Part shown: positions 1 through 64,000 of the stretch, piece by piece
Layout: every line of letters begins with the position of its first letter
Numbering within the stretch: the first letter of the stretch is position 1
Assembly: GCA_025964695.1 (NCBI GenBank)
Contig: JAOPYK010000250.1
Coordinates: 1-64,000 of the forward strand
Direction of reading: 5' to 3'
DNA from: Streptosporangiaceae bacterium
GTDB taxonomy: Bacteria; Actinomycetota; Actinomycetes; Streptosporangiales; Streptosporangiaceae
DNA length: 64,000 nt
Made by a program: the position numbers and the translations under genes
Notes under the pieces: generated by a model
Database searches by the model: none
Seen by the model: the letters and a program-made list of their open reading frames with translations, nothing else
Told to the model about the DNA's origin: nothing

Positions 1-1
1 T

Positions 2-658
2 TTCTCGCACGCCGATGTGGCCCTGGCCCTGGTGGTGGTCGTGGTCGCGGTGGCCGCCAGCGGGCACCGCATCGCCGGCGCGCTCGCGGCGCTGTCGGCC
101 GCCGTCTGGTTCGACTTCTTCTTCACCCGGCCGTACCAGCGCTTCACCATCACCAAGGCGGAAGACGTCAGGACGGCCGCCCTGCTGCTCGTCGTCGGCC
201 TGGCGGTCTCCCAGCTGGCCGCTCACGCCCGCCGCCTGAAGATGATCGTCGTCACCGACGCCGGCTACCTGTCCCAGCTTCACGAGACCGCCGAGCTCAC
301 CCAGTCCGCCAGGTCACCCAGCACGGTGGTCGACCACGTGGGCGAACAACTCACCGGCCTTCTGGGCCTGCGCGGATGCCGGTTCGAGTACGGATCGCTG
401 CTCGGCCATCCGCCACGCCTCGAACAGGACGGCACCGTGGTAGTGGGCCGCAGGCACTGGGACGTCGACCGGTACGGGCTCCCTGACCAGGAAGTCGAGC
501 TGCGCACGTTCGGCAACGGCCACTTCTACGGCCGGTTCATGCTCCAGCCCACGCCCGGGACCGCCCCGTCCTTGCAGGCACGCCTCGTCGCGGTGACCCT
601 CGCCGACCAGGTCGGGCGCGCACTCGACACCGCTGGCACCGCCCACGGCAACGGCTGA
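2..658 (+). CDS. DUF4118 (KdpD-type) membrane sensor-like protein, 5' end cut by the window
   Basis: The reading frame is open to the left edge, so the N-terminus, and probably one or two further membrane helices, lie outside the window. The visible part starts with a strongly hydrophobic helix, followed by the motif WFDFFFTRPYQRFTI that is typical of DUF4118, the membrane module of KdpD-like sensors. A second hydrophobic stretch (VRTAALLLVVGLAVSQLAA) and about 140 soluble residues resembling a small GAF-like domain follow. No histidine-kinase H-box or ATPase domain is present, so this is a stand-alone sensor-type protein. Its ligand is unknown. A GTG at 17 could be read as a start, but the family normally has more sequence upstream. 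Family assignment is by motif recall. Confidence 0.7.
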   Translation, partial: FSHADVALALVVVVVAVAASGHRIAGALAALSAAVWFDFFFTRPYQRFTITKAEDVRTAALLLVVGLAVSQLAAHARRLKMIVVTDAGYLSQLHETAELTQSARSPSTVVDHVGEQLTGLLGLRGCRFEYGSLLGHPPRLEQDGTVVVGRRHWDVDRYGLPDQEVELRTFGNGHFYGRFMLQPTPGTAPSLQARLVAVTLADQVGRALDTAGTAHGNG

Positions 659-918
659 CCGTCCCCGGAGATGCGCCCCGCAGGCACCGGCGTGGGACTA
701 CCGGCGGCGCCTCTGGCTTGGCGCCACGTGGCGGCAGCGGTCTCCCATGAGCCGGACTCCCGGGTCGGTTTCCGCTACTGTTCCCCCTGCCTGAGATGAC
801 CGTGCCGCATTGCGCCACCTCCGAGGCGGCCGAGCGAAGCCAGTCCGAGCCGGAGTTCGCTGTCACGAGCCGACGGTCAGCGAGGCTTCGGGGCGGAACG
901 CGATCAGCAGGAGCAGCG

Positions 919-1398
919 ATGGGGCCGACGGGAGACGGGTCACGGAGGGAGGCTCTCGACCGGGACTTGGTGGAGATACTCCAGGAACTGCGCGTCGCGG
1001 TGGCCGGGGTGCAGATCCTGTTCGGCTTCCTGCTGACCCTGCCGTTCTCCACCGGCTTCCACCGGATCGGCTACACCGGACGCTGGGTGTACTACGTCTC
1101 GCTGATCACGGCGGCGGTCGCGTCGATCTGCTTCATCGCGCCCGCGACCCAGCACCGGATGCTGTTCCACTCCGGTAACGAGGAACTGCTGATCAGCCGC
1201 TCGAACCAGTACGGCATCGCCGGAGCGAGCGCCTTGACCGTGTCCATGGCCTGCGGTGTGGCGGTCGCCGCCCGAGGCTTCTTCTCCTCGTGGCTCGCGG
1301 CCGTCACCGCGATGGGCGTCGTGGTCCTGTGCGCCTGGACCTGGTTCATCCAGCCGCTGTTGACGCGCAAGCGCGCCCTCCGGCCGGAGTCCTCCTGA
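919..1398 (+). CDS. DUF6328 family integral membrane protein
   Basis: This is a 159-residue protein beginning MGPTGDGSRREALDRD. The ATG at 919 is chosen because AGGAG lies just upstream (909-913); an in-frame start at 796 would add 41 low-complexity residues. The segment VEILQELRVAVAGVQILFGFLLTLPF matches the start of DUF6328 proteins, which carry four membrane helices. Further hydrophobic helices are visible around WVYYVSLITAAVASICFI, YGIAGASALTVSMACGVAV and WLAAVTAMGVVVLCAWTWF. The function of the family is unknown. It sits alone on the plus strand, about 260 bp after the DUF4118 gene and facing the crcB operon. Confidence 0.7.
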   Translation: MGPTGDGSRREALDRDLVEILQELRVAVAGVQILFGFLLTLPFSTGFHRIGYTGRWVYYVSLITAAVASICFIAPATQHRMLFHSGNEELLISRSNQYGIAGASALTVSMACGVAVAARGFFSSWLAAVTAMGVVVLCAWTWFIQPLLTRKRALRPESS

Positions 1399-1567
1399 GA
1401 GCCGCCGCCAGGCGCGGGAATGGCTCGGCAGACGCACCGCCGGCCGGCGGTCGCGGGCCGGCGCATCAAACCCGGGTGAAGTGCTCATGGGAACGCCCGT
1501 GCTCGCGGACCGCTGGGCTCCACCGGCGTGCCGCGCCACCCGCACCGTCACGAGAGCGCCCCGGCGA

Positions 1568-1936
1568 TCATCCGTGCCCGGGGATGGCCCCGGCGAGTGC
1601 CATTCCGCAGTAGGCGGCGCCCAGCCCGGCGGCGATGGAGCCGACCGCGTACAGCATTGCGTAGGTGCGGGCGCCGTCCTCGGCCAGCCTCAGCGTCTCG
1701 TAGCCGAACGTCGAATACGTGGTCAGCGTCCCGCAGAACCCGATCCCCGCCATCGCCATCACCGGGCCGTCCGCCGGCAGCGCGGCCAGGAACCCCAGCA
1801 GCCCCGACCCCGCCACGTTCACCGCGAAGGTCCCCCACGGGAGCACCGAGTCGGTGCGGGCCTGAACCAGCCGGTCGACGAGATACCGCAGCGGTGCCCC
1901 GATCGCGGCGCCGACCACGACCAGCAACGCGTTCAC
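1568..1936 (-). CDS. crcB: fluoride efflux channel subunit CrcB (second copy)
   Basis: This 122-residue protein belongs to the CrcB/Fluc family, dual-topology fluoride channels of the cytoplasmic membrane that work as dimers and protect cells from fluoride. Family hallmarks are visible: [11 protein letters not shown] near the N-terminus, [14 protein letters not shown], and [15 protein letters not shown], which corresponds to the GxxGxxTTFSTF signature. There are four hydrophobic helices. The GTG start at 1936 overlaps the stop of the upstream DUF190 gene by four bases (GTGA), so translation is probably coupled. It is the last gene of a crcB-DUF190-crcB operon; where two crcB genes occur together, their products usually form a heterodimer. 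Confidence 0.9.
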
Positions 1937-2286
1937 CGCTCCTCCCGGCCCGCGGGGCGGCCGACGTAGCGGACCACCTCGACCGGGTCGATGATGACCA
2001 GCCCCTCGGTGATCAGCTCGTCGAGCTGGGGAAGAAAGTCCCGGATCTTGTGTTCCACGTCCACGATGACGATCGCCAGCGGCAGATCCCCCGACAGCGA
2101 CAGGATCCGGGTGGTGTGGATGCGGCTCGACGCCCCGTATCCCTCGATGCCGCGCAGCACACTCGCCCCCGCCAGCCCGGCGGCGTGGGCCCGGGCGACG
2201 ACCTCGTGGTACAGCGGGCGGCGGTGCCACTGATCGGACTCCCCGACAAAGATGGTCAACCGCAGGGCGGGCCCCTCAATCCTCAT
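1933..2286 (-). CDS. DUF190 protein, PII-like, between two crcB genes
   Basis: This 117-residue soluble protein starts [17 protein letters not shown] and matches the DUF190 family, which has a GlnB/PII-like ferredoxin fold. The sequence shows the usual pattern [29 protein letters not shown] and a C-terminal VVRYVG strand. The ATG at 2286 is supported by a good AGGAGGG ribosome site about eight bases upstream; the longer open frame to 2409 encodes low-complexity His/Thr-rich sequence and is rejected. Its start overlaps the end of the first crcB by 11 bp and its stop overlaps the second crcB by 4 bp. DUF190 genes are known neighbours of crcB; a regulatory or accessory role in fluoride export is inference. 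Confidence 0.85.
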
Positions 2287-2869
2287 GACCGTCACCCTCC
2301 TGTTGACCTTGACCGTGTCTCTGTGGCCGTGGCTGTGCCGGTCGCCGTGGCTGTGGCTCGCCGTGTGCGTGTCGGCGTCGGTGTGGGCGGGTGAGCAGCC
2401 GGGCGCCATGCACTCCGGTGTAGACCGCGACCAGTGCCGCCACCAGGGTGCCGGCCAGGTACGTCAGTGCCGTACGCGGCGCACCCGCGGCGACGGCCCG
2501 CTGGATGTCGACGATGTAGGTGGAGAAGGTGGTGAAGCCGCCCAGCACCCCTACGCCCAGGAACGGGCGGACCAGGGCGTGAGCCTGCCCGACCTCGGTG
2601 ATCGCCACCATCAGCATCCCGATCAGCGCGCAACCGGCCACATTGATCCAGAAGGTCGCCCACCCGAACGAACCGGCCGGGTGCGGAAACGCTGCCGAAA
2701 TCCCGTAGCGGGCCAGCGCCCCGAGCACCCCGCCCACCGAGATCACCGCCAACGTCGGCCACGGCGCCCGGCGCAGCTCCAGCCGCTGCCGTGGCACACG
2801 CAGGTCGACGTCCGGGTCTACCGGCCCGGCAGAGTCCGCAAGACGTCGAGGGACCAGCGGGTCAGGCAC
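2276..2869 (-). CDS. crcB: fluoride efflux channel subunit CrcB (first copy) with a basic C-terminal tail
   Basis: This 197-residue CrcB/Fluc protein shows the family motifs [25 protein letters not shown] and [15 protein letters not shown] and four membrane helices between about residues 38 and 155. The GTG at 2869 is preceded by AGGAGGAG. The first ~37 residues are hydrophilic and the last ~40 form a His/Arg/Gln-rich tail ([19 protein letters not shown] onward), which most CrcB proteins lack. The tail is encoded by degenerate GTGGCTGTG-like repeats and its end overlaps the DUF190 start by 11 bp. It heads the fluoride operon. The upstream 290 bp has strong hairpin potential but no fluoride riboswitch that I can confirm. 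Confidence 0.88.
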
Positions 2870-3162
2870 AGACTCCTCCTACCAGCACGACGAACTCCAC
2901 TGGCAGGGACCGTTGGCGGCGGGACACCGCGGTTTTCCCGCGCATCGAGGCGGGGGCGGCGGGCCCCACCGCCGCGGCCCCCAGGAGGGGCCTGCGCACC
3001 AGTGTAGCGATCAATCGCCCACCGGGACCGGTGGCGCCGGCCCGCCGACTCGGCGTCGACGATCACGCTCGCGCCGTGGCCATCGTGACGAACTCTGGGA
3101 CGGCGAGGACGGGAAAGGGCCGCGAGGGTTGCCCCGTGCGGTGGTCCAGGTGGCCGCCGCCG
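2870..3162 (-). other. intergenic leader region upstream of the crcB operon
   Basis: There is no gene here. The region carries the ribosome site of crcB and several GC-rich hairpins on the minus strand. One arm (2958-2973, minus-strand GGCGGTGGGGCCCGCC) loosely resembles the first hairpin of a fluoride riboswitch, but the conserved GAUGG core and the 3' CUGAUG...CUCC element are not visible. A promoter for the operon is expected here but was not located. Confidence 0.3.
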
Positions 3163-3501
3163 TCAAGACCGGCGGTCAAAGGCCAGGGTGACGACGACGG
3201 GCACCAGGAAGATCGAGAGACCGAAGACGGCCAGCCGGGCGGTCCAGGTCGAGCACAGCAGCCAGGCGAGGCACTGCACGGCGAGGAACACCAGGAAGAC
3301 TCCGCCGTTCTGGGCGCGGCGGCGCCGGGCCAGCACGCCGCCCTGCCGCCGGTGACGGACGGGGAACGGGACGAGCCGCCGCAGCCGGCCGAGAAGAGCC
3401 CGCCGTCTGGCCGCTCGCCGCAGGCGTACGGCCCGTACCTGCGCCGAGCGGGCGGCCGCGGCCGCCCGTTCGGCCCGGCGGCGGGCCCTTTCCTTGCTCA
3501 C
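3163..3501 (-). CDS. small two-helix membrane protein with a highly basic N-terminus
   Basis: This 112-residue protein starts with GTG (MSKERARRRAERAAAAARS). Its first ~65 residues are extremely arginine- and alanine-rich. The C-terminal half has two clear membrane helices, GGVFLVFLAVQCLAWLLCSTW and LAVFGLSIFLVPVVVTLAF, joined by a short turn. Proteins of this layout occur beside his genes in related actinomycetes, but no function is known to me. It lies downstream of hisH on the same strand, separated by about 130 bp that contain a tandem repeat, so it may be outside the his operon. The ribosome site is weak. Confidence 0.6.
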   Translation of the reverse strand: MSKERARRRAERAAAAARSAQVRAVRLRRAARRRALLGRLRRLVPFPVRHRRQGGVLARRRRAQNGGVFLVFLAVQCLAWLLCSTWTARLAVFGLSIFLVPVVVTLAFDRRS

Positions 3502-3512
3502 GGGGGGCTCAT

Positions 3513-3599
3513 GGGCGATTTACGAGCGGGCCACGGGCGACTCACGAGCGGCCACGGGCGACTCAGGAGCGGGCCACAGGCGGCCACGGGCGGTTCACC
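3513..3599. repeat. short tandem repeat, about 22-bp unit, three full copies plus partial units
   Basis: Units of the form GGGCGACTCACGAGCGGGCC begin at 3513, 3535 and 3556 (22, 21 and 22 bp), followed by degenerate partial copies to 3599. The array lies between hisH and the small membrane gene, just upstream of the latter's GTG start. Confidence 0.8.
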
Positions 3600-3634
3600 G
3601 GCGTGGCTCACCCTGCGCTCACCAGAGGAGCCCA

Positions 3635-4264
3635 TCAGAGTGTGGTCAGCCAGTTCGCCAGCAACTGGGCGCCGGCGTCCCCGGACTTCTCCGGGTGGAA
3701 CTGGGTCGCGCACAACGGCCCGTTCTCGACCGCCGCGACGAACCGGTCGCCGTGCTCGGCCCAGGTCACCAGCGGCGGGGCGAAACGTCCGGGGTCCAGC
3801 TCCCAGCGGCGTACGCCGTAGGAGTGCACGAAATAGAACCGGGTCGCCGGGTCGATGCCACGGAACAGCACCGACTCGCCGGGGGCCTGGACGGTGTTCC
3901 ACCCCATGTGCGGCAGCACCGGGGCGTCGAGCCGCTCGACCGTGCCGGGCCATTCGCCGCACCCCTCGGTGGTGACGCCGTGCTCCACGCCCTTCCCGAA
4001 GAGAATCTGCATGCCGACGCAGATGCCCAGCACCGGGCGGCCCCCGGCGAGCCGGCGGCCGATCACCTGGTCGCCACTGACCCCGAGCAGCCCCTCCATA
4101 CAGGCGGCGAACGCCCCGACCCCCGGCACCACGAGGCCGTCGGCGTTCAGCGCCACGTCGAAGTCGGACGTCACGGTCACGTCGGCGCCGGTCCGCGCCA
4201 CCGCGCGTTCCGCCGAGCGCAGGTTCCCCGACCCGTAGTCGAAGACGACCACCTTGGAACTCAC
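3635..4264 (-). CDS. hisH: imidazole glycerol phosphate synthase, glutamine amidotransferase subunit HisH
   Basis: HisH hydrolyses glutamine and passes ammonia to HisF, which makes imidazole glycerol phosphate and AICAR in histidine biosynthesis. The 209-residue protein has the class-I amidotransferase layout: an N-terminal [13 protein letters not shown], the nucleophile in [10 protein letters not shown] (Cys82), and the His190/Glu192 pair in FHPEKS. The GTG start at 4264 overlaps the stop of the preceding 56-residue membrane protein gene by four bases. It is the last gene of the visible his operon. In Streptomyces hisH is normally followed by priA, which is absent here, as is hisF. Confidence 0.95.
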
Positions 4265-4431
4265 AGTCTCAGCACTCCTCCGGCGATGGCCAGCGCGGCC
4301 GCGATGAAGGCGAGCACCGCCAACGCCTTGATGCCCTGCTTGAGCGCACTGTAGACCCCGGCGAGGAAGAAGGCCCCCAGCGCGAGCAGGAAGATCGACA
4401 GAGTGGAGAAGTGCTGCCCGAACAGGCTCAC
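4261..4431 (-). CDS. 56-residue two-helix membrane protein coupled to hisH
   Basis: This short gene encodes [12 protein letters not shown] followed by two hydrophobic helices ([18 protein letters not shown] and [19 protein letters not shown]). The GTG start is at 4431, and the stop overlaps the hisH GTG as GTGA. Small membrane proteins at this position between hisB and hisH are common in actinomycetes, but their role is unknown to me. The close coupling suggests co-expression with histidine genes. About 118 bp of GC-rich sequence without a recognisable gene separates it from hisB. Confidence 0.7.
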
Positions 4432-4549
4432 GGTGTCACCCGCTCGTCTGCGGCGCGCCCGGAGGCACGAGCCTGCCTCGTCGCCTGGTCGCTCGTCCCT
4501 CGCTCCACGCGCTCCTCGGTCCGGCTCGCGCCGCGCCCCGCAGGCTCGC

Positions 4550-5143
4550 TCACAGTGCCCCCTTGGTGGAGGGGATGCCGTGCACCTTCGGGTCGAAGGC
4601 GACCGCGTCGCGCAGTGCCCTGGCCAGCGCCTTGAACTGCGCCTCCACGATGTGGTGCGCGTTGCGGCCGTACGGCACGTGCACATGCAGGGCGATCTGG
4701 GCATTGCCGGCGAAGGACTCCAGGATGTGCCGGGTCAGCGTCGTGTCGTACTCCGAGCCGATCATCGGCGCCATGCCCTCGGGCTCGGTGTGCACCAGGT
4801 AGGGCCGGCCGGACACGTCGACGGTCACCTGGGCGAGCGCCTCGTCCAGCGGGATGGACGCGGCCGCGAAGCGGCGGATCCCCGCCTTGTCCCCCAGTGC
4901 CTGCCGGAACGCCTGGCCGAGGGCGATCGAGGTGTCCTCGATCGTGTGGTGGCTGTCGATGTGCAGGTCCCCCTGCGTCTTGACGGTCAGGTCGAAGGAG
5001 CCGTGCTTGCCGAGCTGGGCCAGCATGTGGTCGAAGAACCCGACCCCGGTGGCGATGTCCACCTCACCGGTGCCGTCCAGGTCGATCTCCACGAGGACCG
5101 AGGTCTCCTTGGTCCCGCGCTCGACCCTGCCCTTGCGATTCAC
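4550..5143 (-). CDS. hisB: imidazoleglycerol-phosphate dehydratase HisB
   Basis: HisB dehydrates imidazole glycerol phosphate to imidazole acetol phosphate, a manganese-dependent step of histidine synthesis. The 197-residue length is standard for the monofunctional enzyme. Metal-binding histidine motifs are visible: [23 protein letters not shown] and [10 protein letters not shown]. The protein has the duplicated alpha/beta half-domains of the family, and the C-terminal STKGAL is typical. The GTG start at 5143 overlaps the hisC stop (GTGA), so translation is likely coupled. It is the third gene of the hisD-hisC-hisB-orf-hisH operon. Confidence 0.96.
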
Positions 5144-6228
5144 AGGCTCTCCTTCAGAGCGTCACGAAATGCGGCCATCTCCTCGGGGGTCCCCACGGAC
5201 ACCCGCAGCCACTGTGGCGGGCCGACCTCCCGGATCAGCACCCCCCGGTCCAGCATTCCCTGCCAGACGGCGTGCCGATGTTCGAACAGGCCGAACAGGA
5301 CGAAGTTGGCGTCGGAGTCGGCCACCATGAGCCCCTCCGCGCGCAGCCACTCCACCAGGGAGTCGCGCTCGTGCCGGAGCGTGTCCACCGCGCCGAGCAA
5401 CTCCTCACCGTAGGCAAGGGCGGTGCATGCCACGGCCTGGGTGACGGCGGACAGGTGGTACGGCAGCCGGACCAGCTGCAGCGCGTCCACCACGGCGGGG
5501 TCCGCGGCGAGATAGCCGAGCCGGGTTCCGGCCATGGCGAACGCCTTGGACATGGTCCGGGTCACGATGAGCCGGGGATTGCCCGGCAGCAGCTCCAGGG
5601 CCGATGGCGTCCCCGCCCGGCGGAACTCGCCATAGGCCTCATCGACGATCACCATGCCGGGTGCGACCTCGAGGACGGCCTGGATCGCCTCCAGCGGCAG
5701 CGCGGTGCCGGTCGGGTTGTTCGGTGAGGTCAGGAAGACCAGGTCGGGCCGGTGCTCCCCGATCGCGGCGATCGCCCGCTCCGGTGGCAGGCCGAAGTCC
5801 TCGTCCCGGTGGGCGTTGATCCACGCCGTGCCGGTCACATGGGTGATGATCGGGTGCATCGAATACGACGGCTCGAAGCCCAGCGCCGCCCGGCCTGGTC
5901 CGCCGAACGCCTGCAGGATCTGCTGGATGATCTCGTTGGAGCCGTTGGCCGCCCAGACCTGCGCCGCCGTCAGCCCCGCTCCGGGCGTGTCACCGTTGAG
6001 GAAGGCCGCCAGCTCCGTGCGCAGGGCCACCGCGTCCCGGTCCGGGTAGCGGTTCAGCGACCCGGCCACCTCGGCGACCGCCTCGCCGAGCGCCTTCACG
6101 AGCCGCGGGGACGGCGGGTAGGGGTTCTCGTTGGTGTTGAGCTGCACGGCAACGTCCAGCTGGGGCGCTCCGTACGGCTCGCGGCCCCGCAGGTCGTCCC
6201 GGATCGGGAGATCGTTGAGCGACGTCAC
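5140..6228 (-). CDS. hisC: histidinol-phosphate aminotransferase HisC
   Basis: HisC is a pyridoxal-phosphate aminotransferase (fold type I) that converts imidazole acetol phosphate and glutamate to histidinol phosphate. The 362-residue protein has [12 protein letters not shown] near the N-terminus, the cofactor-contact motifs TSPNNPTGT and VDEAYGEF, and the Schiff-base lysine in [11 protein letters not shown] (Lys228). The GTG at 6228 is chosen because it overlaps the hisD stop as GTGA and the protein then starts [13 protein letters not shown], as in relatives. The much longer open frame upstream is a shadow of hisD. Confidence 0.95.
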
Positions 6229-7532
6229 GAGGGCGTCTCCCAGCCGAAGCGCGCCTTCAGCGCGGCCCCGTGCGCGGGCAGGTCCTCGGCCTCGGCCAGG
6301 GTGACCACGCGCGCCGTCGCCTCCGCCAGGGCGGCCTCGTCGTACTCCACGACGTGGACGCCGCGCAGGAAGGTCTGGACCGACAGCCCCGAAGAGTGGC
6401 AGGCACATCCGCCGGTGGGCAGCACATGGTTGGAGCCCGCGAGGTAGTCGCCGAGGGAGACCGGCGCGTGCGGCCCGACGAAGACCGCGCCCGCATTGCG
6501 GACCCGGGCGGCGACCTGCCGGGCGTCGGCGGTCTGGATCTCCAGGTGCTCGGCCGCGTACGCGTCGACGACCTTGAGGCCCGCTTCGAGGTCGTCGACC
6601 AGCACGATGCCGGACTGGCGCCCGGCCAGCGCCGCGGTGATCCGCTCGGCGTGCTTGGCGCGGGCGACCTGCTGCCGCAGCTCCTGCGCCACCCGGCCGG
6701 CGAGCTCTTCGGAGTCGGTGACCAGCACGGCGGCGGCGAGCGTGTCGTGCTCGGCCTGGCTGATCAGATCGGCGGCCACATGGACGGGGTCGGCCGTCTC
6801 GTCCGCCAGGATCGCGATCTCGGTCGGGCCGGCCTCGGAGTCGATGCCGATGACGCCCTTGAGCAGCCGCTTGGCGGCCGCCACCCAGATGTTGCCGGGC
6901 CCGGTGACCAGGTCGGCGGGGCGGCACTCTTCGGTACCGTAGGCGAACATCGCGATCGCCTGGGCACCACCGGCCGCGTACACCTCGTCGACGCCCAGCA
7001 GCGCGCACGCGGCCAGGATCGCCGGATGCGGGAGCCCGCCATGCTCCTTCTGCGCGGGCGAGGTGACGGCGAGGGATCCGACCCCGGCCTCCTGCGCCGG
7101 GACGACGTTCATCACGACGCTGGAGGGGTAGACGGCCTGGCCGCCGGGGACGTAAAGCCCGACGCGCGCGACGGGCACCCAGCGCTCGGTCACGGTGCCG
7201 CCCGGCACCACCTGGGTGGTGAGGTCGGTACGGCGCTGGTCACGGTGGACCAGCCGGGTGCGCCGGATGCACTCCTCGAGGGCGTCGCGCACCGCCGGAT
7301 CGAGGACGGCCAGCGCCTGGTGGATCTGGGCGACCGGGACCCGGGCCGTCTCCAGGTCGACGCCGTCGAACCTGGCGGTGTACTCCCGTACGGCCGCGGC
7401 CCCGCGATGGCGTACGTCGTCGCAGATCGGCCGCACCTTCTCCAGGGCGGCCTCGACGTCGAGCTCGGCGCGGGGCAGCACGGTGCGCAGGTCGCCGGGG
7501 AGCGAGCCGCGCAGATCCAGACGGGATATCAC
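6225..7532 (-). CDS. hisD: histidinol dehydrogenase HisD
   Basis: HisD is the zinc- and NAD-dependent enzyme that oxidises L-histidinol to L-histidine in two steps, the last reaction of the pathway. The 435-residue protein is the normal length. It carries [12 protein letters not shown], the zinc-binding region DLISQAEHD, and [20 protein letters not shown], where most homologues have a similar Ser/Gly-rich active-site segment. The start is GTG at 7532. It is the first gene of the his operon. Only about 70 bp separate it from the PhzF-like gene on the same strand, which leaves little room for an attenuator, and I see none. Confidence 0.95.
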
Positions 7533-7604
7533 CAGGCCAGTCTATGAAGAACGGCCGACCACCCGCGCGTCATCTCGATCGGTGAGACGGGTGAGTCCCG
7601 TCGC

Positions 7605-8426
7605 TCACACCTTGAGGGTGCCGTCCAGAACGGTCACGGCCCGGCCGGCCAGCGTGACCCGGTCTCCGCGGACGGTCACCCGGACCGTCCCCCCGCGCTC
7701 GGAGGCCTGATAGCCCAGGAGCGCGTCGCGGTTCAGCCGGCCCGACCAGTAGGGCGCCAGCATGCAGTGCGCGGAGCCGGTCACCGGATCCTCGTCCACC
7801 CCGACGGCCGGCCCGAAGAACCGCGACACGAAGTCGTACGGCTCGGGACCCGGGGCGGCCGGGGCGGTGACGCAGACGCCGCGGGCGTCGATCCGGGCGA
7901 GGGCCACCTGGTCGGGGACCAGCTTGCGTACGGCCTCGTCATCGTCGAGGACCACGAGGAGATCGTTCTGAGCGTTGCGGCCGGCCTCCGTGACGGGCAC
8001 GCCCAGCGCTTCCGCCAAACCCGCCGGCACCTGCACCGGCCGGGCGGGCTGGGCCGGGAAGTCCATCTCCAGCAGGCCGCCGGACCCCGGGGCCCGCGCC
8101 GGCTGAACGGTGAGGACCCCGCTGCGGCGGGTCTGGAACCGGATCGGGCCGCCGGCGGGGACCGTACCGGTCTCGTACAGGGCATGCGCACTGGCCAGGG
8201 TGGCGTGACCGCAGAGGGCGACCTCGACGGCGGGGGTGAACCAGCGCAGCTCGTAATCGGCCTCGGGGGTGCCGAGCGGGCGGACGAAGGCGGTCTCGGC
8301 GTGCCGCATCTCGGCGGCGATCCGCTGCATCCAGCCGGCGTCCGCGGGAGCGTCCAGCAGGCAGACGCCCGCCGGGTTGCCCGCGAAGGCCCGGTCGGTA
8401 AAAGCGTCGACGACAAGAATCCTCAT
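7605..8426 (-). CDS. PhzF-family isomerase/epimerase-like protein
   Basis: This 273-residue protein belongs to the PhzF family, which has two similar diaminopimelate-epimerase-like halves. In PhzF itself the active-site acid lies in the N-terminal half; here it is the Glu of HAETAFV (Glu44). Also visible are the FAGNPAGVC motif near residue 14, GHATLASAHAL, and the C-terminal DEDPVTGSAHC signature. Most family members are not phenazine enzymes and their substrates are unknown, so no reaction is assigned. It lies just upstream of hisD on the same strand, and read-through into the his operon is possible. Confidence 0.85.
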   Translation of the reverse strand: MRILVVDAFTDRAFAGNPAGVCLLDAPADAGWMQRIAAEMRHAETAFVRPLGTPEADYELRWFTPAVEVALCGHATLASAHALYETGTVPAGGPIRFQTRRSGVLTVQPARAPGSGGLLEMDFPAQPARPVQVPAGLAEALGVPVTEAGRNAQNDLLVVLDDDEAVRKLVPDQVALARIDARGVCVTAPAAPGPEPYDFVSRFFGPAVGVDEDPVTGSAHCMLAPYWSGRLNRDALLGYQASERGGTVRVTVRGDRVTLAGRAVTVLDGTLKV

Positions 8427-8456
8427 ACCGGAACTGTAGGCGTTCCGGCCTTCCGA

Positions 8457-8636
8457 TCAACCGTGGGTCGTCAGCGTCGTGGACAGCGGCACCAGGTCGT
8501 CCGTGGCCGGGCCGGGGACGGTGGGAGCCTCGTTCCAGACGTAGCGATCCCAGCGTCGTGGACGCCCCATGACCCAGCCCAGGATGAATCCGACCGACAG
8601 GCTCGCGAAGCCCATGATGAACACGTTCAGCCACAT
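8457..8636 (-). CDS. 59-residue single-helix membrane protein
   Basis: This short frame encodes MWLNVFIMGFASLSVGFILG and then a basic, tryptophan-containing stretch (RPRRWDRYVW) and a hydrophilic tail ending LTTHG. One membrane helix covers about residues 3-23. The ATG at 8636 has GGAGG nine bases upstream, and coding-like third-position GC is kept throughout. The stop lies 30 bp before the PhzF-like gene on the same strand, so the two may be cotranscribed. No family is recognised. Existence as a gene is inferred from the ribosome site, composition and spacing. Confidence 0.55.
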   Translation of the reverse strand: MWLNVFIMGFASLSVGFILGWVMGRPRRWDRYVWNEAPTVPGPATDDLVPLSTTLTTHG

Positions 8637-8897
8637 GATGGCGGCCTCCAGAAGAGGAACCGGTGAGTGATGTCACCGGCCCGCGGCCGACCGACGAAGG
8701 ACGCCTCGGGTCCGCCCGAGACTAAACCCGCATACCACCACGACGCGGTCCATCTGCGGGAAGTAGCTAGCGCTGACCAGATCGCATGCCCCGTTCGGGT
8801 GTGGTCACCGTCCCGCTCGTCCCGAACGCACTTCCCGGCCCGCGCCTTCACCTTGTAGATCAAAAGCTTGCGACCTCGGGGCGCGTAGCCTGAAAGG

Positions 8898-9608
8898 GTG
8901 AATGAACGGCTCCCACTCTTCCCGCTGGGCATCGTGCTGTTCCCCGGTCTGGTCCTTCCGCTGCACGTCTTCGAGGAGCGCTACCGGCTGATGATCCAGG
9001 ACCTGCTGGAGCACCCCGAGCCGCGCCGGTTCGGCATCGTGGCGGTCGAGCTCGGTCATGCGGTCGAACCCGGTCGTGCGGCCGGGGACGAAGGGCCTCT
9101 GGAGTGCCGGCACGAACACGGGGCGGGACCGGGGCTGGCCATGGTGGGGTGTACCGCCGAGGTGCACGGAGTGATCCCGCACGTGGACGGCAGATTCGAC
9201 GTCGTCACCGTCGGCGGCAGGAGGTTCGACATCACCGGAGTGGACGACTCCCTGCCGTACCTGTGCGCCGATGTGGAGTTCCGGCCGGACGACGCCGGAC
9301 CGGATCCGGGACCGGCCGCCCGGCGTGTGATCCGGTTGTTCCGGCTCTACCGCGGGCGGCTCGCGGACGTCGGGGCGGAGGTCCGGCGGCCGATGGAGCT
9401 GCCGCCCGACCCGGTCCGGCTGTCGTATCTCATCGCCGCCACGGTCGTGCTGGACCGGCGAGAGAAACAGCGGCTGCTCGAGGCCGAGGACGCCACGGCC
9501 CGGTTCCGGCTGGAGGAGGAGTTCCTACTCCGGGAGACCCGGCTGCTCGACGCCCTCCCCGCGGTGCCCGCCTCCCCGTTCCTCGACGACGGCATCAACC
9601 CCAACTGA
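8898..9608 (+). CDS. LON peptidase substrate-binding (LAN) domain protein
   Basis: This 236-residue protein is made up almost entirely of the N-terminal substrate-binding domain of Lon peptidase, with no AAA or protease part. The hallmark LPLFPLGIVLFPGLVLPLHVFEERYR is near the N-terminus and the helical C-terminal part is rich in Arg/Glu. Stand-alone proteins of this kind are common in actinobacteria; a role in recognising unfolded proteins is only assumed. The GTG at 8898 is preceded by a GAAAGG ribosome site. The ~260-bp region to the left is shared with the divergent 59-residue gene and must hold both promoters. Confidence 0.85.
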   Translation: MNERLPLFPLGIVLFPGLVLPLHVFEERYRLMIQDLLEHPEPRRFGIVAVELGHAVEPGRAAGDEGPLECRHEHGAGPGLAMVGCTAEVHGVIPHVDGRFDVVTVGGRRFDITGVDDSLPYLCADVEFRPDDAGPDPGPAARRVIRLFRLYRGRLADVGAEVRRPMELPPDPVRLSYLIAATVVLDRREKQRLLEAEDATARFRLEEEFLLRETRLLDALPAVPASPFLDDGINPN

Positions 9609-9670
9609 CCGGGCCCGGCCGCCGGTGAATCGATGTGATCATCGCGGTGCGGGCAGGCACAATGGCCCCC

Positions 9671-10171
9671 ATGAGCAAAGCCAGGACCGCCGGGGGGAAG
9701 GGCACGCCGGCGACCGTCGCCGCCACCCAGGCCGGGATCGAGTTCACCCTGCACCCGTATGAGACCGATCCGGACGCCGACTCCTACGGGGAGGCCGCCG
9801 CGGACGCGCTCGGCATTCCGCACGACCAGATCTTCAAGACCCTCGTCGCCGAGGTCGACGGTGCGCTCACCGTGGCGGTGGTGCCGGTCGCGGCCACCCT
9901 CGACCTGAAGGCGCTGGCCGCCGCCGCCGGCGGCAAGAAGGCGCAGATGGCCGATCCGCACACCGCCGAGCGCACCACCGGTTACGTACTCGGCGGCATC
10001 AGCCCGCTGGGCCAGCGCCGGCGGCTGCCCACCGTCATCGACGGGTCGGTCTCAGGCCTGGCGACCGTCTACGTCTCGGCCGGTCGGCGCGGCCTGCAGA
10101 TCGAACTGTCCCCCGCCGACCTGATCGTGCTGACCGGTGCGCGGACCGCTGAGATCGCCCGCCGGTACTGA
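9671..10171 (+). CDS. ybaK: Cys-tRNA(Pro)/Cys-tRNA(Cys) deacylase, YbaK family
   Basis: YbaK hydrolyses mischarged Cys-tRNA(Pro), a trans-editing step of translation. The 166-residue protein shows the family pattern: GTPATVAATQAGIEFTLHPYE, the IFKTLVAEVDG strand, and the LGGISPLGQRRRLPTVID motif. The conserved active-site lysine is in the IFKTL segment. ATG 9671 is chosen; an in-frame ATG three codons upstream (9662) is equally possible because no strong ribosome site is visible. The last 120 bp overlap, in antisense, the end of the convergent DUF2567 gene. Confidence 0.9.
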   Translation: MSKARTAGGKGTPATVAATQAGIEFTLHPYETDPDADSYGEAAADALGIPHDQIFKTLVAEVDGALTVAVVPVAATLDLKALAAAAGGKKAQMADPHTAERTTGYVLGGISPLGQRRRLPTVIDGSVSGLATVYVSAGRRGLQIELSPADLIVLTGARTAEIARRY

Positions 10172-10684
10172 CCCGTCGGGACGGATCCGATTGGCCACGT
10201 CGATCGCCTCCAGCAGGCCGTAGGCCACCAGCGCGACGAAGGGCCAGCACACCAGTACCCCGCGCGCGGCCAGGTCCGCGGGGCCGTTGAACGCCCGGGT
10301 CCGGTCGCCGGCGCGCACCATGCGGTGGAAGGTGTCCAGCCCGATCAGATGCCCGACCCGCCAGGCCAGGAGGGCCGCGACGATCCCGCCCACCGCGAGC
10401 CCCGCGACCAGCACGAGGTCGTTGCCCCGGCCCGCGGCCAGGTAGGCCGCGACCCCGCAGGCCAGCCCGATCCCCGCGGTGATCAGGGCGAACCTGCCGT
10501 CCGTGCCGATGACGGCGGGCGATTCGGGATCGATCAGAAAGATCTTGCCGTCCACCGAAACGTATTTCACATGCGGGGAGATCGCCGCCCACAGCAGCCC
10601 GGCGAGGACACCGAGCACGGCCGATGCCACGACGGTCACCACCGCGATCCGCACCTGCCGCCCCAGTCCCGCCAGCGCGTCCAT
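10052..10684 (-). CDS. DUF2567 family membrane protein
   Basis: This 210-residue protein has about four hydrophobic helices (VAVVTVVASAVLGVLAGLLWA-like segment near residue 12; ALITAGIGLACGVAAYLA; LVAGLAVGGIVAALLAW; VCWPFVALVAYGLLEAI) and an extracytoplasmic loop with KYVSVDGKIFLIDPESPA, characteristic of the actinobacterial family DUF2567. The function is unknown. The ATG at 10684 follows a GGGGAG ribosome site; longer frames upstream are rejected. The last ~40 residues, which are hydrophilic, are encoded antisense to the end of ybaK (10052-10171), a long convergent overlap. Confidence 0.75.
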   Translation of the reverse strand: MDALAGLGRQVRIAVVTVVASAVLGVLAGLLWAAISPHVKYVSVDGKIFLIDPESPAVIGTDGRFALITAGIGLACGVAAYLAAGRGNDLVLVAGLAVGGIVAALLAWRVGHLIGLDTFHRMVRAGDRTRAFNGPADLAARGVLVCWPFVALVAYGLLEAIDVANRIRPDGSVPAGDLSGPRTGQHDQVGGGQFDLQAAPTGRDVDGRQA

Positions 10685-10841
10685 CGCACTCCCCTCGGCC
10701 GGGGGCCGTCCCCTCACCGTTCCGCAGGCCTTCGGCCGTCTGTGATCGCAGCGTAACGCGTTTCGTCCCAAGATCCACGATCGCCCCCCGGGCGGGCCCG
10801 CTCGCCGGCGAACGGCGCGGCTGAGATGCGGCTGAGATAAC

Positions 10842-11543
10842 GTGACCGGCATGTCTGGATTCAGCCCGGCATTCGATCGGCTCGGTTCGGCGCTCGGCGC
10901 GGTGGTCCTGCAACAGCAGGAGACACTGGCCGAGTTCCTCCCCCGCGAGGATTGGAGTGCCGACCTCGCCGAACGCACATATACCAGCGGCGGGGTCACC
11001 GTCCGCGTGTCGTTGCTCGGCAGCTACGCCGGGCGAGAGAAAACCTGGCTGTGGGGGTGGGCCAACCCCCAGTTCGGCCCCGGCCACCCCGCGGTCCAGC
11101 CGACGCTGAGCGTCCAGGAGATGGGCGAGAGGCTGGGCGTCCCGGAGCTCACCACTCCGGAAGTCGACCTGTCGTGGTACCAGGGACCCGCGGCGCACGG
11201 TGGCGAGCTCATCGCGATGATCGCAGCCGGGCTGCTCGGTGGCGGCGGTTACATCGGAGCCGGCTACGACGGCGGGTCCGCGTACCTGCACGTCGACGAT
11301 CCCGCGGTACCGGCGGCCCGCTGGGACCCGATCCCGGTGCCCCGGCTGATCATCAACGCGGCCAGCCTGTTCGCGGGCGACCCGCACCTGACCCTGGCCC
11401 GGTTCCTCAGCCACCACCGGGTGCCCTACCGCCAGTCCGCCGGCATGACCGAGGCCCGGATGCCCGGCGGCGGGACCGCCCGCGCCATGTTCGACGACGA
11501 GGGCCGCTTCATCAACTGGGAGGCCGGCCTCACCGTCGGGTGA
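10842..11543 (+). CDS. DUF6882 domain protein
   Basis: This soluble protein of 233 residues matches the DUF6882 family: FDRLGSALGAVVLQQQETLAEFLP at the start, TWLWGWANPQF in the middle, and repeated Trp/Gly-rich segments. The function is unknown. Either the GTG at 10842 or the ATG at 10851 could be the start; the ribosome site is poor for both. It is divergent from the DUF2567 gene with about 155 bp between, and is followed by a strong inverted repeat that separates it from the convergent secreted protein gene. Confidence 0.75.
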   Translation: MTGMSGFSPAFDRLGSALGAVVLQQQETLAEFLPREDWSADLAERTYTSGGVTVRVSLLGSYAGREKTWLWGWANPQFGPGHPAVQPTLSVQEMGERLGVPELTTPEVDLSWYQGPAAHGGELIAMIAAGLLGGGGYIGAGYDGGSAYLHVDDPAVPAARWDPIPVPRLIINAASLFAGDPHLTLARFLSHHRVPYRQSAGMTEARMPGGGTARAMFDDEGRFINWEAGLTVG

Positions 11544-11556
11544 CCCCGTCAGCACG

Positions 11557-11595
11557 TGATCGTGCGGCCGGCGCCGGTCATCGACCGCACGATCA
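11557..11595. terminator. bidirectional hairpin terminator candidate
   Basis: A perfect 11-bp inverted repeat (TGATCGTGCGG at 11557-11567 and its complement at 11585-11595) encloses a 17-nt loop that itself contains a CCGGCGCCGG palindrome. It lies between two convergent genes. There is no T-tract, as is usual for terminators in high-GC actinomycetes. Confidence 0.65.
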
Positions 11596-11622
11596 TGAGG
11601 GAATGATCACCAGGGATGGGGT

Positions 11623-12255
11623 TCAGAGCGGCTGGGGGGCTCCCTTGCCCGGCCCGTCGCCCCAGTGGGTCACGTAGTAGGTCACGGGGATGTGCCCGTT
11701 CGCCTCGCCGCTTCCGCCGACCACGTAGGGCTCGTTCCACGTGCCGCCGGTCAGCTTGGCGAAGGTGATGCCGTCGATGTCGAGCATGACGCCGCTCCGG
11801 GAGGGAGTGCCCGGACCACGGTCACAGATCGTGAAGGCGGCCTTCTTGCCCTGGTACTCGATGTAGCCCTTGGTGCCCATGGGCCAGCTCGGGCTCGCGA
11901 AGCAGCCTTCCTGCATGGGCATGCCGGAGGCGGGGGCTCCGGTGTCGCCGTTGCCGGAGCTGCCGGTGTCCCAGAAGTACGAGCCCAGTGTCTGGTTCTT
12001 GAACAGGACCGCCGGCTGGGCGGCCTTCGCACGGGGGGCGGCCTTCCGCTTCGCCTTCTCGGCCTTCTTCGCCATGGCGGAGGTCAGCCGTACGGGGGTC
12101 TTCTCATGGGCGGTCAGGTCGGTCACCGCGGCGGCCTTGGTCATCGCGGGCAGGGAGACCTCGTCGGAGTGGTGCGAGGAAAGAGCAGAGGCCCCGAGAC
12201 CGAAGGTGAAGGTCGCCGCGCCGGCCAGGATCAGCCGGGTGAATCGCTGCTGCAT
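11623..12255 (-). CDS. secreted RlpA-like double-psi beta-barrel protein
   Basis: This 210-residue protein starts with a signal peptide (MQQRFTRLILAGAATFTFGLGASA). A ~60-residue Lys/Ala-rich linker follows, and then a compact domain of about 120 residues resembling the double-psi beta-barrel of RlpA and related cell-wall proteins: GSYFWDTGSSGNGDTGAPASG, then ICDRGPG and LDIDGITFAKLTGG. Cys in EGCFA and TICDRG may form a disulfide. A role at the peptidoglycan is inferred from the fold; catalytic activity is not established. AGGAAATC precedes the ATG. The gene has an unusually long, structured 5' leader. Confidence 0.7.
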   Translation of the reverse strand: MQQRFTRLILAGAATFTFGLGASALSSHHSDEVSLPAMTKAAAVTDLTAHEKTPVRLTSAMAKKAEKAKRKAAPRAKAAQPAVLFKNQTLGSYFWDTGSSGNGDTGAPASGMPMQEGCFASPSWPMGTKGYIEYQGKKAAFTICDRGPGTPSRSGVMLDIDGITFAKLTGGTWNEPYVVGGSGEANGHIPVTYYVTHWGDGPGKGAPQPL

Positions 12256-12579
12256 GATTTCCTATCTCTCGGTGGACATGACGCAACGACTCCGCGCGAA
12301 GGCTGTGAAGAGGCGGAGCGACCCCGTCAGGGCAGGGGTGGCCGTCAGAGGGCGGTGTCCGTATCCGCGTGCCCGGATCCCGTGAAGGCCGTGCGGCCCC
12401 CAGGCAGGCCTCGCGGCCCTCGACCTTGGGATCGGCAGCCCACTGACGTGTCGTTCAGATCCGGAGCGCGTGGAAGGCCCGGTTTGCGTCAGCTGGGCGA
12501 GTGTCCCCTGCTTGGGGTGCAGGGAGTGACGGCTTTGCGTTTGTACGCATTCAGGAAGATTGTTGTCTCTTCCCGGTCG
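12256..12579 (-). promoter_or_regulatory. long structured 5' leader of the secreted barrel gene
   Basis: About 320 nt separate the candidate promoter from the ATG and contain no gene. On the minus strand the leader forms a CCCTGC/GCAGGG hairpin (12506-12524), then a larger hairpin closed by CTGACG/CGTCAG (12487-12492 with 12443-12448) with an inner CCGG/CCGG pairing and a purine-rich internal loop, followed by several GC-rich stems. This suggests a cis-regulatory RNA. It does not match a ydaO (c-di-AMP) consensus that I can confirm. Confidence 0.4.
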
Positions 12580-12609
12580 AGTCTAGGCATCGAAAGGGCA
12601 AAAAGCCAA
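12580..12609 (-). promoter_or_regulatory. candidate promoter of the secreted barrel gene
   Basis: On the minus strand, TTGGCT (12604-12609) and TAGACT (12580-12585) are separated by 18 bp inside an AT-rich patch between dnaE and the secreted protein gene. The spacing and -10 element fit a vegetative promoter; not verified. Confidence 0.4.
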
Positions 12610-12624
12610 AAATCGGACGTCCGA
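12608..12624 (-). terminator. weak terminator candidate after dnaE
   Basis: The palindrome TCGGACGTCCGA (12613-12624) is followed on the minus strand by five T residues, then GGC and another T5. The stem is only four or five pairs once a loop is allowed, so the call is tentative. Confidence 0.3.
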
Positions 12625-12648
12625 AAAGGTAGATCTTTATCGCCCGTT

Positions 12649-15600
12649 TCATCCCATCAGGCAGGCGGGTCCCAGGAGCTGCTTGAGATCGCCCATCAGC
12701 GCGGGCGAGGGCGTTACCCGGAGCTTGTCGTCCAGCCGGACCACGGTCGTACGGGGACCGTTCTGCAGGTGCAGGTGCACCTCACTGGAGCCGGGGTGGG
12801 TGATGAGGACTTCTTTGAGGCGTTCCACGACCGGCGGGGTACAGCGGCCGATCGGCATCGCCACGGAGAGCGGGCCGGACATGTCGCTGATGGTGAGGTC
12901 CGGCTGGGTGACCTCCATTGCGATGATCTTGGCTATGTCCTCACGCTTGTCGATCCGGCCCCTGACGACCAGCACCGCGTCCTCGGCGAGGAGGGTGGAG
13001 CACAACTGGTAGGCGGAGGGGAAGGCCATCACCTCGATGGAGCCGCCGAGGTCCTCCAGCGAGAACATCGCCCAGGAGTTGCCCTGCTTGGTGACCTTGC
13101 GCTGCAGGCCCGACAGCAGCCCGCCGATGGCCACGATCTGGCCGTCCGGGCGGTCCCCTTCGGCGGTGAGGGCGGAGATGGAGCAGTCGGTCTCCTTGGC
13201 CAGGATGTGTTCGACGCCGAGCAGCGGGTGGTCGGAGACGTACAGGCCGAGCATCTCCCGCTCGAAGGCCAGCAGCGTGGTCTTGTCCCACTCCCCCGCC
13301 GGGATCTCCACGGTGAAGGCCTCTTCGGCGGAGCCGCCGTCGTCGATGGCGCCGAACAGCGAGTCCTGGCCGATCGCCTCGTTGCGCTTGACGTCGATGA
13401 CCGAGTCGATGGCCTGTTCGTGCACCATGACCAGGGACTTGCGCTCATGCCCCAGGTCGTCGAAGGATCCGGCCTTGATCAGGGACTCGACGACCCGTTT
13501 GTTGCACACCACAGGCGGCACCTTGCGCAGGAAGTCGTTGAAGTCGGCGAACCGGCCCTTCTCCCGGCGGGCCGCGATGACGCCGTCGACGACGTTGTCG
13601 CCCACGTTGCGGATGGCCGACAGGCCGAAGCGGATCTCGGTGTCGCCGCGCGGGGTGAAGTCCGCGTCGGACTCGTTGACGTCGGGCGGGAGCACCGTAA
13701 TCCCCATCCGGCGGCACTCGTTGAGGTAGAGCGCGCTCTTGTCCTTGTCGTCTTTGACCGAGGTGAGCAGCGCCGCCATGTACTCGGCGGGATAGTTGGC
13801 CTTGAGGTAGCCCGTCCAGTAGGAGACCAGCCCGTACCCCGCGGTGTGCGCCTTGTTGAAGGCGTAGTCGGAGAACGGCAGCAGGATGTCCCACAGGGCC
13901 TTGATGGAGGCCGCCGAGAACCCGCTGTCCTGCATGCCCTTCTCGAAGAACTCGAACTGCTTGTCCAGCTCGGACTTCTTCTTCTTGCCCATGGCGCGGC
14001 GGAGCAGGTCGGCGCCGCCGAGTGAGTAGCCGGCGACCTTCTGCGCGATGGCCATGACCTGCTCCTGGTACACGATCAGGCCGTGGGTGGTGTCCAGGAT
14101 CTCCCTGAGCGGCTCTTCCAGCTCTGGGTGGATCGGGGTGATCTCCTGCTGCTTGTTCTTGCGCAGCGCGTAGTTGGTGTGCGAATTCGCGCCCATCGGG
14201 CCGGGCCGGTAGAGCGCCAGGACCGCGGAGATGTCCTCGAAGTTGTCGGGCCTCATCAGCCGCAGCAGACCCCGCATGGGGCCGCCGTCCAGCTGGAACA
14301 CCCCGAGGGTGTCGCCACGGGAGAGCAGCTCGTAGGTCTTGACGTCGTCCAGCGGCAGCTTGAGCAGATCGATCTCGATGCCCTTGTTGAGCTTGATCGC
14401 CTTGACCGCGTCATCCATGATCGTGAGGTTGCGCAGGCCCAGGAAGTCCATCTTGAGCAGGCCGAGCGACTCGCAGGTCGGGTAGTCGAACTGCGTGATG
14501 ATCACGCCGTCGGAGTCCCGGCGCATGATCGGGATGTGGTCGGTCAGCGTCTCGGCGCTCATGATCACGCCGGCGGCGTGCACGCCCGTCTGCCGGATCA
14601 GGCCCTCGAGACCCTGGGCCAGGTCCAGCACCTGCTTGACGTCGGTCTCGTCCTCGTACAGCTTGCGCAGCTCGCCGGCCTCGCTGTATCGCGGGTGCTT
14701 GTCGTCGAAGATGCCCGACAGCGGGATCTCCTTGCCCATGACCGCGGGCGGGAACGCCTTGGTGAGCCGGTCCCCGAGGGCGTAGGGGAAGCCGAGGACC
14801 CGCGAGGCGTCCTTGATCGCGGCCTTGGCCTTGATGGTGCCGAAGGTGGCGATCATGGCGACCTTGTCTGCGCCCCACTTCTCGGTGACGTAGCGGATCA
14901 CGTCACCGCGCCGGCGCTCGTCGAAGTCGATGTCGACGTCGGGCATGGAGACACGCTCGGGGTTGAGGAAGCGCTCGAAGATCAGCCCGTGCGGCAGCGG
15001 GTCGAGGTCGGTGATGCCCATGGCGTAGGCGGCCAGCGAACCCGCCGCCGACCCTCGTCCCGGGCCCACCGCGATCCCGTTCTTCTTCGCCCACATTATG
15101 AAGTCGGCGACCACGAGGAAGTACGAGGGGAAGCCCATCTGCAGGACTACGCCGATCTCGTACTCGACCTGGCGCTGGTGCTCCTCGTCGATCCCGTCCG
15201 GGAAGCGCCACTCCATGCCCCGCTTGACTTCCTTGCGGAACCAGGACTCCTCGGTCTCCCCCTCGGGAACGGGGAAGATCGGCATCAGGTTGCGGTACTC
15301 GAACATGCCCGCCGGGTCGACCCGCTCGGCGATCAGCAGCGTGTTGCGGCAGCCCTCCGCCCAGATGTCGGAACCGTCGATGGCGCGCATCTCGTCGGCG
15401 CTCTTGAGGTAGTAGCCGGAGCCGTCGAACCGGAACCGGTCCGGGTCGGCCAGTTGCTTGCCGACCTGGACGCAGAGCAGGGCGTCGTGCGCCGCGGACT
15501 CGCTCTCCCGGGTGTAGTGGCTGTCGTTGGTGACCACCGGGGGGATGCCGAGCTTCTTGCTGATCTCGATCAGGCCGTCGCGGACCCGGCGCTCGATGTC

Positions 15601-16185
15601 GAGCCCGTGGTCCATGATCTCGAGGAAGTAGTTGTCCTTGCCGAAGATCGACTGGTATTTCGCGGCCGCTTCGAGGGCCCTGTCGAAGTGCCCGAGCCGC
15701 AGCCGGGTCTGCACCTCCCCGGAAGGGCAGCCGGTGGTGGCCATCAGCCCGTCGGCGTGCTGGGAGATCAGCTCGTCGTCCATCCGGGCGTACTTGAAGA
15801 CGAAGCCCTCGGTGAACGATCTGGAGGTCAGCTTGAACAGGTTGTGCAGGCCGGTCTTGTTGCGGGCCCACAGCGTCTTGTGGGTGTAGAGACCACCACC
15901 GGACAGGTCATCGCGCTTCTGGCTCGGCTCGCCCCACTGGACGCGCTTCTTGTGGAAGCGCGACTCCGGCGCCACATAGGCCTCGATGCCGATGACCGGG
16001 GTGACACCGGCGTCCATCGCCTGCTTGAAGAAACCGTTGGCGCCGTGCATGTTGCCGTGGTCGGTCATCGCGATCGCCGGCATCTTCTGCCGGTCGACCT
16101 CCGCGAACATCTGCTTGAGCCGCGCTGCGCCGTCGAGCATCGAATACTCGGTGTGAACGTGCAGATGCACGAACGACTCAGACAC
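12649..16185 (-). CDS. dnaE: DNA polymerase III alpha subunit DnaE1
   Basis: This 1178-residue protein is the replicative polymerase catalytic subunit. The N-terminal PHP domain begins [20 protein letters not shown] and continues with [10 protein letters not shown]. The polymerase core carries the catalytic aspartates in [12 protein letters not shown] and the [24 protein letters not shown] segment, with [14 protein letters not shown] in the fingers. The C-terminal part contains the tandem helix-hairpin-helix region and an OB domain ([24 protein letters not shown]). Length and order match DnaE1 rather than the mutagenic DnaE2. The GTG at 16185 gives [13 protein letters not shown]. It is transcribed alone. 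Very long open frames on the opposite strand are codon-bias shadows. Confidence 0.97.
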
Positions 16186-16304
16186 GCGCGGCTCCTTCGG
16201 GACGGGTTCGACTCAGCAGCCTAAGCCCGTCGCGCATGTCACCGCGAGCAAGACACAACCCGCTCTCAGACCCCTGGGCGGCGCCTGGAACACCCCACGC
16301 GCCG

Positions 16305-16421
16305 ATGACCCCGCACGACTGGCGCCGGCACTTCGGCGGCGCCTGGCCGGCCCTCGCCGCCGCCAAGCGCCGGTACGATCCCGGCGGCATCCTCGCTCCG
16401 GGACAGCGGATCTTCACCTGA
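16305..16421 (+). pseudogene. C-terminal remnant of a FAD-linked (BBE-type) oxidoreductase
   Basis: Thirty-eight codons read [20 protein letters not shown] and on to [18 protein letters not shown] before a stop. This is the characteristic C-terminus of berberine-bridge/cytokinin-oxidase-type FAD-dependent oxidoreductases (HFG.rW..l...K..yDP..il.PGq.if). Nothing upstream in any frame resembles the missing ~400 residues; instead the start region of dnaE abuts directly. It is therefore read as the scar of a deleted gene, not a functional gene. Its end overlaps the end of the convergent chorismate mutase by 8 bp. Confidence 0.65.
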
Positions 16422-16719
16422 CGGCGGGGCCCCGCTCGTTCTCGGCCACTTCCAGACCGGCCTCGATGACCGCGCTCATGATCCGCTCCAGCCGGTCCCG
16501 GCCCAGCCGGGGTGCGTGCCGGGCCATCGCCTCGACCACCTGCCGCTCCCGGCGCGGATCACGGCCGGCGAAACCGCCCACCGGCTTGAGCCGCTGCACG
16601 ACCCCGGCCAGTTCGGCCCGGCGCTGCAGCAGCGCGGCGAGTTCGGCGTCGACCCTGTCGATGGCGGCGCGGGCCTGCGCCAGTGTGGTGATCTCCTGGC
16701 CCGTCGGCTCTCCGGTCAT
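16414..16719 (-). CDS. chorismate mutase (AroQ class, type II)
   Basis: This 101-residue protein is a stand-alone, all-helical chorismate mutase that converts chorismate to prephenate at the Phe/Tyr branch point. The N-terminal helix shows [22 protein letters not shown], the classic DxxLxxLLxxR pattern, followed by the [11 protein letters not shown] segment and a C-terminal helix with [12 protein letters not shown]. The ATG at 16719 is preceded by GAAGGA; a longer in-frame start at 16782 adds only low-complexity residues. There is no signal peptide, so it acts in the cytoplasm. The leader upstream has tandem hairpins and a small Phe-containing frame. Confidence 0.9.
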
Positions 16720-16785
16720 CCCGGTCCTTCCTCCACGGCGGCCGGCCGTCGAAGGCGACCGGCGGCGTCCTGATCCGGACACGCA

Positions 16786-16904
16786 GAAGGCAGAGCACCA
16801 GCGCTCGCGCGGGTCTCTGCCTTCGCCGGCTCCGGGGTCGTCGCTCAGGTCGAGTCGACCGGCTCACCCGGAGCCGGCGACGTAAACCCGAAACACCGCT
16901 CCAT
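16786..16904 (-). promoter_or_regulatory. hairpin-rich leader of chorismate mutase with a possible 19-codon leader peptide
   Basis: On the minus strand an ATG at 16904 opens a 19-codon frame (MERCFGFTSPAPGEPVDST) ending at 16845, with AAGG a little upstream. Its coding sequence includes the 5' arm of a perfect 13-bp hairpin (16867-16879 with 16824-16836). Immediately downstream is a second, perfect 10-bp hairpin (16815-16824 with 16786-16795). The arrangement recalls an attenuator, but only two Phe codons are present and no T-tract follows. Confidence 0.3.
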
Positions 16905-17017
16905 GCTCGTGACCTTACGTGACCTGCGAAGGCGGCCGCCACTTCGCGGACAGGTCGTCTCACGAGACGAGACGCATTGACTAAGCTGCCCGCAGACCCG
17001 CCTACTTGGGAGACACC

Positions 17018-17536
17018 GTGACAGAGCCCGTGCAGAAACTCATCGTGATCGGGTTCAACGAGCCGCTGAAGGCCAGCGAGTTCCTGCTCGCCGTGGTGCG
17101 CATGCAGGGACACGAGCAGATCAAGCTGCACGACGCGGTCTTCATCGAGCGGTCCGAGGACGGCCGCTCGGCCGTGCGCGAGACGCAGGACCTCACCCCG
17201 GGTAAGGGCGCGCTGGGCGGCGCGATGTGGGGCCTGCTCGTCGGCACCCTTTTCGGCGGCCCGATCGGCGGCCTCATCGGCGGCGCCGCGTCCGCGGGCG
17301 GGGGCGCGCTGCTCGGCAAGCTCATCGACACCGGCATCAAAGACGACAAGATCAAGGCCTTGCGCGACGCGGTGCCCCCGGGCACCACCGCCCTGGCCCT
17401 GCTGGTCAGCCATCTCTCGCTCGGTGACCTCCAGCGTGAGCTCGAACGCTTCCCCGGCGCGACCCTGGTCCAGTCCGACCTACCCGACGCGGCGGTCCAC
17501 GCGGTACGAGTCGCACTGGGTGAGATCGAGGACTGA
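17018..17536 (+). CDS. DUF1269 family membrane-associated protein
   Basis: This 172-residue protein matches DUF1269: an N-terminal domain (QKLIVIGFNEPLKASEFLLAVV), a glycine-rich central hydrophobic hairpin (GALGGAMWGLLVGTLFGGPIGG to GGGALLGKLIDTGI), and a C-terminal alpha/beta part with KIKALRDAVPPGTTALALLV. Such proteins are thought to associate with membranes through the glycine-zipper stretch; their function is unknown. The GTG at 17018 follows GGGAGA; the TTG four codons earlier overlaps that ribosome site and is rejected. Confidence 0.8.
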   Translation: MTEPVQKLIVIGFNEPLKASEFLLAVVRMQGHEQIKLHDAVFIERSEDGRSAVRETQDLTPGKGALGGAMWGLLVGTLFGGPIGGLIGGAASAGGGALLGKLIDTGIKDDKIKALRDAVPPGTTALALLVSHLSLGDLQRELERFPGATLVQSDLPDAAVHAVRVALGEIED

Positions 17537-17603
17537 CGGCGGTGATCGGGAGGGCAGGGCCACGCGCCCCGCCCGGCCCTCCCGGCCCCCTGGCCTCCCG
17601 CGC

Positions 17604-17747
17604 ATGACCGGAGCCGTCCGCGCCCTACCCATGTCGTCCGGCCATGTGGCCACACCCTTGCTCCCCGCCGGCATCCCGGTCATGCTCGCCGCGGTGGCGG
17701 CGCTGGCCGGAGTCTTCACCCGGACCGGCCGGGAGGCACGACGATGA
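17604..17747 (+). pseudogene. azlC: azlC remnant: last ~47 codons of a branched-chain amino acid exporter subunit
   Basis: AzlC is normally about 230 residues and pairs with AzlD to export branched-chain amino acids and analogues. Only the end remains here: ATPLLPAGIPVMLAAVAALA, the typical last membrane helix, followed by RTGREARR. It overlaps azlD by ATGA and keeps the GGGAGG site for azlD, exactly as in intact azlCD operons. Nothing resembling the rest of AzlC lies upstream, where DUF1269 ends only 67 bp away. The ATG at 17604 may allow a short peptide to be made, but it cannot be a working transporter. Confidence 0.65.
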
Positions 17748-18142
17748 ACGTCTGGATCGCGGTGATCGCGACCGGGCTGGGCTGCTACGGCATGAAGCTG
17801 GCGGGGCTGGTTGCGCCGCAGCGGGTGCTCGACAATCGTGCTGTACGGCGCTTCACCCAGCTGGTTGCGGTGGCCCTGCTGACCGCTCTGGTGGCCGTAC
17901 AGACCCTGGCCCACGGCCAGGCGCTCCAAGTGGACGGCCCCCGGCCGGCCGGTCTCGCGACGGCGGTGGCAGCCCTGTTGCTGCGCGCGCCCTTCCTGGT
18001 GGTGCTGGCCGCGGCCGCCGGGATCGCGGCCGGCCTCCGGGATCGCGGCCGGCCTCCGCCTCCTCGGCATGTGAGGGGCCGGGCGCACGGTCAGGACTCG
18101 GCGCGGACGATCTCCAGGGCGGCGGCCAGCTCGCCGGGATAG
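17744..18142 (+). CDS. azlD: AzlD-family small transporter subunit with an altered C-terminus
   Basis: This 132-residue protein has the AzlD layout of three or four helices: [66 protein letters not shown]. The family is usually about 100-110 residues. Here a 19-bp tandem duplication (18020-18057) shifts the frame after AGIAAGLR, so about 28 basic residues ([13 protein letters not shown] onward) replace the expected short end, and the gene now runs 52 bp into the convergent rluD. With one copy of the repeat the protein would end [12 protein letters not shown]. Because azlC is truncated, function is doubtful. Confidence 0.75.
18020..18057. repeat. perfect 19-bp tandem duplication inside azlD
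   Basis: Two identical 19-bp copies (GGGATCGCGGCCGGCCTCC) lie head to tail at 18020-18038 and 18039-18057. Since 19 is not a multiple of three, the duplication changes the reading frame of azlD and removes its natural TGA at 18072-18074. Confidence 0.95.
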
Positions 18143-19029
18143 GGGCTCTCGAACTCCACCCAGTGCCCCTGGGTCGGGTGTTCGAACCCGAGCCGCACCG
18201 CGTGCAGCCACTGCCGGGTGGCACCCAGGCGGGCGGCGAGCGTCGGATCGGCCCCGTACATCAGGTCACCGACGCACGGGTGGCGGATCGCCGCCATGTG
18301 GACCCGGATCTGATGGGTCCGGCCGGTCTCCAGGTCGATGTCGAGCAGGGTGGCGGCCCGGAAGGCCTCGATCGTGTCGTAGTGCGTGACCGACGGCTTG
18401 CCGCCGGCGACCACCGCGAACTTCCCGCCGGCCGTGGGATGCCGGTCGATCGGCGCGTCCACGGTGCCACGGAATGGGTCGGGGTGGCCCTGGACGAGCG
18501 CGTGATAGCGCTTGTCGATCCGGCGCTCCTTGAAAGCCGACTTCAGCCGGGAGTAGGCGACCTCGCTCTTGGCCACCACCATCGCCCCGGTGGTGTTGGC
18601 GTCCAGGCGGTGCACGATCCCCTGCCGCTCGGCCGCTCCGCTGGTCGCGACGGTGTGCCCGGTGCCCAGCAGGCCGCCGATCACGGTGGGGCCGGTCCAC
18701 CCGGTCGTCGGATGGGCCGCGACCCCGATCGGCTTGTCGACCACGACGATGTCATCGTCCTCGTACAGGATCCTCATGCCCGGGACGGGCTCGGGGACCG
18801 CGACGGGCGCCGAGGGCGGCGGCGGCAGCGTCACCTCGAGCCAGGCCCCCGCGTGCACCCGGTCCGACTTGGCCACGGTCCTGCCGTCGAGCAGGACGTC
18901 CCCGGCGGTGATCACGTCGGCGGCCCGGGCGCGGGACAGGCCGAACAGCCTGGCCAGCGCGGAGTCCACCCGCTCGCCTTCGAGGCCGTCGGGAACAGGA
19001 AGGCTGCGCATGTCGGCCATGGCGCTCAC
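18091..19029 (-). CDS. rluD: RluA-family 23S rRNA pseudouridine synthase (RluD-like)
   Basis: This 312-residue enzyme isomerises uridines in 23S rRNA. An N-terminal S4 RNA-binding domain ([32 protein letters not shown]) precedes the catalytic domain. The active-site Asp is in [18 protein letters not shown] (Asp143); homologues more often read [22 protein letters not shown] and YGAD are further family marks. The GTG at 19029 overlaps the lspA stop (GTGA), an arrangement common across bacteria. The 3' end overlaps the aberrant end of azlD on the other strand. Confidence 0.92.
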
Positions 19030-19715
19030 GACTTCCGGTCCGGGGGCGGCGGGGCGTCCTGCTGTGCCGTCCCGTTCCCGTTGCCGTCCTCGTTGCCGTC
19101 CTCGTTGCCGTCCTTGTCCGCGGCCACGGGATCGGTCGCGTCGCCCGCGGACCGGGTGCCGTCGAGCTGCAGTCCCCTGGCGGCCAGCAGCACCGCGATG
19201 GCCCCGCCGCAGACGATCGCCGAGTCGGCCAGGTTGAACACCGGCCAGTGCGGCAGCTCGATCCAGTCGACCACATGGCCCCTCAGCGGCCCAGGAGAGC
19301 GCAGCAGGCGGTCGACCAGGTTGCCGGTCGCACCGCCCAGCAGCAGACCCAGTGTGATCGCCCAGGGCAGGCTGCGCAGGCGACGGGCGGTCCGCAGGAT
19401 CGCGATGATCACGCTGACCGCGATCAGGGTGAGGACGAAGGTCATCCCGGTGCCGATGGAGAACGCCGCGCCGCTGTTGCGGGTGACGCGCAGGGTCAGC
19501 AGCCCGCCGAGCAGCCTGACCGGCGGCCGGTCCGACAGCTGGGCGACGACGACCACCTTGGAGACGATGTCGAGGGTCAGGGCTCCCGCGGCGACCGCGA
19601 CCAGCACGGCGACACGGCGAGGCCGGATCTCCCGCTCTGGGGACCCGGCACCGCGCTCATCTGGGTTCGTGGCGCCGCTCAGCGACGCTCCTCGCGTTGT
19701 TTGCATGTCACACAT
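19026..19715 (-). CDS. lspA: lipoprotein signal peptidase LspA with a repetitive acidic C-terminal tail
   Basis: LspA is the membrane aspartyl protease that cleaves signal peptides of prolipoproteins after lipid attachment. The 229-residue protein has four helices and both catalytic motifs: [13 protein letters not shown] and [13 protein letters not shown], with the active-site Asp in each; [12 protein letters not shown] is also conserved. About 55 hydrophilic residues extend past the last helix, including [13 protein letters not shown] encoded by 12-bp DNA repeats, much longer than in E. coli LspA. The ATG at 19715 lies inside the end of the dksA/traR gene (37-bp overlap); ATG 19706 is an alternative. 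Confidence 0.93.
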
Positions 19716-20239
19716 AGGGTCGCACGTGGAAAAGCCTGCAAGCGCGCCTTCCCGATCGCCTTACCGCACGATTCGCACACGCCGTACGTCCCGGCCTCGA
19801 TCCGCTCGAGCGCTCGCTCGTTCTGGGCGAGCAGGTCACGGGAGTTGTAGGCCAGCGACATCTCGTGCTCGCGCTCGTAGGTCTTGGCCCCGATGTCGGC
19901 CTGATCGTCACCGGCCCCGTCGGTGGAGTCGCCTTCGGCGATCTGTGACTCGGCCGTGGCGATTTCCATGCCGAGCTCGTAGATCTCGTCCTGGAGCCGG
20001 GCCCTGATCTCCGTCAGCTCGGCCCCCGTCCAACGATCCTCGCCCGCGCGGACCGGCAGCGCCTCGGCCGCCAGCTCCGGCACGGCCACCACGGTGGACG
20101 AGCCTGCGGCTCGTTTCGTCCCTGGTGAAGACGTGCGGCTACTCCGGGTGGTGTCACTGGAGGACATCTCGTCCCCCCCGGCGCCGGCCATGTCGGGCCC
20201 CCTCGCGCTGATCTTGTCGACAGGCAGTGCGGGCAGCAT
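19679..20239 (-). CDS. DksA/TraR-family C4 zinc-finger protein
   Basis: This 186-residue protein has a C-terminal TraR/DksA-type zinc finger, CESCGKAIGKARLQAFPRAT followed by LCVTCK, with four cysteines, preceded by a coiled coil that includes LERIEAGTYG. In DksA the coiled coil enters the RNA polymerase secondary channel; a transcription role here is inferred. The ATG at 20239 is chosen because GGAGACCT precedes it, although the N-terminal ~70 residues are low complexity and later starts at 20191 or 20167 are possible. It is the first gene of a traR-lspA-rluD operon. Confidence 0.85.
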   Translation of the reverse strand: MLPALPVDKISARGPDMAGAGGDEMSSSDTTRSSRTSSPGTKRAAGSSTVVAVPELAAEALPVRAGEDRWTGAELTEIRARLQDEIYELGMEIATAESQIAEGDSTDGAGDDQADIGAKTYEREHEMSLAYNSRDLLAQNERALERIEAGTYGVCESCGKAIGKARLQAFPRATLCVTCKQREERR

Positions 20240-20308
20240 AGGTCTCCGTTCGTCGGACGGCAAACAACAGGGGTTTGTTACAGGCGGCATATGCCCCGTA
20301 ACGACGTG

Positions 20309-20581
20309 TCAGGAACCCCTCAGCCGGTCGATCAAGACAGTGACCTGCGCCACATCGGCCTCAATCTCGACGACCTTGTCCCGGCTCGTCCGCCCGCTCA
20401 CCAGCGTCACGTCGCGGCGCCGGACGCCCAGTGCACCGGCGACGGCCCGCAGCGCCGCCTCGGTCGCCTGGCCCCCGACCGCGCGCGCCGCCACCTTGAC
20501 GATCAGCGCGTCACCATGGGCGCCGCCCACCCGCGTCCGGCTGCCGCCGGGTTTGACGCGGATCGCCACCCGGACCCCCAC
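20309..20581 (-). CDS. DUF167 (YggU) family protein
   Basis: This 90-residue protein matches the DUF167/YggU family: VAIRVKPGGSRTRVGG, LIVKVAARAVGGQATEAAL and RRDVTLVSGRTSRDKVVEI. The fold is small alpha/beta; function is unknown. The GTG at 20581 has GGGAGG five to six bases upstream, which favours it over the in-frame ATG at 20608. It is divergent from ileS and its T-box leader, and lies upstream of the traR gene on the same strand. Confidence 0.82.
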   Translation of the reverse strand: MGVRVAIRVKPGGSRTRVGGAHGDALIVKVAARAVGGQATEAALRAVAGALGVRRRDVTLVSGRTSRDKVVEIEADVAQVTVLIDRLRGS

Positions 20582-20652
20582 CGTTGCCTCCCGACTGCCT
20601 CCCGACATGATCAAGGTTCGAAAACGTGTCGGAGCCGTACCTCTCCTGGCCG

Positions 20653-20658
20653 TACAAT
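20653..20658 (+). promoter_or_regulatory. ileS: -10 element candidate for ileS
   Basis: TACAAT at 20653-20658 is a good -10 sequence upstream of the T-box leader. No clear -35 hexamer lies at 16-18 bp, so only the -10 is called. Confidence 0.4.
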
Positions 20659-20664
20659 CGTGCC

Positions 20665-20987
20665 AGTCGGCGAGGCGTTGATGGGACACCTGCCGTCGTG
20701 AGCGGCCATGAGCGATCCGGGGACGGTGCGAGCCCGGAGGCGAGCCCGGCGGTCTGATCACCCGGAGCCGCCGGAAGAACGGTTCCAGGCAGTTCCAGGG
20801 GAACCCAGTAGACCCGGCAGCCGCAGCAGGAACGCACAACGAAGCGGGCCGTGCCACACGCGCACGGTCAAGGAGGGTGGTACCGCGGGGCGCACAGCCT
20901 CGTCCCTCCGGGTCCCCCCAGGGGCGGTGCCGCGAGCCTGGCCGCAGTATCTCCACTGGGTCCGTGCATTCCCGTGGAGGTCCACCC
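20665..20987 (+). promoter_or_regulatory. translational T-box leader (isoleucine) of ileS
   Basis: The T-box motif AGGGTGGTACCGCGG is at 20874-20888. Upstream, a short stem CGGCGG/CCGCCG (20747-20752 with 20768-20773) exposes CTGATCACC with an ATC isoleucine codon at 20757-20759, the proposed specifier in an ultrashort stem I. GGAGGG (20872-20877) can pair with CCCTCC (20904-20909) around the T-box bulge to form the antisequestrator. CTCCAC (20951-20956) pairs with GTGGAG (20974-20979), hiding the ileS ribosome site. The absence of a terminator and this sequestrator indicate translational control, as known for actinobacterial ileS. Confidence 0.88.
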
Positions 20988-23900
20988 GTGAGTGAACAAC
21001 AGGCGCCGCGCACGATGCGCGCGCTGCCCGCCCAGGTCGATCTGCCCGCCGTCGAGCACGACACGCTCCGGCGCTGGCAGGAGGAGAAGATCTTCGAACG
21101 CTCGCTGGAGCGTAACGCGTCCGGTCCCCGCTGGGTCTTCTACGAAGGGCCGCCGACCGCCAACGGCATGCCCGGCGTGCACCACGTCGAGGCCCGTGTC
21201 TTCAAGGACGTCTTCCCCCGGTTCAAGACCATGAAGGGCTACCAGGTCCCCCGTAAGGCCGGCTGGGACTGCCATGGGCTCCCCGTGGAGGTCGCGGTGG
21301 AGAAGGAGCTCGGCCTGTCCGGCAAGCCGCAGATCGAGGAGTACGGCATCGCCGAGTTCAACGCGCGCTGCCGGGAGTCGGTGCTCCGTCACACCGACGC
21401 CTTCGAGGAACTCACGGAGCGGATGGGCTACTGGGTGGACCTCTCCCAGGCCTACCGCACCATGGACCCCTCCTATGTCGAGTCGGTGTGGTGGTCCCTC
21501 AAGGTCATCTGGGACAAGGACCTGCTGTTCTCCGACCACCGGATCACCCCGTACTGCCCGCGCTGCGGCACCGGCCTGTCCGACCACGAGCTGGGCCAGC
21601 CCGGCGGGTACGAGATGGTCAGCAGCCCGTCGGTCTACGTGCGGATGCCCGTGACCTCGGGCCGGTTCGGGGGCACCGACCTGCTGATCTGGACGACCAC
21701 GCCGTGGACGCTGGTCTCCAACACCGCCGTGGCCGTCAACCCCTCAGTGACCTACGTGGTCGCGGAAAAGGAGGGCGAGCGCCCGGTCATCGTGGCGGAA
21801 CCGCTGATGGACGACGCCCTCGGCGAGGGCTGGACGGTCCGCGAGCGGCTGTCCGGCTATGACCTGGAGCGCACCCCGTACTCCCGCCCCTTCGAGCTGG
21901 TGGACATCCCCGGGGCCCACTACGTGGTGCTGGCCGAGTACGTCACCGTCGAGGACGGCACCGGGCTGGTCCACCAGGCCCCCGCCTTCGGCGCCGACGA
22001 CCTGCAGATCTGCAAGCGGTACGGCCTGCCCGTGGTCAATCCGATCGGCCCGGACGGGCGTTTCCTGCCCGGCGTCCCCATGGTCGGCGGGGTCTTCTTC
22101 AAGGACGCCGACGAGGACCTGACCGCCGACCTGCGCTCACGCGGCCTGCTGCTGCGCGGGACCCACTTCGAGCACAGCTACCCGCACTGCTGGCGCTGCC
22201 ACACGGCGCTGCTCTACTACGCGCTCCCCGCGTGGTACATCCGTACCACCAAGATCAAGGATCGGCTGCTGGCCGAGAACGAGAAGACCAGCTGGTTCCC
22301 GGAGACGATCAAGTGGGGCCGCTTCGGGGACTGGCTGCGCAACAACGTCGACTGGTCGCTGTCCCGGTCGCGCTACTGGGGCACCCCGCTGCCGCTGTGG
22401 ATCTGCTCGGCGGACGACTCCCACGTGACGTGCGTCGGATCACTGGCCGAGCTCGGCGAGCTCGCCGGCCAGGACGTCTCGGCGCTCGACCCCCACCGGC
22501 CCTTCGTCGACGACGTGACCTTTCCCTGCCCGACGTGCGGCGGCACCGCCACGCGGGTCCCCGACGTGATCGACGCCTGGTACGACTCCGGTTCCATGCC
22601 GTTCGCCCAGTGGGGCGCCCCACAGCACGACCAGGAGACCTTCGAGCAGGCCTACCCGGCGCAGTTCATCTGCGAGGGGACCGACCAGACCCGAGGCTGG
22701 TTCTACTCGCTGATGGCGGTCGGCACCCTGGTGTTCGACAGGTCGTCGTACGAGAACGTGCTCTGCCTGGGACTCATCCTCGCCGAGGACGGCCGGAAGA
22801 TGAGCAAGCACCTGGGGAACGTGCTGCAGCCGATGCCGCTGATGGAACAGCACGGCGCGGACGCGCTGCGCTGGTTCATGGCCTGCGCGGGATCGCCGTG
22901 GGCGGCCCGCCGGGTCGGCCACGCCGCCCTCGAGGAGATCGTCCGCAAGGTCTTGCTGACCTACTGGAACACCGCCTCGTTCCTGGTGCTGTACGCCAAC
23001 GCGGCCGCCGCGCAGGGCGCCGCCTGGACCCCGGACCGGCTGACCGAGGCCCCGGCACCCGCCGACCGGCCGTTGCTGGACCGCTGGGCGCTGGCCGAGC
23101 TGAACCGCACGGTCGCGGAGGTGGACGCGGCGATGGAGCAGTTCGACACCGCGCAGGCCGGGCGGTTGCTGGCCGAGTTCGTCGACGACCTGTCCAACTG
23201 GTACGTACGCCGGTCCCGGCGGCGGTTCTGGGAGGGACCCGGGTCCGCCGAGGGCGCGGCGGCGTTCGCGACGCTCTATGAGTGCCTGGAGACCCTCACC
23301 CGGCTCATGGCGCCGATCGTGCCGTTCGTCACCGACCACGTCTGGGACGTGATCCGCCCGGCGGGAGCCCCCGAGTCGGTGCATCTCGCCGACTGGCCGC
23401 AGGTCCGGGAGGAGCTGCTGGACGACGAGCTGACGGCCCAGATGGCGCTGGTGCGGCGGCTGGTCGAGCTCGGCCGGGCCGCCCGTGCCTCGAGCGGCGT
23501 GCGCACCCGGCAGCCGCTGGGCCGGGCGCTGGTGGGCGCCCCCGGCTGGGCCACGCTGCCGGCCGCGCTGCGTGCCCAGATCGCCGAGGAGCTCAACGTC
23601 CAGTCCTTCGAGGACCTGTCCTCGATCGGCGGAGACCTGGTGGAGTACGAGGTGAAACCGAACTTCCGGGAACTCGGACGGCGCTACGGCAAGAACACCC
23701 CGAAGGTAGCCGCGCAGGTCACCGCCGCCGACCCGGCCGACCTGGTCCGGGCACTGCGCGACACGGGCTCGGTCACCGTGCAGGCCCCGGAGGTCGGCGC
23801 GGTCGCGCTCGGCCCGGACGACGTGGTCGTCACCGAACGGCCGCGCAGCGGCTGGGCCGTCGAGAGCGCCGCCGGCGAGACCCTGGCGCTGGACCTGGCC

Positions 23901-24188
23901 GTCACCCCGGAGCTGCGTCGCGCCGGGATCGCCCGGGAGGCCGTACGGCTGCTCCAGGACGCCCGCAAGAACAGCGGCCTGGAGGTCACCGACCGCGTCG
24001 AGCTCTGGTGGACGTCAAAGGACCCTGAGGTCACCGAGGCCCTGCGGGAGCACGACGGCTACGTCGCGCTAGAGGTGCTCGGCGCCATCCACCCCGGCGG
24101 CGAGCCACCGGCCGACGTGATCGCCGAGCTGCCCGCCCGGCAGGACGAAGACCTGAGGCTCACCTTCTGGTTGCGGAAATCGTCCTGA
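20988..24188 (+). CDS. ileS: isoleucyl-tRNA synthetase, eukaryotic-like (type 2)
   Basis: IleRS charges tRNA(Ile) and edits valine. The 1066-residue class-I synthetase carries EGPPTANGMPGVHHVEARVF, with HHVE as the HIGH-box equivalent, and KMSKHLGN as the KMSKS box. PRKAGWDCHGLPVE and WDLSLSRSRYWGTPLP-like segments match the eukaryotic-like type 2 enzymes of actinobacteria, a class often insensitive to mupirocin. The editing CP1 domain lies between about residues 190 and 400; an anticodon-binding domain follows the catalytic core. The GTG at 20988 has GTGGAGG seven bases upstream, within the T-box sequestrator. Confidence 0.96.
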   Translation: MSEQQAPRTMRALPAQVDLPAVEHDTLRRWQEEKIFERSLERNASGPRWVFYEGPPTANGMPGVHHVEARVFKDVFPRFKTMKGYQVPRKAGWDCHGLPVEVAVEKELGLSGKPQIEEYGIAEFNARCRESVLRHTDAFEELTERMGYWVDLSQAYRTMDPSYVESVWWSLKVIWDKDLLFSDHRITPYCPRCGTGLSDHELGQPGGYEMVSSPSVYVRMPVTSGRFGGTDLLIWTTTPWTLVSNTAVAVNPSVTYVVAEKEGERPVIVAEPLMDDALGEGWTVRERLSGYDLERTPYSRPFELVDIPGAHYVVLAEYVTVEDGTGLVHQAPAFGADDLQICKRYGLPVVNPIGPDGRFLPGVPMVGGVFFKDADEDLTADLRSRGLLLRGTHFEHSYPHCWRCHTALLYYALPAWYIRTTKIKDRLLAENEKTSWFPETIKWGRFGDWLRNNVDWSLSRSRYWGTPLPLWICSADDSHVTCVGSLAELGELAGQDVSALDPHRPFVDDVTFPCPTCGGTATRVPDVIDAWYDSGSMPFAQWGAPQHDQETFEQAYPAQFICEGTDQTRGWFYSLMAVGTLVFDRSSYENVLCLGLILAEDGRKMSKHLGNVLQPMPLMEQHGADALRWFMACAGSPWAARRVGHAALEEIVRKVLLTYWNTASFLVLYANAAAAQGAAWTPDRLTEAPAPADRPLLDRWALAELNRTVAEVDAAMEQFDTAQAGRLLAEFVDDLSNWYVRRSRRRFWEGPGSAEGAAAFATLYECLETLTRLMAPIVPFVTDHVWDVIRPAGAPESVHLADWPQVREELLDDELTAQMALVRRLVELGRAARASSGVRTRQPLGRALVGAPGWATLPAALRAQIAEELNVQSFEDLSSIGGDLVEYEVKPNFRELGRRYGKNTPKVAAQVTAADPADLVRALRDTGSVTVQAPEVGAVALGPDDVVVTERPRSGWAVESAAGETLALDLAVTPELRRAGIAREAVRLLQDARKNSGLEVTDRVELWWTSKDPEVTEALREHDGYVALEVLGAIHPGGEPPADVIAELPARQDEDLRLTFWLRKSS

Positions 24189-24195
24189 CGTAACT

Positions 24196-24240
24196 TCCGT
24201 GATCATGCGATCGATCGGGGATCGATCGCATGATCACGGA
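24196..24240. terminator. perfect 21-bp inverted repeat after ileS
   Basis: Two 21-bp arms that are exactly complementary (24196-24216 and 24220-24240) flank a 3-nt loop, starting eight bases after the ileS stop. There is no T-tract. The very stable hairpin fits an actinomycete-type terminator. Confidence 0.8.
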
Positions 24241-24299
24241 GGCGTGTCACGGGGAACAGGGGCGTGGACGCGACACATCGTGTGCGGAATGATGGGCGC

Positions 24300-25037
24300 G
24301 TGGACCTTCCAGAGCAGCAGCCCGCACCGGCCGACCCCTCCCGGTTCCGGGCCTCCGACGCGGATCGCGACCGGGTCGCCGACCAGCTCCGCGAAGCGCT
24401 CGCCGAGGGGCGGCTGAGTCCCGAGGAGCACGCCGAGCGGATCGAGCTGGTCTACTCTGCCAAGACGTACGCGGAGCTGGCACCGGCCCTGGAAGATCTG
24501 CCGGTCACGGTCGCGCCGAGCGCGGCGCCCACTGTCGCGGCCCCGCAGGACCTTCCCGCACCGCCTCATGAGCCGGCCGGTATTGTGGCGATCTTCAGTG
24601 GCGCGGAGCGCAAGGGCCGCTGGCTGGTCGAACCGCACACCAACGTCTTCACCATGTTCGGCGGGGTGGAACTCGACTTCCGCGAGGCGGTGCTCACCCA
24701 GCGCGAGGTGACGATCAATATCACCTGCATCTTCGGCGGCGTCGACATCAAGGTGCCGCCGGGCGTCCGGGTGATCGACTCCGGCATGGCCATTTTCGGC
24801 GGCCGCTCGATCGCGGGCGGCGACCCCGACGATCCGAACGCCCCGGTGATCCGGCTTACCGGTTTCACGCTGTTCGGCGGCGTCGACGTCAAGCGCAGGG
24901 CGCCCAAGGGCGAACAGGGCGACTTCCGGGAGCGCCTGCGCGAGCAGCGCGACCAGATCCGGCAGCGGCGCGACGAGCGCCGTGACCATCTCCGGGAACT
25001 CCGCCAGGCACGCCGCAGGGACCGCCGTGAGCGCTGA
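24300..25037 (+). CDS. DUF1707 plus LiaF-like domain protein
   Basis: This 245-residue protein has an N-terminal DUF1707 domain (residues ~17-68: RASDADRDRVADQLREAL, RLSPEEHAERIELVYSAKTYAEL). After a Pro/Ala linker comes a beta-rich domain like the C-terminal part of LiaF/cell-wall-antibiotic response proteins, with three FGGV-type repeats (TMFGGVELDF, CIFGGVDIKVPPGVRV, TLFGGVDVKR). There are no membrane helices, and it ends in an Arg/Glu-rich coiled coil. A role in envelope stress sensing is only suggested by the LiaF likeness. The GTG at 24300 is the best start. Confidence 0.82.
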   Translation: MDLPEQQPAPADPSRFRASDADRDRVADQLREALAEGRLSPEEHAERIELVYSAKTYAELAPALEDLPVTVAPSAAPTVAAPQDLPAPPHEPAGIVAIFSGAERKGRWLVEPHTNVFTMFGGVELDFREAVLTQREVTINITCIFGGVDIKVPPGVRVIDSGMAIFGGRSIAGGDPDDPNAPVIRLTGFTLFGGVDVKRRAPKGEQGDFRERLREQRDQIRQRRDERRDHLRELRQARRRDRRER

Positions 25038-25043
25038 CCGACC

Positions 25044-25075
25044 GGATATGGCCGGATATGGCCTGGGATATGGCC
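25044..25075. repeat. three copies of GGATATGGCC between convergent genes
   Basis: The 10-mer GGATATGGCC occurs at 25044, 25054 and 25066, in the 90-bp gap between the DUF1707 gene and the convergent Ada-like membrane protein gene. No function is evident. Confidence 0.6.
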
Positions 25076-25129
25076 TGGCGGCCGGGGCAGGCGCCCGCTG
25101 GCCCCCTGGGCGCCTCGCGGGGAGCCCGC

Positions 25130-26680
25130 TCAGTCCCCGGTGTGCTCCTTGTCAGGCTGGCACACCAGGCACGGCGTGCAGCCCCGCTCCTTGGCCTCGT
25201 CCCGCGACAGGGACTCCAGGTCCTCGGCCTCGTCACCGATGTCCTCGATCAGCGCGCAGTCCGGGCGGTGGTAGCGCCTGGTGCCGCTGAGGATGCGCAC
25301 CTGAGGGCTGGCGGCGCCGGGCGCGTCGTCCTGGGTCGGCTCGGGATCCGGTTCGTCGGCGGCGTGTCCGTTGTCCGGCTCGCGAGCGCCCTCGGGCTCG
25401 TCCGTCACGATCTCCGGGATGTCGTCTCCGAGCACGTCGGGCGCCGCATCCAGCGGCGTCTCCCATTCCAGGTCCTCGGTGGCCGGGGTCGCCGGGGCCG
25501 GGTCGGCACCGGCCGTGCGGGACGGGACCGGCTTCGCCTCGGCCGCGGTGAATTCGAGCGTCACCGGCGGCGCGTCGGCCTCCGCCGGAAGGTCGAGGGC
25601 GCTGGGAGCGATCGGGGAGGTCGTCCAGACGGAGGACGGGGCGGAGACCTCGTCGTCCTGGCCGGTGCTCTCCGGGGCGACGGCGCCGAGTTCGGCCGTG
25701 ACGGCCTCCTCGGTCCGGGACTCCGGCAGCCGCTCGGGGCGGGTGGCCTCCGGACGCGTCAGCGGCGACTCGGCCCACGACGGGACGCCCAGGTCCCGGT
25801 CGCTCTCCCATCCCGGCGAATCCTCCTCCGGAGGGCTGGTCACCGGCTCGGCGGAAGAGGCGTAGGACGAGGGCGCGGAAAGCGGGCTGCGCGGCGCCGG
25901 GGTACCGGGCGACTCCCACTGGGAGGGGTCGAAGCCGCCGCTTCCCGGCCGGTCGGTCCCGAAGCGGTCCTCCGGACCTGCAGTGGACGGCGTGGACGTC
26001 CGCGATGGGCCGCCGGCCGGGCGGGACGCGGACAGGCCGGCCGCGGCCGACTCCGTCCGCGCGCCCTTCCCCAGCCCGGCGGTCCCGCCGGCCACGCTCC
26101 TGTCCCCGGTGCCCACCTGTGCGGCCGGCTCGCCGCCCGACATCGCCGCGCGCGCCGCGAGTGCGGTGTCGGGCATGCAGGCCGTGCACGGGCTGAAGCC
26201 CTCTTCCAGGGCCTCGGCATAGGTCAGGTCTTCCTTGTCCCGCCCGGTGAGCTGACGGCAGTTCTCCAGGTGATATCTCTTGCGTCCGCGAACGACGAAG
26301 ACCGTGGCGTCCGCGGGCACGTCCAGCGGCTGAGAGGGCAGCGTCACCGTCTCCTCCGCCGGCTCGTCCGGCAGCCGGCCGTCGGCCTCCTTGGCGCCCT
26401 TCTCCTTGGCGCCCTTGGCCTGCCGGGCGGCCTTGCCCGGCTTGCCGCCCTTCGCGGGCTTCCCGGCCCGCGCGGGCGCCGCGGCCCCGGAGCCGAAGAG
26501 CTCCTTACGGCGGAGGTACACCCCGATGGCAAGGCAGAGCGCAGAGACGATGCTGACCGCGATCGAGACGTAGATCAGAGTCAGCCCCTGGACACCCCCC
26601 ACCCCGTCCGCCCCGACCACGATGCCCGCGACGAGCAACGCGATCGCGAGCACGACGAGAATGCCACTCAGGATGATCAC
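25130..26680 (-). CDS. membrane protein with two Ada-like zinc-binding modules
   Basis: The 516-residue protein begins with two membrane helices (IILSGILVVLAIALLVAGIV and LIYVSIAVSIVSALCLAIGVYL). A Lys/Ala/Gly linker leads to a first module, YHLENC...GFSPCTAC (His137, Cys141, Cys165, Cys168). A ~300-residue Pro/Ser/Glu-rich disordered linker follows, and then a second module, YHRPDC...CTPCLVC (His471, Cys475, Cys504, Cys507). Both modules follow the YHxxxC...EAxxxGxxPCxxC pattern of Ada-type zinc domains. The GTG at 26680 follows GGGAGAGACCC. It lies just downstream of divIVA on the same strand. Function is unknown; metal binding is inferred. Confidence 0.75.
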   Translation of the reverse strand: MIILSGILVVLAIALLVAGIVVGADGVGGVQGLTLIYVSIAVSIVSALCLAIGVYLRRKELFGSGAAAPARAGKPAKGGKPGKAARQAKGAKEKGAKEADGRLPDEPAEETVTLPSQPLDVPADATVFVVRGRKRYHLENCRQLTGRDKEDLTYAEALEEGFSPCTACMPDTALAARAAMSGGEPAAQVGTGDRSVAGGTAGLGKGARTESAAAGLSASRPAGGPSRTSTPSTAGPEDRFGTDRPGSGGFDPSQWESPGTPAPRSPLSAPSSYASSAEPVTSPPEEDSPGWESDRDLGVPSWAESPLTRPEATRPERLPESRTEEAVTAELGAVAPESTGQDDEVSAPSSVWTTSPIAPSALDLPAEADAPPVTLEFTAAEAKPVPSRTAGADPAPATPATEDLEWETPLDAAPDVLGDDIPEIVTDEPEGAREPDNGHAADEPDPEPTQDDAPGAASPQVRILSGTRRYHRPDCALIEDIGDEAEDLESLSRDEAKERGCTPCLVCQPDKEHTGD

Positions 26681-26866
26681 AGGGTCTCTCCCTCTACCGG
26701 CTGAACCTGCGGCTCGATGCGACCACCGACCGGATGGACCGCCGACGTCCACCGCCGTTGGTGCGCGGCGCAATGGTCGTCCCAGACACTATCGCCTGCC
26801 GGCGCCGCTTGGGCGCACGCCAGGCCGTCCGGCTCCAGCGGCTCGGCGAGCTGCCTCGGCCGGTGT

Positions 26867-27766
26867 TCAGCGCCTCTCGTGCGGCTGGTTGTCGGCCGTG
26901 TGGAAGGCTCCGGTGCCGGAGTGCTGAGCGTGCTGGGCATGCTGAGCGGGCTCGGCCGGCGGCGGGAACGGGGTCGGGCCCGTCGTCGTCGGAGCGGGGC
27001 TCGGCTGGCCGTTGCGCGCCTCGGCGTGCACCAGCGGGGCCTGCACGGCAGGCTGCGGGCCGGTCGTGGACCCGCCGCCCTTGGGGAACGACGCGGCCTC
27101 GGCGGTGCCGGCCTCGAGCTCACGGAGCTGACCCTCGAGGTAGGCCTTCAGCCGGGTGCGGTACTCACGCTCGAACGCACGCAGGTTGTCGACGTCGCGC
27201 TCAAGGTCCTCACGCTGCTGGACGAGCGAGCCCATGACCTGACGATGCCGGTCCTGGGCGTCACGGTCCAGCTGCTCGGCCCGTGCCCGGGCCTCGCTCA
27301 CGATCTGGTCGGCCTGGCGGCGGGCCTTGCCGACGATCTCCTCCGCCTCGCGGCGGGCCCGGCCGAGCGTCTCGTCGGCCTCCCGGCGGGCATCGGCGAT
27401 CGCCTGGTCGGCGGTCTGCTGCGCCAGCGCGAGCACGCGGGCGGCCGTGTCCATGTTGTCCTCGCCGCTGTGCGACGAACCGAAGCTCATGACGGGCTCG
27501 GGTTCGGGCTTGGGCTCCGGCCGCATGGGCTCGGGCACCGGCGCGAGGTCGGGCTTGGGTTCGACGATCGGCGCGGCCATCGCGGGCACCTTGCCCCGCA
27601 GGCACTCGGCGAGCTTGGCCCGCAGCTCCTCGTTCTCCTGGATGAGTCGGTCCAGCTCAGCCTCGACCTCGTCGAGGAAGGCATCGACCTCCTCTTCGTC
27701 GTACCCCGGCCTCAACCGGGTCGTACTGAACTGCTTGTTCCGGACATCCGCGGGTGTCAGCGGCAT
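26867..27766 (-). CDS. divIVA: DivIVA/Wag31 polar growth protein
   Basis: DivIVA (Wag31) binds curved membrane at cell poles and septa and organises polar peptidoglycan synthesis in actinobacteria, where it is usually essential. The 299-residue protein has the N-terminal membrane-binding domain PLTPADVRNKQFSTTRLRPG with YDEEEVDAFLDEVEAEL, then a Pro/Glu linker of about 50 residues, then a long Ala/Arg/Glu-rich coiled coil (about residues 105-215). The C-terminal tail is Pro-rich with AQHAQHAQH. GGAG lies before the ATG at 27766. It closes the dcw-linked block yggS-sepF-yggT-divIVA. Confidence 0.94.
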   Translation of the reverse strand: MPLTPADVRNKQFSTTRLRPGYDEEEVDAFLDEVEAELDRLIQENEELRAKLAECLRGKVPAMAAPIVEPKPDLAPVPEPMRPEPKPEPEPVMSFGSSHSGEDNMDTAARVLALAQQTADQAIADARREADETLGRARREAEEIVGKARRQADQIVSEARARAEQLDRDAQDRHRQVMGSLVQQREDLERDVDNLRAFEREYRTRLKAYLEGQLRELEAGTAEAASFPKGGGSTTGPQPAVQAPLVHAEARNGQPSPAPTTTGPTPFPPPAEPAQHAQHAQHSGTGAFHTADNQPHERR

Positions 27767-27849
27767 GTTGTCTCCTTGGCGCGCTTGGAGTCTGTACCAA
27801 AGGACGGTATCCGATCAGAACCTCTGCACGAAGATGATCATTAAGTTGA

Positions 27850-28137
27850 TCACCCTCCCACAATCATGATCATGACCCAGACCACAAGGAAAAGCACCGT
27901 GAAGCTGAGATCCAACGCCACACCACCCAGACGCAGGTCCGGGATGAAGCGCTTGAGGAGCTTCAGTGGCGGGTCGGTGACGGTGTACGTGGCCTCGGCC
28001 AGCACGAGTACCACCCCTGTCGGACGCCATGACCGTGCGAATCGCTGGACGTACTCCAGGATCAGCCTGCCGATCAGGAACAGCAGGAAGAGGTACAGCA
28101 GTACGATCAGCACGGTTCTAACGATTGTCACGGACAC
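27850..28137 (-). CDS. YggT family membrane protein
   Basis: This 95-residue protein has two membrane helices (VLIVLLYLFLLFLIGRLILEYV and LSFTVLFLVVWVMIMIVGG) separated by the conserved TDPPLKLLKRFIPDLRLGGVALD loop, which is the YggT signature. It starts with GTG at 28137, 15 bp after sepF. YggT proteins are encoded beside sepF and divIVA in most Gram-positive bacteria; a role in division or osmotic tolerance has been suggested for some, but is not settled. Confidence 0.9.
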   Translation of the reverse strand: MSVTIVRTVLIVLLYLFLLFLIGRLILEYVQRFARSWRPTGVVLVLAEATYTVTDPPLKLLKRFIPDLRLGGVALDLSFTVLFLVVWVMIMIVGG

Positions 28138-28152
28138 TCTCGCATGTGGCTG

Positions 28153-28680
28153 TCAGCTTTGGTTGAAGAATCCTCGTTCTGCCATCCGGGCCTTGTCTTC
28201 GGCGGTTACCTCGACGTTGACCGGGGACAGCAGGAACACCTTGTTCGTAACACGTTCGATGCTTCCATGCAGGCCGAACACGAGACCCGCCGCGAAATCG
28301 ACCAGACGCTTGGCGTCGCTGTCGACCATCTCGGTCAGATTCATGATCACTGGAGTGCCTTCACGGAAGTGTTCCCCGATGGTCCTCGCCTCGTTGTACG
28401 TTCTCGGGTGAAGTGTAGTGATGCGCGCAAGGTCGGAGGCGGCCGCGTCGTAGACCACGGTCGAGGAGCGGCGCTCGGCGGCCGGCGGCGACTGCTCGCG
28501 ATCCCGGTCCGCCAGCTCCTGGATCCGGGCGGGCTGCTGCCCGGCCGGCTCATCCTCGGGACGGCGCCGATCGGTGGTGGCGTCGTCGTCGTAGACGTCG
28601 TAATCGTCGTAGTCGTCGTGGTAGCGGTCGTCCTCAACGAGGCCGAGGTAGACCGCCATCTTGCGCATTGCGCTGGCCAT
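28153..28680 (-). CDS. sepF: cell division protein SepF
   Basis: SepF links FtsZ filaments to the membrane and is the essential membrane anchor of the Z-ring in actinobacteria, which lack FtsA. The 175-residue protein has the N-terminal amphipathic membrane-binding helix ([17 protein letters not shown]), an acidic Tyr/Asp-rich linker ([12 protein letters not shown]), and the C-terminal SepF core: [27 protein letters not shown] and [18 protein letters not shown]. The ATG at 28680 has GGAGG upstream; the longer frame is rejected. Confidence 0.95.
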
Positions 28681-28777
28681 GTGCCCTCCGACGTCCTCTG
28701 TTGGCGTGCTGGTGGACAGTCGCTGTCCGACTGAAGGTCCGAGGACCCGTGAACCCACAGTGCCCCCGCTGCGGACA

Positions 28778-29524
28778 TTACCTGACGATCGCTTGTCTGC
28801 CCCCGAGCAACGCCGTACCGACACGCACGTGTGTCGCGCCGGAGGCGATCGCCTGTTCCAGATCCCCGCTCATTCCCGCGGAGATGATCGTGGCGCCGGG
28901 ATGGGCGGCCCGCACGGCGGCCGCCATCTCGGCCAGCCGCGCGAAGCCCGGCGCGGGGTCGGCGCCGAGCGGGGCGACCGCCATGACGCCGCCGAGTTCC
29001 AGCCCTTCGGCGCCGGCGACGGCCTCGGCGAGGCCCGGCACCTCCGGGAAGAGCGCCCCGCCGCGCCAGCCCCGCTCGCTGGCGACGTCGTCGGCCGGAC
29101 CGCCGGAGGGCTCGCCGGGCGGGACGTCGAGCGAGACCTGGATCAGGCACCGCAGCGTGCGGTCCGCCCGCACGGCCGCGGCGGACAGCGCGGTGATCAG
29201 CCTGGAGCGATCCACCGAGTGCACCACGTCGGCGTAGGCGACCACCGAACGGACCTTGTTGGTCTGCAGCCGTCCGACGAAATGCCAGGTCAGCGGGAGG
29301 TCCGAGGACTCGGCCACCTTGGGGGCCGCCTCCTGGTCCCGGTTCTCGGCGATGTCGGTCACACCCAGCTCGGCCAGCAGCCGGATATCGGAGGCGGGGA
29401 AGGTCTTGGTGACCGCGATCAGCGTGATCTCGTTCACGTCCCGTCCGGCTGCCAGGCACGCGGCGCCCACCCGGCGGCGTACCTCCGCCAGGCCGGCGGC
29501 CAGTTCGTCCTTACGCGCGCTCAT
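28778..29524 (-). CDS. yggS: YggS family pyridoxal-phosphate homeostasis protein
   Basis: This 248-residue TIM-barrel protein binds pyridoxal phosphate and helps to balance the B6 pool; it has no known catalytic reaction. The PLP lysine is in [13 protein letters not shown], and the family signatures [10 protein letters not shown] (usually GENrvQE), [11 protein letters not shown], and [27 protein letters not shown] are present. It belongs to the conserved block ftsZ-pgeF-yggS-sepF, about 110 bp after pgeF. Confidence 0.93.
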
Positions 29525-29636
29525 GGTCTCGCTCCGCTCGGAGGTCGGGGGGCACCTTCGAGCCGATGACGTTCCTCATCTCTCGGTCGCTCGGGTCCGG
29601 TCGTGGCCGCGGTGGGGTCGCGTCGGGGTGGCGCGG

Positions 29637-30380
29637 TCACGGCCTGAGCCAGATGAAACCGGCGAACCGGCCGGTACGGCCGTCGCGCCGGAAGGAGAAA
29701 AGGTCGGACGTCTCCATGGTGCACCGGGTGTCGAGCCGGATGTCGTCCACCCCCGCTGCGGACAGCTGAGCGGTGACGCCGCGCCGGATGTCCAGGCCGG
29801 GGGTGCCGTCGCGGGTGGTGGCGTACGCCTCGGGCGCCACCGCGGCGACCTCGTCCCGCATCGCCGCCGGCACCTCGTAACAGTCCCCGCACACGGCGGG
29901 ACCGATCACGGCCACCATCCGCGCGGGGTCGGCGCCGTGTTCGCGCATCCGCTCGACCAGGGCCGGCACGACGCCGGCCAGGGTTCCCGGACGGCCCGAG
30001 TGCGCGGCTCCGATGATCTTGGCGCCCGGGTCGGCGAGCAGGACCGGGGCGCAGTCGGCGACCAGCACGCCGAGCGCCAGGCCGGGCTCGGTGGTCAGCA
30101 CGGCGTCCACGCCCGGCGGGGCGGCCACGGCGGTTTCCTGGGTGAAGGGTCCGTCGACGTAGGCGACCTCGGCGCCGTGCACCTGGCGCATCCAGACCAT
30201 GCGGGAGGGGTCGACGCCGAGCTCCGCTCCGGCCCTGCGGCGGTTCTCCCGTACGGCGCCGGGATCATCACCGACGCCACCGCCCAGGTTGAGGGAGACG
30301 TACGGCTCGGCGCTGGCCCCGCCCGCCCGGCCGGTGAAGGCCGCCCCGATGCCGTTTCCGAGATCGATCCGGGTGAGCAC
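29637..30380 (-). CDS. pgeF: peptidoglycan editing factor PgeF (YfiH/laccase-domain family)
   Basis: This 247-residue protein has the DUF152/YfiH fold. In E. coli PgeF removes wrongly incorporated residues from UDP-MurNAc-peptide precursors; some relatives act on nucleosides. The metal-binding His/Cys motifs are visible: MRQVHGAEVAYVDGP, LVADCAPVLLAD, AAHSGRPGTLAGVV and VCGDCYEVP. The GTG at 30380 shares its first base with the ftsZ TAG stop, a one-base overlap that implies coupled translation. The longer open frame upstream runs antisense-like through ftsZ sequence and is rejected. Confidence 0.9.
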   Translation of the reverse strand: MLTRIDLGNGIGAAFTGRAGGASAEPYVSLNLGGGVGDDPGAVRENRRRAGAELGVDPSRMVWMRQVHGAEVAYVDGPFTQETAVAAPPGVDAVLTTEPGLALGVLVADCAPVLLADPGAKIIGAAHSGRPGTLAGVVPALVERMREHGADPARMVAVIGPAVCGDCYEVPAAMRDEVAAVAPEAYATTRDGTPGLDIRRGVTAQLSAAGVDDIRLDTRCTMETSDLFSFRRDGRTGRFAGFIWLRP

Positions 30381-31789
30381 TACTTCAGGAAGTCGGGGAC
30401 GTCGAGATCGTCGTCCTCGTCGAACACGACCGGCCGGCGGCGCGACTGTTCCTTCCAGCCTCCGCCACCGGAACCCGCCCCATCGTCCTTCCACCCACCG
30501 GAGGAGGACGTGCCGCCTCCACCGTCGTCACCCGCGCCGATGCGCGCCGCGGACGGTTCGGCCGCCGGCCGCGGCACCTTAGGGTCCGGCGTGGACTCCG
30601 TGTCGCGCCCCACGGAGCCGGACGCCGCGGCGGACGCGGACTCGCTCGCCGCGGCGGGCAGCGGCGGCGGGACCGAAACGGCCGCGGGCGTCGGGCGCGC
30701 GGACTCCGACACCACCGAGGGCGCCGGCGGCAGGCTGACCGCAGGTGCGGCGGGACGAGGCGGAGGTGGTGGCGGTGGCGCGGGCCGCGCGGGCGGCGGA
30801 ACGGTCCGCCGGTGCGCCGGCTCCGAGGCGGCGTGCGTGGGGCTGCCCTCGTCGAAGCCCGCCGCGATGACCGTCACCCGCACCTCGTCACCGAGGGCGT
30901 CGTCGATGACCGCGCCGAAGATGATGTTGGCGTCCGGGGCCGCGGCGTTGGAGACCAGCTGGGCCGCTTCATTGATCTCGAAGAGGCCGAGGTCGGATCC
31001 GCCGGAGATGGACAGCAGCACGCCGTGCGCGCCGTCGATGCTCGCCTCCAGCAGCGGGCTGGAGATCGCCATCTCGGCGGCGGCCACCGAGCGGTCGTCG
31101 CCACGTGCGGAGCCGATGCCCATGAGCGCCGATCCCGCACCGGACATGACGGACTTGACGTCGGCGAAGTCGAGGTTGATCAGGCCCGGGGTGGTGATGA
31201 GGTCGGTGATGCCCTGCACACCGGACAGCAGCACCTGGTCGGCGGCCTTGAAGGCGTCCAGCACGCTGACCTGGCGGTCGGAAATCGACAGCAGCCTGTC
31301 GTTGGGGATGACGATGAGGGTGTCGACCTCATCGCGCAGCGTCTCGATGCCCGCCTCGGCCTGCATCGCCCGGCGCTTGCCCTCGAAGCTGAACGGCCGG
31401 GTCACCACGCCTATCGTGAGCGCGCCGAGGGATCGGGCGATGTTGGCCACCACCGGGGCGCCCCCGGTGCCGGTGCCACCGCCCTCGCCCGCGGTCACGA
31501 ACACCATGTCCGCGCCCTTGAGGACCTCTTCGATCTCCTCGCGATGGTCCTCGGCCGCCTTGCGCCCCACGTCTGGGTTGGCGCCCGCGCCGAGGCCGCG
31601 GGTGAGCTCCCGGCCGACATCGAGCTTCACGTCCGCGTCACTCATCAGCAGCGCCTGGGCGTCGGTGTTGATCGCGATGAACTCGACACCCTTGAGTCCC
31701 TCTTCGATCATCCGGTTGACGGCGTTGACGCCGCCGCCGCCGATGCCGACGACCTTGATGACCGCGAGGTAATTCTGCGGTGCTGCCAC
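30380..31789 (-). CDS. ftsZ: cell division GTPase FtsZ
   Basis: FtsZ is the bacterial tubulin that forms the division ring. The 469-residue protein has the N-terminal GTPase domain with [16 protein letters not shown] and GGGTGTGG (103-110), and the synergy loop [11 protein letters not shown]. After about residue 318 comes a long Pro/Ser/Ala-rich linker of some 140 residues, and the C-terminal peptide [11 protein letters not shown], the SepF-binding end seen in actinobacteria. GTG at 31789 is the start. The promoter region of 412 bp upstream is the largest gap in the cluster, consistent with extra ftsZ-specific promoters. Confidence 0.98.
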
Positions 31790-32201
31790 GAGGAGGGGCC
31801 TTTCCGCTCGCTCTGTCCAACCGACCGGCCCGGTTCGTGAACCGCGCCGCTGGTATTGCTGACCTGGTCTATGCGTGAAGATGCGGGTGGCGGCGAACCG
31901 CCTTCAACCCTCACCCTCAAGTTGAGGCTTACAGTTATGTCAACCTGAGGACTGATACGGACAGTAGGGGCGGTCAACCACCAGGGTCAACTAACCCGCC
32001 ACGAACTGAACCGGCGTGTCGCAGTGGGTCCGGTTTGCCCCGTTTGAGGTCGCTCACCTGCCCACCTCCCCCGTCCGTCCGAACATTGCCCTCCACCCTG
32101 CCCCATCACAGCGGTCGAAACCGACCGGCGACACGCACTTCCGGTCCGCGGCGGCCCGCCGCCCCCTATCGTGGCGGGTCGGCGTGTCCCGTGCGCGGCT
32201 A
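31790..32201 (-). promoter_or_regulatory. ftsQ-ftsZ intergenic region, likely ftsZ promoters
   Basis: The 412-bp gap holds no gene. On the minus strand TTGACA (31938-31943) is a -35-like hexamer, followed by the 13-bp palindrome CCTCAACTTGAGG (31915-31927), in the most AT-rich part of the gap. Streptomyces ftsZ is known to have several promoters in the same gap. No -10 partner at good spacing could be fixed. Confidence 0.4.
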
Positions 32202-32993
32202 TTACCCGGTCGTGACGACTTCGGGAGAACTCACGTCGATGGTCCGTGCGGAGCGTCCGGCCGGGGTGCGGCTCAGCGCGTCGATGAGGCGCAGCTTCTC
32301 CGCTGCCCGCTCGGCGGCGCCCCAGACGATGGCGCGCCCTCCGGAGAGCCGGAAAGTGATCGACTCCGTGGTCGGCGCCTCGACCGCGACCAGCCGCCGG
32401 ACCAGCCGCGGCGGCAGGCTCCGCCACGCGGTCAGGGCCGCCCAGGTCGCCGCGTCGGCGGGCCCCGGAGTGGCGACCACCAGGTCGGGAAGGGCGGGTG
32501 GCCGTGCCGGGGTGGTGACGACGAGCACGCCGTACCGGTCGTACTGCTGGAACCTGCCGCCGCGCGGCACGACCACCACCGGCACCCGCTCGGTGACGAC
32601 GATGCGGATCGTGGTCGGCCAGCTCCGTTCCACCCGTACCGCCTCGACCTCCTGGATGCCTTCGATCCGGTCCCGTACCGCCCCGGCGCCCAGCCGGATC
32701 ATCGGGGTGCCGAGATGGATCCGCGCCACCCCCACCACCCGGTCGCGGGGCAGCAGATGCGTCCCTACCACCTCGACGTGACGCACCACCAACAGCCGGG
32801 AACCCAGCAGCACCCACGCCGCCACGCCGAAGACCCCGATGACCAGCAGGGAGATGAACATCACCTTCCAGCGGTTCGCCCGGCGCCGCACCGGAGTGTC
32901 GGGCAACGCGGCCTCCGGGCCCCCCGGATCCTCGGCGGCGCCCGCCCGGCTCGCCGTTCCGCCCGTCCTGATCGTCCCGCTCGCGGCTCGCAT
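32202..32993 (-). CDS. ftsQ: cell division protein FtsQ
   Basis: FtsQ is a bitopic membrane protein that links early and late divisome proteins. The 263-residue protein has a cytoplasmic N-terminal part rich in Pro/Gly/Arg, one membrane helix (VMFISLLVIGVFGVAAWVLL, about residues 44-63), then the POTRA domain (LLVVRHVEVVGTHLLPRDRVV, VEAVRVERSWPTTIRIVVTER) and the FtsQ beta domain. ATG 32993 is chosen; the ribosome site is weak and an upstream GTG at 33032 cannot be excluded. It lies between murC and ftsZ. Confidence 0.92.
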   Translation of the reverse strand: MRAASGTIRTGGTASRAGAAEDPGGPEAALPDTPVRRRANRWKVMFISLLVIGVFGVAAWVLLGSRLLVVRHVEVVGTHLLPRDRVVGVARIHLGTPMIRLGAGAVRDRIEGIQEVEAVRVERSWPTTIRIVVTERVPVVVVPRGGRFQQYDRYGVLVVTTPARPPALPDLVVATPGPADAATWAALTAWRSLPPRLVRRLVAVEAPTTESITFRLSGGRAIVWGAAERAAEKLRLIDALSRTPAGRSARTIDVSSPEVVTTG

Positions 32994-33097
32994 GACCCGA
33001 TGATGACCCGGACCGGCCGCCGTCGGCGGCACTCCACGCCGGGCACAGCGTATTTCGACGTCGTGCCTACGGAGGGCCCGGTACGTCGCAAGCGCTG

Positions 33098-34555
33098 TCA
33101 GCGGGCGAGGCGGTCCAGGATCAGCGGGCCGAGTTTGGTCACGTCACCGGCGCCGAGGGTGATGATGACGTCGCCGGGCAGCGCCAGCCCGGCCACCCGG
33201 TCCGGTGCCTCGCTCTGCTCGGGCAGGTAGCTGACCTCGGTGCGGCCCGGCGGGACGGCGTCGGCGATGAGCTTGCCGGTCACCCCGGGCTCGGGGTCCT
33301 CACGGGCTCCGTAGACGTCGAGCACCACGGCGACGTCGGCGAGCGCGAGCGCGGCGCCGAACTCGGCCGCGAAGAACTTCGTCCGGCTGTAGAGATGCGG
33401 CTGGAACACCGCCACGATCCGGCCGGTGGCGCCCGTCTGCTCGGCCCGCTGCACCACGTAGTCCCGGGTGGCTTCCAGATCGGCGGTCAGCTCGGTCGGG
33501 TGGTGGGCGTAGCTGTCGAAGACCTGCGCGCCGCCGGCCTCTCCCTTGAGCTCCAGCCGCCGCATCGCCCCGCCGAAGCCGGCGAGACCGTCGCGTACGG
33601 CGGTGAGGTCGCAGCCGAGGAGCTGCGCGACGGCGAACGCGGCGGTGGCGTTGAGGGCGTTGTGCCGTCCCGGCACGGTGAGCTCGATCGCGCCGGCCCG
33701 CTCCCCGGCCTCCCGGCCGCCCGCAGCGTCCGAGAACTCGATCCGGAAGCGGGAACCCAGCCCGCGCGGGGTGAATGCGGTGACCCGCAGATCGGCGCCG
33801 GCCACCTCGCCATAGGTCCGCACGGACAGGCCCCGGGACCGGGCGGCCGCGGCCAGTTCCCGCACCACCGGGTCGTCGGCCCCGGCGACCAGCACGCCGC
33901 CCGGCTCGATCCGCTCGACGAAGCGGGCGAAGTTCTCCTTGACCTCCTCGAAACCGCCGTAGTTGTCGAGGTGGTCGGCCTCGATGTTGGTGACGACGGC
34001 GATGTACGGGGTGTACATCAGGAACGAGCCATCGCTCTCGTCCGCCTCCGCGACGAACACGTCGCCTCCGCCCTCGTCGGCGCCCAGGCCGGTGGTCACC
34101 AGCTGGCCTCCGATGCAGTACGCCGGGTCGGCGCCCGCGTGCTGCAACGCGACGGTGAGCATCGAGGTCGTGGTCGTCTTGCCGTGCGTGCCCGCGACGG
34201 CCACCGCCCGGCGGCCGGCCATCAGCGCCGCCAGGGCGGCGGAGCGGTGCAGGACCCGCAGGCCGCCCGCCCGGGCGGCGACGAGCTCGGGGTTGTCCTC
34301 GCGGATCGCGGTGGAGACCACCACCGTGTCGGCGTCCCCCAGATGGCCGGCGGCGTGGCCGACGAAGACCTGGGCGCCGAGATCCTTCAGCTGGGTCAGC
34401 AGCTCGGAGTCCCGCGCGTCGCTCCCGGAGACAGCGATGCCCCGCTTGAGCATGATGCGTGCGATGCCGGACATCCCCGCGCCGCCGATGGCGATGAAAT
34501 GGACCTTCCCCAGCCGGCCGGCGGGCACGACGTCGGACCGCGTGATCAAACTCAC
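33098..34555 (-). CDS. murC: UDP-N-acetylmuramate--L-alanine ligase MurC
   Basis: MurC adds L-alanine to UDP-MurNAc with ATP, the first Mur ligase step of peptidoglycan synthesis. The 485-residue protein has the N-terminal Rossmann domain ([19 protein letters not shown]), the ATP loop [15 protein letters not shown], the [12 protein letters not shown] motif, and the C-terminal domain with [18 protein letters not shown]. The GTG at 34555 overlaps the murG stop (GTGA) and gives [13 protein letters not shown]. Earlier starts in this frame lie inside murG and are rejected. Confidence 0.96.
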
Positions 34556-35643
34556 TGCTGGGCCGCCCGGCCGCGGACGACGTCGAAGACCATGCGGGCG
34601 AGCGTGACGTCGGCGTCGCGGCGGCCCAGCCGCCCGGCGGCCTCGGACATCGCGGCGACGCGGTCCGCGTCGGACAGGATGGGGATCAGGTTGCCGATGA
34701 TCCACTCCGGGGTGAGCTCGGCGTCCTCGACCAGCAGGCCGCCCCCGCCGGCCACGATCGGCTCGGCGTTGAGCCGCTGCTCACCGTTGCCGTGCGGCAG
34801 CGGCACGTACGCGGCGGGCAGCGCCACGGCGGCCAGCTCCGCGCAGGTCATGGCGCCGGAGCGGCACATCGCCACGTCCGCGGCGGCGTAGGCCAGGTCC
34901 ATCCGGTCGCAGTAGGGGATGGTGACGTACTGCGGGCCGTCGGCGGGCTCCGGCTCCTCGGTGTTCTTGGGGCCCACGATGTGCAGCACCTGGATCCCCG
35001 CGGCCCGGAAGGCCGGGGCGGCGGCCACAGCGGCCCGGTTCAGCGAGCGGGCCCCCTGCGAGCCGCCGAAGACCAGCAGCGTGGGCAGATCCGGCAGCAG
35101 GCCGAAGTACGAGCGGGCCTTGTCGCCGGTGGCCAGGCGGTTCAGCGTCGAGATCTCCTGCCGCAGCGGGACACCGACGAACCGGGCGTGCGGCAGGGGG
35201 GTGTCCGGGTTGGACACCGCGACGTGCTCGGTGAACCGCGCGCCGAGCCGGTTGGCCAGCCCGGGCCGGGGGTTCGCCTCGTGGACGATGATCGGGATGT
35301 GCCGCCTACGGGCCGCGAGATACCCCGGGGTCGCCACGTACCCGCCGAAGCCGACCAGCACGTCGGCTCCCGTCTTGTCGAGCACGGCGGCGGCGGCGTT
35401 GATCGCGCCGCGCAGCCGGCCCGGCACCGTCAGCAGCCGGGGGGTCAACGTCCGCGGCAGCGGCACCGGGGGGATGAGCGCGAGCTCGTAGCCGCGGGCC
35501 GGCACCAGCCGGGTCTCCAGGCCACGCTCGGTGCCCAGGCAGGTCACCTGGACGCTCGGGTCCAGGCGGCGCAACGCGTCGGCGAGGGCGAGGGCGGGCT
35601 CGATGTGTCCAGCGGTCCCGCCGCCGGCCAGGACAACCCTCAT
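34552..35643 (-). CDS. murG: UDP-GlcNAc transferase MurG (lipid II synthesis)
   Basis: MurG transfers GlcNAc from UDP-GlcNAc to lipid I on the inner face of the membrane, giving lipid II. The 363-residue GT-B protein has [21 protein letters not shown] at the start, [32 protein letters not shown], and the C-terminal sugar-nucleotide region [39 protein letters not shown] 35643 is chosen on the GGGTAGH start; the nine upstream codons to 35670 are excluded. GAGAGAGG is the ribosome site. Confidence 0.97.
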
Positions 35644-35715
35644 GGGGCAACCTCTCTCAGTGACGTGCAATCGGGAAACTTCACCAGTTCTCCACGGCGG
35701 CGTACAACCACGTAT

Positions 35716-36999
35716 TTAACGCCTTGCCAGGCCAAGCCAGCTTAGGGCCCGCGTGATGGGTCCGGGACCCCGAGCGGCCAAGGCCTGCCGGGCTCCCGGT
35801 TCACGCTTGGCGAACGACAGCAGCATGCCCAGCGCGATCAAAGTCGGGATCAGGGCCGATCCTCCATAGGAGACCAGCGGCAGCGGGATGCCGGTGATGG
35901 GAAGCACCCGGATGACCGCCCCGATGTTCACCACCGCCTGCACCACGAGCCAGGCCGTGGCACCGGCCGCCGCCAGCCGCATGAAGGGATCCTTGACCCG
36001 CCGGGCGATCCGGAGACCCGCGTAGGCGAGCAGCCCGAACAGCCCCAGCACGAGGAGCGTACCGATCAAGCCCAGCTCTTCTCCGATGATCGCGAAGATG
36101 AAGTCGGTCTCGGCGTGCGGGAGGTACTGCCACTTGGCCTTGCCCTCGCCCAGCCCGGTGCCGAACCAGCCACCGGAGGCGACCGCGTACAGACCCTGGG
36201 TGCCCTGGTAGTTGGTGGTCAGCTTGTTACCGGAGGAGTCGAGGAATCCGGTCAGCCGCTGCAGCCGGTACGGCTCGACCATGATGAGGATCGCGACCAG
36301 CAGGCAGACCAGCCCGGCGATGCCCAGGAACAGCCGTCCGGGCGCACCGACCACCCACAGCAGGGCCAGGAAGATGGTGAGCAGCACCAAGGTGGTGCCC
36401 AGGTCGTTGCCCAGCATGACCAGCAGCACGACCAGCCCGGCCCCGGGCAGCAGCGGGATCAGCAGCTGCCGCCACTCGGTCAGCTGTCCCAGCTTCTCCT
36501 TGCGGGCGAGCAGGTCCGCGCCCCACAGGGTGAGGGCGAGCTTGGCCGGTTCGGACGGCTGCAGCTGGAAGAACCCACCGAAGCTGAGCCACCGGGTCGC
36601 CACGCCCGCGGTGGCGCCCATGCCGGGCACCAGCACCAGCACCAGCGCCAGGACCGACAGCAGCAGCAGCGGATAGGCCAGCACCCGGAACGCCCGCACC
36701 GGCAGGGCGGCCGCCAGCCACATCATCGGCAGCCCGATCCCGACCCAGATCGCCTGCTTGTGGAAGAGCGTGAACGCCGAGCCCGTCTTGGTCAGCTGCA
36801 CCACGCTGGAGGCCGACAGCACCATCGTGAGCCCCAGCGCGAGCAACAGCATGGAGCAGCCCAGCACCAGGTAGTACGAGGTCAGCGGCCGGTCGAGCAG
36901 GCCGACGACGGCGGCCGTCTGGGCCCGCAGCCCGGGCCGCCCCTCGCGCTCGCCGTCGGTCTCGCGGGTCTTGTCCGCGGGGACGTCCGCGACGCTCAC
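35716..36999 (-). CDS. ftsW: septal peptidoglycan polymerase FtsW (SEDS family)
   Basis: FtsW is the SEDS glycosyltransferase that polymerises lipid II at the septum together with FtsI. The 427-residue protein has about ten helices after a 35-residue hydrophilic N-terminus. Visible SEDS motifs are LGLTMVLSASSV near the first helices, the GVATRWLSFGGFFQLQPSEPAKLAL segment, GNDLGTTLVLL and ETDFIFAIIGEELGLIG, with the C-terminal GIPLPLVSYGGSALI. The start is GTG at 36999 with GGAG upstream. Downstream murG follows after 72 bp. Confidence 0.96.
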   Translation of the reverse strand: MSVADVPADKTRETDGEREGRPGLRAQTAAVVGLLDRPLTSYYLVLGCSMLLLALGLTMVLSASSVVQLTKTGSAFTLFHKQAIWVGIGLPMMWLAAALPVRAFRVLAYPLLLLSVLALVLVLVPGMGATAGVATRWLSFGGFFQLQPSEPAKLALTLWGADLLARKEKLGQLTEWRQLLIPLLPGAGLVVLLVMLGNDLGTTLVLLTIFLALLWVVGAPGRLFLGIAGLVCLLVAILIMVEPYRLQRLTGFLDSSGNKLTTNYQGTQGLYAVASGGWFGTGLGEGKAKWQYLPHAETDFIFAIIGEELGLIGTLLVLGLFGLLAYAGLRIARRVKDPFMRLAAAGATAWLVVQAVVNIGAVIRVLPITGIPLPLVSYGGSALIPTLIALGMLLSFAKREPGARQALAARGPGPITRALSWLGLARR

Positions 37000-37062
37000 C
37001 GCGGGCGCTCCGCTCGCGGGAGTCCCAGTCCCTGGACGGTCATGCTCATGGATCCCCGCCCG

Positions 37063-38451
37063 CTAACGGGACTCGGCCAGCCGCCGAACCGCCGCGGCGA
37101 ACGCGTCACCGCGCGCGCCGTAGCTCGTGAACATGTCGAACGAGGCTCCCGCAGGGGCGAGGAGCACGGTGTCACCCGGCCGGGCCATTCCGGCGGCTTC
37201 GATCACGACGCTGTCCATCGCCCCAGTGTCGAGGTCGGGTACGTCCACCACTGGGACATTCGGTGCGTGTCGCGCGAGTGCCGCCGCTATTTGGGCCCGG
37301 TCGGTCCCGATCAGCACCGCGCCGCGCAGCCGCGGCGAGCACGAACGGACGAGATCCTCGACGTCGGCCCCCTTGAGCAGACCGCCCGCGATCCAGACGA
37401 CCGAGGTGTAGGCGGACAGTGAGGCGGCGGCCGCGTGCGGGTTGGTCGCCTTGGAGTCGTCGATGTAGCCCACTTCGCCCACGGTGGCGACGAGGGCGAT
37501 GCGGTGCGGATCGGGCCGGAACGCCCGCAGTCCCTCCCGTACCGCCTCGGGCGGCACCCCGTAGGCACGGGCCAGGGCCGCGGCCGCCAGCGCGTTGGCG
37601 ACGTTGTGCGGCGCGAACGGGCGTACGTCGTCGATCCCGGCGAGCTCGGTGGCCTCGCGTACCGGGTCCGCGACGAAGGCGCGGTCGACGAGCAGGTGCT
37701 CGACCACGCCCAGCCGGCCCGGCGCCGGGATCCCGAGCGTGAATCCCACCACCCGGTCGGCGTGCTCGGCGAGCCGCGGCGGCCATGCGTCGTCGGCGTT
37801 CACCACGGCGATGGTGCCGGGGCCGAAGATCTTGCCCTTGTCCGCGGCGTAGGCCTCCAGCGAGCCGTGCCAGTCGATGTGGTCGGGCGCCACGTTGAGG
37901 ATGGCGGCGGCGTGCGGCGCGAGTGTGCTGGACCAGTGCAGCTGATAGCTGGACAGCTCCACGGCGAGCACGTCGTAGTCCCCGAGGACCGCCTCGACGA
38001 TCGGGGTGCCGACGTTGCCGACGGCCACCGACTTCAGCCCGGCCGCGGCGAGGATCTGGGCGAGCATCCGGACCACGGTCGTCTTGCCGTTGGTGCCGGT
38101 CACGGCCAGCCAGGGAGCGCCGCCCCGGAGCCGCCAGGCCAGCTCGACCTCGCCGAGGATCTCCACCCCCGCCGCCTGGGCGGCGGTGAGGAGCGGGGCG
38201 TCGGGCCGCCAGCCGGGGGAGGTGATGACCGTCTCGGTACCGGCGGGCAACGTCTCGCCGTCGCCCAGGCGCACGGTCACGCCCAGCGCCTCGAGCGGCC
38301 CGGCGTGCTCACGCTGGGCCTGGCCGTCACGCGCGTCCACGATGGTGACGTGCGCGCCTCGCCCGGCGAGCACGGCGGCGGCGGCCCGCCCCGAGACCCC
38401 CAGCCCCGCCACGCAGACGGACCGGCCGGCGAAGTCCGAGCCCGCACTCAT
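37063..38451 (-). CDS. murD: UDP-MurNAc-L-alanine--D-glutamate ligase MurD
   Basis: MurD adds D-glutamate to UDP-MurNAc-L-Ala using ATP. The 462-residue protein shows the N-terminal nucleotide-binding [17 protein letters not shown], the P-loop [15 protein letters not shown], the [17 protein letters not shown] motif, and the C-terminal [17 protein letters not shown]. The ATG at 38451 overlaps the mraY stop as ATGA. It is one of the overlapping group murE-murF-mraY-murD. Confidence 0.96.
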
Positions 38452-39506
38452 CCCTTGGGAGTCCACTCGAGATAGAACAGGCCCAGCCCGATGGCGACGA
38501 ACAGTCCCTCGAGCAGCCAGAAGCGCACCACGATGGTGGTCTCGGCCCAGCCCGACAGCTCGAAGTGATGCTGAAGCGGGGCCATCTTGAAGACCCGTTT
38601 CTTGGTGGCCTTGAAGAACCCCACCTGGATGATCACCGACAGGGTGATGATGACGACCAGCCCGGCCAGGATGCCCAGCAGGAACTGGGTACGGGTGGTG
38701 ATGGCCAGGCCGACCAGGGCCCCGCCGAGGGCGAGTGAGCCGGTGTCGCCCATGAAGATCTTGGCGGGAGGCGCGTTCCACCACAGGAAGCCGAAGCAGG
38801 CGCCGAGGACCGCGGCGGCCACGACCGCCAGGTCCAGCGGATCCCGCACCGGGTAGCAGTGCGGTGCGAGGGCGGCGGCGCAGCTCTGCCGGAACTGCCA
38901 GTTGCCGATGATCACGTAGGCGGCCAGGACCATGCCGGCCGCGCCGCTGGCCAGGCCGTCGAGCCCGTCGGTCAGGTTGACGCCGTTGGAGGTCCCCTGG
39001 ATGAGGACCAGCGCCCAGACGACGAAGAGATAGGGGCCGATCGTGGGCCCGAAGTCCCGCAGGAACGACAGCTGGGGGGAGGCGGGGGTGATCTGCAGGG
39101 TGTTCGGGAAGTGCAGGCAGGACACGGCGAAGATGACACCGATGATCACGATGCCGATGGCCTTGGCGCTGCTGCGCAGGCCGAGGCTGCGCTGCTTGAA
39201 GACCTTGATGTAGTCGTCGACGAAGCCCACCACGCCCAGGCCCGTCATCAGGAACAGCACCAGCGCGCCCGAGACCGTGGGCGGCGTGCCCGTCACCAGG
39301 TGGGCGGCGCCGTAGCCGATCAGCGCCGCCACGACGAGCACCGTGCCGCCCATCGTCGGGGTGCCCCGTTTGTTCAGGTGGGCCTCGGGGCCCTCCTCAC
39401 GGATCATCTGGCCGTAGCCGAGACGGACCACGAGCCGGATCCACAGCGGGGTGCCGACCAGTCCGATGATCAGGGCCAGCGCCGAGGCGACGAGGATGCT
39501 CCTCAC
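38448..39506 (-). CDS. mraY: phospho-MurNAc-pentapeptide transferase MraY
   Basis: MraY transfers phospho-MurNAc-pentapeptide to undecaprenyl phosphate to make lipid I. The 352-residue protein has ten helices and the family motifs [37 protein letters not shown] with the catalytic DD pair, [40 protein letters not shown] and the C-terminal [17 protein letters not shown]. The GTG at 39506 overlaps the murF stop. Confidence 0.98.
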
Positions 39507-40897
39507 GCGCCGTTACCGCCTTCCGAGAGCAGGGCCTGGGCGACGCGTTCGAGCCCCGCGACCCGGGAGCCCTTCACCAGCACGACGTCTCGCGGCCGAA
39601 GCCGTTCGCTCAGCGCGGCCATCGCCGCGCCGGCGTCATCCACCTGCACGCTTTCTCCCGTCCATGACCCCACCTGCCTGGCGCCGTCGAGCATCGGCGC
39701 CGCGGTGGCGCCGACCGCGATCAGTCCGGCGATACCGCTGCGCGCGACATGCTGCCCGATCTTCTCGTGTTCCGCCACAGAGGAGGCGCCCAACTCCGCC
39801 ATTCCCCCCAGAACCGCATAGGCCCGGCGTCCGCGGGCCATATGGCCGAGAGCGTCGAGTGCGGCGCGCATGGACTCCGGATTGGCGTTGTAGGCGTCGT
39901 TGACGACGGTGACGCCGTCGGCACGCTCACTGACCTCCATCCGCCAGCGGCTGACGGGTACGGCCTCCGACAGCGCGGCGGCGATGTCCGGCAGCGGCAT
40001 GCCGACCTCCCGGGCGACCGCGGCGGCGGCCAGCGCGTTGCTCACCGCGTGCGAGCCGTGCAGGCGCAGGGCGACCGGCGCGGTCCCCTCCGGGGTCACC
40101 AGCGAGAAACGGGCCCGGCCCTGGTCGTCCAGCCGCTCGTCCGTGGCACGGACCAGGGCGTCTGGCACCCGCCCGAAGGTGACGATCTTGGCGGCGGTAC
40201 GGGCGGCCATGGTGCGGACGAGGGGGTCGTCGGCGTTGAGGATCGCAGTGCCGTCCGCGGTCAGCGCCTCGACCAGCTCACCCTTGGCCTTGGCCACGAC
40301 CTCGCGGCTGCCGAACTCCCCGAGGTGGGCGGTGCCCACGTTGAGCACGACGCCGATCCGGGGTGGCGCGATCCGGGTGAGGTAGGCGATGTGGCCCAGG
40401 CCGCGCGCGCTCTTCTCCATCACCAGGTAACGGGTGTCCTCGTCGGCGCGGAGCACGGTGAGCGGATGGCCGATCTCGTTGTTGAACGAGCCCGCGGGCG
40501 CCACCGTCGGCCCCAGCCGCCCGACCACCTGGGCCACCAGGTCCTTGGTCGAGGTCTTGCCGGACGATCCGGTGATCCCGATCACGGTGGTCTTCGGCAG
40601 CCGGTCCGCGACCCCGCGGGCCAGCCGGCCCAGTGCCTGGACCGCCTCGTCCACGACGACCGTGGGAATCCCGTCCAGCGGCCGCTCCGCCAGCACCGCC
40701 ACGGCACCGGCCCGTACCGCCGCGGCGGCGAAGTCGTGCCCGTCTGCCCGCTCGCCGCGGACGGCCACGAACAGCGAGCCCGGCTCGGCCGCCCGGGAAT
40801 CGATGACCACCGGACCGGTCACCACCGTGTCCGGGGCCACCCCCTCGACGACGCCCCGCGTGATCTCCGCGATCGCCGCCAGTGAGAGTGAGATCAC
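39503..40897 (-). CDS. murF: UDP-MurNAc-tripeptide--D-alanyl-D-alanine ligase MurF
   Basis: MurF adds the D-Ala-D-Ala dipeptide to the UDP-MurNAc tripeptide. The 464-residue protein has an N-terminal MurE/MurF-type domain ([25 protein letters not shown]), the P-loop [26 protein letters not shown], and the C-terminal [18 protein letters not shown] characteristic of MurF. GTG 40897 overlaps the end of murE by GTGA. Confidence 0.96.
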
Positions 40898-42441
40898 GCC
40901 CGCTCCCCGTCTCCTCTGCCCTCGTGGGGCCGCCGCCGGTCACGAAGTGCCTCCCGTACGACCTCGCGGTCGTCGAACGGAAACACCTCACCGGCGACGT
41001 ACTGCCCCAGTTCATGCCCCTTGCCGGCGACGACGACGACGTCGCCTCGCCGGGCCCGGCCGACCGCGATCCCGATCGCGGCGGCCCGGTCGGGCTCCAC
41101 CACGACGTGCGCGCGTCCGGCCTGCGGCACCTTCAGCCCGCCTTCGACCATAGCGCCGAGAATAGCGAGCGGATCTTCCGACCTCGGGTTGTCGTTGGTG
41201 AATACTGCCACGTCGGCCAGCCGCGCCGCCGCCTCCCCCATCAGCGGGCGCTTGCCCTTGTCCCGGTCACCGCCGCATCCCAGCACGACGATCAGGCGGC
41301 CCTCGGTGACCGGGCGTAGCGCGGTGAGCACGGCCTCGACCGCGCCGGGTTTGTGCGAGTAGTCGACGAGGGCGACGAAGTCCTGGCCCTCGTCGATCCG
41401 CTCCAGCCGGCCGGGCACCCCGGTCAGGGCGCCGACGCCGAGCGCCGCGGTGGACAGCGAGATCCCGGCCTCGACCAGCGCGACGATCGCGGCCAGGGCG
41501 TTGGCGACGTTGAACGGGCCGGCGAGCTGGACCGCCGCGTCGGTCTCGATACCTCCGGGCCCCACCACCCGGAACACGCTGCCGTCGGCTCCGAGCCGTA
41601 CGTCCTCGGCCCGCCAGTCCGCGTCCCGGTCCCCTCGGGCGGAGAACGTGGTCAGCGGGATCCGGGCCACCTCCAGCAGGTCCTGCCCGTAGCGGTCGTC
41701 GAGGTTGACCACCCCGACGCGCGCGTACTCCGGAGTGAACAGCCGGGCCTTGGCCGCGAAGTAGTCCTGCATCGTCGGGTGGTAGTCCAGGTGGTCCTGG
41801 GAGAGGTTGGTGAAGACGGCCACGTCATAGAAGGCCCCGCCCACCCGGCCCTGCTCCAAGGCGTGGCTGGAGACCTCCATGGCGGCGGCGCCGACGCCCT
41901 GCTCACGCATCATCGCGAAGATCGCGTGCAGATCGGTGGACTCCGGGGTGGTGAGCGCGCTCGCCAGCCGGGTGGCGCCGATCCTGGTCTCCACCGTGCC
42001 GATGACGCCCGTCCGCAGGCCCGCGGCCCGCAGCCCGGCCTCCAGCAGGTAGACGGTCGTGGTCTTGCCGCTGGTGCCGGTCACGCCGATCAGGGTGAGA
42101 TCGCCCGCGGGGTCGCCGTACGCCCAGGCCGCCACCCGGCCCAGCACGCCCCTGGGGTCCTCCACCACCAGGACGGGCAGTCCGCCGGCGACAGCGGGCT
42201 CGCGGCCGGCCTCGTCGGTGAGCACCGCGACGGCGCCCGCCTCGGCGGCCTGCCGGGCGAACGCGGCGCCGTGCATCCGGCTGCCGGGCAGGGCGGCGTA
42301 CAGATCGCCGGGCAGCACCGCCCGCGAGTCGTGGGTGACACCGGTCACCTGGACCTCGGCCCCCCACTCCGGCGGCAGGGGCAGGGCGAGCAACCGCACG
42401 AGCCCGGGCAGTGGCCGGGCCGGATTGATGGTCGGACGCAT
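40894..42441 (-). CDS. murE: UDP-MurNAc-dipeptide--meso-diaminopimelate ligase MurE
   Basis: MurE adds the third stem residue. The 515-residue protein has VTHDSRAVLPGDLYAALPGS, the ATP loop IGVTGTSGKTTTVYLLEAGL, TTPESTDLH, EVSSHALEQGRV, and CGGDRDKGKRPLMG. The motif DNPRSEDP indicates specificity for meso-diaminopimelate, as expected in this order. The start is set at ATG 42441 (MRPTINPARPLPG), which resembles relatives; ATG 42492 would add 17 residues, and neither has a strong ribosome site. Confidence 0.94.
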   Translation of the reverse strand: MRPTINPARPLPGLVRLLALPLPPEWGAEVQVTGVTHDSRAVLPGDLYAALPGSRMHGAAFARQAAEAGAVAVLTDEAGREPAVAGGLPVLVVEDPRGVLGRVAAWAYGDPAGDLTLIGVTGTSGKTTTVYLLEAGLRAAGLRTGVIGTVETRIGATRLASALTTPESTDLHAIFAMMREQGVGAAAMEVSSHALEQGRVGGAFYDVAVFTNLSQDHLDYHPTMQDYFAAKARLFTPEYARVGVVNLDDRYGQDLLEVARIPLTTFSARGDRDADWRAEDVRLGADGSVFRVVGPGGIETDAAVQLAGPFNVANALAAIVALVEAGISLSTAALGVGALTGVPGRLERIDEGQDFVALVDYSHKPGAVEAVLTALRPVTEGRLIVVLGCGGDRDKGKRPLMGEAAARLADVAVFTNDNPRSEDPLAILGAMVEGGLKVPQAGRAHVVVEPDRAAAIGIAVGRARRGDVVVVAGKGHELGQYVAGEVFPFDDREVVREALRDRRRPHEGRGDGERA

Positions 42442-42541
42442 GGAGGCTCTTTCGATGCGGAGCACGTGTGCTGGCTGAACGGTTGTCTTCATGGTCGGCC
42501 CGGCCGCCGTGCCCGCCCGGTCGTGAGGGTACTCGCCGGAC

Positions 42542-44569
42542 TCAGCGGGGGTGGATGTCGAGCGTGGGCGACCTGCTCCCGGTCGGGGGGATCCCCCGGG
42601 TCTGCAGGGCGAAGGACATGACGTCCTTGAACACCGGAGCCGCCACCGTGCCACCATAGTGGCCGCGCTGGGGATCCTGCAGCACGACCTGCACGACGAG
42701 CTGCGGATCATCGGCCGGTGCGAAGCCCGCGAAGGACGCGGTGTAGAGCCCGCCCGAGTAACGGCCGGTGCGCGGATCGACCTTCTCCGCCGTGCCGGTC
42801 TTGCCCGCCACCCGGTATCCCGGGATCTGCGCCTTCGGCGCGGTGCCCTCGTCGCTGGTCGCGCCTTCGAGCATGTCGCTGATCTGCTGGGCGGTCCGCT
42901 CAGTGATCACTCGCCGCTGCTGCGGCGCCGCCGCGGGGGTGAAGGTGCCGCGCTCGTCGGTCGTGCCGGCGATGATCGTGGGCGTGACCCGGACCCCCCT
43001 GTTGGCGATGGTCGCGTAGACGCTGGCCACCTGGAGCGCGTTGACGGTCACACCCTGGCCGTAGGCGATGGTGTAGCGCTGGGTCCCCGACCACTTGTCG
43101 GCCGGGGGCAGCTGGCCCATGGTCTCCCCGGGCAGCCCGACGCCGGTGGGCTGGCCGTACCCGAAATCGCGCATGAACTGGTAGAGCTGCTGCCCGGTGA
43201 TGTGCTCGCTCGCCTCGACCGTACCGACGTTGCTGGACTTGGCCAGCACCCCGCCGAAGGTCAGGCGCTCGGGGGGGTGCGAGTGGGAGTCACTGAGGAC
43301 GGCGTCGTACTTCTTGATGTGGTCCGGCACCGTGAACGGGGTCTGCGGGGTGATCCCGCCCTTCTCCAGGACCGCGGCGGCGGTGATGACCTTGTTGGTG
43401 CTGCCCGGCTCGAAGGCCTCCTGGACGACCCGGTTGCTCCAGTCCGCCGGCTTCGAGCTGGCGGGATGGTTCGGGTTGAAGGTGGGCGCGCTGGCCATGG
43501 CCAGGATCTGCCCGGTGCGCGGGTCCATGACGATCACGCTGCCGCTGGCCGCCTTGACCGCCTTCACCTGGGCGGCGATCGCCTTCTCCGCGTGGTACTG
43601 CAGGTCCTGCAGCAAGGTGAGCCGCAGGCCCCTGCCGGGGATCGGCTTGCGGGTCTGGTCCTCCCCCATCGGGATGTGCTGGCCGTCCCGGCTGGTCTCC
43701 ACCCGCTGCCAGCCCGGCCGGCCGCCGAGCAGCCGGTTCATGCCGCTCTCCAGGCCGGCTCCGCCGCTGCCGCTCTGGTTGACGAAGCCGACGACGTTCG
43801 CGGCGAGGCTGTCGCTGGGGTAGACCCGGCGGTACTCGCGGACGGAGCCGATCCCGGTGAACGACAGCGCCATCACCATCCGGGCCTGGTCCGGCGGGAT
43901 GTTGTGCGCGAGCACGACGTAGCGGGTATCCGGTTTGGCCGGGGTCAGCGACCTGAGGATCTGGGCCTGGTTGAGGCCGAGCATCGGCGCCAGGGTCTGC
44001 GCGATCTTGGCCCGCTGGTCGGGACGGACCATCACCGGGTCGGCGAAGATCGCCCGCGCCTCGACGGTCATGGCGATCTGCTTGCCCTGCGCGTCGGTGA
44101 TGTCACCGCGGACGGCGGGCAAGGTGATCTCGGTCAGCCGCTGCTTGATCGCCATCTTGGTGTAGACGGCGGACTCCATGCCCTGCAGCTGCATCAGCCG
44201 GCCGGCGAACAGCGACAGCACGAAGGCGATGAGGAGCAGCCCGATGTTGAGCCGCTTGAGGGGGTCCCTGCGGATCATGACCATCCGCGGCCGCGGGCGG
44301 CGGGGGGGCGGGCGGCCGGAGCCGCCCCGGCCGGTGGTTGCGGGCCGTGTGCCGTCCCGGGGCCGCAGCCGGTCGGCCGGCGGCGGGGTCTTCCTGGGTG
44401 TGCCCGCGCTCGGCGCGCGGGGGCTGCCTCCGGTCCCCTTGGCGGTGCCCGCGCCGGTCCCTCGGGAGGTGCCCCCCGCTCGGCGCGGCGTACCGCCGCC
44501 CTGCCCCCGGCCCGGCGGGCTGCCCCGCCGGCCCGGCGGCGGCATGGCAGGCCCCCGCCTGGTCGTCAC
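42542..44569 (-). CDS. ftsI: septal transpeptidase FtsI (PBP3, class B PBP)
   Basis: FtsI cross-links septal peptidoglycan in partnership with FtsW. The 675-residue protein has an exceptionally long Pro/Gly/Arg-rich cytoplasmic N-terminus (about 95 residues), a membrane helix (LNIGLLLIAFVLSLFAGRLM), the PBP dimer domain, and the transpeptidase domain with the active-site Ser-x-x-Lys in FEPGSTNKVIT, the SSN motif in AKSSNVGTVEAS, and AGKTGTAEK. The GTG at 44569 overlaps the ftsL stop. It is the third gene of the cluster after rsmH and ftsL. Confidence 0.96.
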   Translation of the reverse strand: MTTRRGPAMPPPGRRGSPPGRGQGGGTPRRAGGTSRGTGAGTAKGTGGSPRAPSAGTPRKTPPPADRLRPRDGTRPATTGRGGSGRPPPRRPRPRMVMIRRDPLKRLNIGLLLIAFVLSLFAGRLMQLQGMESAVYTKMAIKQRLTEITLPAVRGDITDAQGKQIAMTVEARAIFADPVMVRPDQRAKIAQTLAPMLGLNQAQILRSLTPAKPDTRYVVLAHNIPPDQARMVMALSFTGIGSVREYRRVYPSDSLAANVVGFVNQSGSGGAGLESGMNRLLGGRPGWQRVETSRDGQHIPMGEDQTRKPIPGRGLRLTLLQDLQYHAEKAIAAQVKAVKAASGSVIVMDPRTGQILAMASAPTFNPNHPASSKPADWSNRVVQEAFEPGSTNKVITAAAVLEKGGITPQTPFTVPDHIKKYDAVLSDSHSHPPERLTFGGVLAKSSNVGTVEASEHITGQQLYQFMRDFGYGQPTGVGLPGETMGQLPPADKWSGTQRYTIAYGQGVTVNALQVASVYATIANRGVRVTPTIIAGTTDERGTFTPAAAPQQRRVITERTAQQISDMLEGATSDEGTAPKAQIPGYRVAGKTGTAEKVDPRTGRYSGGLYTASFAGFAPADDPQLVVQVVLQDPQRGHYGGTVAAPVFKDVMSFALQTRGIPPTGSRSPTLDIHPR

Positions 44570-45171
44570 CGGGTCCCGCCCTGGGCCGGTACCGCCGATC
44601 CGCCTCCCCAGCCGGGGATGCCGTCACCGGGAACCACGGCACCCGGAACCCCGACCACTCCCGCGGCGCCCGCCGCGGCCGCGGCGGCGTGCGGCACCGG
44701 ACGCAGGGTGTCGCCCGCGACCCGGCCGGTTCTGGCGTCGACGAACGCGGGCCGGACCGGCTGGATCATGCCCAGTGCCTTCGCCTTCTGGGCGAGCCGC
44801 TCGGGCGCCTCCTCCCGGGCGATCTGCTCCTGCAGTGCCTGCCGCTGCTGGGTGAGCAGATTGTTGCTCTGCTGCAGCTCGGTGAGCGTGAACGCGTCCT
44901 GGGCCAGCACCGTGTTGAGCAGCAGCAGGCTGACCAGCGCGCCGCCGAGCAGCGCCACCACCAGCAGCACGAAGGGCGCCCGCGGTGGTACCCCCGGGCG
45001 TGCGGCCGGCGCCGGGGCGCGCGCCGCCCCGGTATCGGCCGCACGCCGGATGTCTGCGGGCGAGGTCTCCGTGGCCGGCCGCGGCGGAGCCTTGGGCCCG
45101 GTCCTGCCGGGCCTCTTGGCGGGCCTGTCGGTGGGCGCGGCCTTCGTCGGGCGCGTGGTCGTGGTGCTCAT
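44566..45171 (-). CDS. ftsL: FtsL-like cell division protein
   Basis: This 201-residue bitopic protein fits the position and layout of actinobacterial FtsL: a charged Pro/Ala-rich cytoplasmic N-terminus of about 65 residues, one helix ([19 protein letters not shown]), and a periplasmic leucine-zipper-like coiled coil ([22 protein letters not shown]) followed by [13 protein letters not shown], a typical DivIC/FtsL ending. About 50 extra Ala/Gly/Pro residues follow. The ATG start overlaps the rsmH stop by ATGA and its stop overlaps ftsI. Assignment rests on context and topology. Confidence 0.85.
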
Positions 45172-46139
45172 CCGGCCTCCCGGATCCGCTCAGCGGCGCG
45201 TAGCCGGACTGAGGCTGCCCGTGGGTTCGTGGTGATCTCGTCCTCGGACGGCAGTTCCGCCCCCCGGCCCAGCAGCCGGAACCTGGGCTGCAGGCCGGGG
45301 ATCGGGACGGGCAGATCCGGTGGAGTGGTGTCGATGGTGCGCTCGGCGAGGGCGCGCTTGGTGATGCGGTCCTCCAGCGAGTGGTACGACAGGACGACGA
45401 CCCTGCCGCCCACGCGCAGTGCGTCCAGGGCGGCGGGCAGCGCCCGCTCCCAGACCGCTAGTTCCTCGTTGACCTCGATGCGCAGCGCCTGGAAGGTGCG
45501 CTTGGCCGGGTTGCCGCCGGTGCGGCGGGTCGCGGCGGGGATCGAGGTCCGCACGATGTCGGCGAGGCGCTTGGTGGAGTCGAAGGGCTCGGTCTCGCGT
45601 TCCCGCACGATCGCCATGGCCACCCGGCGGGCGTAGCGCTCCTCGCCGTAGTCGCGCAGGATCCGGGTGAGCTCGCCGACGCTGTAGCCGTTCACCACCT
45701 CGGCGGCGGTGCGGCCGCGGGTACGGTCCATGCGCATGTCGAGCGGCGCGTCGTAGGAGTAGGCGAAGCCACGCTCGGCCTCGTCGAGCTGCGGGGAGGA
45801 CACGCCCAGGTCGAACAGGATCCCGTCGATCCGGGATACGCCGAGCCGCTCCAGGACGGCGGGAAGTTCGTCGTAGACGGCGTGGACGAGGGTCACGCGA
45901 TCCCCGAAGGGCGCCAGCCGCCGGCCGGACCGGTCCAGTGCCGTGGGGTCCCGGTCGAGCCCGATGAGCCTGAGCCGGGGATGGGCTTGGAGCATCGCGT
46001 AGGCGTGGCCCCCCATGCCCAGGGTGGCGTCCACGTAGATCGGCTCGGGGTTCTGGAATGCGGGCTCCAGCAACGACAGGACGCGATCGAGCATGACCGG
46101 TACGTGACCGTGCCCGCCCATGTCATCACTGCTGCGCAT
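45168..46139 (-). CDS. rsmH: 16S rRNA (cytosine-1402 N4) methyltransferase RsmH (MraW)
   Basis: RsmH methylates C1402 in the 16S rRNA P-site using S-adenosylmethionine. The 323-residue protein carries [16 protein letters not shown], the SAM motif [46 protein letters not shown], and the C-terminal [15 protein letters not shown]. The ATG at 46139 follows AAGGGGGG; the longer frame upstream is not supported. It is separated from mraZ by 217 bp that contain a 7-bp inverted repeat (46330-46344). Confidence 0.95.
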
Positions 46140-46356
46140 CCCTACACCCCCCTTGTGCTGCCACCGCTCGCGGACTGTGGCCTTCACCGGTCGCCGGGGG
46201 CCTCGCCCGGCCAGGTCCCCATCCGCTGCCCTGAGGAAGATCCCGTTGACGGGAATGCCACCTGGCGCCGGGGAAGCTGCGTCAGCTGGCGTGGAGAGCG
46301 GGTGGAGACCTGGCCGAACGTGGGCCACACCGGTCAATGACCGGAAAGTCGAACTC

Positions 46357-46788
46357 TCAAAGAACCCCGGGCAACACCTCCTCCGAAAGGTCGGAGAACT
46401 GCTGCTCTTCCTGCTCCAGGTAGGTTTCCCATGCCTGTGCGTCCCAGATTTCCAAACGTGTATTGGCCCCGATGACGGCGCAGTCGCGTTCCAGCCCGGC
46501 ATAGCCGCGCAACGCCGGCGGAATGGTGATCCGCCCCTGCTTGTCCGGGACCTCGTCGGAGGCGCTGGCGAAGAAGACACGGCTGTAGGCCCGAACGGAC
46601 CTGGCGGTGACCGGCGCGGTACGGAGCGCCTCGGTGATCCGCTCGAACTCTGCCATCGGGAAGAGGTACAGGCAGCGCTCCTGGCCCTTCGTGATCACCA
46701 GTCCCTCCGACAGCTCCTCGCGGTATTTGGCAGGGAGGAACAACCGCCCCTTGTCGTCCAGGCGCGGCGCATGGGTGCCGAGGAACAC
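46357..46788 (-). CDS. mraZ: MraZ transcriptional regulator of the dcw cluster
   Basis: MraZ is a DNA-binding protein of the SpoVT/AbrB-like fold that represses its own promoter and the dcw operon. The 143-residue protein shows two similar halves: [23 protein letters not shown] and [23 protein letters not shown], each with the DxxGR motif. The GTG at 46788 has GGGAGG about seven bases upstream and gives the canonical start [11 protein letters not shown]; the 21 upstream codons in frame are leader sequence containing the operator. Confidence 0.95.
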
Positions 46789-46825
46789 CGGCCCCACCTC
46801 CCGGACGCCGCGGAGAGCAAATGCT

Positions 46826-46861
46826 CCCCACAGCGCCCCACTGTACTCCACTCTCCTCCAC
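46826..46861 (-). promoter_or_regulatory. MraZ box: four direct repeats GTGGRG, period exactly 10 bp
   Basis: On the minus strand the hexamers are GTGGAG (46856-46861), GTGGAG (46846-46851), GTGGGG (46836-46841) and GTGGGG (46826-46831). The 10-bp period, one DNA turn, and the position 38-73 bp before the mraZ start match MraZ operators described in other bacteria. The array overlaps the promoter, as expected for autorepression. Confidence 0.8.
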
Positions 46862-46867
46862 CGTCAA
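46840..46867 (-). promoter_or_regulatory. mraZ: mraZ promoter
   Basis: TTGACG (46862-46867) and TACAGT (46840-46845) on the minus strand are separated by 16 bp. Two of the four MraZ-box repeats lie in the spacer and two just downstream, so a bound MraZ would block polymerase. Confidence 0.65.
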
Positions 46868-47254
46868 CTGAGAAAACGCTGTTTCTGCGCCGTCTCCTCC
46901 GACAAAGCCCCAGGTCACGGCGGTGGAGCGGAGTGGGGGGCCGTCGTCCGCCACCGGAGCGCCGGGCCCTCCCGTGGGCGAGGCGAGGCCCAAGGGGTCG
47001 CGCCCGGACCGCCACGGCCCGGCTCCAGGCGCGTGATCGGAGTCGCGGGGCGCCCCGGCGCATGCGGGCCGGCGGTGGCAAACCAATAGGAACCGGAGAT
47101 TCACCGATTCCCGCAAAACACGGTTTACTCAACTGCCACGCGGTCATCGCGGCCGGGATGCCTGACGACGTAATGTCGAAAGCCGGACAAAATTAAAGTG
47201 GCGCCCCGGGCCGTGGACGCCGCGGGTGGGCCGGCAGGCGACTGAGGAGGGTTA
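46868..47254. other. mraZ-moxR divergent intergenic region
   Basis: About 390 bp without a supported gene; open frames here are short shadows. The moxR-proximal part (47085-47205) is AT-richer than its surroundings, which fits the moxR promoter, but no clear -35/-10 pair could be assigned. The moxR ribosome site GAGGAGGG ends this region. Confidence 0.4.
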
Positions 47255-48244
<990 letters not shown>

Positions 48245-48262
48245 CCGAGTCGGCCACCGGAG

Positions 48263-49549
48263 ATGCGTAAGTCACTCAACGCCCTCACCACCCGCGGCCG
48301 GTCCTTCGTCGCCGCGGGGCTGACCGCGATCCTGTGCGCGTTCATCCTGGGCGAGCGGGATCTGCTCCGGGCCGGCACTCTCGTGCTGGCCATGCCGCTG
48401 CTGTCGTCGCTCGCGGTGTCGCGTACCCGCTACCGGCTCGCCTGCGCCCGGCGGCTCGATCCGTCCCGGCTGCCGGTCGGCCATGAGTCACGTGTCGATC
48501 TGCGCCTGGAGAACGTGTCCCGGCTGCCGACCGGGCTGCTGCTGGTCGAGGACCGGGTGCCTTACACCCTCGGCGGCCGGGCCCGGTTCGTGCTGGACCG
48601 GGTGGAGGCCAACGGAGCGCGCGAGCTGAGCTACCGGGTCCGCTCCGACGTGCGCGGCCGCTACCGGGTGGGTCCGCTGACCGTACGCCTGGCGGATCCG
48701 TTCGGGCTGGTCGAGCTGGCCCGCTCGTTCAGCCTCACCGACACCCTCACGGTGACCCCAACCATCGTCCCGCTGCCCCCCGGCCGGCTGAGCGGGGCGT
48801 GGACCGGCGGCGGGGACAGCCGCGCGCGCACGGTCTCCAGCGCCGGCGAGGACGACATCGCTCCCCGCGAGTACCGCCAGGGCGATGACCTGCGCCGGAT
48901 CCACTGGCGTTCCACGGCCAGGCACGGCGAGCTGATGGTGCGGCGCGAGGAGCAGCAGTGGCAGAGCCGGGGGGCGCTCTTCCTGGACACCCGGCGCCAC
49001 GTGCACCGCGGCGAAGGCCCGGGGTCGTCGTTCGAGCAGGCGGTCTCGGCCACCGCCTCGGTGGGCGTGCACCTGGCCCGGGAGGGATTCGGCCTGCGGT
49101 ACGTGACCGACGCCGGCGAATCGCAGGCCTCCTCCGGCGGCAGCGGCTTCGAGGGGGCCCTGCTGGACGCGCTGGCGGTCGCCCGGACGTCCGGGAACAG
49201 GTCGCTGGTCCCCGGGCTCGGTGCGCTCCGTGAGGCGATCGGAGCGCACCGGGAGGGGGACGGGCTGGTCATCGCGATCTTCGGTCAGCTGGATCCCGCG
49301 GAAGCGCGTGCCGTGGCCGCGATCCGGCGCGGAACCGCCACCTGCGTCGCGATCCTGGTCGACGTGAACCAGCGGGACGGGGTACCGGGGCACGGCCCCA
49401 TCATGATCGCGACGGAGACGCTGCGCACGGCGGGCTGGCGGGTGCTCACGATCAGCACGGCCGGCGCGCTGGCCACCGCCTGGGCCCATGCCGGCGAGGC
49501 ATTGGAAGACGCCCGATACAGCCCGCCCGCCGAGCGGAGCAGGCCATGA
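48263..49549 (+). CDS. DUF58 domain protein, MoxR partner
   Basis: This 428-residue protein starts with two hydrophobic helices (FVAAGLTAILCAFILG and GTLVLAMPLLSSLAV), then a beta-rich region, and then the DUF58 signature REYRQGDDLRRIHWRSTARHGELMVRREEQQ. The C-terminal half resembles a von Willebrand A-like fold with LFLDTR. It is encoded 18 bp after moxR and overlaps the transglutaminase gene by ATGA, so the three products probably act together at the membrane. The function is not established. Confidence 0.88.
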   Translation: MRKSLNALTTRGRSFVAAGLTAILCAFILGERDLLRAGTLVLAMPLLSSLAVSRTRYRLACARRLDPSRLPVGHESRVDLRLENVSRLPTGLLLVEDRVPYTLGGRARFVLDRVEANGARELSYRVRSDVRGRYRVGPLTVRLADPFGLVELARSFSLTDTLTVTPTIVPLPPGRLSGAWTGGGDSRARTVSSAGEDDIAPREYRQGDDLRRIHWRSTARHGELMVRREEQQWQSRGALFLDTRRHVHRGEGPGSSFEQAVSATASVGVHLAREGFGLRYVTDAGESQASSGGSGFEGALLDALAVARTSGNRSLVPGLGALREAIGAHREGDGLVIAIFGQLDPAEARAVAAIRRGTATCVAILVDVNQRDGVPGHGPIMIATETLRTAGWRVLTISTAGALATAWAHAGEALEDARYSPPAERSRP

Positions 49550-51996
49550 AGACACGTCTGACCGTCACCGCCGCGGTGGCCACGCTGCTGAGCTCGATCG
49601 GGCTCTACCCGCTGTTCATCGGCTGGGCCTGGTTCTGGCCGGGGCTGGGAGCGGTCGCCGTCGTGTCCGGCGCGGGAGCGCTGACCCGCCGGTTCCGGCT
49701 ACCCGCGATCTTCAACCTGGCGGGCGGCCTGGCCGCGCTGAACCTGTACCTGACGACGGTCTACACCGCCCCCGAGGCGTTCCTGTGGGTCGTGCCCACT
49801 CCCGCGTCGCTGGCGCGGCTGGGCTCGCTGATGGGCGACGGCTGGAACACCGCGAACAAGTACACCGCGCCCGTGCCGCTGAACGACGGCGTCGCGCTGC
49901 TGGCCACCCTCGGCGTCGGGCTGGTCGCCTCGACCGTAGACCTGCTGGCGGTACGGCTGCGCCGCGCCGCCCCCGCGGGCCTGCCGCTGCTGGCGATGTA
50001 CAGCGTGCCGGCGGCGGTACGGGACGAGAGCGTCAGCTGGATCGCCTTCATGCTGGGCGCGATCGGGTTCATGGCGCTGCTCCTCGCCGACGCGCGGGAG
50101 CAGGTGAGCGGCTGGGGCCGCCACGTGCTGTCCGTCCGCTGGTCCGAGGAGGTGCCGGGTGAGCGTCCCGACTCTCGGGCCATGGCGGGAACGGGGCGCC
50201 GGGTCGGGCTGGCCGCCGTCGCCATCGCGGTGCTGCTGCCGATGGCGGTGCCCGGGATCCACCCGAAGGGGCTGCTCGGGCTGAGCGGCACCGGTGACCG
50301 GCCCGCGGGGTCGGGCACGGTGCGGAAACCGGACCCGATGGTCAGCCTGCGGCGGGAACTGCAGCGGCCGGACGACTCGGTGGTGCTGACCTACCGCACC
50401 GACGACCCGGGGCAGCCCGACTATCTGCGGTTGTGGGCACTGGACCTGTTCGAGTCCGGGCAGTGGACCTACAGCTCGTTCAACGGCACGCCCAAGGACA
50501 GGATCAAGAACCGCGATCTGCCGCCCGCACCCGGCCTGACCCAGGACACCCCGGTCCGTACCGTGCGGACCGAGATCAAGATGGACCGGCACGCCAAGGA
50601 CTTCGAGTTCCTGCCGCTGCCGTACGCGCCGGCCCGCGTGGGCATCAGCGGGGACTGGCGGGTCCACCCCGCCTCGCTCATGGTCTACTCCCTGCACGAC
50701 GTGGCCGACGGACGGTCGTACACGGTCACCAGCAAGCGGCCCGAGCCGACGGCCGAGCAGCTCCAGGCCGCCGGCGAGGCCCCCGCGGATATCAGGAGCC
50801 ACTATCTCGCGGTGAGCCCGGAGGTACAGGACTCCATCCAGGCGCTGGCCCGCAAGCACACCAAGGGCGCGCAGACGGACTACCAGCGGGCGATGAAGCT
50901 GCAGCAGTGGTTCACCTCGTCCGCGTTCACCTACAGCCTGACCGCGCAGCCTCCGGACAACGCCAACGACCTCGTCGACTTCCTCACCAAGCACCAGGTC
51001 GGGTACTGCCAGCAGTTCGCGGCCGCGATGGCGGTCCTCGCCCGCAGCCTGGGCATCCCCGCCCGGGTCGCCGCGGGCTACACCGCCGGCAGCCGGGACC
51101 AGAACGGCACCTGGGTGGTGCGGTCCCGGGACGCGCACGCGTGGCCGGAGCTGTACTTCGAAGGCGTGGGGTGGGTGCGCTTCGAACCGACCCCCGGGGC
51201 GGGCGGCGGGCCCGGCCAGGGCACCGCGACCACCCCCGCCTACGCCGAGACGGCCACCGGGGACACCGGTTCCGGACAGGGAGGCCACGCCCCACCGGCC
51301 ACGCCGTCGCCCGCGGTCACCGGCGGCCAGGCCACGCCCGGAGCGGGCCCGCTCGGTCACCGCCCGGACGAGGGCGGGCTCACCGGTACGGTCCCGAAGC
51401 GGAAGACCGGCCCGGGCGTGCCGCTCGGCTGGATCAGCGCGATCCTGCTCGTCCTGTTGATCCTGGCGGCGCCCATGGGCGTACGCCTCGCCACCAGGCG
51501 CCGCCGCTGGGCCCAGGCGATCCGGCCGCCGGCCCGCGAGCCGGCCTCCCGGGGTCCGGTCCGGCCACGGCGGACGTGGCGGGACGACCCGCCCGCCGAT
51601 CCCGCGGAGGCCGCGCACGCCGCCTGGGCCGAGATGCGCGCGGACGCCATCGACCACGGCCTGCCCTGGCGGTCCAGCGACAGCCCCCGCTCCGCGGCGC
51701 ACCATCTCGCCGAGCTCCTCGAGCTGGCCGGTCCCGCCTCCGCCGCCCTGGACCGGATCGCCCTGGCGGAGGAACGCGCCCGGTACGCCCCCGTACCGGC
51801 TCCGGCCGACACGCTCCGCGCGGACGTGCAGGTCATGCGCACCGTGATCGCCGAATCCGTGGATCGCAAGACCCGGCTGCGCGCCCGGTTCGTTCCGCCG
51901 ACGGCCATGTCGGCGCTGCGCGGGGCCGGCGGCCGGTCGCTCGAGACCTTCGACCGCCTGGTAAGCCGGATCGGGGAGCTGACACACCGCAGGTAG
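49546..51996 (+). CDS. TgpA-like membrane transglutaminase
   Basis: The 816-residue protein has an N-terminal multi-helix part (at least five helices within residues 1-235), an extracytoplasmic DUF3488-like region, and a transglutaminase domain. The nucleophile is in GYCQQFAAAMAVLARSLGIPAR (Cys488), and the His in SRDAHAWPELYF (His531). The usual third residue, Asp, is Glu in WVRFEPTPG. A Gly/Thr-rich linker, a further helix (PLGWISAILLVLLILAAPMGV) and a cytoplasmic DUF4129-like tail follow. It ends the moxR operon; its last codons lie in the first unit of a 15-bp repeat array. Confidence 0.88.
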   Translation: MKTRLTVTAAVATLLSSIGLYPLFIGWAWFWPGLGAVAVVSGAGALTRRFRLPAIFNLAGGLAALNLYLTTVYTAPEAFLWVVPTPASLARLGSLMGDGWNTANKYTAPVPLNDGVALLATLGVGLVASTVDLLAVRLRRAAPAGLPLLAMYSVPAAVRDESVSWIAFMLGAIGFMALLLADAREQVSGWGRHVLSVRWSEEVPGERPDSRAMAGTGRRVGLAAVAIAVLLPMAVPGIHPKGLLGLSGTGDRPAGSGTVRKPDPMVSLRRELQRPDDSVVLTYRTDDPGQPDYLRLWALDLFESGQWTYSSFNGTPKDRIKNRDLPPAPGLTQDTPVRTVRTEIKMDRHAKDFEFLPLPYAPARVGISGDWRVHPASLMVYSLHDVADGRSYTVTSKRPEPTAEQLQAAGEAPADIRSHYLAVSPEVQDSIQALARKHTKGAQTDYQRAMKLQQWFTSSAFTYSLTAQPPDNANDLVDFLTKHQVGYCQQFAAAMAVLARSLGIPARVAAGYTAGSRDQNGTWVVRSRDAHAWPELYFEGVGWVRFEPTPGAGGGPGQGTATTPAYAETATGDTGSGQGGHAPPATPSPAVTGGQATPGAGPLGHRPDEGGLTGTVPKRKTGPGVPLGWISAILLVLLILAAPMGVRLATRRRRWAQAIRPPAREPASRGPVRPRRTWRDDPPADPAEAAHAAWAEMRADAIDHGLPWRSSDSPRSAAHHLAELLELAGPASAALDRIALAEERARYAPVPAPADTLRADVQVMRTVIAESVDRKTRLRARFVPPTAMSALRGAGGRSLETFDRLVSRIGELTHRR

Positions 51997-52150
51997 GAGC
52001 GCCACGGGTAAGAACACGGCAGGTACGGATACCGCAGGTACGGATACCGCAGGTACGGATACCGCAGGTAGGAGTACCGCAGGTAGGAGTACCGCACGTG
52101 AGAACACCGCAGGTGAGAACACCGCGGGCTGGAATACACCGCGGGCAGAG
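51986..52150. repeat. 15-bp tandem repeat array, eleven units
   Basis: Eleven consecutive 15-bp units with consensus ACCGCAGGTACGGAT run without a gap from 51986 to 52150. Units 3-7 (52016-52090) are nearly identical and the outer ones are diverged. The first unit includes the TAG stop of the transglutaminase gene. Since 15 is a multiple of three, the array is open in several frames as pentapeptide-like sequence, but no ribosome site supports translation. Confidence 0.95.
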
Positions 52151-52216
52151 CAAAACACGGTCGCGCGGGCCGGGGAAGGCGCGCTTCAGGCTCCCGCCTG
52201 GGTGCGACGGGGGCTG

Positions 52217-52606
52217 CTACTCCCCGTCGGAGCGGCGGCGCCAGCGTTCTTCCAGGCGATCCATGAACCCGGCGCGGGCGGGCCGCGAGCTGCGCTTGGG
52301 CGTCGCCGCCTCGGCGCCGACCCCGGTCATGCGCTTCCAGCTGGACAGCGCCCACACGCAGCAGGCGACCATCAGCAGGAAGCCCGTCACGCTGACGCCG
52401 ACGGTGACGGAGCCGGCGTTGATGACCAGACCCGCCATCAGCGCGCACACGCCCAGCACGAAGCCGAGCACCGCCTTGACGATGCGGCGCTTGTAGTGCA
52501 CCTGCGGGTTCGTCGACCGAACCGCGTGAGCGAACTTCGGATCCTCGGTATACAGCGCCCGCTCGATCTGGTCGAGCAGACGTTGCTCGTGCTCAGAGAG
52601 CGGCAC
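52217..52606 (-). CDS. DUF3040 family membrane protein
   Basis: This 129-residue protein begins MPLSEHEQRLLDQIERALYTEDPKFA, which is the DUF3040 signature, followed by two membrane helices (AVLGFVLGVCALMAGLVI and VGVSVTGFLLMVACCVWAL) and a basic C-terminal tail. DUF3040 genes usually lie close to dinB and mraZ in actinobacteria. Function is unknown. The GTG at 52606 has GGGAGG upstream. Confidence 0.88.
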   Translation of the reverse strand: MPLSEHEQRLLDQIERALYTEDPKFAHAVRSTNPQVHYKRRIVKAVLGFVLGVCALMAGLVINAGSVTVGVSVTGFLLMVACCVWALSSWKRMTGVGAEAATPKRSSRPARAGFMDRLEERWRRRSDGE

Positions 52607-52756
52607 GGCGCCTCCCAAAGACAGCCCCGCTACGGTCGGTCCGATGCCTGACGGGGACTTGGCTATCGGTGATATGCCCAGAATACGAGGCGGGACGAGC
52701 GTACGAAAGAAAACGTCCGACCCGGGTCAGCGGGGTAGACAGATCGCGCGGTCCGG

Positions 52757-54022
52757 TCATCGTCTCCCTCCTCTCGTCCCATGGTCGTCGTACGCGTCGT
52801 CAGGCCGGACCAGAGTGGCCGGTCGGACGGCCCCCCTGCCGAACCTGCCGACCACCTTGTCCATGACACGCTCGGCCTCGTGCCAGCCGTTCTCAGGCTC
52901 GTCCAAGGTCAGCTGACGGGGGGTCCGATCGGCCGGGCCCAGGTTCTCCACCCGAACGCCGACCAGCCGAAGTCGTACCCGTTCAAGTCCGGCCGTCTCA
53001 TACAACTCACATGCTGTGGCGTAGATCACACGAGCCAGATCGGTGGGCTCCCCCAGCGTGCGGGCCCGGGTGATCGTTTTAAAGTCCGCCATTCTCAGTT
53101 TGACACTAATCGTACGTCCAACGTTGCCACTTGCGCGCAGCCGGGCTCCGACCTTCTCCGCCAGCCGCAGCAGCTCACGCCGGATGATCTCGCGGTCGTC
53201 GATGTCGTGGTCGAAGGTCTCCTCGGCGCCGATGCTCTTGTCGGGGGCGGCCGGGACGACCGGCCGGGGGTCGCGTCCCCACGACAGCTCGTGCAGATGT
53301 CTGCCGAGGGCGGTGCCGAGCTCACGCTGCAGGGTGGGCAGCGAGACGTGCGCGATGTCGCGGACGGTGCGCAGCCCGAGCCTGGCGAGGGTCTGCTCGG
53401 TGCGCTCCCCCACTCCCCACAGGGCCGCCACCGGCAGCGCGTGCAGGAACGTCACCACCCCCCCGGCGGGCACGACGAGCATGCCGTCGGGTTTGCACCG
53501 GGTGGAGGCCAGCTTGGCCACGAACTTGGTGCTCGCCACCCCGACCGAGCAGGTGATCCCCTGCTGTTCGGCGACCTGCGCCCGGATGAGCCGGCCGATC
53601 CCGGCCGGGGGGCCCAGGCGCCGCAGCGCCCCGGAGACGTCCAGGAACGCCTCGTCCATGGCGAGTGGCTCGACGTAGGGGGTGACCGAGCGGAAGACCT
53701 CCATGACCGCGGCGGAGACCCGGGCGTACTTCTCATGCTCGGGCGGCAGGACCACCGCCTGCGGGCACAGCCGCCTGGCCCTGGTCATCGGCATCGCCGA
53801 GTGCACACCATAGCTGCGCGCCTCGTAAGAGGCCGCCGCCACCACACCGCGTGCCCCCGCTCCGCCCACGACGACGGGCCGGCCGCGCAGCTCGGGACGG
53901 TCGAGCAGCTCGACGCTCACGAAGAACGCGTCCATGTCCACATGCAGGATGGTGCAACCGGCGTCATCGGCCGGCGGGCCCGGCTGCGGCCCAGGCCTGT
54001 GAAGTTGCTGCTTGCGGCTCAT
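52757..54022 (-). CDS. dinB: DNA polymerase IV (Y family)
   Basis: DinB is an error-prone translesion polymerase. The 421-residue protein has the catalytic motifs ILHVDMDAFFVSVE and PLAMDEAFLDVSG, the finger segment AASYEARSYGVHSAMP, the thumb helix-hairpin-helix, and the C-terminal little-finger domain (GRTISVKLRMADFKTITR). The YEARxxGV motif is intact, so it is likely active. The C-terminus lacks an obvious canonical beta-clamp pentapeptide. ATG 54022 is the start. Confidence 0.93.
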   Translation of the reverse strand: MSRKQQLHRPGPQPGPPADDAGCTILHVDMDAFFVSVELLDRPELRGRPVVVGGAGARGVVAAASYEARSYGVHSAMPMTRARRLCPQAVVLPPEHEKYARVSAAVMEVFRSVTPYVEPLAMDEAFLDVSGALRRLGPPAGIGRLIRAQVAEQQGITCSVGVASTKFVAKLASTRCKPDGMLVVPAGGVVTFLHALPVAALWGVGERTEQTLARLGLRTVRDIAHVSLPTLQRELGTALGRHLHELSWGRDPRPVVPAAPDKSIGAEETFDHDIDDREIIRRELLRLAEKVGARLRASGNVGRTISVKLRMADFKTITRARTLGEPTDLARVIYATACELYETAGLERVRLRLVGVRVENLGPADRTPRQLTLDEPENGWHEAERVMDKVVGRFGRGAVRPATLVRPDDAYDDHGTRGGRR

Positions 54023-54071
54023 CTACCGCCACCATAGCCCGCCGGAACGCCGCCATGGGCCCCGCCGGCGG

Positions 54072-54854
54072 TCAGGCGCGGTGCGCGAGCAGATGGAGCT
54101 GGGTGGCGAGGTCGCGGAGCACGGGGTGGCTGGAGGCCGCGGTCTCCAGCGCGACGAGCGCCTCGGCCGCGGCGTTGTCCCCGTCGATGAGACCGCTGGG
54201 CACCAGGTCGGCGAAGATGCGCACCCCGTGCACCTCGCCCACCCGAAGGCCCGCTCCCTCCGCCAGCGCGGCCAGCCGGTCGCGGGTCAGCCGGCACGGC
54301 ACCGGGTCCCGGTCGCCCCAGCGGCCGGCCGGATCGGTGAGCGCGTGCCGGGCGTCGTCGAAATGACCGGCCAGCGCCCGGTGCAGCACGGTGGCGACCT
54401 GACCGGCGGCCAGCACGCTGACCGAGCCGCCGGGACGCACCACCGCGGCCAGGGAGGCCATCGCGGCGGCGGGGTCGTCGACGTACTCCAGCACACTGTG
54501 GCACAGCACCAGGTCGGCGCTGTCGGTGCCCACCACCCCGAGCAGGTCGTCGGCGTCGCCCTGCAGGGCCTGCACGCTCACGCCCTTCTCGGCCGCGCGG
54601 CGTTCCAGTGCGGCCAGCGCGTCGGGACTGGCGTCGACGACGGTGACCCGGTGCCCGAGCTCGGCCAGGGGCACGGCGAACCCGCCGGTGCCGCCGCCGG
54701 CGTCGACGACGTCGAGCGCGGTCCGCCCCGACACGGCCGAGATGCGGTCCAGGGCCGCGCGCAGGACGTCCCAGACGACGGCGGTGCGCACGGTGCTGGT
54801 CCGGCGGATTCCGGGCTTGGTTCCAGGGCGCTCGTCCACGGGTGCCCCCTTCAT
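54072..54854 (-). CDS. SAM-dependent methyltransferase (class I)
   Basis: This 260-residue protein has a Rossmann-fold methyltransferase core: VVDAGGGTGGFAVPLAELG (motif I), VTVVDASPDALAALERRA, GDADDL, and VLCHSVLEYVDDPAAAMASLAAVVRPGG (motif IV-V). The substrate is not evident. Genes of this kind are common next to dinB in actinobacteria. ATG 54854 is chosen; a GTG six codons upstream (54872) is possible. It ends 49 bp before the dinB start on the same strand. Confidence 0.82.
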   Translation of the reverse strand: MKGAPVDERPGTKPGIRRTSTVRTAVVWDVLRAALDRISAVSGRTALDVVDAGGGTGGFAVPLAELGHRVTVVDASPDALAALERRAAEKGVSVQALQGDADDLLGVVGTDSADLVLCHSVLEYVDDPAAAMASLAAVVRPGGSVSVLAAGQVATVLHRALAGHFDDARHALTDPAGRWGDRDPVPCRLTRDRLAALAEGAGLRVGEVHGVRIFADLVPSGLIDGDNAAAEALVALETAASSHPVLRDLATQLHLLAHRA

Positions 54855-54988
54855 GTCCGTCACCCTGGCCACAGTAGCCGTGCGCGGCGCCGGGCAGGCC
54901 CGGGTGCGCGGCCCACGGTGATCATCATCGGTGATCAGCCGATCGCGGGAGGTGAACTCGAGGTGAACGGGAGGTCGGCGCAGGGAGG

Positions 54989-55405
54989 TCAGAGGAAGAG
55001 GGACGGCTTGAGCTGCTGCAACCGGGACAGCAGCCCGTTGACGAACTTGGGGGACTCGTCGGTGGAGAACTCGGTGGCCAGCGCCACCGCCTCACTGATC
55101 GCCACCCCGTCGGGTACGTCGTCGACCCAGAGCAGCTCGTGGGTACCGAGCCGCAGGATCGTGCGGTCCACGGCCGGCATCCGGTCCAGGGTCCAGCCGA
55201 CCGCGTAGGTCGCGATCAGCTCGTCGATGCGCTCCCGGTGCTCCCAGGCGCCTTCCACCAGCCGTACGGCATGGGCGTACTCCGCGAGCTCCTCACCTTT
55301 GGGCTGTCCCCGCCGGGCCAGCACGTCCACGGCGGAGTCCTCGCGCAGCTCCGCCTCGAACAGCACCTCGAACGCGTGTTTACGCGCCTTGCTCCGTGCC
55401 GGCAT
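54989..55405 (-). CDS. nusB: transcription antitermination factor NusB
   Basis: NusB, with NusE (S10), forms the antitermination complex on rRNA operons. The 138-residue all-helical protein has the family pattern ARSKARKHAFEVLFEAELR, TLDRMPAVDRTILRLGTHELLW, and VAISEAVALATEFSTDESPKFVNGLLSRL. It begins two bases after the efp stop, so the order pepQ-efp-nusB is a compact operon, as in most actinobacteria. Confidence 0.96.
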   Translation of the reverse strand: MPARSKARKHAFEVLFEAELREDSAVDVLARRGQPKGEELAEYAHAVRLVEGAWEHRERIDELIATYAVGWTLDRMPAVDRTILRLGTHELLWVDDVPDGVAISEAVALATEFSTDESPKFVNGLLSRLQQLKPSLFL

Positions 55406-55407
55406 CG

Positions 55408-55968
55408 TCAGCCGCGGCCGAGATAGTCGCCGGACCGGGTGTCGACCTTGACCTTCTCGCCGGTGGTGATGAACAGCGGCACCTTGATCTCGGCGCCGGT
55501 CTCCAGCGTGGCGGGCTTGGTGCCGCCGGTGGAGCGGTCGCCCTGCAGGCCCGGGTCGGTGTGGGTGACCTCGAGGACCACGGCGGCGGGCAGCTCGACG
55601 TACAGCGGGGCGCCCTCGTGCACGGCGACCGTGGCGAGGGTGTTCTCGAGCAGGTAGTTGGCGGCGTCGCCGAGGGTCGCCCGGGTCACGTTCAGCATGT
55701 CGTAGGTCTCGGTGTCCATGAACACGAACTCGTCACCGTCGGGGTAGGAGTACTGCATCTCCCGCTTGTCGACGCTGGCCACCTCGACCTTGACACCCGC
55801 GTTGAAGGTCTTGTCCACGACCTTGCCGGACAGGATGTTCTTCAGCTTGGTGCGGACGAACGCGCCGCCCTTGCCCGGCTTGACGTGCTGGAACTCCACG
55901 ACGGTCCACAGATCACCGCCGTCGAGCTTGAGTACCAGGCCGTTCTTCAGGTCGTTCGTCGTCGCCAC
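55408..55968 (-). CDS. efp: translation elongation factor P
   Basis: EF-P rescues ribosomes stalled at polyproline motifs. The 186-residue protein has the KOW-like first domain ([20 protein letters not shown]), the modification loop KPGKGGAF with Lys33 at its tip, and two OB domains ending in [20 protein letters not shown]. No epmA-type modification genes lie nearby; in actinobacteria the loop lysine is thought to work unmodified. GTG 55968 has GGAGAG upstream; the longer frame is not real. Confidence 0.96.
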
Positions 55969-56035
55969 GTGCTCTCTCCAACCCGCTGACGGGGTCGCCC
56001 CGCCCGCGTCGTCTTTCCAGTCAGCGGTCCGCCGG

Positions 56036-57112
56036 TCACAGGACCAGCAGCTCCTTCGTCGTCTTGGTGAGGAGTTCCGGTCCGGCCGCTCGGACCACCA
56101 GGGTGTCCTCGATACGGACCCCACCCCGGCCGGCGACGTACACGCCGGGCTCGGCGGTGATGGGAACCCGATCCACCAGCTTACCGGTCTTGTCGTATCC
56201 CAGGAGCGGAGCCTCTTGGATCTCCAGCCCCACTCCGTGGCCGAGCCCGTGCGGGAAATGCTCCGCGTGCCCGGCGGCGGCGATGAGGTCACGCGCGGCG
56301 GCGTCCACGTCCCTGGTGTCCGCGCCGGCCACCGCGGCCCGGCAGCCGGCCCGCTGGGCCGCCGCCACCAGGTCGTAGATCTCCCGCTGCCAGTCCGAGA
56401 CCCGGCCGACGGCGACCGTACGGGTCATGTCGGCGTGGTAGCCGCCGTAGAGCGCGCCGAAGTCCATCGTCACCAGGTCCCCGGTCTCGATGGGCCGGTT
56501 TCCCGGTTGGTGGTGCGGCACGGCCCCGTGCGGGCCGCTCGCCACGATCGAGTCGAAGGCGGGCTTCTCCGCCCCGAGATCCACCATCCGGCGTTCCAGC
56601 GCGACGGCGATCTCCCGCTCGGTGACTCCCGGCCGGACCGACGCCAGCACTTCGGCGAACGCCTGGTCGGTGATCGCGCACGCCCGGGCGAGCAGCGCCA
56701 GCTCCTGCTCGTCCTTGACCTTCCGCAGCTCCTCGACCGCGCGCCGGAGCGGGACCAGCCGGGTGGTGCCCGCCGCCTCGGTCAGGGCGGCATGGGCCTC
56801 CACGGTGACCTCGTGCTCCTCGAAGGCCAGCCGCCGCGCCGCGGCGGCGGCGCGGGCCGTCAGCACCGCCGCGACCTGGCGTTCCACCAGGAGTTCGACA
56901 TCGCCGCTGACCTGGGCGGCGGTGCCGGCGTAGCGGCCGTCGGTGGCCAGGACCGAACGGCCGTCGGCGCGCACCAGCAGCGCGGCGTTGGAGCTGGCCA
57001 GCCCGGTGAGGTAGCGGACGTTGACGAGCCTGGTGATCAGCGCGGCGTCGGCGTCGCGGTCGCTGAGGAGCGCGGCGAGCCGGTCCCGGCGCGCCTGATG
57101 GATCTGCGGCAT
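56036..57112 (-). CDS. pepQ: Xaa-Pro aminopeptidase-like metallopeptidase (M24B)
   Basis: This 358-residue enzyme cleaves Xaa-Pro bonds. After an N-terminal creatinase-like domain ([19 protein letters not shown]) comes the pita-bread domain with the metal ligands in [18 protein letters not shown] (Asp, Asp), [17 protein letters not shown] (His), EPGVYV (Glu) and [10 protein letters not shown] (Glu). It starts the pepQ-efp-nusB operon. Upstream, 165 bp separate it from a divergent amine oxidase, where the gene order departs from the usual link to the aro genes. Confidence 0.93.
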
Positions 57113-57277
57113 TCCCCGACCCTACGCACGAACCGGGCGGCTCACTACCGGGCGGCCGGAGCCGGCGCGAAGGCGTCACTCCAATAACAAACATGAGGGG
57201 TTCTCAGGTTAGCCCTTGAACACCCCATGATCATCATTTACGTTTGCCACGCCCCCGCGTGGAAGGAACACACTCCA

Positions 57278-58756
57278 GTGACCTCTGTTTCCCGCCGTCG
57301 CCTGCTGGGTACCGGCGCCCTCACCGCCGCCGGTGCCGCCCTCATGACCGTTCCCGCAATGTCGAGTGCCGCCGCCGACACCACCGCCGAAGCCGACGTA
57401 GTGATCGTCGGCGGAGGGCTCGCCGGGCTGTCCGCCGCCCGCGACCTGGTGGCCGCGGGCAAGTCCGTGATCGTGCTGGAGTCCCGGGACCGGCCCGGCG
57501 GCCGGGTCTACGGCATGCCGCTGGGCGACGGCACCACGAGCGAGGGCGGAGCGGAGTTCATCGGCCCGACCCAGGACCGGATCGCCGCCCTGGCCCAAGC
57601 TATGGGTGTCTCCACCTTCCCGACCTACAACACCGGCAAGAACGTCTACTACCGCAGCGGCACGCGATCGCTGTACGCCACCGACGGGCCGCTCGGTGCG
57701 GTGCCGCCGGACCCGGGGATAGTCGACCTCGAGGTGGCCCTGGTCATGATCGGCAACATGGTCAAGACGGTGCCCGTGGGCCAGCCCTGGAAGGCGGCCA
57801 AGGCCGAGGAGTGGGACAGCCAGACCTTCTACACCTGGTCCCGCGCCAACACGCTCAGCAGCGGCGCGCGCTTCCTGCTGGACGCCTTCATCAGCTCGAC
57901 CCTGTCAGCGCGCTCCCGGGACGTGTCCCTGCTGTACGTCCTCAACTACGTCGCCTCCGCCGGCAACGAGGGCAACCCCGGCAACGTCGACCGCCTGATC
58001 AACACCAAGGGCGGGGGCCAGGAGAGCCGCTTCGTCGGCGGTTCCCAGGAGGTTCCCGCGAAGCTGGCCGCCTCGCTCGGCGACCGGGTGAAGCTGAACG
58101 CCCCGGTGCGGCGCGTGGTGACCGAGAACGGCACGGTACGGGTGGAGGCCGACGGCATCACGGTCACCGCCAAGCGCGCGGTCATCGCCATGTCACCGGC
58201 GATCGCCGCGAAGATCGACTTCTCTCCCACCCTGCCGGCCTCCCGGGCGCAGCTCATGCAGCGCTATCCCATGGGCTCGGTGGCCAAGTTCGTCGCGGTC
58301 TACGACACGCCGTTCTGGCGGGCCGACGGGCTCACCGGCCAGGCGGTCGCCGATCAGGGCGCGATCGACACCACCTTCGACAACAGCCCGCCGGACGCCT
58401 CCCGCGGGATCCTCATGGGCTTCATGAACCAGACCAACATCCGCGCGCTGGACGGCGCCTCCGCCGACCAGGTCAGGGCGGCCGGCCTGGCCTCCTTCGC
58501 ACTGTTGTTCGGGGACAAGGCCAAGACCCCCCAGCGGACCGCGTTCCAGCGCTGGGACAACGAGACCTGGAGCGGCGGCGGACCCGTCGGCATCGCTCCG
58601 CCCGGTGTGCTCAGCGACTTCGGCCCCGCGCTGCGGGAGCCCTGCGGCCTGATCCACTGGGCGGGTACCGAGACGGCCTCGTTCTGGACGGGCTACATGG
58701 ACGGAGCCGTCCGCTCCGGAGAACGCGTCGCCAAAGAGGTCGCCGCCGTCCTGTGA
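57278..58756 (+). CDS. Tat-exported flavin monoamine oxidase-family protein
   Basis: The 492-residue protein starts with a twin-arginine signal (SVSRRRLLGTGALTAAGAAL) and then the FAD-binding motif VVIVGGGLAGLSAARDLVAAGKSVIVLESRDRPGGR, the hallmark of amine oxidases. GTTSEGGAEFIGP and the C-terminal IHWAGTETASFWTGYMDGAV, which contacts FAD, are intact. The export signal suggests a periplasmic oxidase of amines or amino acids; substrate unknown. The GTG at 57278 follows GGAAGGA. The in-frame ATG at 57227 would bury the Tat motif. Confidence 0.88.
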   Translation: MTSVSRRRLLGTGALTAAGAALMTVPAMSSAAADTTAEADVVIVGGGLAGLSAARDLVAAGKSVIVLESRDRPGGRVYGMPLGDGTTSEGGAEFIGPTQDRIAALAQAMGVSTFPTYNTGKNVYYRSGTRSLYATDGPLGAVPPDPGIVDLEVALVMIGNMVKTVPVGQPWKAAKAEEWDSQTFYTWSRANTLSSGARFLLDAFISSTLSARSRDVSLLYVLNYVASAGNEGNPGNVDRLINTKGGGQESRFVGGSQEVPAKLAASLGDRVKLNAPVRRVVTENGTVRVEADGITVTAKRAVIAMSPAIAAKIDFSPTLPASRAQLMQRYPMGSVAKFVAVYDTPFWRADGLTGQAVADQGAIDTTFDNSPPDASRGILMGFMNQTNIRALDGASADQVRAAGLASFALLFGDKAKTPQRTAFQRWDNETWSGGGPVGIAPPGVLSDFGPALREPCGLIHWAGTETASFWTGYMDGAVRSGERVAKEVAAVL

Positions 58757-58813
58757 CGGGAGGCGGGTCAGGCGTTGCCCGGTACCGGCCGGGGCACGCC
58801 TGACCCGCGCCCG

Positions 58814-59863
58814 CTACACCTCGGCGGCGAGTTCCGTGACCTTCTCGATGAGCTTGATCCGGGCGGCATGGTCGCCGGCGATCGGCGTGACGTTGAGGGT
58901 GGTGACGCCCGAGGCCTTCATCGCGGCCAGCCGCTCCCTGACGTGCCCCTCGGTGCCGATCAGCGACATCTTCTGCAGCAGCTCGTACGGCACGTGCTTG
59001 GCGGCCTCGTCCTTCTTGCCTTCAAGGTAGAGATCCTGGATGAGCTCGGCCTCCTTCTCCCAGCCGTAGCGGCGGCAGAGGTCGTTGTAGAAGTTCTTGC
59101 CCTTGGCCCCCATGCCGCCGATGTACAGCGCGGCCATCGGGCGGCCGAACTCCAGGAAACCCTCCACGTCGTCGCCGATGGCCAGGGCGGCCTGGCCGAC
59201 GATGTCCAGCTCGCCCAGCGACGGGTCGCGCTTGGCCCTGCCCGCGGCCAGGGAGGCGCCCCAGACGTCGGCGGCCTTCTCCGGCAGATAGAAGATCGGC
59301 TGCCAGCCGTTGGCGATCTCGGCGGTCAGCTCGACGTTCTTGGGCCCGATCGCGGCGATGAGGATCGGGATGTCGCTGCGCACCGGATGGTTGATGATCT
59401 TGAGGGGCTTGCCCAGCCCGGTGCCCTGCTCGGGAGGCAGCGGCAGCGTATAGTACCTGCCGTCGTAGCTGAGCCGCTCCTCACGCTTCCAGACCTTGCG
59501 GCAGATCTCGACGATCTCACGCGTGCGGCCCAGCGGCGCGTGGTACGGAACGCCGTGGAAGCCCTCGATCACCTGTGGGCCCGAGGCGCCCAGCCCGAGC
59601 GTGAAGCGCCCGTCGGACACGTAGTCCACCCCCGCCGCCGTCATCGCCAACAGGCTGGGCGTACGCGAGTAGATGTTGAGGATGCCCGACGCGATCTCCA
59701 GCCGCTCCGTCCTGGCCGCGATGAAACCGAGCTGGCTCACCGCGTCGAAGCTGTAGGCCTCGGCGACGTAGACGATGTCGAGCCCGGCCTTCTCGTAGTC
59801 GGCCAGCTCGGCGACCGCTTCCTTGAAACCGCCCGAGTAGTTCAGAGCCATACCGATGCGCAT
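58814..59863 (-). CDS. LLM-class F420-dependent oxidoreductase
   Basis: This 349-residue protein belongs to the luciferase-like monooxygenase superfamily, F420-dependent branch. It begins MRIGMALNYSGGFKEAVAEL and shows ADYEKAGLDIVYVAEAYSFDAVSQLGFIAART, LGLGASGPQVIEGFHG and IPILIAAIGPKN, the TIM-barrel strands around the cofactor site. The substrate is not evident. GAAAGG lies upstream of ATG 59863. It is downstream of the enoyl-CoA hydratase on the same strand, separated by 132 bp, and may be cotranscribed with it. Confidence 0.85.
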   Translation of the reverse strand: MRIGMALNYSGGFKEAVAELADYEKAGLDIVYVAEAYSFDAVSQLGFIAARTERLEIASGILNIYSRTPSLLAMTAAGVDYVSDGRFTLGLGASGPQVIEGFHGVPYHAPLGRTREIVEICRKVWKREERLSYDGRYYTLPLPPEQGTGLGKPLKIINHPVRSDIPILIAAIGPKNVELTAEIANGWQPIFYLPEKAADVWGASLAAGRAKRDPSLGELDIVGQAALAIGDDVEGFLEFGRPMAALYIGGMGAKGKNFYNDLCRRYGWEKEAELIQDLYLEGKKDEAAKHVPYELLQKMSLIGTEGHVRERLAAMKASGVTTLNVTPIAGDHAARIKLIEKVTELAAEV

Positions 59864-59995
59864 GGGGCACCTTTCGTCCTCCGGCCGGACGTACGGCCGG
59901 AACTCAACCGAGTCATCTCCACAAGTAAACCGAACGAGATTCAGTTCTTTGACCGTTCCGTTCCGGTCCGGTCCAGCCCGGTCCGGCCCGGGCAT

Positions 59996-60658
59996 TCAGA
60001 AGGCGGGGCCGCCGAGGGCTTCTATCACCGGCCGGTACAGGTCCGTACGGATCTTCCCCACCATGGCCCCGTTCTTGGGCGCGAGCGCGGCGGCGACTCC
60101 GATCGCGGTGGGCAGCACCTCCGCCTCGGCGGCGATGTGCTGGACGATCCCGGCGCTCAGCGCCTCCTCGGCGGTGTACCGGCGGCCCGTGGTCATCGCC
60201 TCATGGGCGGTGGCCCTGGAGAGCCTGGCCTGGAGGAGGGCGTTCATGCCCGGGGTGAAGCTCATCCCGAGATCGACCTCGGGAAGGCAGAAGTAGCCCC
60301 GGCCGGTCCGCATCACCGCGAAGTCGTGCGAGAGGGCGAGCATGCCGCCACCGGCGAAGGCATGCCCGTTGAGCGCGGCCACGGTGGGCAGCGGCAGCGA
60401 CAGCAGCCGGGCGAACACCCCGTGGATCCGGCCGAGGTAGGCCTCCGCCTGGTCGCCGTTGGCGCTGAGCCAGCCCAGGTCGAGCCCGTTGGAGTAGAAC
60501 TTGCCGGTCCCCACCGTCACCAGCGCGCGCGGCCCATCGGCCTTCTCGACCGTGTCGAGGGCCTCGTGGACACCGTCCAGGAAGGCGGGGCTGAAGCGGT
60601 TCTCTCCGTCGTCGAACCGGAGGACGAACACGTCACCGTCGCGCTGCAGGTCGAACAC
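59996..60658 (-). CDS. enoyl-CoA hydratase/isomerase-family protein
   Basis: This 220-residue crotonase-fold protein is short for the family. The oxyanion-hole segment ALNGHAFAGGGMLALSHDF and the motif YFCLPEVDLGMSFTPGM with the possible catalytic Glu are visible; the N-terminal KFYSNGLDLGWL segment matches delta3,delta2-enoyl-CoA isomerase-like members. The exact reaction is not assignable. It is divergent from a TetR gene, and the gap holds several palindromes. GTG 60658 is the start. Confidence 0.82.
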   Translation of the reverse strand: MFDLQRDGDVFVLRFDDGENRFSPAFLDGVHEALDTVEKADGPRALVTVGTGKFYSNGLDLGWLSANGDQAEAYLGRIHGVFARLLSLPLPTVAALNGHAFAGGGMLALSHDFAVMRTGRGYFCLPEVDLGMSFTPGMNALLQARLSRATAHEAMTTGRRYTAEEALSAGIVQHIAAEAEVLPTAIGVAAALAPKNGAMVGKIRTDLYRPVIEALGGPAF

Positions 60659-60704
60659 GGGAGGCTCCTTCTCGTACGGGCCCGTACTGATAGGTGACAG
60701 AGCC

Positions 60705-60796
60705 TATGACGAGTGTCATACAGACCGTCCCTTATGATGACCGTCATAGTCAATCGCGCGGCCCTATGGTGAATGTCATAGCGGGTGAATGTCATA
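60705..60796. promoter_or_regulatory. array of four operator-like 16-bp sites for the TetR regulator
   Basis: Sites fit TATGAC-N4-GTCATA: 60705-60720 (perfect 6+6 arms), 60733-60748 (TATGAT/GTCATA), 60765-60780 (TATGGT/GTCATA) and 60781-60796 (right half only). The last two arose within a perfect 16-bp tandem duplication (60768-60783 and 60784-60799). They lie between the divergent enoyl-CoA hydratase and tetR genes, so control of both is likely. Confidence 0.7.
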
Positions 60797-60851
60797 GCGT
60801 CGGCCGCCACCGGCGTCCGGGGCCGGCCGGGGTGACGGGTGAGGAGTCGGC

Positions 60852-61424
60852 ATGGCGCGGGACAGCCGAGAACGCATGGTGCGCAGCGCCGCCTACCTGT
60901 TCCGCGAGCACGGCTACACCGGCACCGCGTTTCGGGACGTCATCGCGCACAGCGGGGCTCCGCGCGGCTCCATCTACCACCACTTCCCCGGCGGCAAGGT
61001 GCAGCTCGCCGAGGAAGCCATGCGCTACGCCGGTGAGTTCGTCGCGATGGGGACCGAGTCGGCCACCCGCGACGGCGACCCGATCGCCGCGGTCTACGCC
61101 TTCCTGGGCTGGTGGCGGCGGGTGCTGGAGAAGAGCGACTTCCAGGCCGGCTGCCCGATCGCCGCCGTCACCGTGGAGTCGCACGAGGAGGCTCCGCAGC
61201 TCGCGGCCGCCGCGGCGGCCGCCTTCCAGCGCTGGCAGGACGCGCTCACCACCGGCCTGCGCGACGGCGGGGTTCCGGACGAGCGGGCCGGCCGGCTCGC
61301 CACGCTCATCGTCGCCGCCGTGGAGGGCGCCACCATTCTGTGCCGGGCCAGGCGCGACACCCTGGCCCTGGACGACGTGGCCGCCGAGCTGGAGTCCCTG
61401 CTGGACGCCGCCCTCACCAGCTGA
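60852..61424 (+). CDS. TetR/AcrR-family regulator (LmrA/YxaF-like)
   Basis: The 190-residue protein has an N-terminal helix-turn-helix: ERMVRSAAYLFREHGYTGTAFRDVIAHSGAPRGSIYHHFPGGK. The C-terminal ligand-binding part contains CPIAAVTVESHEEAP, typical of the LmrA/YxaF subgroup. GAGGAG precedes ATG 60852. The operator-like array lies just upstream of it and of the divergent enoyl-CoA hydratase, so it probably represses both until an acyl or aromatic ligand binds; the ligand is unknown. Confidence 0.9.
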   Translation: MARDSRERMVRSAAYLFREHGYTGTAFRDVIAHSGAPRGSIYHHFPGGKVQLAEEAMRYAGEFVAMGTESATRDGDPIAAVYAFLGWWRRVLEKSDFQAGCPIAAVTVESHEEAPQLAAAAAAAFQRWQDALTTGLRDGGVPDERAGRLATLIVAAVEGATILCRARRDTLALDDVAAELESLLDAALTS

Positions 61425-61476
61425 GCCGGCCGGGCCACCCCGGCCACCCGGACCATCCGGGCCACCCCCGCCGCCC

Positions 61477-61848
61477 TCAGGCGGTGGGTGCCGGTGGGAC
61501 GGAGGGGGCTCCGGCGCGGGCGACCCTGAGCTGGCGGGCCAGCAGGAACAGCGGGAAGGCCACGCTGAGGGCCACCACCAACGACAGCGCCATGTACGCC
61601 CACACGTACCCGATGCCGAGCCGCCGGGCCTCCACGATCATGAGGACGAACGCGGCCAGCAGCACGAAGAGGATGTCGTTGGTGATCGAGGCCGCCGCCG
61701 GGTTGGCGTAGCCGGACCGGACGAAGCCCCAGACGCCACCGTTACCGTCCTGGGCGAAGAACCTGAGGTTCTGCGACCAGGTGGCGATCAGCGCGCCGAA
61801 CGCGATCACTCCGTACGTCCAGCACAGAACCTTGTCCCGCGTCCGCAT
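61477..61848 (-). CDS. DUF2834 family membrane protein
   Basis: This 123-residue protein has three or four helices (VLCWTYGVIAFGALIATW, DILFVLLAAFVLMIVEARRL, YVWAYMALSLVVALSVAFPLFLLA) with the NLRFFAQ and NPAAASITNDI segments typical of DUF2834. Function is unknown. ATG 61848 is the start; longer frames upstream are shadows of aroQ. It faces the tetR gene, with a GGCCACC-rich repeat in the 50-bp gap. Confidence 0.75.
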   Translation of the reverse strand: MRTRDKVLCWTYGVIAFGALIATWSQNLRFFAQDGNGGVWGFVRSGYANPAAASITNDILFVLLAAFVLMIVEARRLGIGYVWAYMALSLVVALSVAFPLFLLARQLRVARAGAPSVPPAPTA

Positions 61849-61949
61849 CGTGAGGCCTCCCGCCGCTAGCCGTACCGACCCGTGAGGTCGGGCACGCGGA
61901 AGGTACCACCCGGTCCCGCGGGGCGGGGCGACGCGGACGCCCGGCGGGG

Positions 61950-64000
<2,051 letters not shown>

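Follow-up and report, generated by a model that had tools for sequence, protein, structure and literature searches.

A membrane-hairpin protein with two predicted Ada-like zinc modules encoded beside divIVA, a candidate adaptor at DivIVA-marked sites

The window, that is, the whole stretch of DNA that was analysed, is 64 kb (64,000 nucleotides) long and contains a division-gene locus in which one gene of unassigned role follows divIVA (Table 1). The frame of this gene was uninterrupted over 516 aa in the ORF translation and starts with a GTG at 26680, which was picked because homologues open at equivalent MI..S(G/A) residues in the alignment. The translation agreed with a first-pass annotation of the same DNA in its coordinates, the two N-terminal helices and a pair of motifs about 330 residues apart. 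These motifs are YHLENC...PCTAC in module 1 and YHRPDC...PCLVC in module 2, with a His-to-His spacing of 334 residues, and the C-terminus lies 9 residues past the end of the module 2 motif. AlphaFold2 modelled the hydrophobic helices at residues 2-25 and 32-62, and the hairpin residues M1, I2, S5, A12, L16, G19, S39 and R58 were invariant in the homologue alignment. The net charge was -2 for module 1, -35 for the linker, and -5 for module 2. The linker, about 285 residues long in the window protein, ranged from 34 to 583 aa across the homologues with both modules.

Table 1. Features of the divIVA locus and layout of the window protein.
Feature	Coordinates	Strand	Basis
ileS, convergent with the window gene; true start probably further in	20877..24188	+	ORF, synteny
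Window gene, encoding 516 aa: a membrane hairpin plus two Ada-like HCCC modules	25130..26680	-	translation; stop codon 25130-25132
Module 2, residues 458-510; predicted zinc ligands H471, C475, C504, C507	25151..25309	-	alignment, model
Acidic Pro/Ala/Ser-rich linker, residues 173-457, presumed disordered	25310..26164	-	composition, charge
Module 1, residues 124-172; predicted zinc ligands H137, C141, C165, C168	26165..26311	-	alignment, model
Basic juxtamembrane stretch, residues 63-123, net about +5	26312..26494	-	charge count
Two-helix membrane hairpin, residues 1-62	26495..26680	-	alignment, model, hairpin HMM
divIVA, directly upstream of the window gene	26867..27766	-	ORF; orthologues likewise placed in all loci reaching divIVA
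yggT / ylmG (sepG)	27850..28137	-	ORF, synteny
sepF	28153..28824	-	ORF, synteny

A gap of 186 bp separates divIVA from the window gene in the 64-kb window, and a search of this interval revealed no terminator-like site. The gene lay directly downstream of divIVA on the same strand in all of the fetched homologous loci that reach divIVA (29/29), the gap was below 200 bp in 34 of 35 cases (median, 52), and ileS usually converged on the gene from the opposite side. The constant linkage to divIVA that had been suggested for a genome-context survey was therefore confirmed, and it reaches further than the first guess. In other classes of the phylum, module-bearing relatives were found at the same sepF-sepG-divIVA-X-ileS position and consisted of the hairpin, a charged or Lys/Ala-rich linker, and one C-terminal module. 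Their flanks contained divIVA in L134, L135, L139, and L140 and sepF, yggT, and ileS in L132, and ileS was the only marker gene visible beside the module-bearing relatives L133 and L142. The interval between divIVA and ileS lacks such a gene in loci of the Streptomyces type, an arrangement described previously (PMC5943314), indicating that the gene is not universally required. Elsewhere in the same genome, another ORF (C22:24623-24844, -) weakly matched the N-terminal part of DivIVA (E 5.8e-10). In addition, a gene at 24264-25037 (+), which we take to be of the DUF1707 type, lies between ileS and the window gene, convergent with the latter, and was seen in nearer relatives only.

Homologues were present in 31 of the 60 genomes searched. 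The H, C, C, and C ligands were unvaried in 32/32 module-1 and 32/32 module-2 aligned sequences, an invariance that is partly built in because the aligned modules were gathered by a motif search requiring the ligands. In a counter-check on motif-less relatives, the module was either wholly absent or, in L076, reduced to a ligand-free remnant, and the ligand conservation that the earlier reading had made its test among orthologues thus held. Only module 2 was retained in L054, L055, and L056, and only module 1 in L043 and L047. Not one module motif arose when the residues of the protein were shuffled 20,000 times, and a profile search of its own genome returned these two modules as the only significant ones. 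Each HCCC site would hold a structural zinc. In a module tree (47 columns), which was poorly resolved, modules 1 and 2 of the window family fell into separate groups, which argues against a recent duplication as their source.

Both modules were modelled by AlphaFold2 with the family alignment, and the pLDDT was about 95-97 for module 1 and mostly 84-91 for module 2. In the Foldseek search, E. coli N-Ada ranked first among 350,542 PDB chains for module 2 (probability 0.98, E 0.17, TM 0.59); the model of the hairpin plus module 1 had no significant structural match, and the fold match of module 1 comes from a second look with VIA. In VIA comparisons with N-Ada, module 1 gave Z 5.0 over 48 residues (rmsd 2.1, 33% identity) and module 2 gave Z 5.2 over 49 residues (rmsd 2.3), scores that are modest, as expected at 50 residues, and that show a fold match, not kinship. 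Ada was also the top match for the sequence profiles of both modules (E 0.02 and 0.2). The Ada-like structure anticipated by the first-pass annotation was thus recovered in both modules, whereas the kinship with Ada repair proteins that it implied was not: His137 aligns with Ada Cys38, a His occupies this position in 64/64 aligned modules, and PF02805 (Ada N-terminal) scored 16.2 bits, below its curated cut-off of 23. Cys38 is the residue of Ada that accepts the methyl group (PMC10814553), and its replacement by His makes Ada-type repair very unlikely, so that this role was dropped. A nuclease role was dropped as well, since Pfam and NCBIfam scans revealed no such domain in the protein; the same scans found neither an AraC-type DNA-binding nor an O6-alkylguanine transferase domain. 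Both modules therefore model as the Ada N-terminal fold without Ada chemistry. The closest Pfam model was PF19746 (DUF6233), which matched at E up to 0.1 in 31/32 module-1 and 15/32 module-2 sequences.

The hairpin was followed separately from the modules. A hairpin HMM run against 3,618 ORFs matched 22 ORFs at E up to 0.01, and all of those with readable flanks sit at the divIVA/ileS locus (L080 stops at a contig edge). The window ORF, which was among the source sequences of the HMM, matched at E 1.8e-18, and in L142 the matching ORF was the one just ahead of the module ORF, in the same frame. In many relatives, the hairpin was retained and the tail was acidic, Lys/Ala-rich, or nearly absent; for the most divergent ones (L115, L117, L098, and L163-L174), the HMM match is weak and position carries the argument. 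The hairpin, kept at divIVA while the tails vary, is thus the constant feature, with the zinc heads as a lineage-dependent tail. In L077-L080 and L082-L085, which lie near divIVA or ileS where readable, the hairpin was followed by a Lys/Ala-rich, histone-H1-like tail with no zinc module. The acidic-tailed, module-less divIVA neighbours (L164-L174 and L098) carry the motif TDGLGKASVP after the hairpin, and a second, SFGAFVQRLQ-like motif recurs in L164, L167, and L169; both segments are possible binding motifs. GLGK (residue 202) was rejected as a family-wide motif, since only the window protein, L031, and L042 have it alongside the module-less relatives.

Two-TM proteins with one Ada-like module are also widespread in Actinomycetota at places unlinked to divIVA. 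They belong to a separate family of about 150-220 aa with a single C-terminal module (L062, L063, L087, L088, and L090-L094; further members L136-L138, L141, L143, L145, L146, and L160). As in the window protein, a hairpin precedes an HCCC module in these proteins (e.g., L136, L138, and L160), but the unlinked proteins have no match to the divIVA-linked HMM, no nearby divIVA or ileS, and no R133-type Arg (0/17). The hairpin HMM, run against the 3,618 ORFs, picked up no two-TM module protein of the unlinked kind. The earlier view that a paired, membrane-tethered form is unusual consequently stands for the pairing on a long arm and fails for the tethering, as single-module two-TM proteins are common. 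Six proteins of SNase-like or SLH type (L144, L152, L154, L155, L156, and L158) have an N-terminal hydrophobic segment and a C-terminal HCCC module. A module restricted to divIVA-linked proteins was considered and rejected, given the module's presence on unlinked two-TM, SNase-like, and SLH proteins. Its occurrence on SNase-like and SLH-type proteins indicates that it is not confined to cytoplasmic DNA proteins, and its occurrence on secreted-looking proteins that it is not a dedicated DNA-binding domain. The conserved divIVA-linked family employs an already known zinc fold in an arrangement that is new; in the window protein, only the pairing is unusual.

Module 1 carries an Arg cluster (R133, R135, R142, and R147). 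R133, R135, and R142 were each found in 32/32 module-1 sequences, and K or R occupied the corresponding sites in 5/7, 7/7, and 7/7 of the divIVA-linked single modules, respectively. In the unlinked modules, the R133 site was never so occupied (0/17), and K or R was found at the R142 position in 10/17. Module 2 of the window's clade is acidic and had no R133 or R142 equivalents (0/28), which makes DNA binding doubtful for this module. The fixed Arg cluster, together with the H1-like Lys/Ala tails of orthologues, points to an anionic partner, and module 1 most likely contacts such a partner, plausibly nucleoid DNA. The net-acidic modules and linker of the window protein count against DNA binding.

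DivIVA marks growing cell tips. We tentatively propose, with confidence just short of even, that the window protein is a membrane adaptor that would be made with DivIVA and would probably act at DivIVA-marked sites, with its heads binding partners. Such a site would be the cell pole, the growth tip, or the septum. The basic residues after helix 2 predict that the tail lies in the cytoplasm. The hairpin, which is retained when the heads are lost, would be the core and would work with the DivIVA/SepG/SepF membrane machinery, and the heads would serve as binding modules on a flexible arm. With module 1 on an anionic partner and module 2 on something else, two partners could be bridged near the polar membrane. 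Operon neighbourhood need not equal physical interaction. SepG, the product of a gene neighbouring divIVA, affects nucleoid shape (PMC4852450); Rv3852, a membrane-anchored nucleoid-associated protein with KAAK/PAAK repeats, binds Wag31 (PMC8233713); and GlpR, which has charged disordered arms, links the divisome and Wag31 (PMC10522489). These precedents make a DivIVA-associated membrane adaptor credible, and the pole or nucleoid link raised in the first-pass annotation seems plausible for the window protein. A broader idea is that the protein is a widespread actinobacterial component of DivIVA-dependent polarity or division, whose Ada-like zinc heads on their long arm would hold the chromosome, or some other anionic partner, at the polar membrane; this is rather unlikely as it stands.

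The acidic modules and linker would also suit a pure protein adaptor, a GlpR-like divisome/elongasome linker in which DivIVA, SepF, SepG, FtsZ, or cell-wall enzymes would be the partners of both hairpin and heads and nucleic acid would play no part. This deserves serious consideration, although we would not expect it to be correct: GlpR offers a precedent with oppositely charged disordered regions (PMC10522489) and the hairpin survives loss of the heads, but the Arg cluster and the Lys/Ala-rich, H1-like tails of orthologues suggest an anionic ligand, even though an acidic protein would fit this description too. A metal or redox sensor, in which the HCCC thiolates would release zinc on oxidation and alter the behaviour of the pole machinery, is improbable. 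Redox activity is possible for the zinc-thiolate sites of other treble-clef proteins (PMC4999995), and the ligands here are invariant; structural zinc, however, accounts equally well for the invariance, many relatives keep the gene but have lost the modules, and nothing at the locus indicates a stress response. It is hardly conceivable that the protein is a DNA-repair or nuclease-associated Ada relative, since the Ada-like fold and the presence of the same module type on SNase-like proteins are outweighed by the His at the methyl-acceptor position, the absence of a nuclease or methyltransferase domain, and the division genes as neighbours.

For the preferred reading, a membrane adaptor at DivIVA-marked sites, the wider meaning lies in the family. 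In actinobacteria, the means by which the chromosome and the division apparatus are joined to the DivIVA-marked pole are understood only in part. A family beside divIVA in several classes, in which a constant hairpin carries zinc heads, histone-like repeats, or acidic arms as exchangeable tails, is a concrete new candidate. The literature searched held nothing on MSMEG_4216, on DUF6233 or a function for it, or on divIVA with zinc and Actinomadura, and no description of the divIVA-linked hairpin family was found there. Its place beside divIVA in several classes suggests that the machinery of the cell pole or of division may include this family as a so far undescribed component. Its absence from Streptomyces-type loci and its seeming reduction to an anchor in mycobacteria-like genomes may explain why it has escaped notice.

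Among known systems, the Ada N-terminal zinc domain (N-Ada; PDB 1u8b and 1adn; PF02805) shares its fold and four-ligand spacing with the modules, whereas the window protein has His for Cys38, a membrane hairpin, two copies of the module, and no AraC-type or methyltransferase domain; the Ada zinc fold would here be employed without its catalytic cysteine. DUF6233 is the closest Pfam model, yet the window protein scores under its cut-off (25.3 bits against 27.6; E 1.7e-5). L115 and L117, which we take to be mycobacteria-like, have at the same position a two-helix protein of the Rv2144c type, with a weak hairpin match (E 0.021), a short acidic tail, and no zinc module; Rv2144c adjoins wag31 (Rv2145c) in mycobacteria, and the likeness to it would be one of position. 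In the literature searched, Rv2144c came up once, in an export screen that lists it as an unknown TM protein (PMC5405230). Rv3852 is alike in its membrane anchor and DivIVA link, and its Lys/Ala-rich repeats resemble several orthologues of the window protein; KAAK/PAAK repeats occur in some orthologues only and not in the window protein itself, whose linker is acidic (net -35), and Rv3852 has a single C-terminal TM and no zinc module. GlpR, the Glp receptor, belongs to the same machinery and is likewise a membrane protein, with disordered cytoplasmic arms that are long and charged, but it has three TM helices, no zinc modules, and another genomic place, whereas the model and sequence of the window protein indicate two helices.

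Follow-up and report, generated by a model that had tools for sequence, protein, structure and literature searches.

MraZ ranks among the most highly conserved regulators of bacteria. In the 64,000-nt stretch of Streptosporangiaceae DNA analyzed here (the window), the mraZ promoter is overlaid by four regularly spaced hexamers, which raises the question whether this array is the whole operator or one part of a larger structure.

The mraZ locus and the O1 array

The mraZ gene (46357..46788, minus strand) encodes a protein of 143 aa that matches NCBIfam TIGR00242 with 132.1 bits (cut-off 98.35) and is matched by the solved chains 1n0e, 9qlr, 9sx6 and 9qlg. Homologous proteins start at MFLGTH, placing the start at the GTG codon at 46788; a longer mechanical ORF begins inside box 2 of the array and does not reflect the gene start. 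Downstream on the same strand follow an ORF with rsmH (mraW) (45168..46580; TIGR00006, 307.7 bits), whose domain match begins at residue 158 so that the real start is probably near 46110-46130, ftsL as a further dcw gene (44566..45171; NF053549) and an ftsI-type penicillin-binding protein gene (42542..44569; class B PBP matches below cut-offs). The gene order is mraZ-rsmH-ftsL-ftsI with mraZ in first position. Divergently oriented is a gene for a MoxR-type AAA ATPase (47255..48244, plus strand), presumptively named from family features and weak AAA matches. It opens an operon (47255-51996) that continues with genes for a DUF58-like protein (48263-49549) and a transglutaminase-like membrane protein (49546-51996), both names being our assumption from reading the translations. 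A search for RNA elements found no Rfam family between 44000 and 50000.

Four predicted MraZ boxes (O1; 46826..46861, minus strand) precede mraZ with an exact 10-bp period: GTGGAG (46861-46856), GTGGAG (46851-46846), GTGGGG (46841-46836) and GTGGGG (46831-46826), separated by the 4-bp spacers GAGA, TACA and CGCT. The -35 hexamer TTGACG (46862..46867, minus strand) abuts box 1, and the -10 hexamer TACAGT (46840..46845, minus strand) lies between boxes 2 and 3. Since its last GT is common to box 3, the promoter core is covered by the array, which ends 37 bp before the mraZ start. The first-pass annotation had described hexamers at 46826, 46836, 46846 and 46856 in 10-bp steps, their overlap with TTGACG-N16-TACAGT and the division into two GTGGAG boxes nearest the -35 and two GTGGGG boxes; all of this was confirmed from the sequence, with the boxes on the minus strand and a promoter spacer of exactly 16. 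Three boxes in register occurred in none of 100 dinucleotide shuffles of the window, and the array is a single occurrence in the 7.66-Mb genome even when the relaxed box GTGGNG is included.

Comparison of the window with the best 80 of 566 confirmed relatives (set A) revealed four GTGGNG boxes with a period of exactly 10 in all 81 loci. TTGACG or TTGACC directly preceded box 1 in 79 of them, the spacer after box 2 read TANN in 81, and box 2 itself was nearly fixed (GTGGAG in 80). The boxes of set A never vary at their second base (T) or final G, and the TA in spacer 2 and the exact period are equally invariant; the fifth base is free. In a survey of the class comprising 83 loci, whose members of family f1 partly duplicate set A species, all 20 box positions were present in 39 loci and at least 18 of 20 in 61. 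When the TA of spacer 2 was counted, 77 of the 83 loci scored 18 or more out of 22, compared to a maximum of 17 among 415 shuffles; 54 of 60 further loci also scored 18 or more. Loss of the 10-bp period in close relatives had been named as an observation that would speak against the array, and the period was instead kept in all of them as well as class-wide. The exact three-box GTGGRG pattern was found in 108 of 200 genomes of the order; a few of these matches look like unrelated simple repeats (e.g. in G014 and G134). Two mraZ copies exist on two contigs of one genome (G232), both with O1, AGGTCA and a box pair (see below). No MraZ match was found in the listed, near-complete genomes of family f20 (genus g62), which suggests a loss in the whole genus.

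O1 thus has the position, the unit and the conservation of an MraZ operator: it lies upstream of the first gene of the dcw cluster, it is composed of direct repeats with a GTG(G) core and a 10-bp unit, of which such operators hold three to four, and it accompanies the gene in 81/81 close relatives and, at 18/20 or better, in 61/83 loci of the class. In E. coli K-12, GTGGGA-N4-GTGGGG-N4-GTGGGA lies just after the mraZ promoter, and the E. coli operator was reportedly described by Eraso in 2014 as TGGGN repeats. Both arrays lie next to the promoter on the mraZ strand and consist of GTGGG-like boxes with period 10, three of them in E. coli. They differ in that the E. coli array follows the promoter hexamers, whereas the four boxes in the window extend across -35 and -10. 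According to the accessible parts of two reports, the Mollicute MraZ site is (AAAGTGKN3)3, which shares the GTG core, the 10-bp unit and the direct repetition at the dcw promoter but has other flanking bases; upstream inverted pairs are not mentioned in these parts (PMC5282649, PMC8475190). In Burkholderia cenocepacia, an MraZ-bound fragment contains four repeats of 7 nt with a 3-nt spacer, which lie downstream of the -10 region, as far as the available text goes (PMC7761207). The reading of the array as an MraZ operator on the mraZ promoter, proposed in the first-pass annotation, therefore stands by position, conservation and the E. coli boxes, while the graded affinity attached to it does not (see below). 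These sequence comparisons strongly support the view that O1 is an ordinary MraZ operator and so belongs to a known kind of site, and MraZ almost certainly binds it.

Inverted box pairs and an AGGTCA element upstream of O1

The first-pass annotation overlooked an inverted pair (O2; GTGGAG-cgga-GTGGGG, 46923..46938, plus strand), an exact box pair that repeats the site on the opposite strand some way from O1, and the adjoining conserved AGGTCA element (46912..46917, plus strand; TGACCT on the mraZ strand), a presumed factor site. O2 is located 61 bp from box 1, behind AGGTCA. A pair of this type appeared in 39 of 20000 shuffles of the 394-bp upstream piece. In set A, 75 of the 81 loci carried an exact opposite-strand pair within 400 bp of box 1 (108 pairs); shuffles of the same upstream regions gave 0.4 pairs on average and 1 at most, and no pair was found on the O1 strand within this distance in the 81 loci.

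For a broader view, 220 loci were evaluated. Set A contributed 80 of them, family f1 24 and other families 106; the remaining ten (L247-L256) were chosen for the AGGTCA-plus-pair pattern, used for distances and excluded from unbiased presence counts. Four loci were left out: L243 because of its array score of 13, and L009, L175 and L240 because their upstream sequence beyond box 1 is shorter than 110 bp. With a gap of 4, 192 opposite-strand pairs were counted in 137 of the 220 loci. Gaps of 0-3 and 5-8 gave 2, 4, 5, 2, 17, 17, 21 and 3 pairs; at gap 4, 3 pairs were on the O1 strand. The upstream pairs are built from O1-type boxes with the same 10-bp unit, in inverted orientation. In 72 loci, the start of O2 lay 59-63 bp away from box 1; the O1-O2 intervals of these loci form 31 clusters at 60% identity. 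Many relatives contain a further pair (O3) approximately 95-150 bp beyond O2. In set A, 54 of 80 loci had O2, 52 had O3 and 31 had both. As at least one exact O2 or O3 was present in just 36 of the 106 unbiased loci of other families, upstream pairs are not required everywhere. In the window, no O3 above shuffle level was detected (best 7/10). A further 24 loci (L270-L293), 22 of them from other classes, displayed opposite-strand pairs in nine cases, seven from other classes and six of these seven from the single family f58; the O1 register is less certain in other-class loci because O1 is often less regular there. In E. coli K-12, no inverted upstream pair was found in the 734 bases examined.

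In 66 of 80 set A loci, AGGTCA and box 1 were 49-50 bp apart. On the mraZ strand, TGACCTGCG is conserved at -56 to -48, where each column holds 1.1 to 1.9 bits. The 40 bp separating it from the -35 region are for the most part poorly conserved, and the offset is nevertheless fixed. In the other families, GCAGGTCA occurred 40-130 bp upstream in 14 of 106 loci, while the opposite orientation and two backward-read controls gave none. The window itself reads CCAGGTCA at the element. The combination of AGGTCA and box pair is a single occurrence in its own genome, at mraZ. The pattern was found in 46 of 394 genomes of the class, with several matches away from mraZ. A role of AGGTCA as the -35 region of a second mraZ promoter was discarded, as no -10 was seen by eye at 16-18 bp in the sequences listed.

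The fixed position of AGGTCA across a poorly conserved interval would also fit the idea that an activator such as MtrA binds at O2 and AGGTCA, with the box pair allowing MraZ to compete against this activator. The Dietzia mraZ promoter was bound by MtrA in EMSA, according to the accessible part of the report (PMC9602371), and GTCACGGCG in the window is close to the mycobacterial GTCACAgcg. However, most set A loci have AGGTCAG rather than GTnAC, the G following AGGTCA in 51 of 66 loci. No second MtrA half-site was seen by eye 11 bp away, and GTGGNG repeats at period 10 differ from the MtrA motif in the published material available. An MtrA site, understood from the same material as a direct repeat of GTnAC-like half-sites, was rejected since the motif misfits most loci, and we regard the activator reading as unlikely.

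A somewhat less probable alternative is that O1 alone controls mraZ and that O2 and O3 are MraZ operators of the divergent moxR operon. Their boxes do face the divergent gene, and a divergent MoxR homologue adjoins mraZ in 108 of 123 loci. The position of O3 is tied to O1, though: in 51 pairs from 50 loci, its offset has a standard deviation of 12.8 bp from O1 compared to 44.6 bp from MoxR. O2 or O3 also occur where no MoxR is seen; most of these stretches are only 761 bp long, firmer cases with 3.4 kb being four loci of family f6, one of f28 and one of f46. Furthermore, no -10-like TA follows the upstream boxes (0/90 for O2 and 0/102 for O3 after the second box), so the pairs do not look like promoters. 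O2 was likewise dismissed as a divergent promoter, with no TTGAC before and no TA after the boxes. The MoxR-type gene is probably not the target of O2.

Two further elements were observed in relatives. In Nonomuraea and related loci (e.g. L048 and L056), the O2-O3 interval contains a conserved hairpin, CAACCCTC-atgggcgtgtc-GAGGGTTG, and GGGCGTGTCG. On the mraZ strand, this second sequence contains GACAC, which we take to be the WhiA core. Actinomadura loci (e.g. L014 and L019) exhibit a conserved AGCACAATGGGCTCGCGTTC beyond O3, which resembles a degenerate box-CACA-box and is possibly the moxR promoter.

Helical phasing of the upstream elements

The offsets of all 192 pairs gave a periodogram peak at 10.50 bp with R 0.66. 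After merging by genus or family, the step through which alone the uniform null models descent, 98 offsets peaked at 10.52 bp with R 0.50, and none of 4000 uniform sets was as good. The far pairs (O3-O1) of set A genera were phased as well (n=23, R 0.76, 0/4000 uniform sets). Whole-turn spacing, as expected for looping, was thus found in relatives, but it was weak for O3-O1 in other families, where 40 far pairs had R 0.35 and 167 of 4000 uniform sets were as good. Deduplicated O3-O2 distances, some of which stem from several pairs of one locus, comprised 18 values with R 0.75 (0/20000). Outside f1, the 12 deduplicated values were 116, 125 (four times), 136, 147 (three times), 169, 172 and 179 (R 0.77; 8/20000). 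Since the window has no O3, the strongest evidence for phasing comes from relatives. Within single families, O3-O2 distances of 125, 147 and 169 (f45) or 125 and 147 (f35) were observed, i.e. steps of 22 bp corresponding to two helical turns.

The AGGTCA offsets outside set A were 48-50 in 25 loci and otherwise 59, 59, 60, 69, 69, 70, 70, 70, 71, 81, 81, 94, 94 and 102. For the eight shifted values at family level, taken as one value per family and distance by our own choice, the in-phase score was reached by 7e-5 of random sets. The offset of 94 is out of phase by approximately 2.5 bp.

A putative multi-part MraZ operator

Two other readings concern the boxes themselves. The first-pass annotation suggested that the four boxes have affinities graded by A or G at position 5, which holds as a description of the window sequence alone. 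In the 81 loci of set A, the fifth bases of boxes 1 to 4 followed the order GATA in 33, GAGG in 28, AATA in 7, AAGG in 2 and others in 11. The window is one of the two AAGG loci, so that the order is not conserved and the gradient characterizes this one sequence rather than the family; graded affinity is very improbable. Least probable of all is a role of these G-rich repeats as a G-quadruplex, a structure proposed for the mraZ promoter of S. aureus and reported for those of other bacteria in the available part of one paper (PMC11796246). A quadruplex requires only G runs, whereas set A shows no variation in T2, the last G, the TA of spacer 2 or the exact period. The quadruplexes reported there may, as far as that part tells, be the same G-rich MraZ boxes (PMC11796246).

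All these data make it probable, as judged from sequence, that O1 and the phased O2 and O3 form a multi-part MraZ operator with MraZ bridging, a second protein at AGGTCA and repression as the outcome. MraZ likely binds O2 and O3; for bridging between them and O1, the chances are about even. In the proposed mechanism, subunits of an MraZ ring would occupy the four O1 boxes, one helical turn apart. MraZ on O1 would cover the spacer, the -10 region and the start site and exclude RNA polymerase; the location of O1 on -35 and -10 points to repression by exclusion. In this way MraZ would repress its own promoter and hence the dcw cluster. In this phylum, O1 would often belong to a larger operator, in which O2 and O3 on the same helical face would enable MraZ to bridge or fold the DNA and so increase the occupancy of O1. 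A second protein would bind AGGTCA between O1 and O2.

Helical phasing and a main operator assisted by an auxiliary one about 90 bp away are known from lac O1/O3 and other looping operators, and lac O3 raises the occupancy of lac O1. By our arithmetic, the centre-to-centre distances here are approximately 88 bp for O1-O2 and 190 bp for O1-O3. The distant, here putative, auxiliary operator and the phasing are shared with lac; in contrast, the present elements are inverted pairs of a direct-repeat array, and the protein is ring-shaped. Octameric MraZ toroids on repeats are cited for Mollicutes in the accessible part of one paper (PMC7761207); as a ring of eight exceeds the number of O1 boxes, spare subunits could hold O2 and O3. 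Repression is in line with the rise of the dcw cluster in an M. genitalium mraZ mutant, as given in the part of the report at hand (PMC8475190). The phased inverted extension around O1, an upstream MraZ array and MraZ looping were not found described in the literature searched, which did not include the main MraZ papers.

A bolder possibility, which we consider slightly less probable than bridging itself, is that MraZ of the Actinomycetota builds a folded nucleoprotein structure whose parts can slide by whole helical turns only. One ring or stacked rings would hold O1 and the inverted O2 and O3 pairs, and a bending or contact factor at GCAGGTCA would set the geometry. The AGGTCA element, which several families of the class carry at an identical offset, points to a second regulator of the division cluster. 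Phased inverted boxes would provide a direct reason, namely bridging, for an MraZ ring of many subunits where three to four boxes suffice. If this is true, a looping repression complex stands at the head of the cell-division gene cluster.
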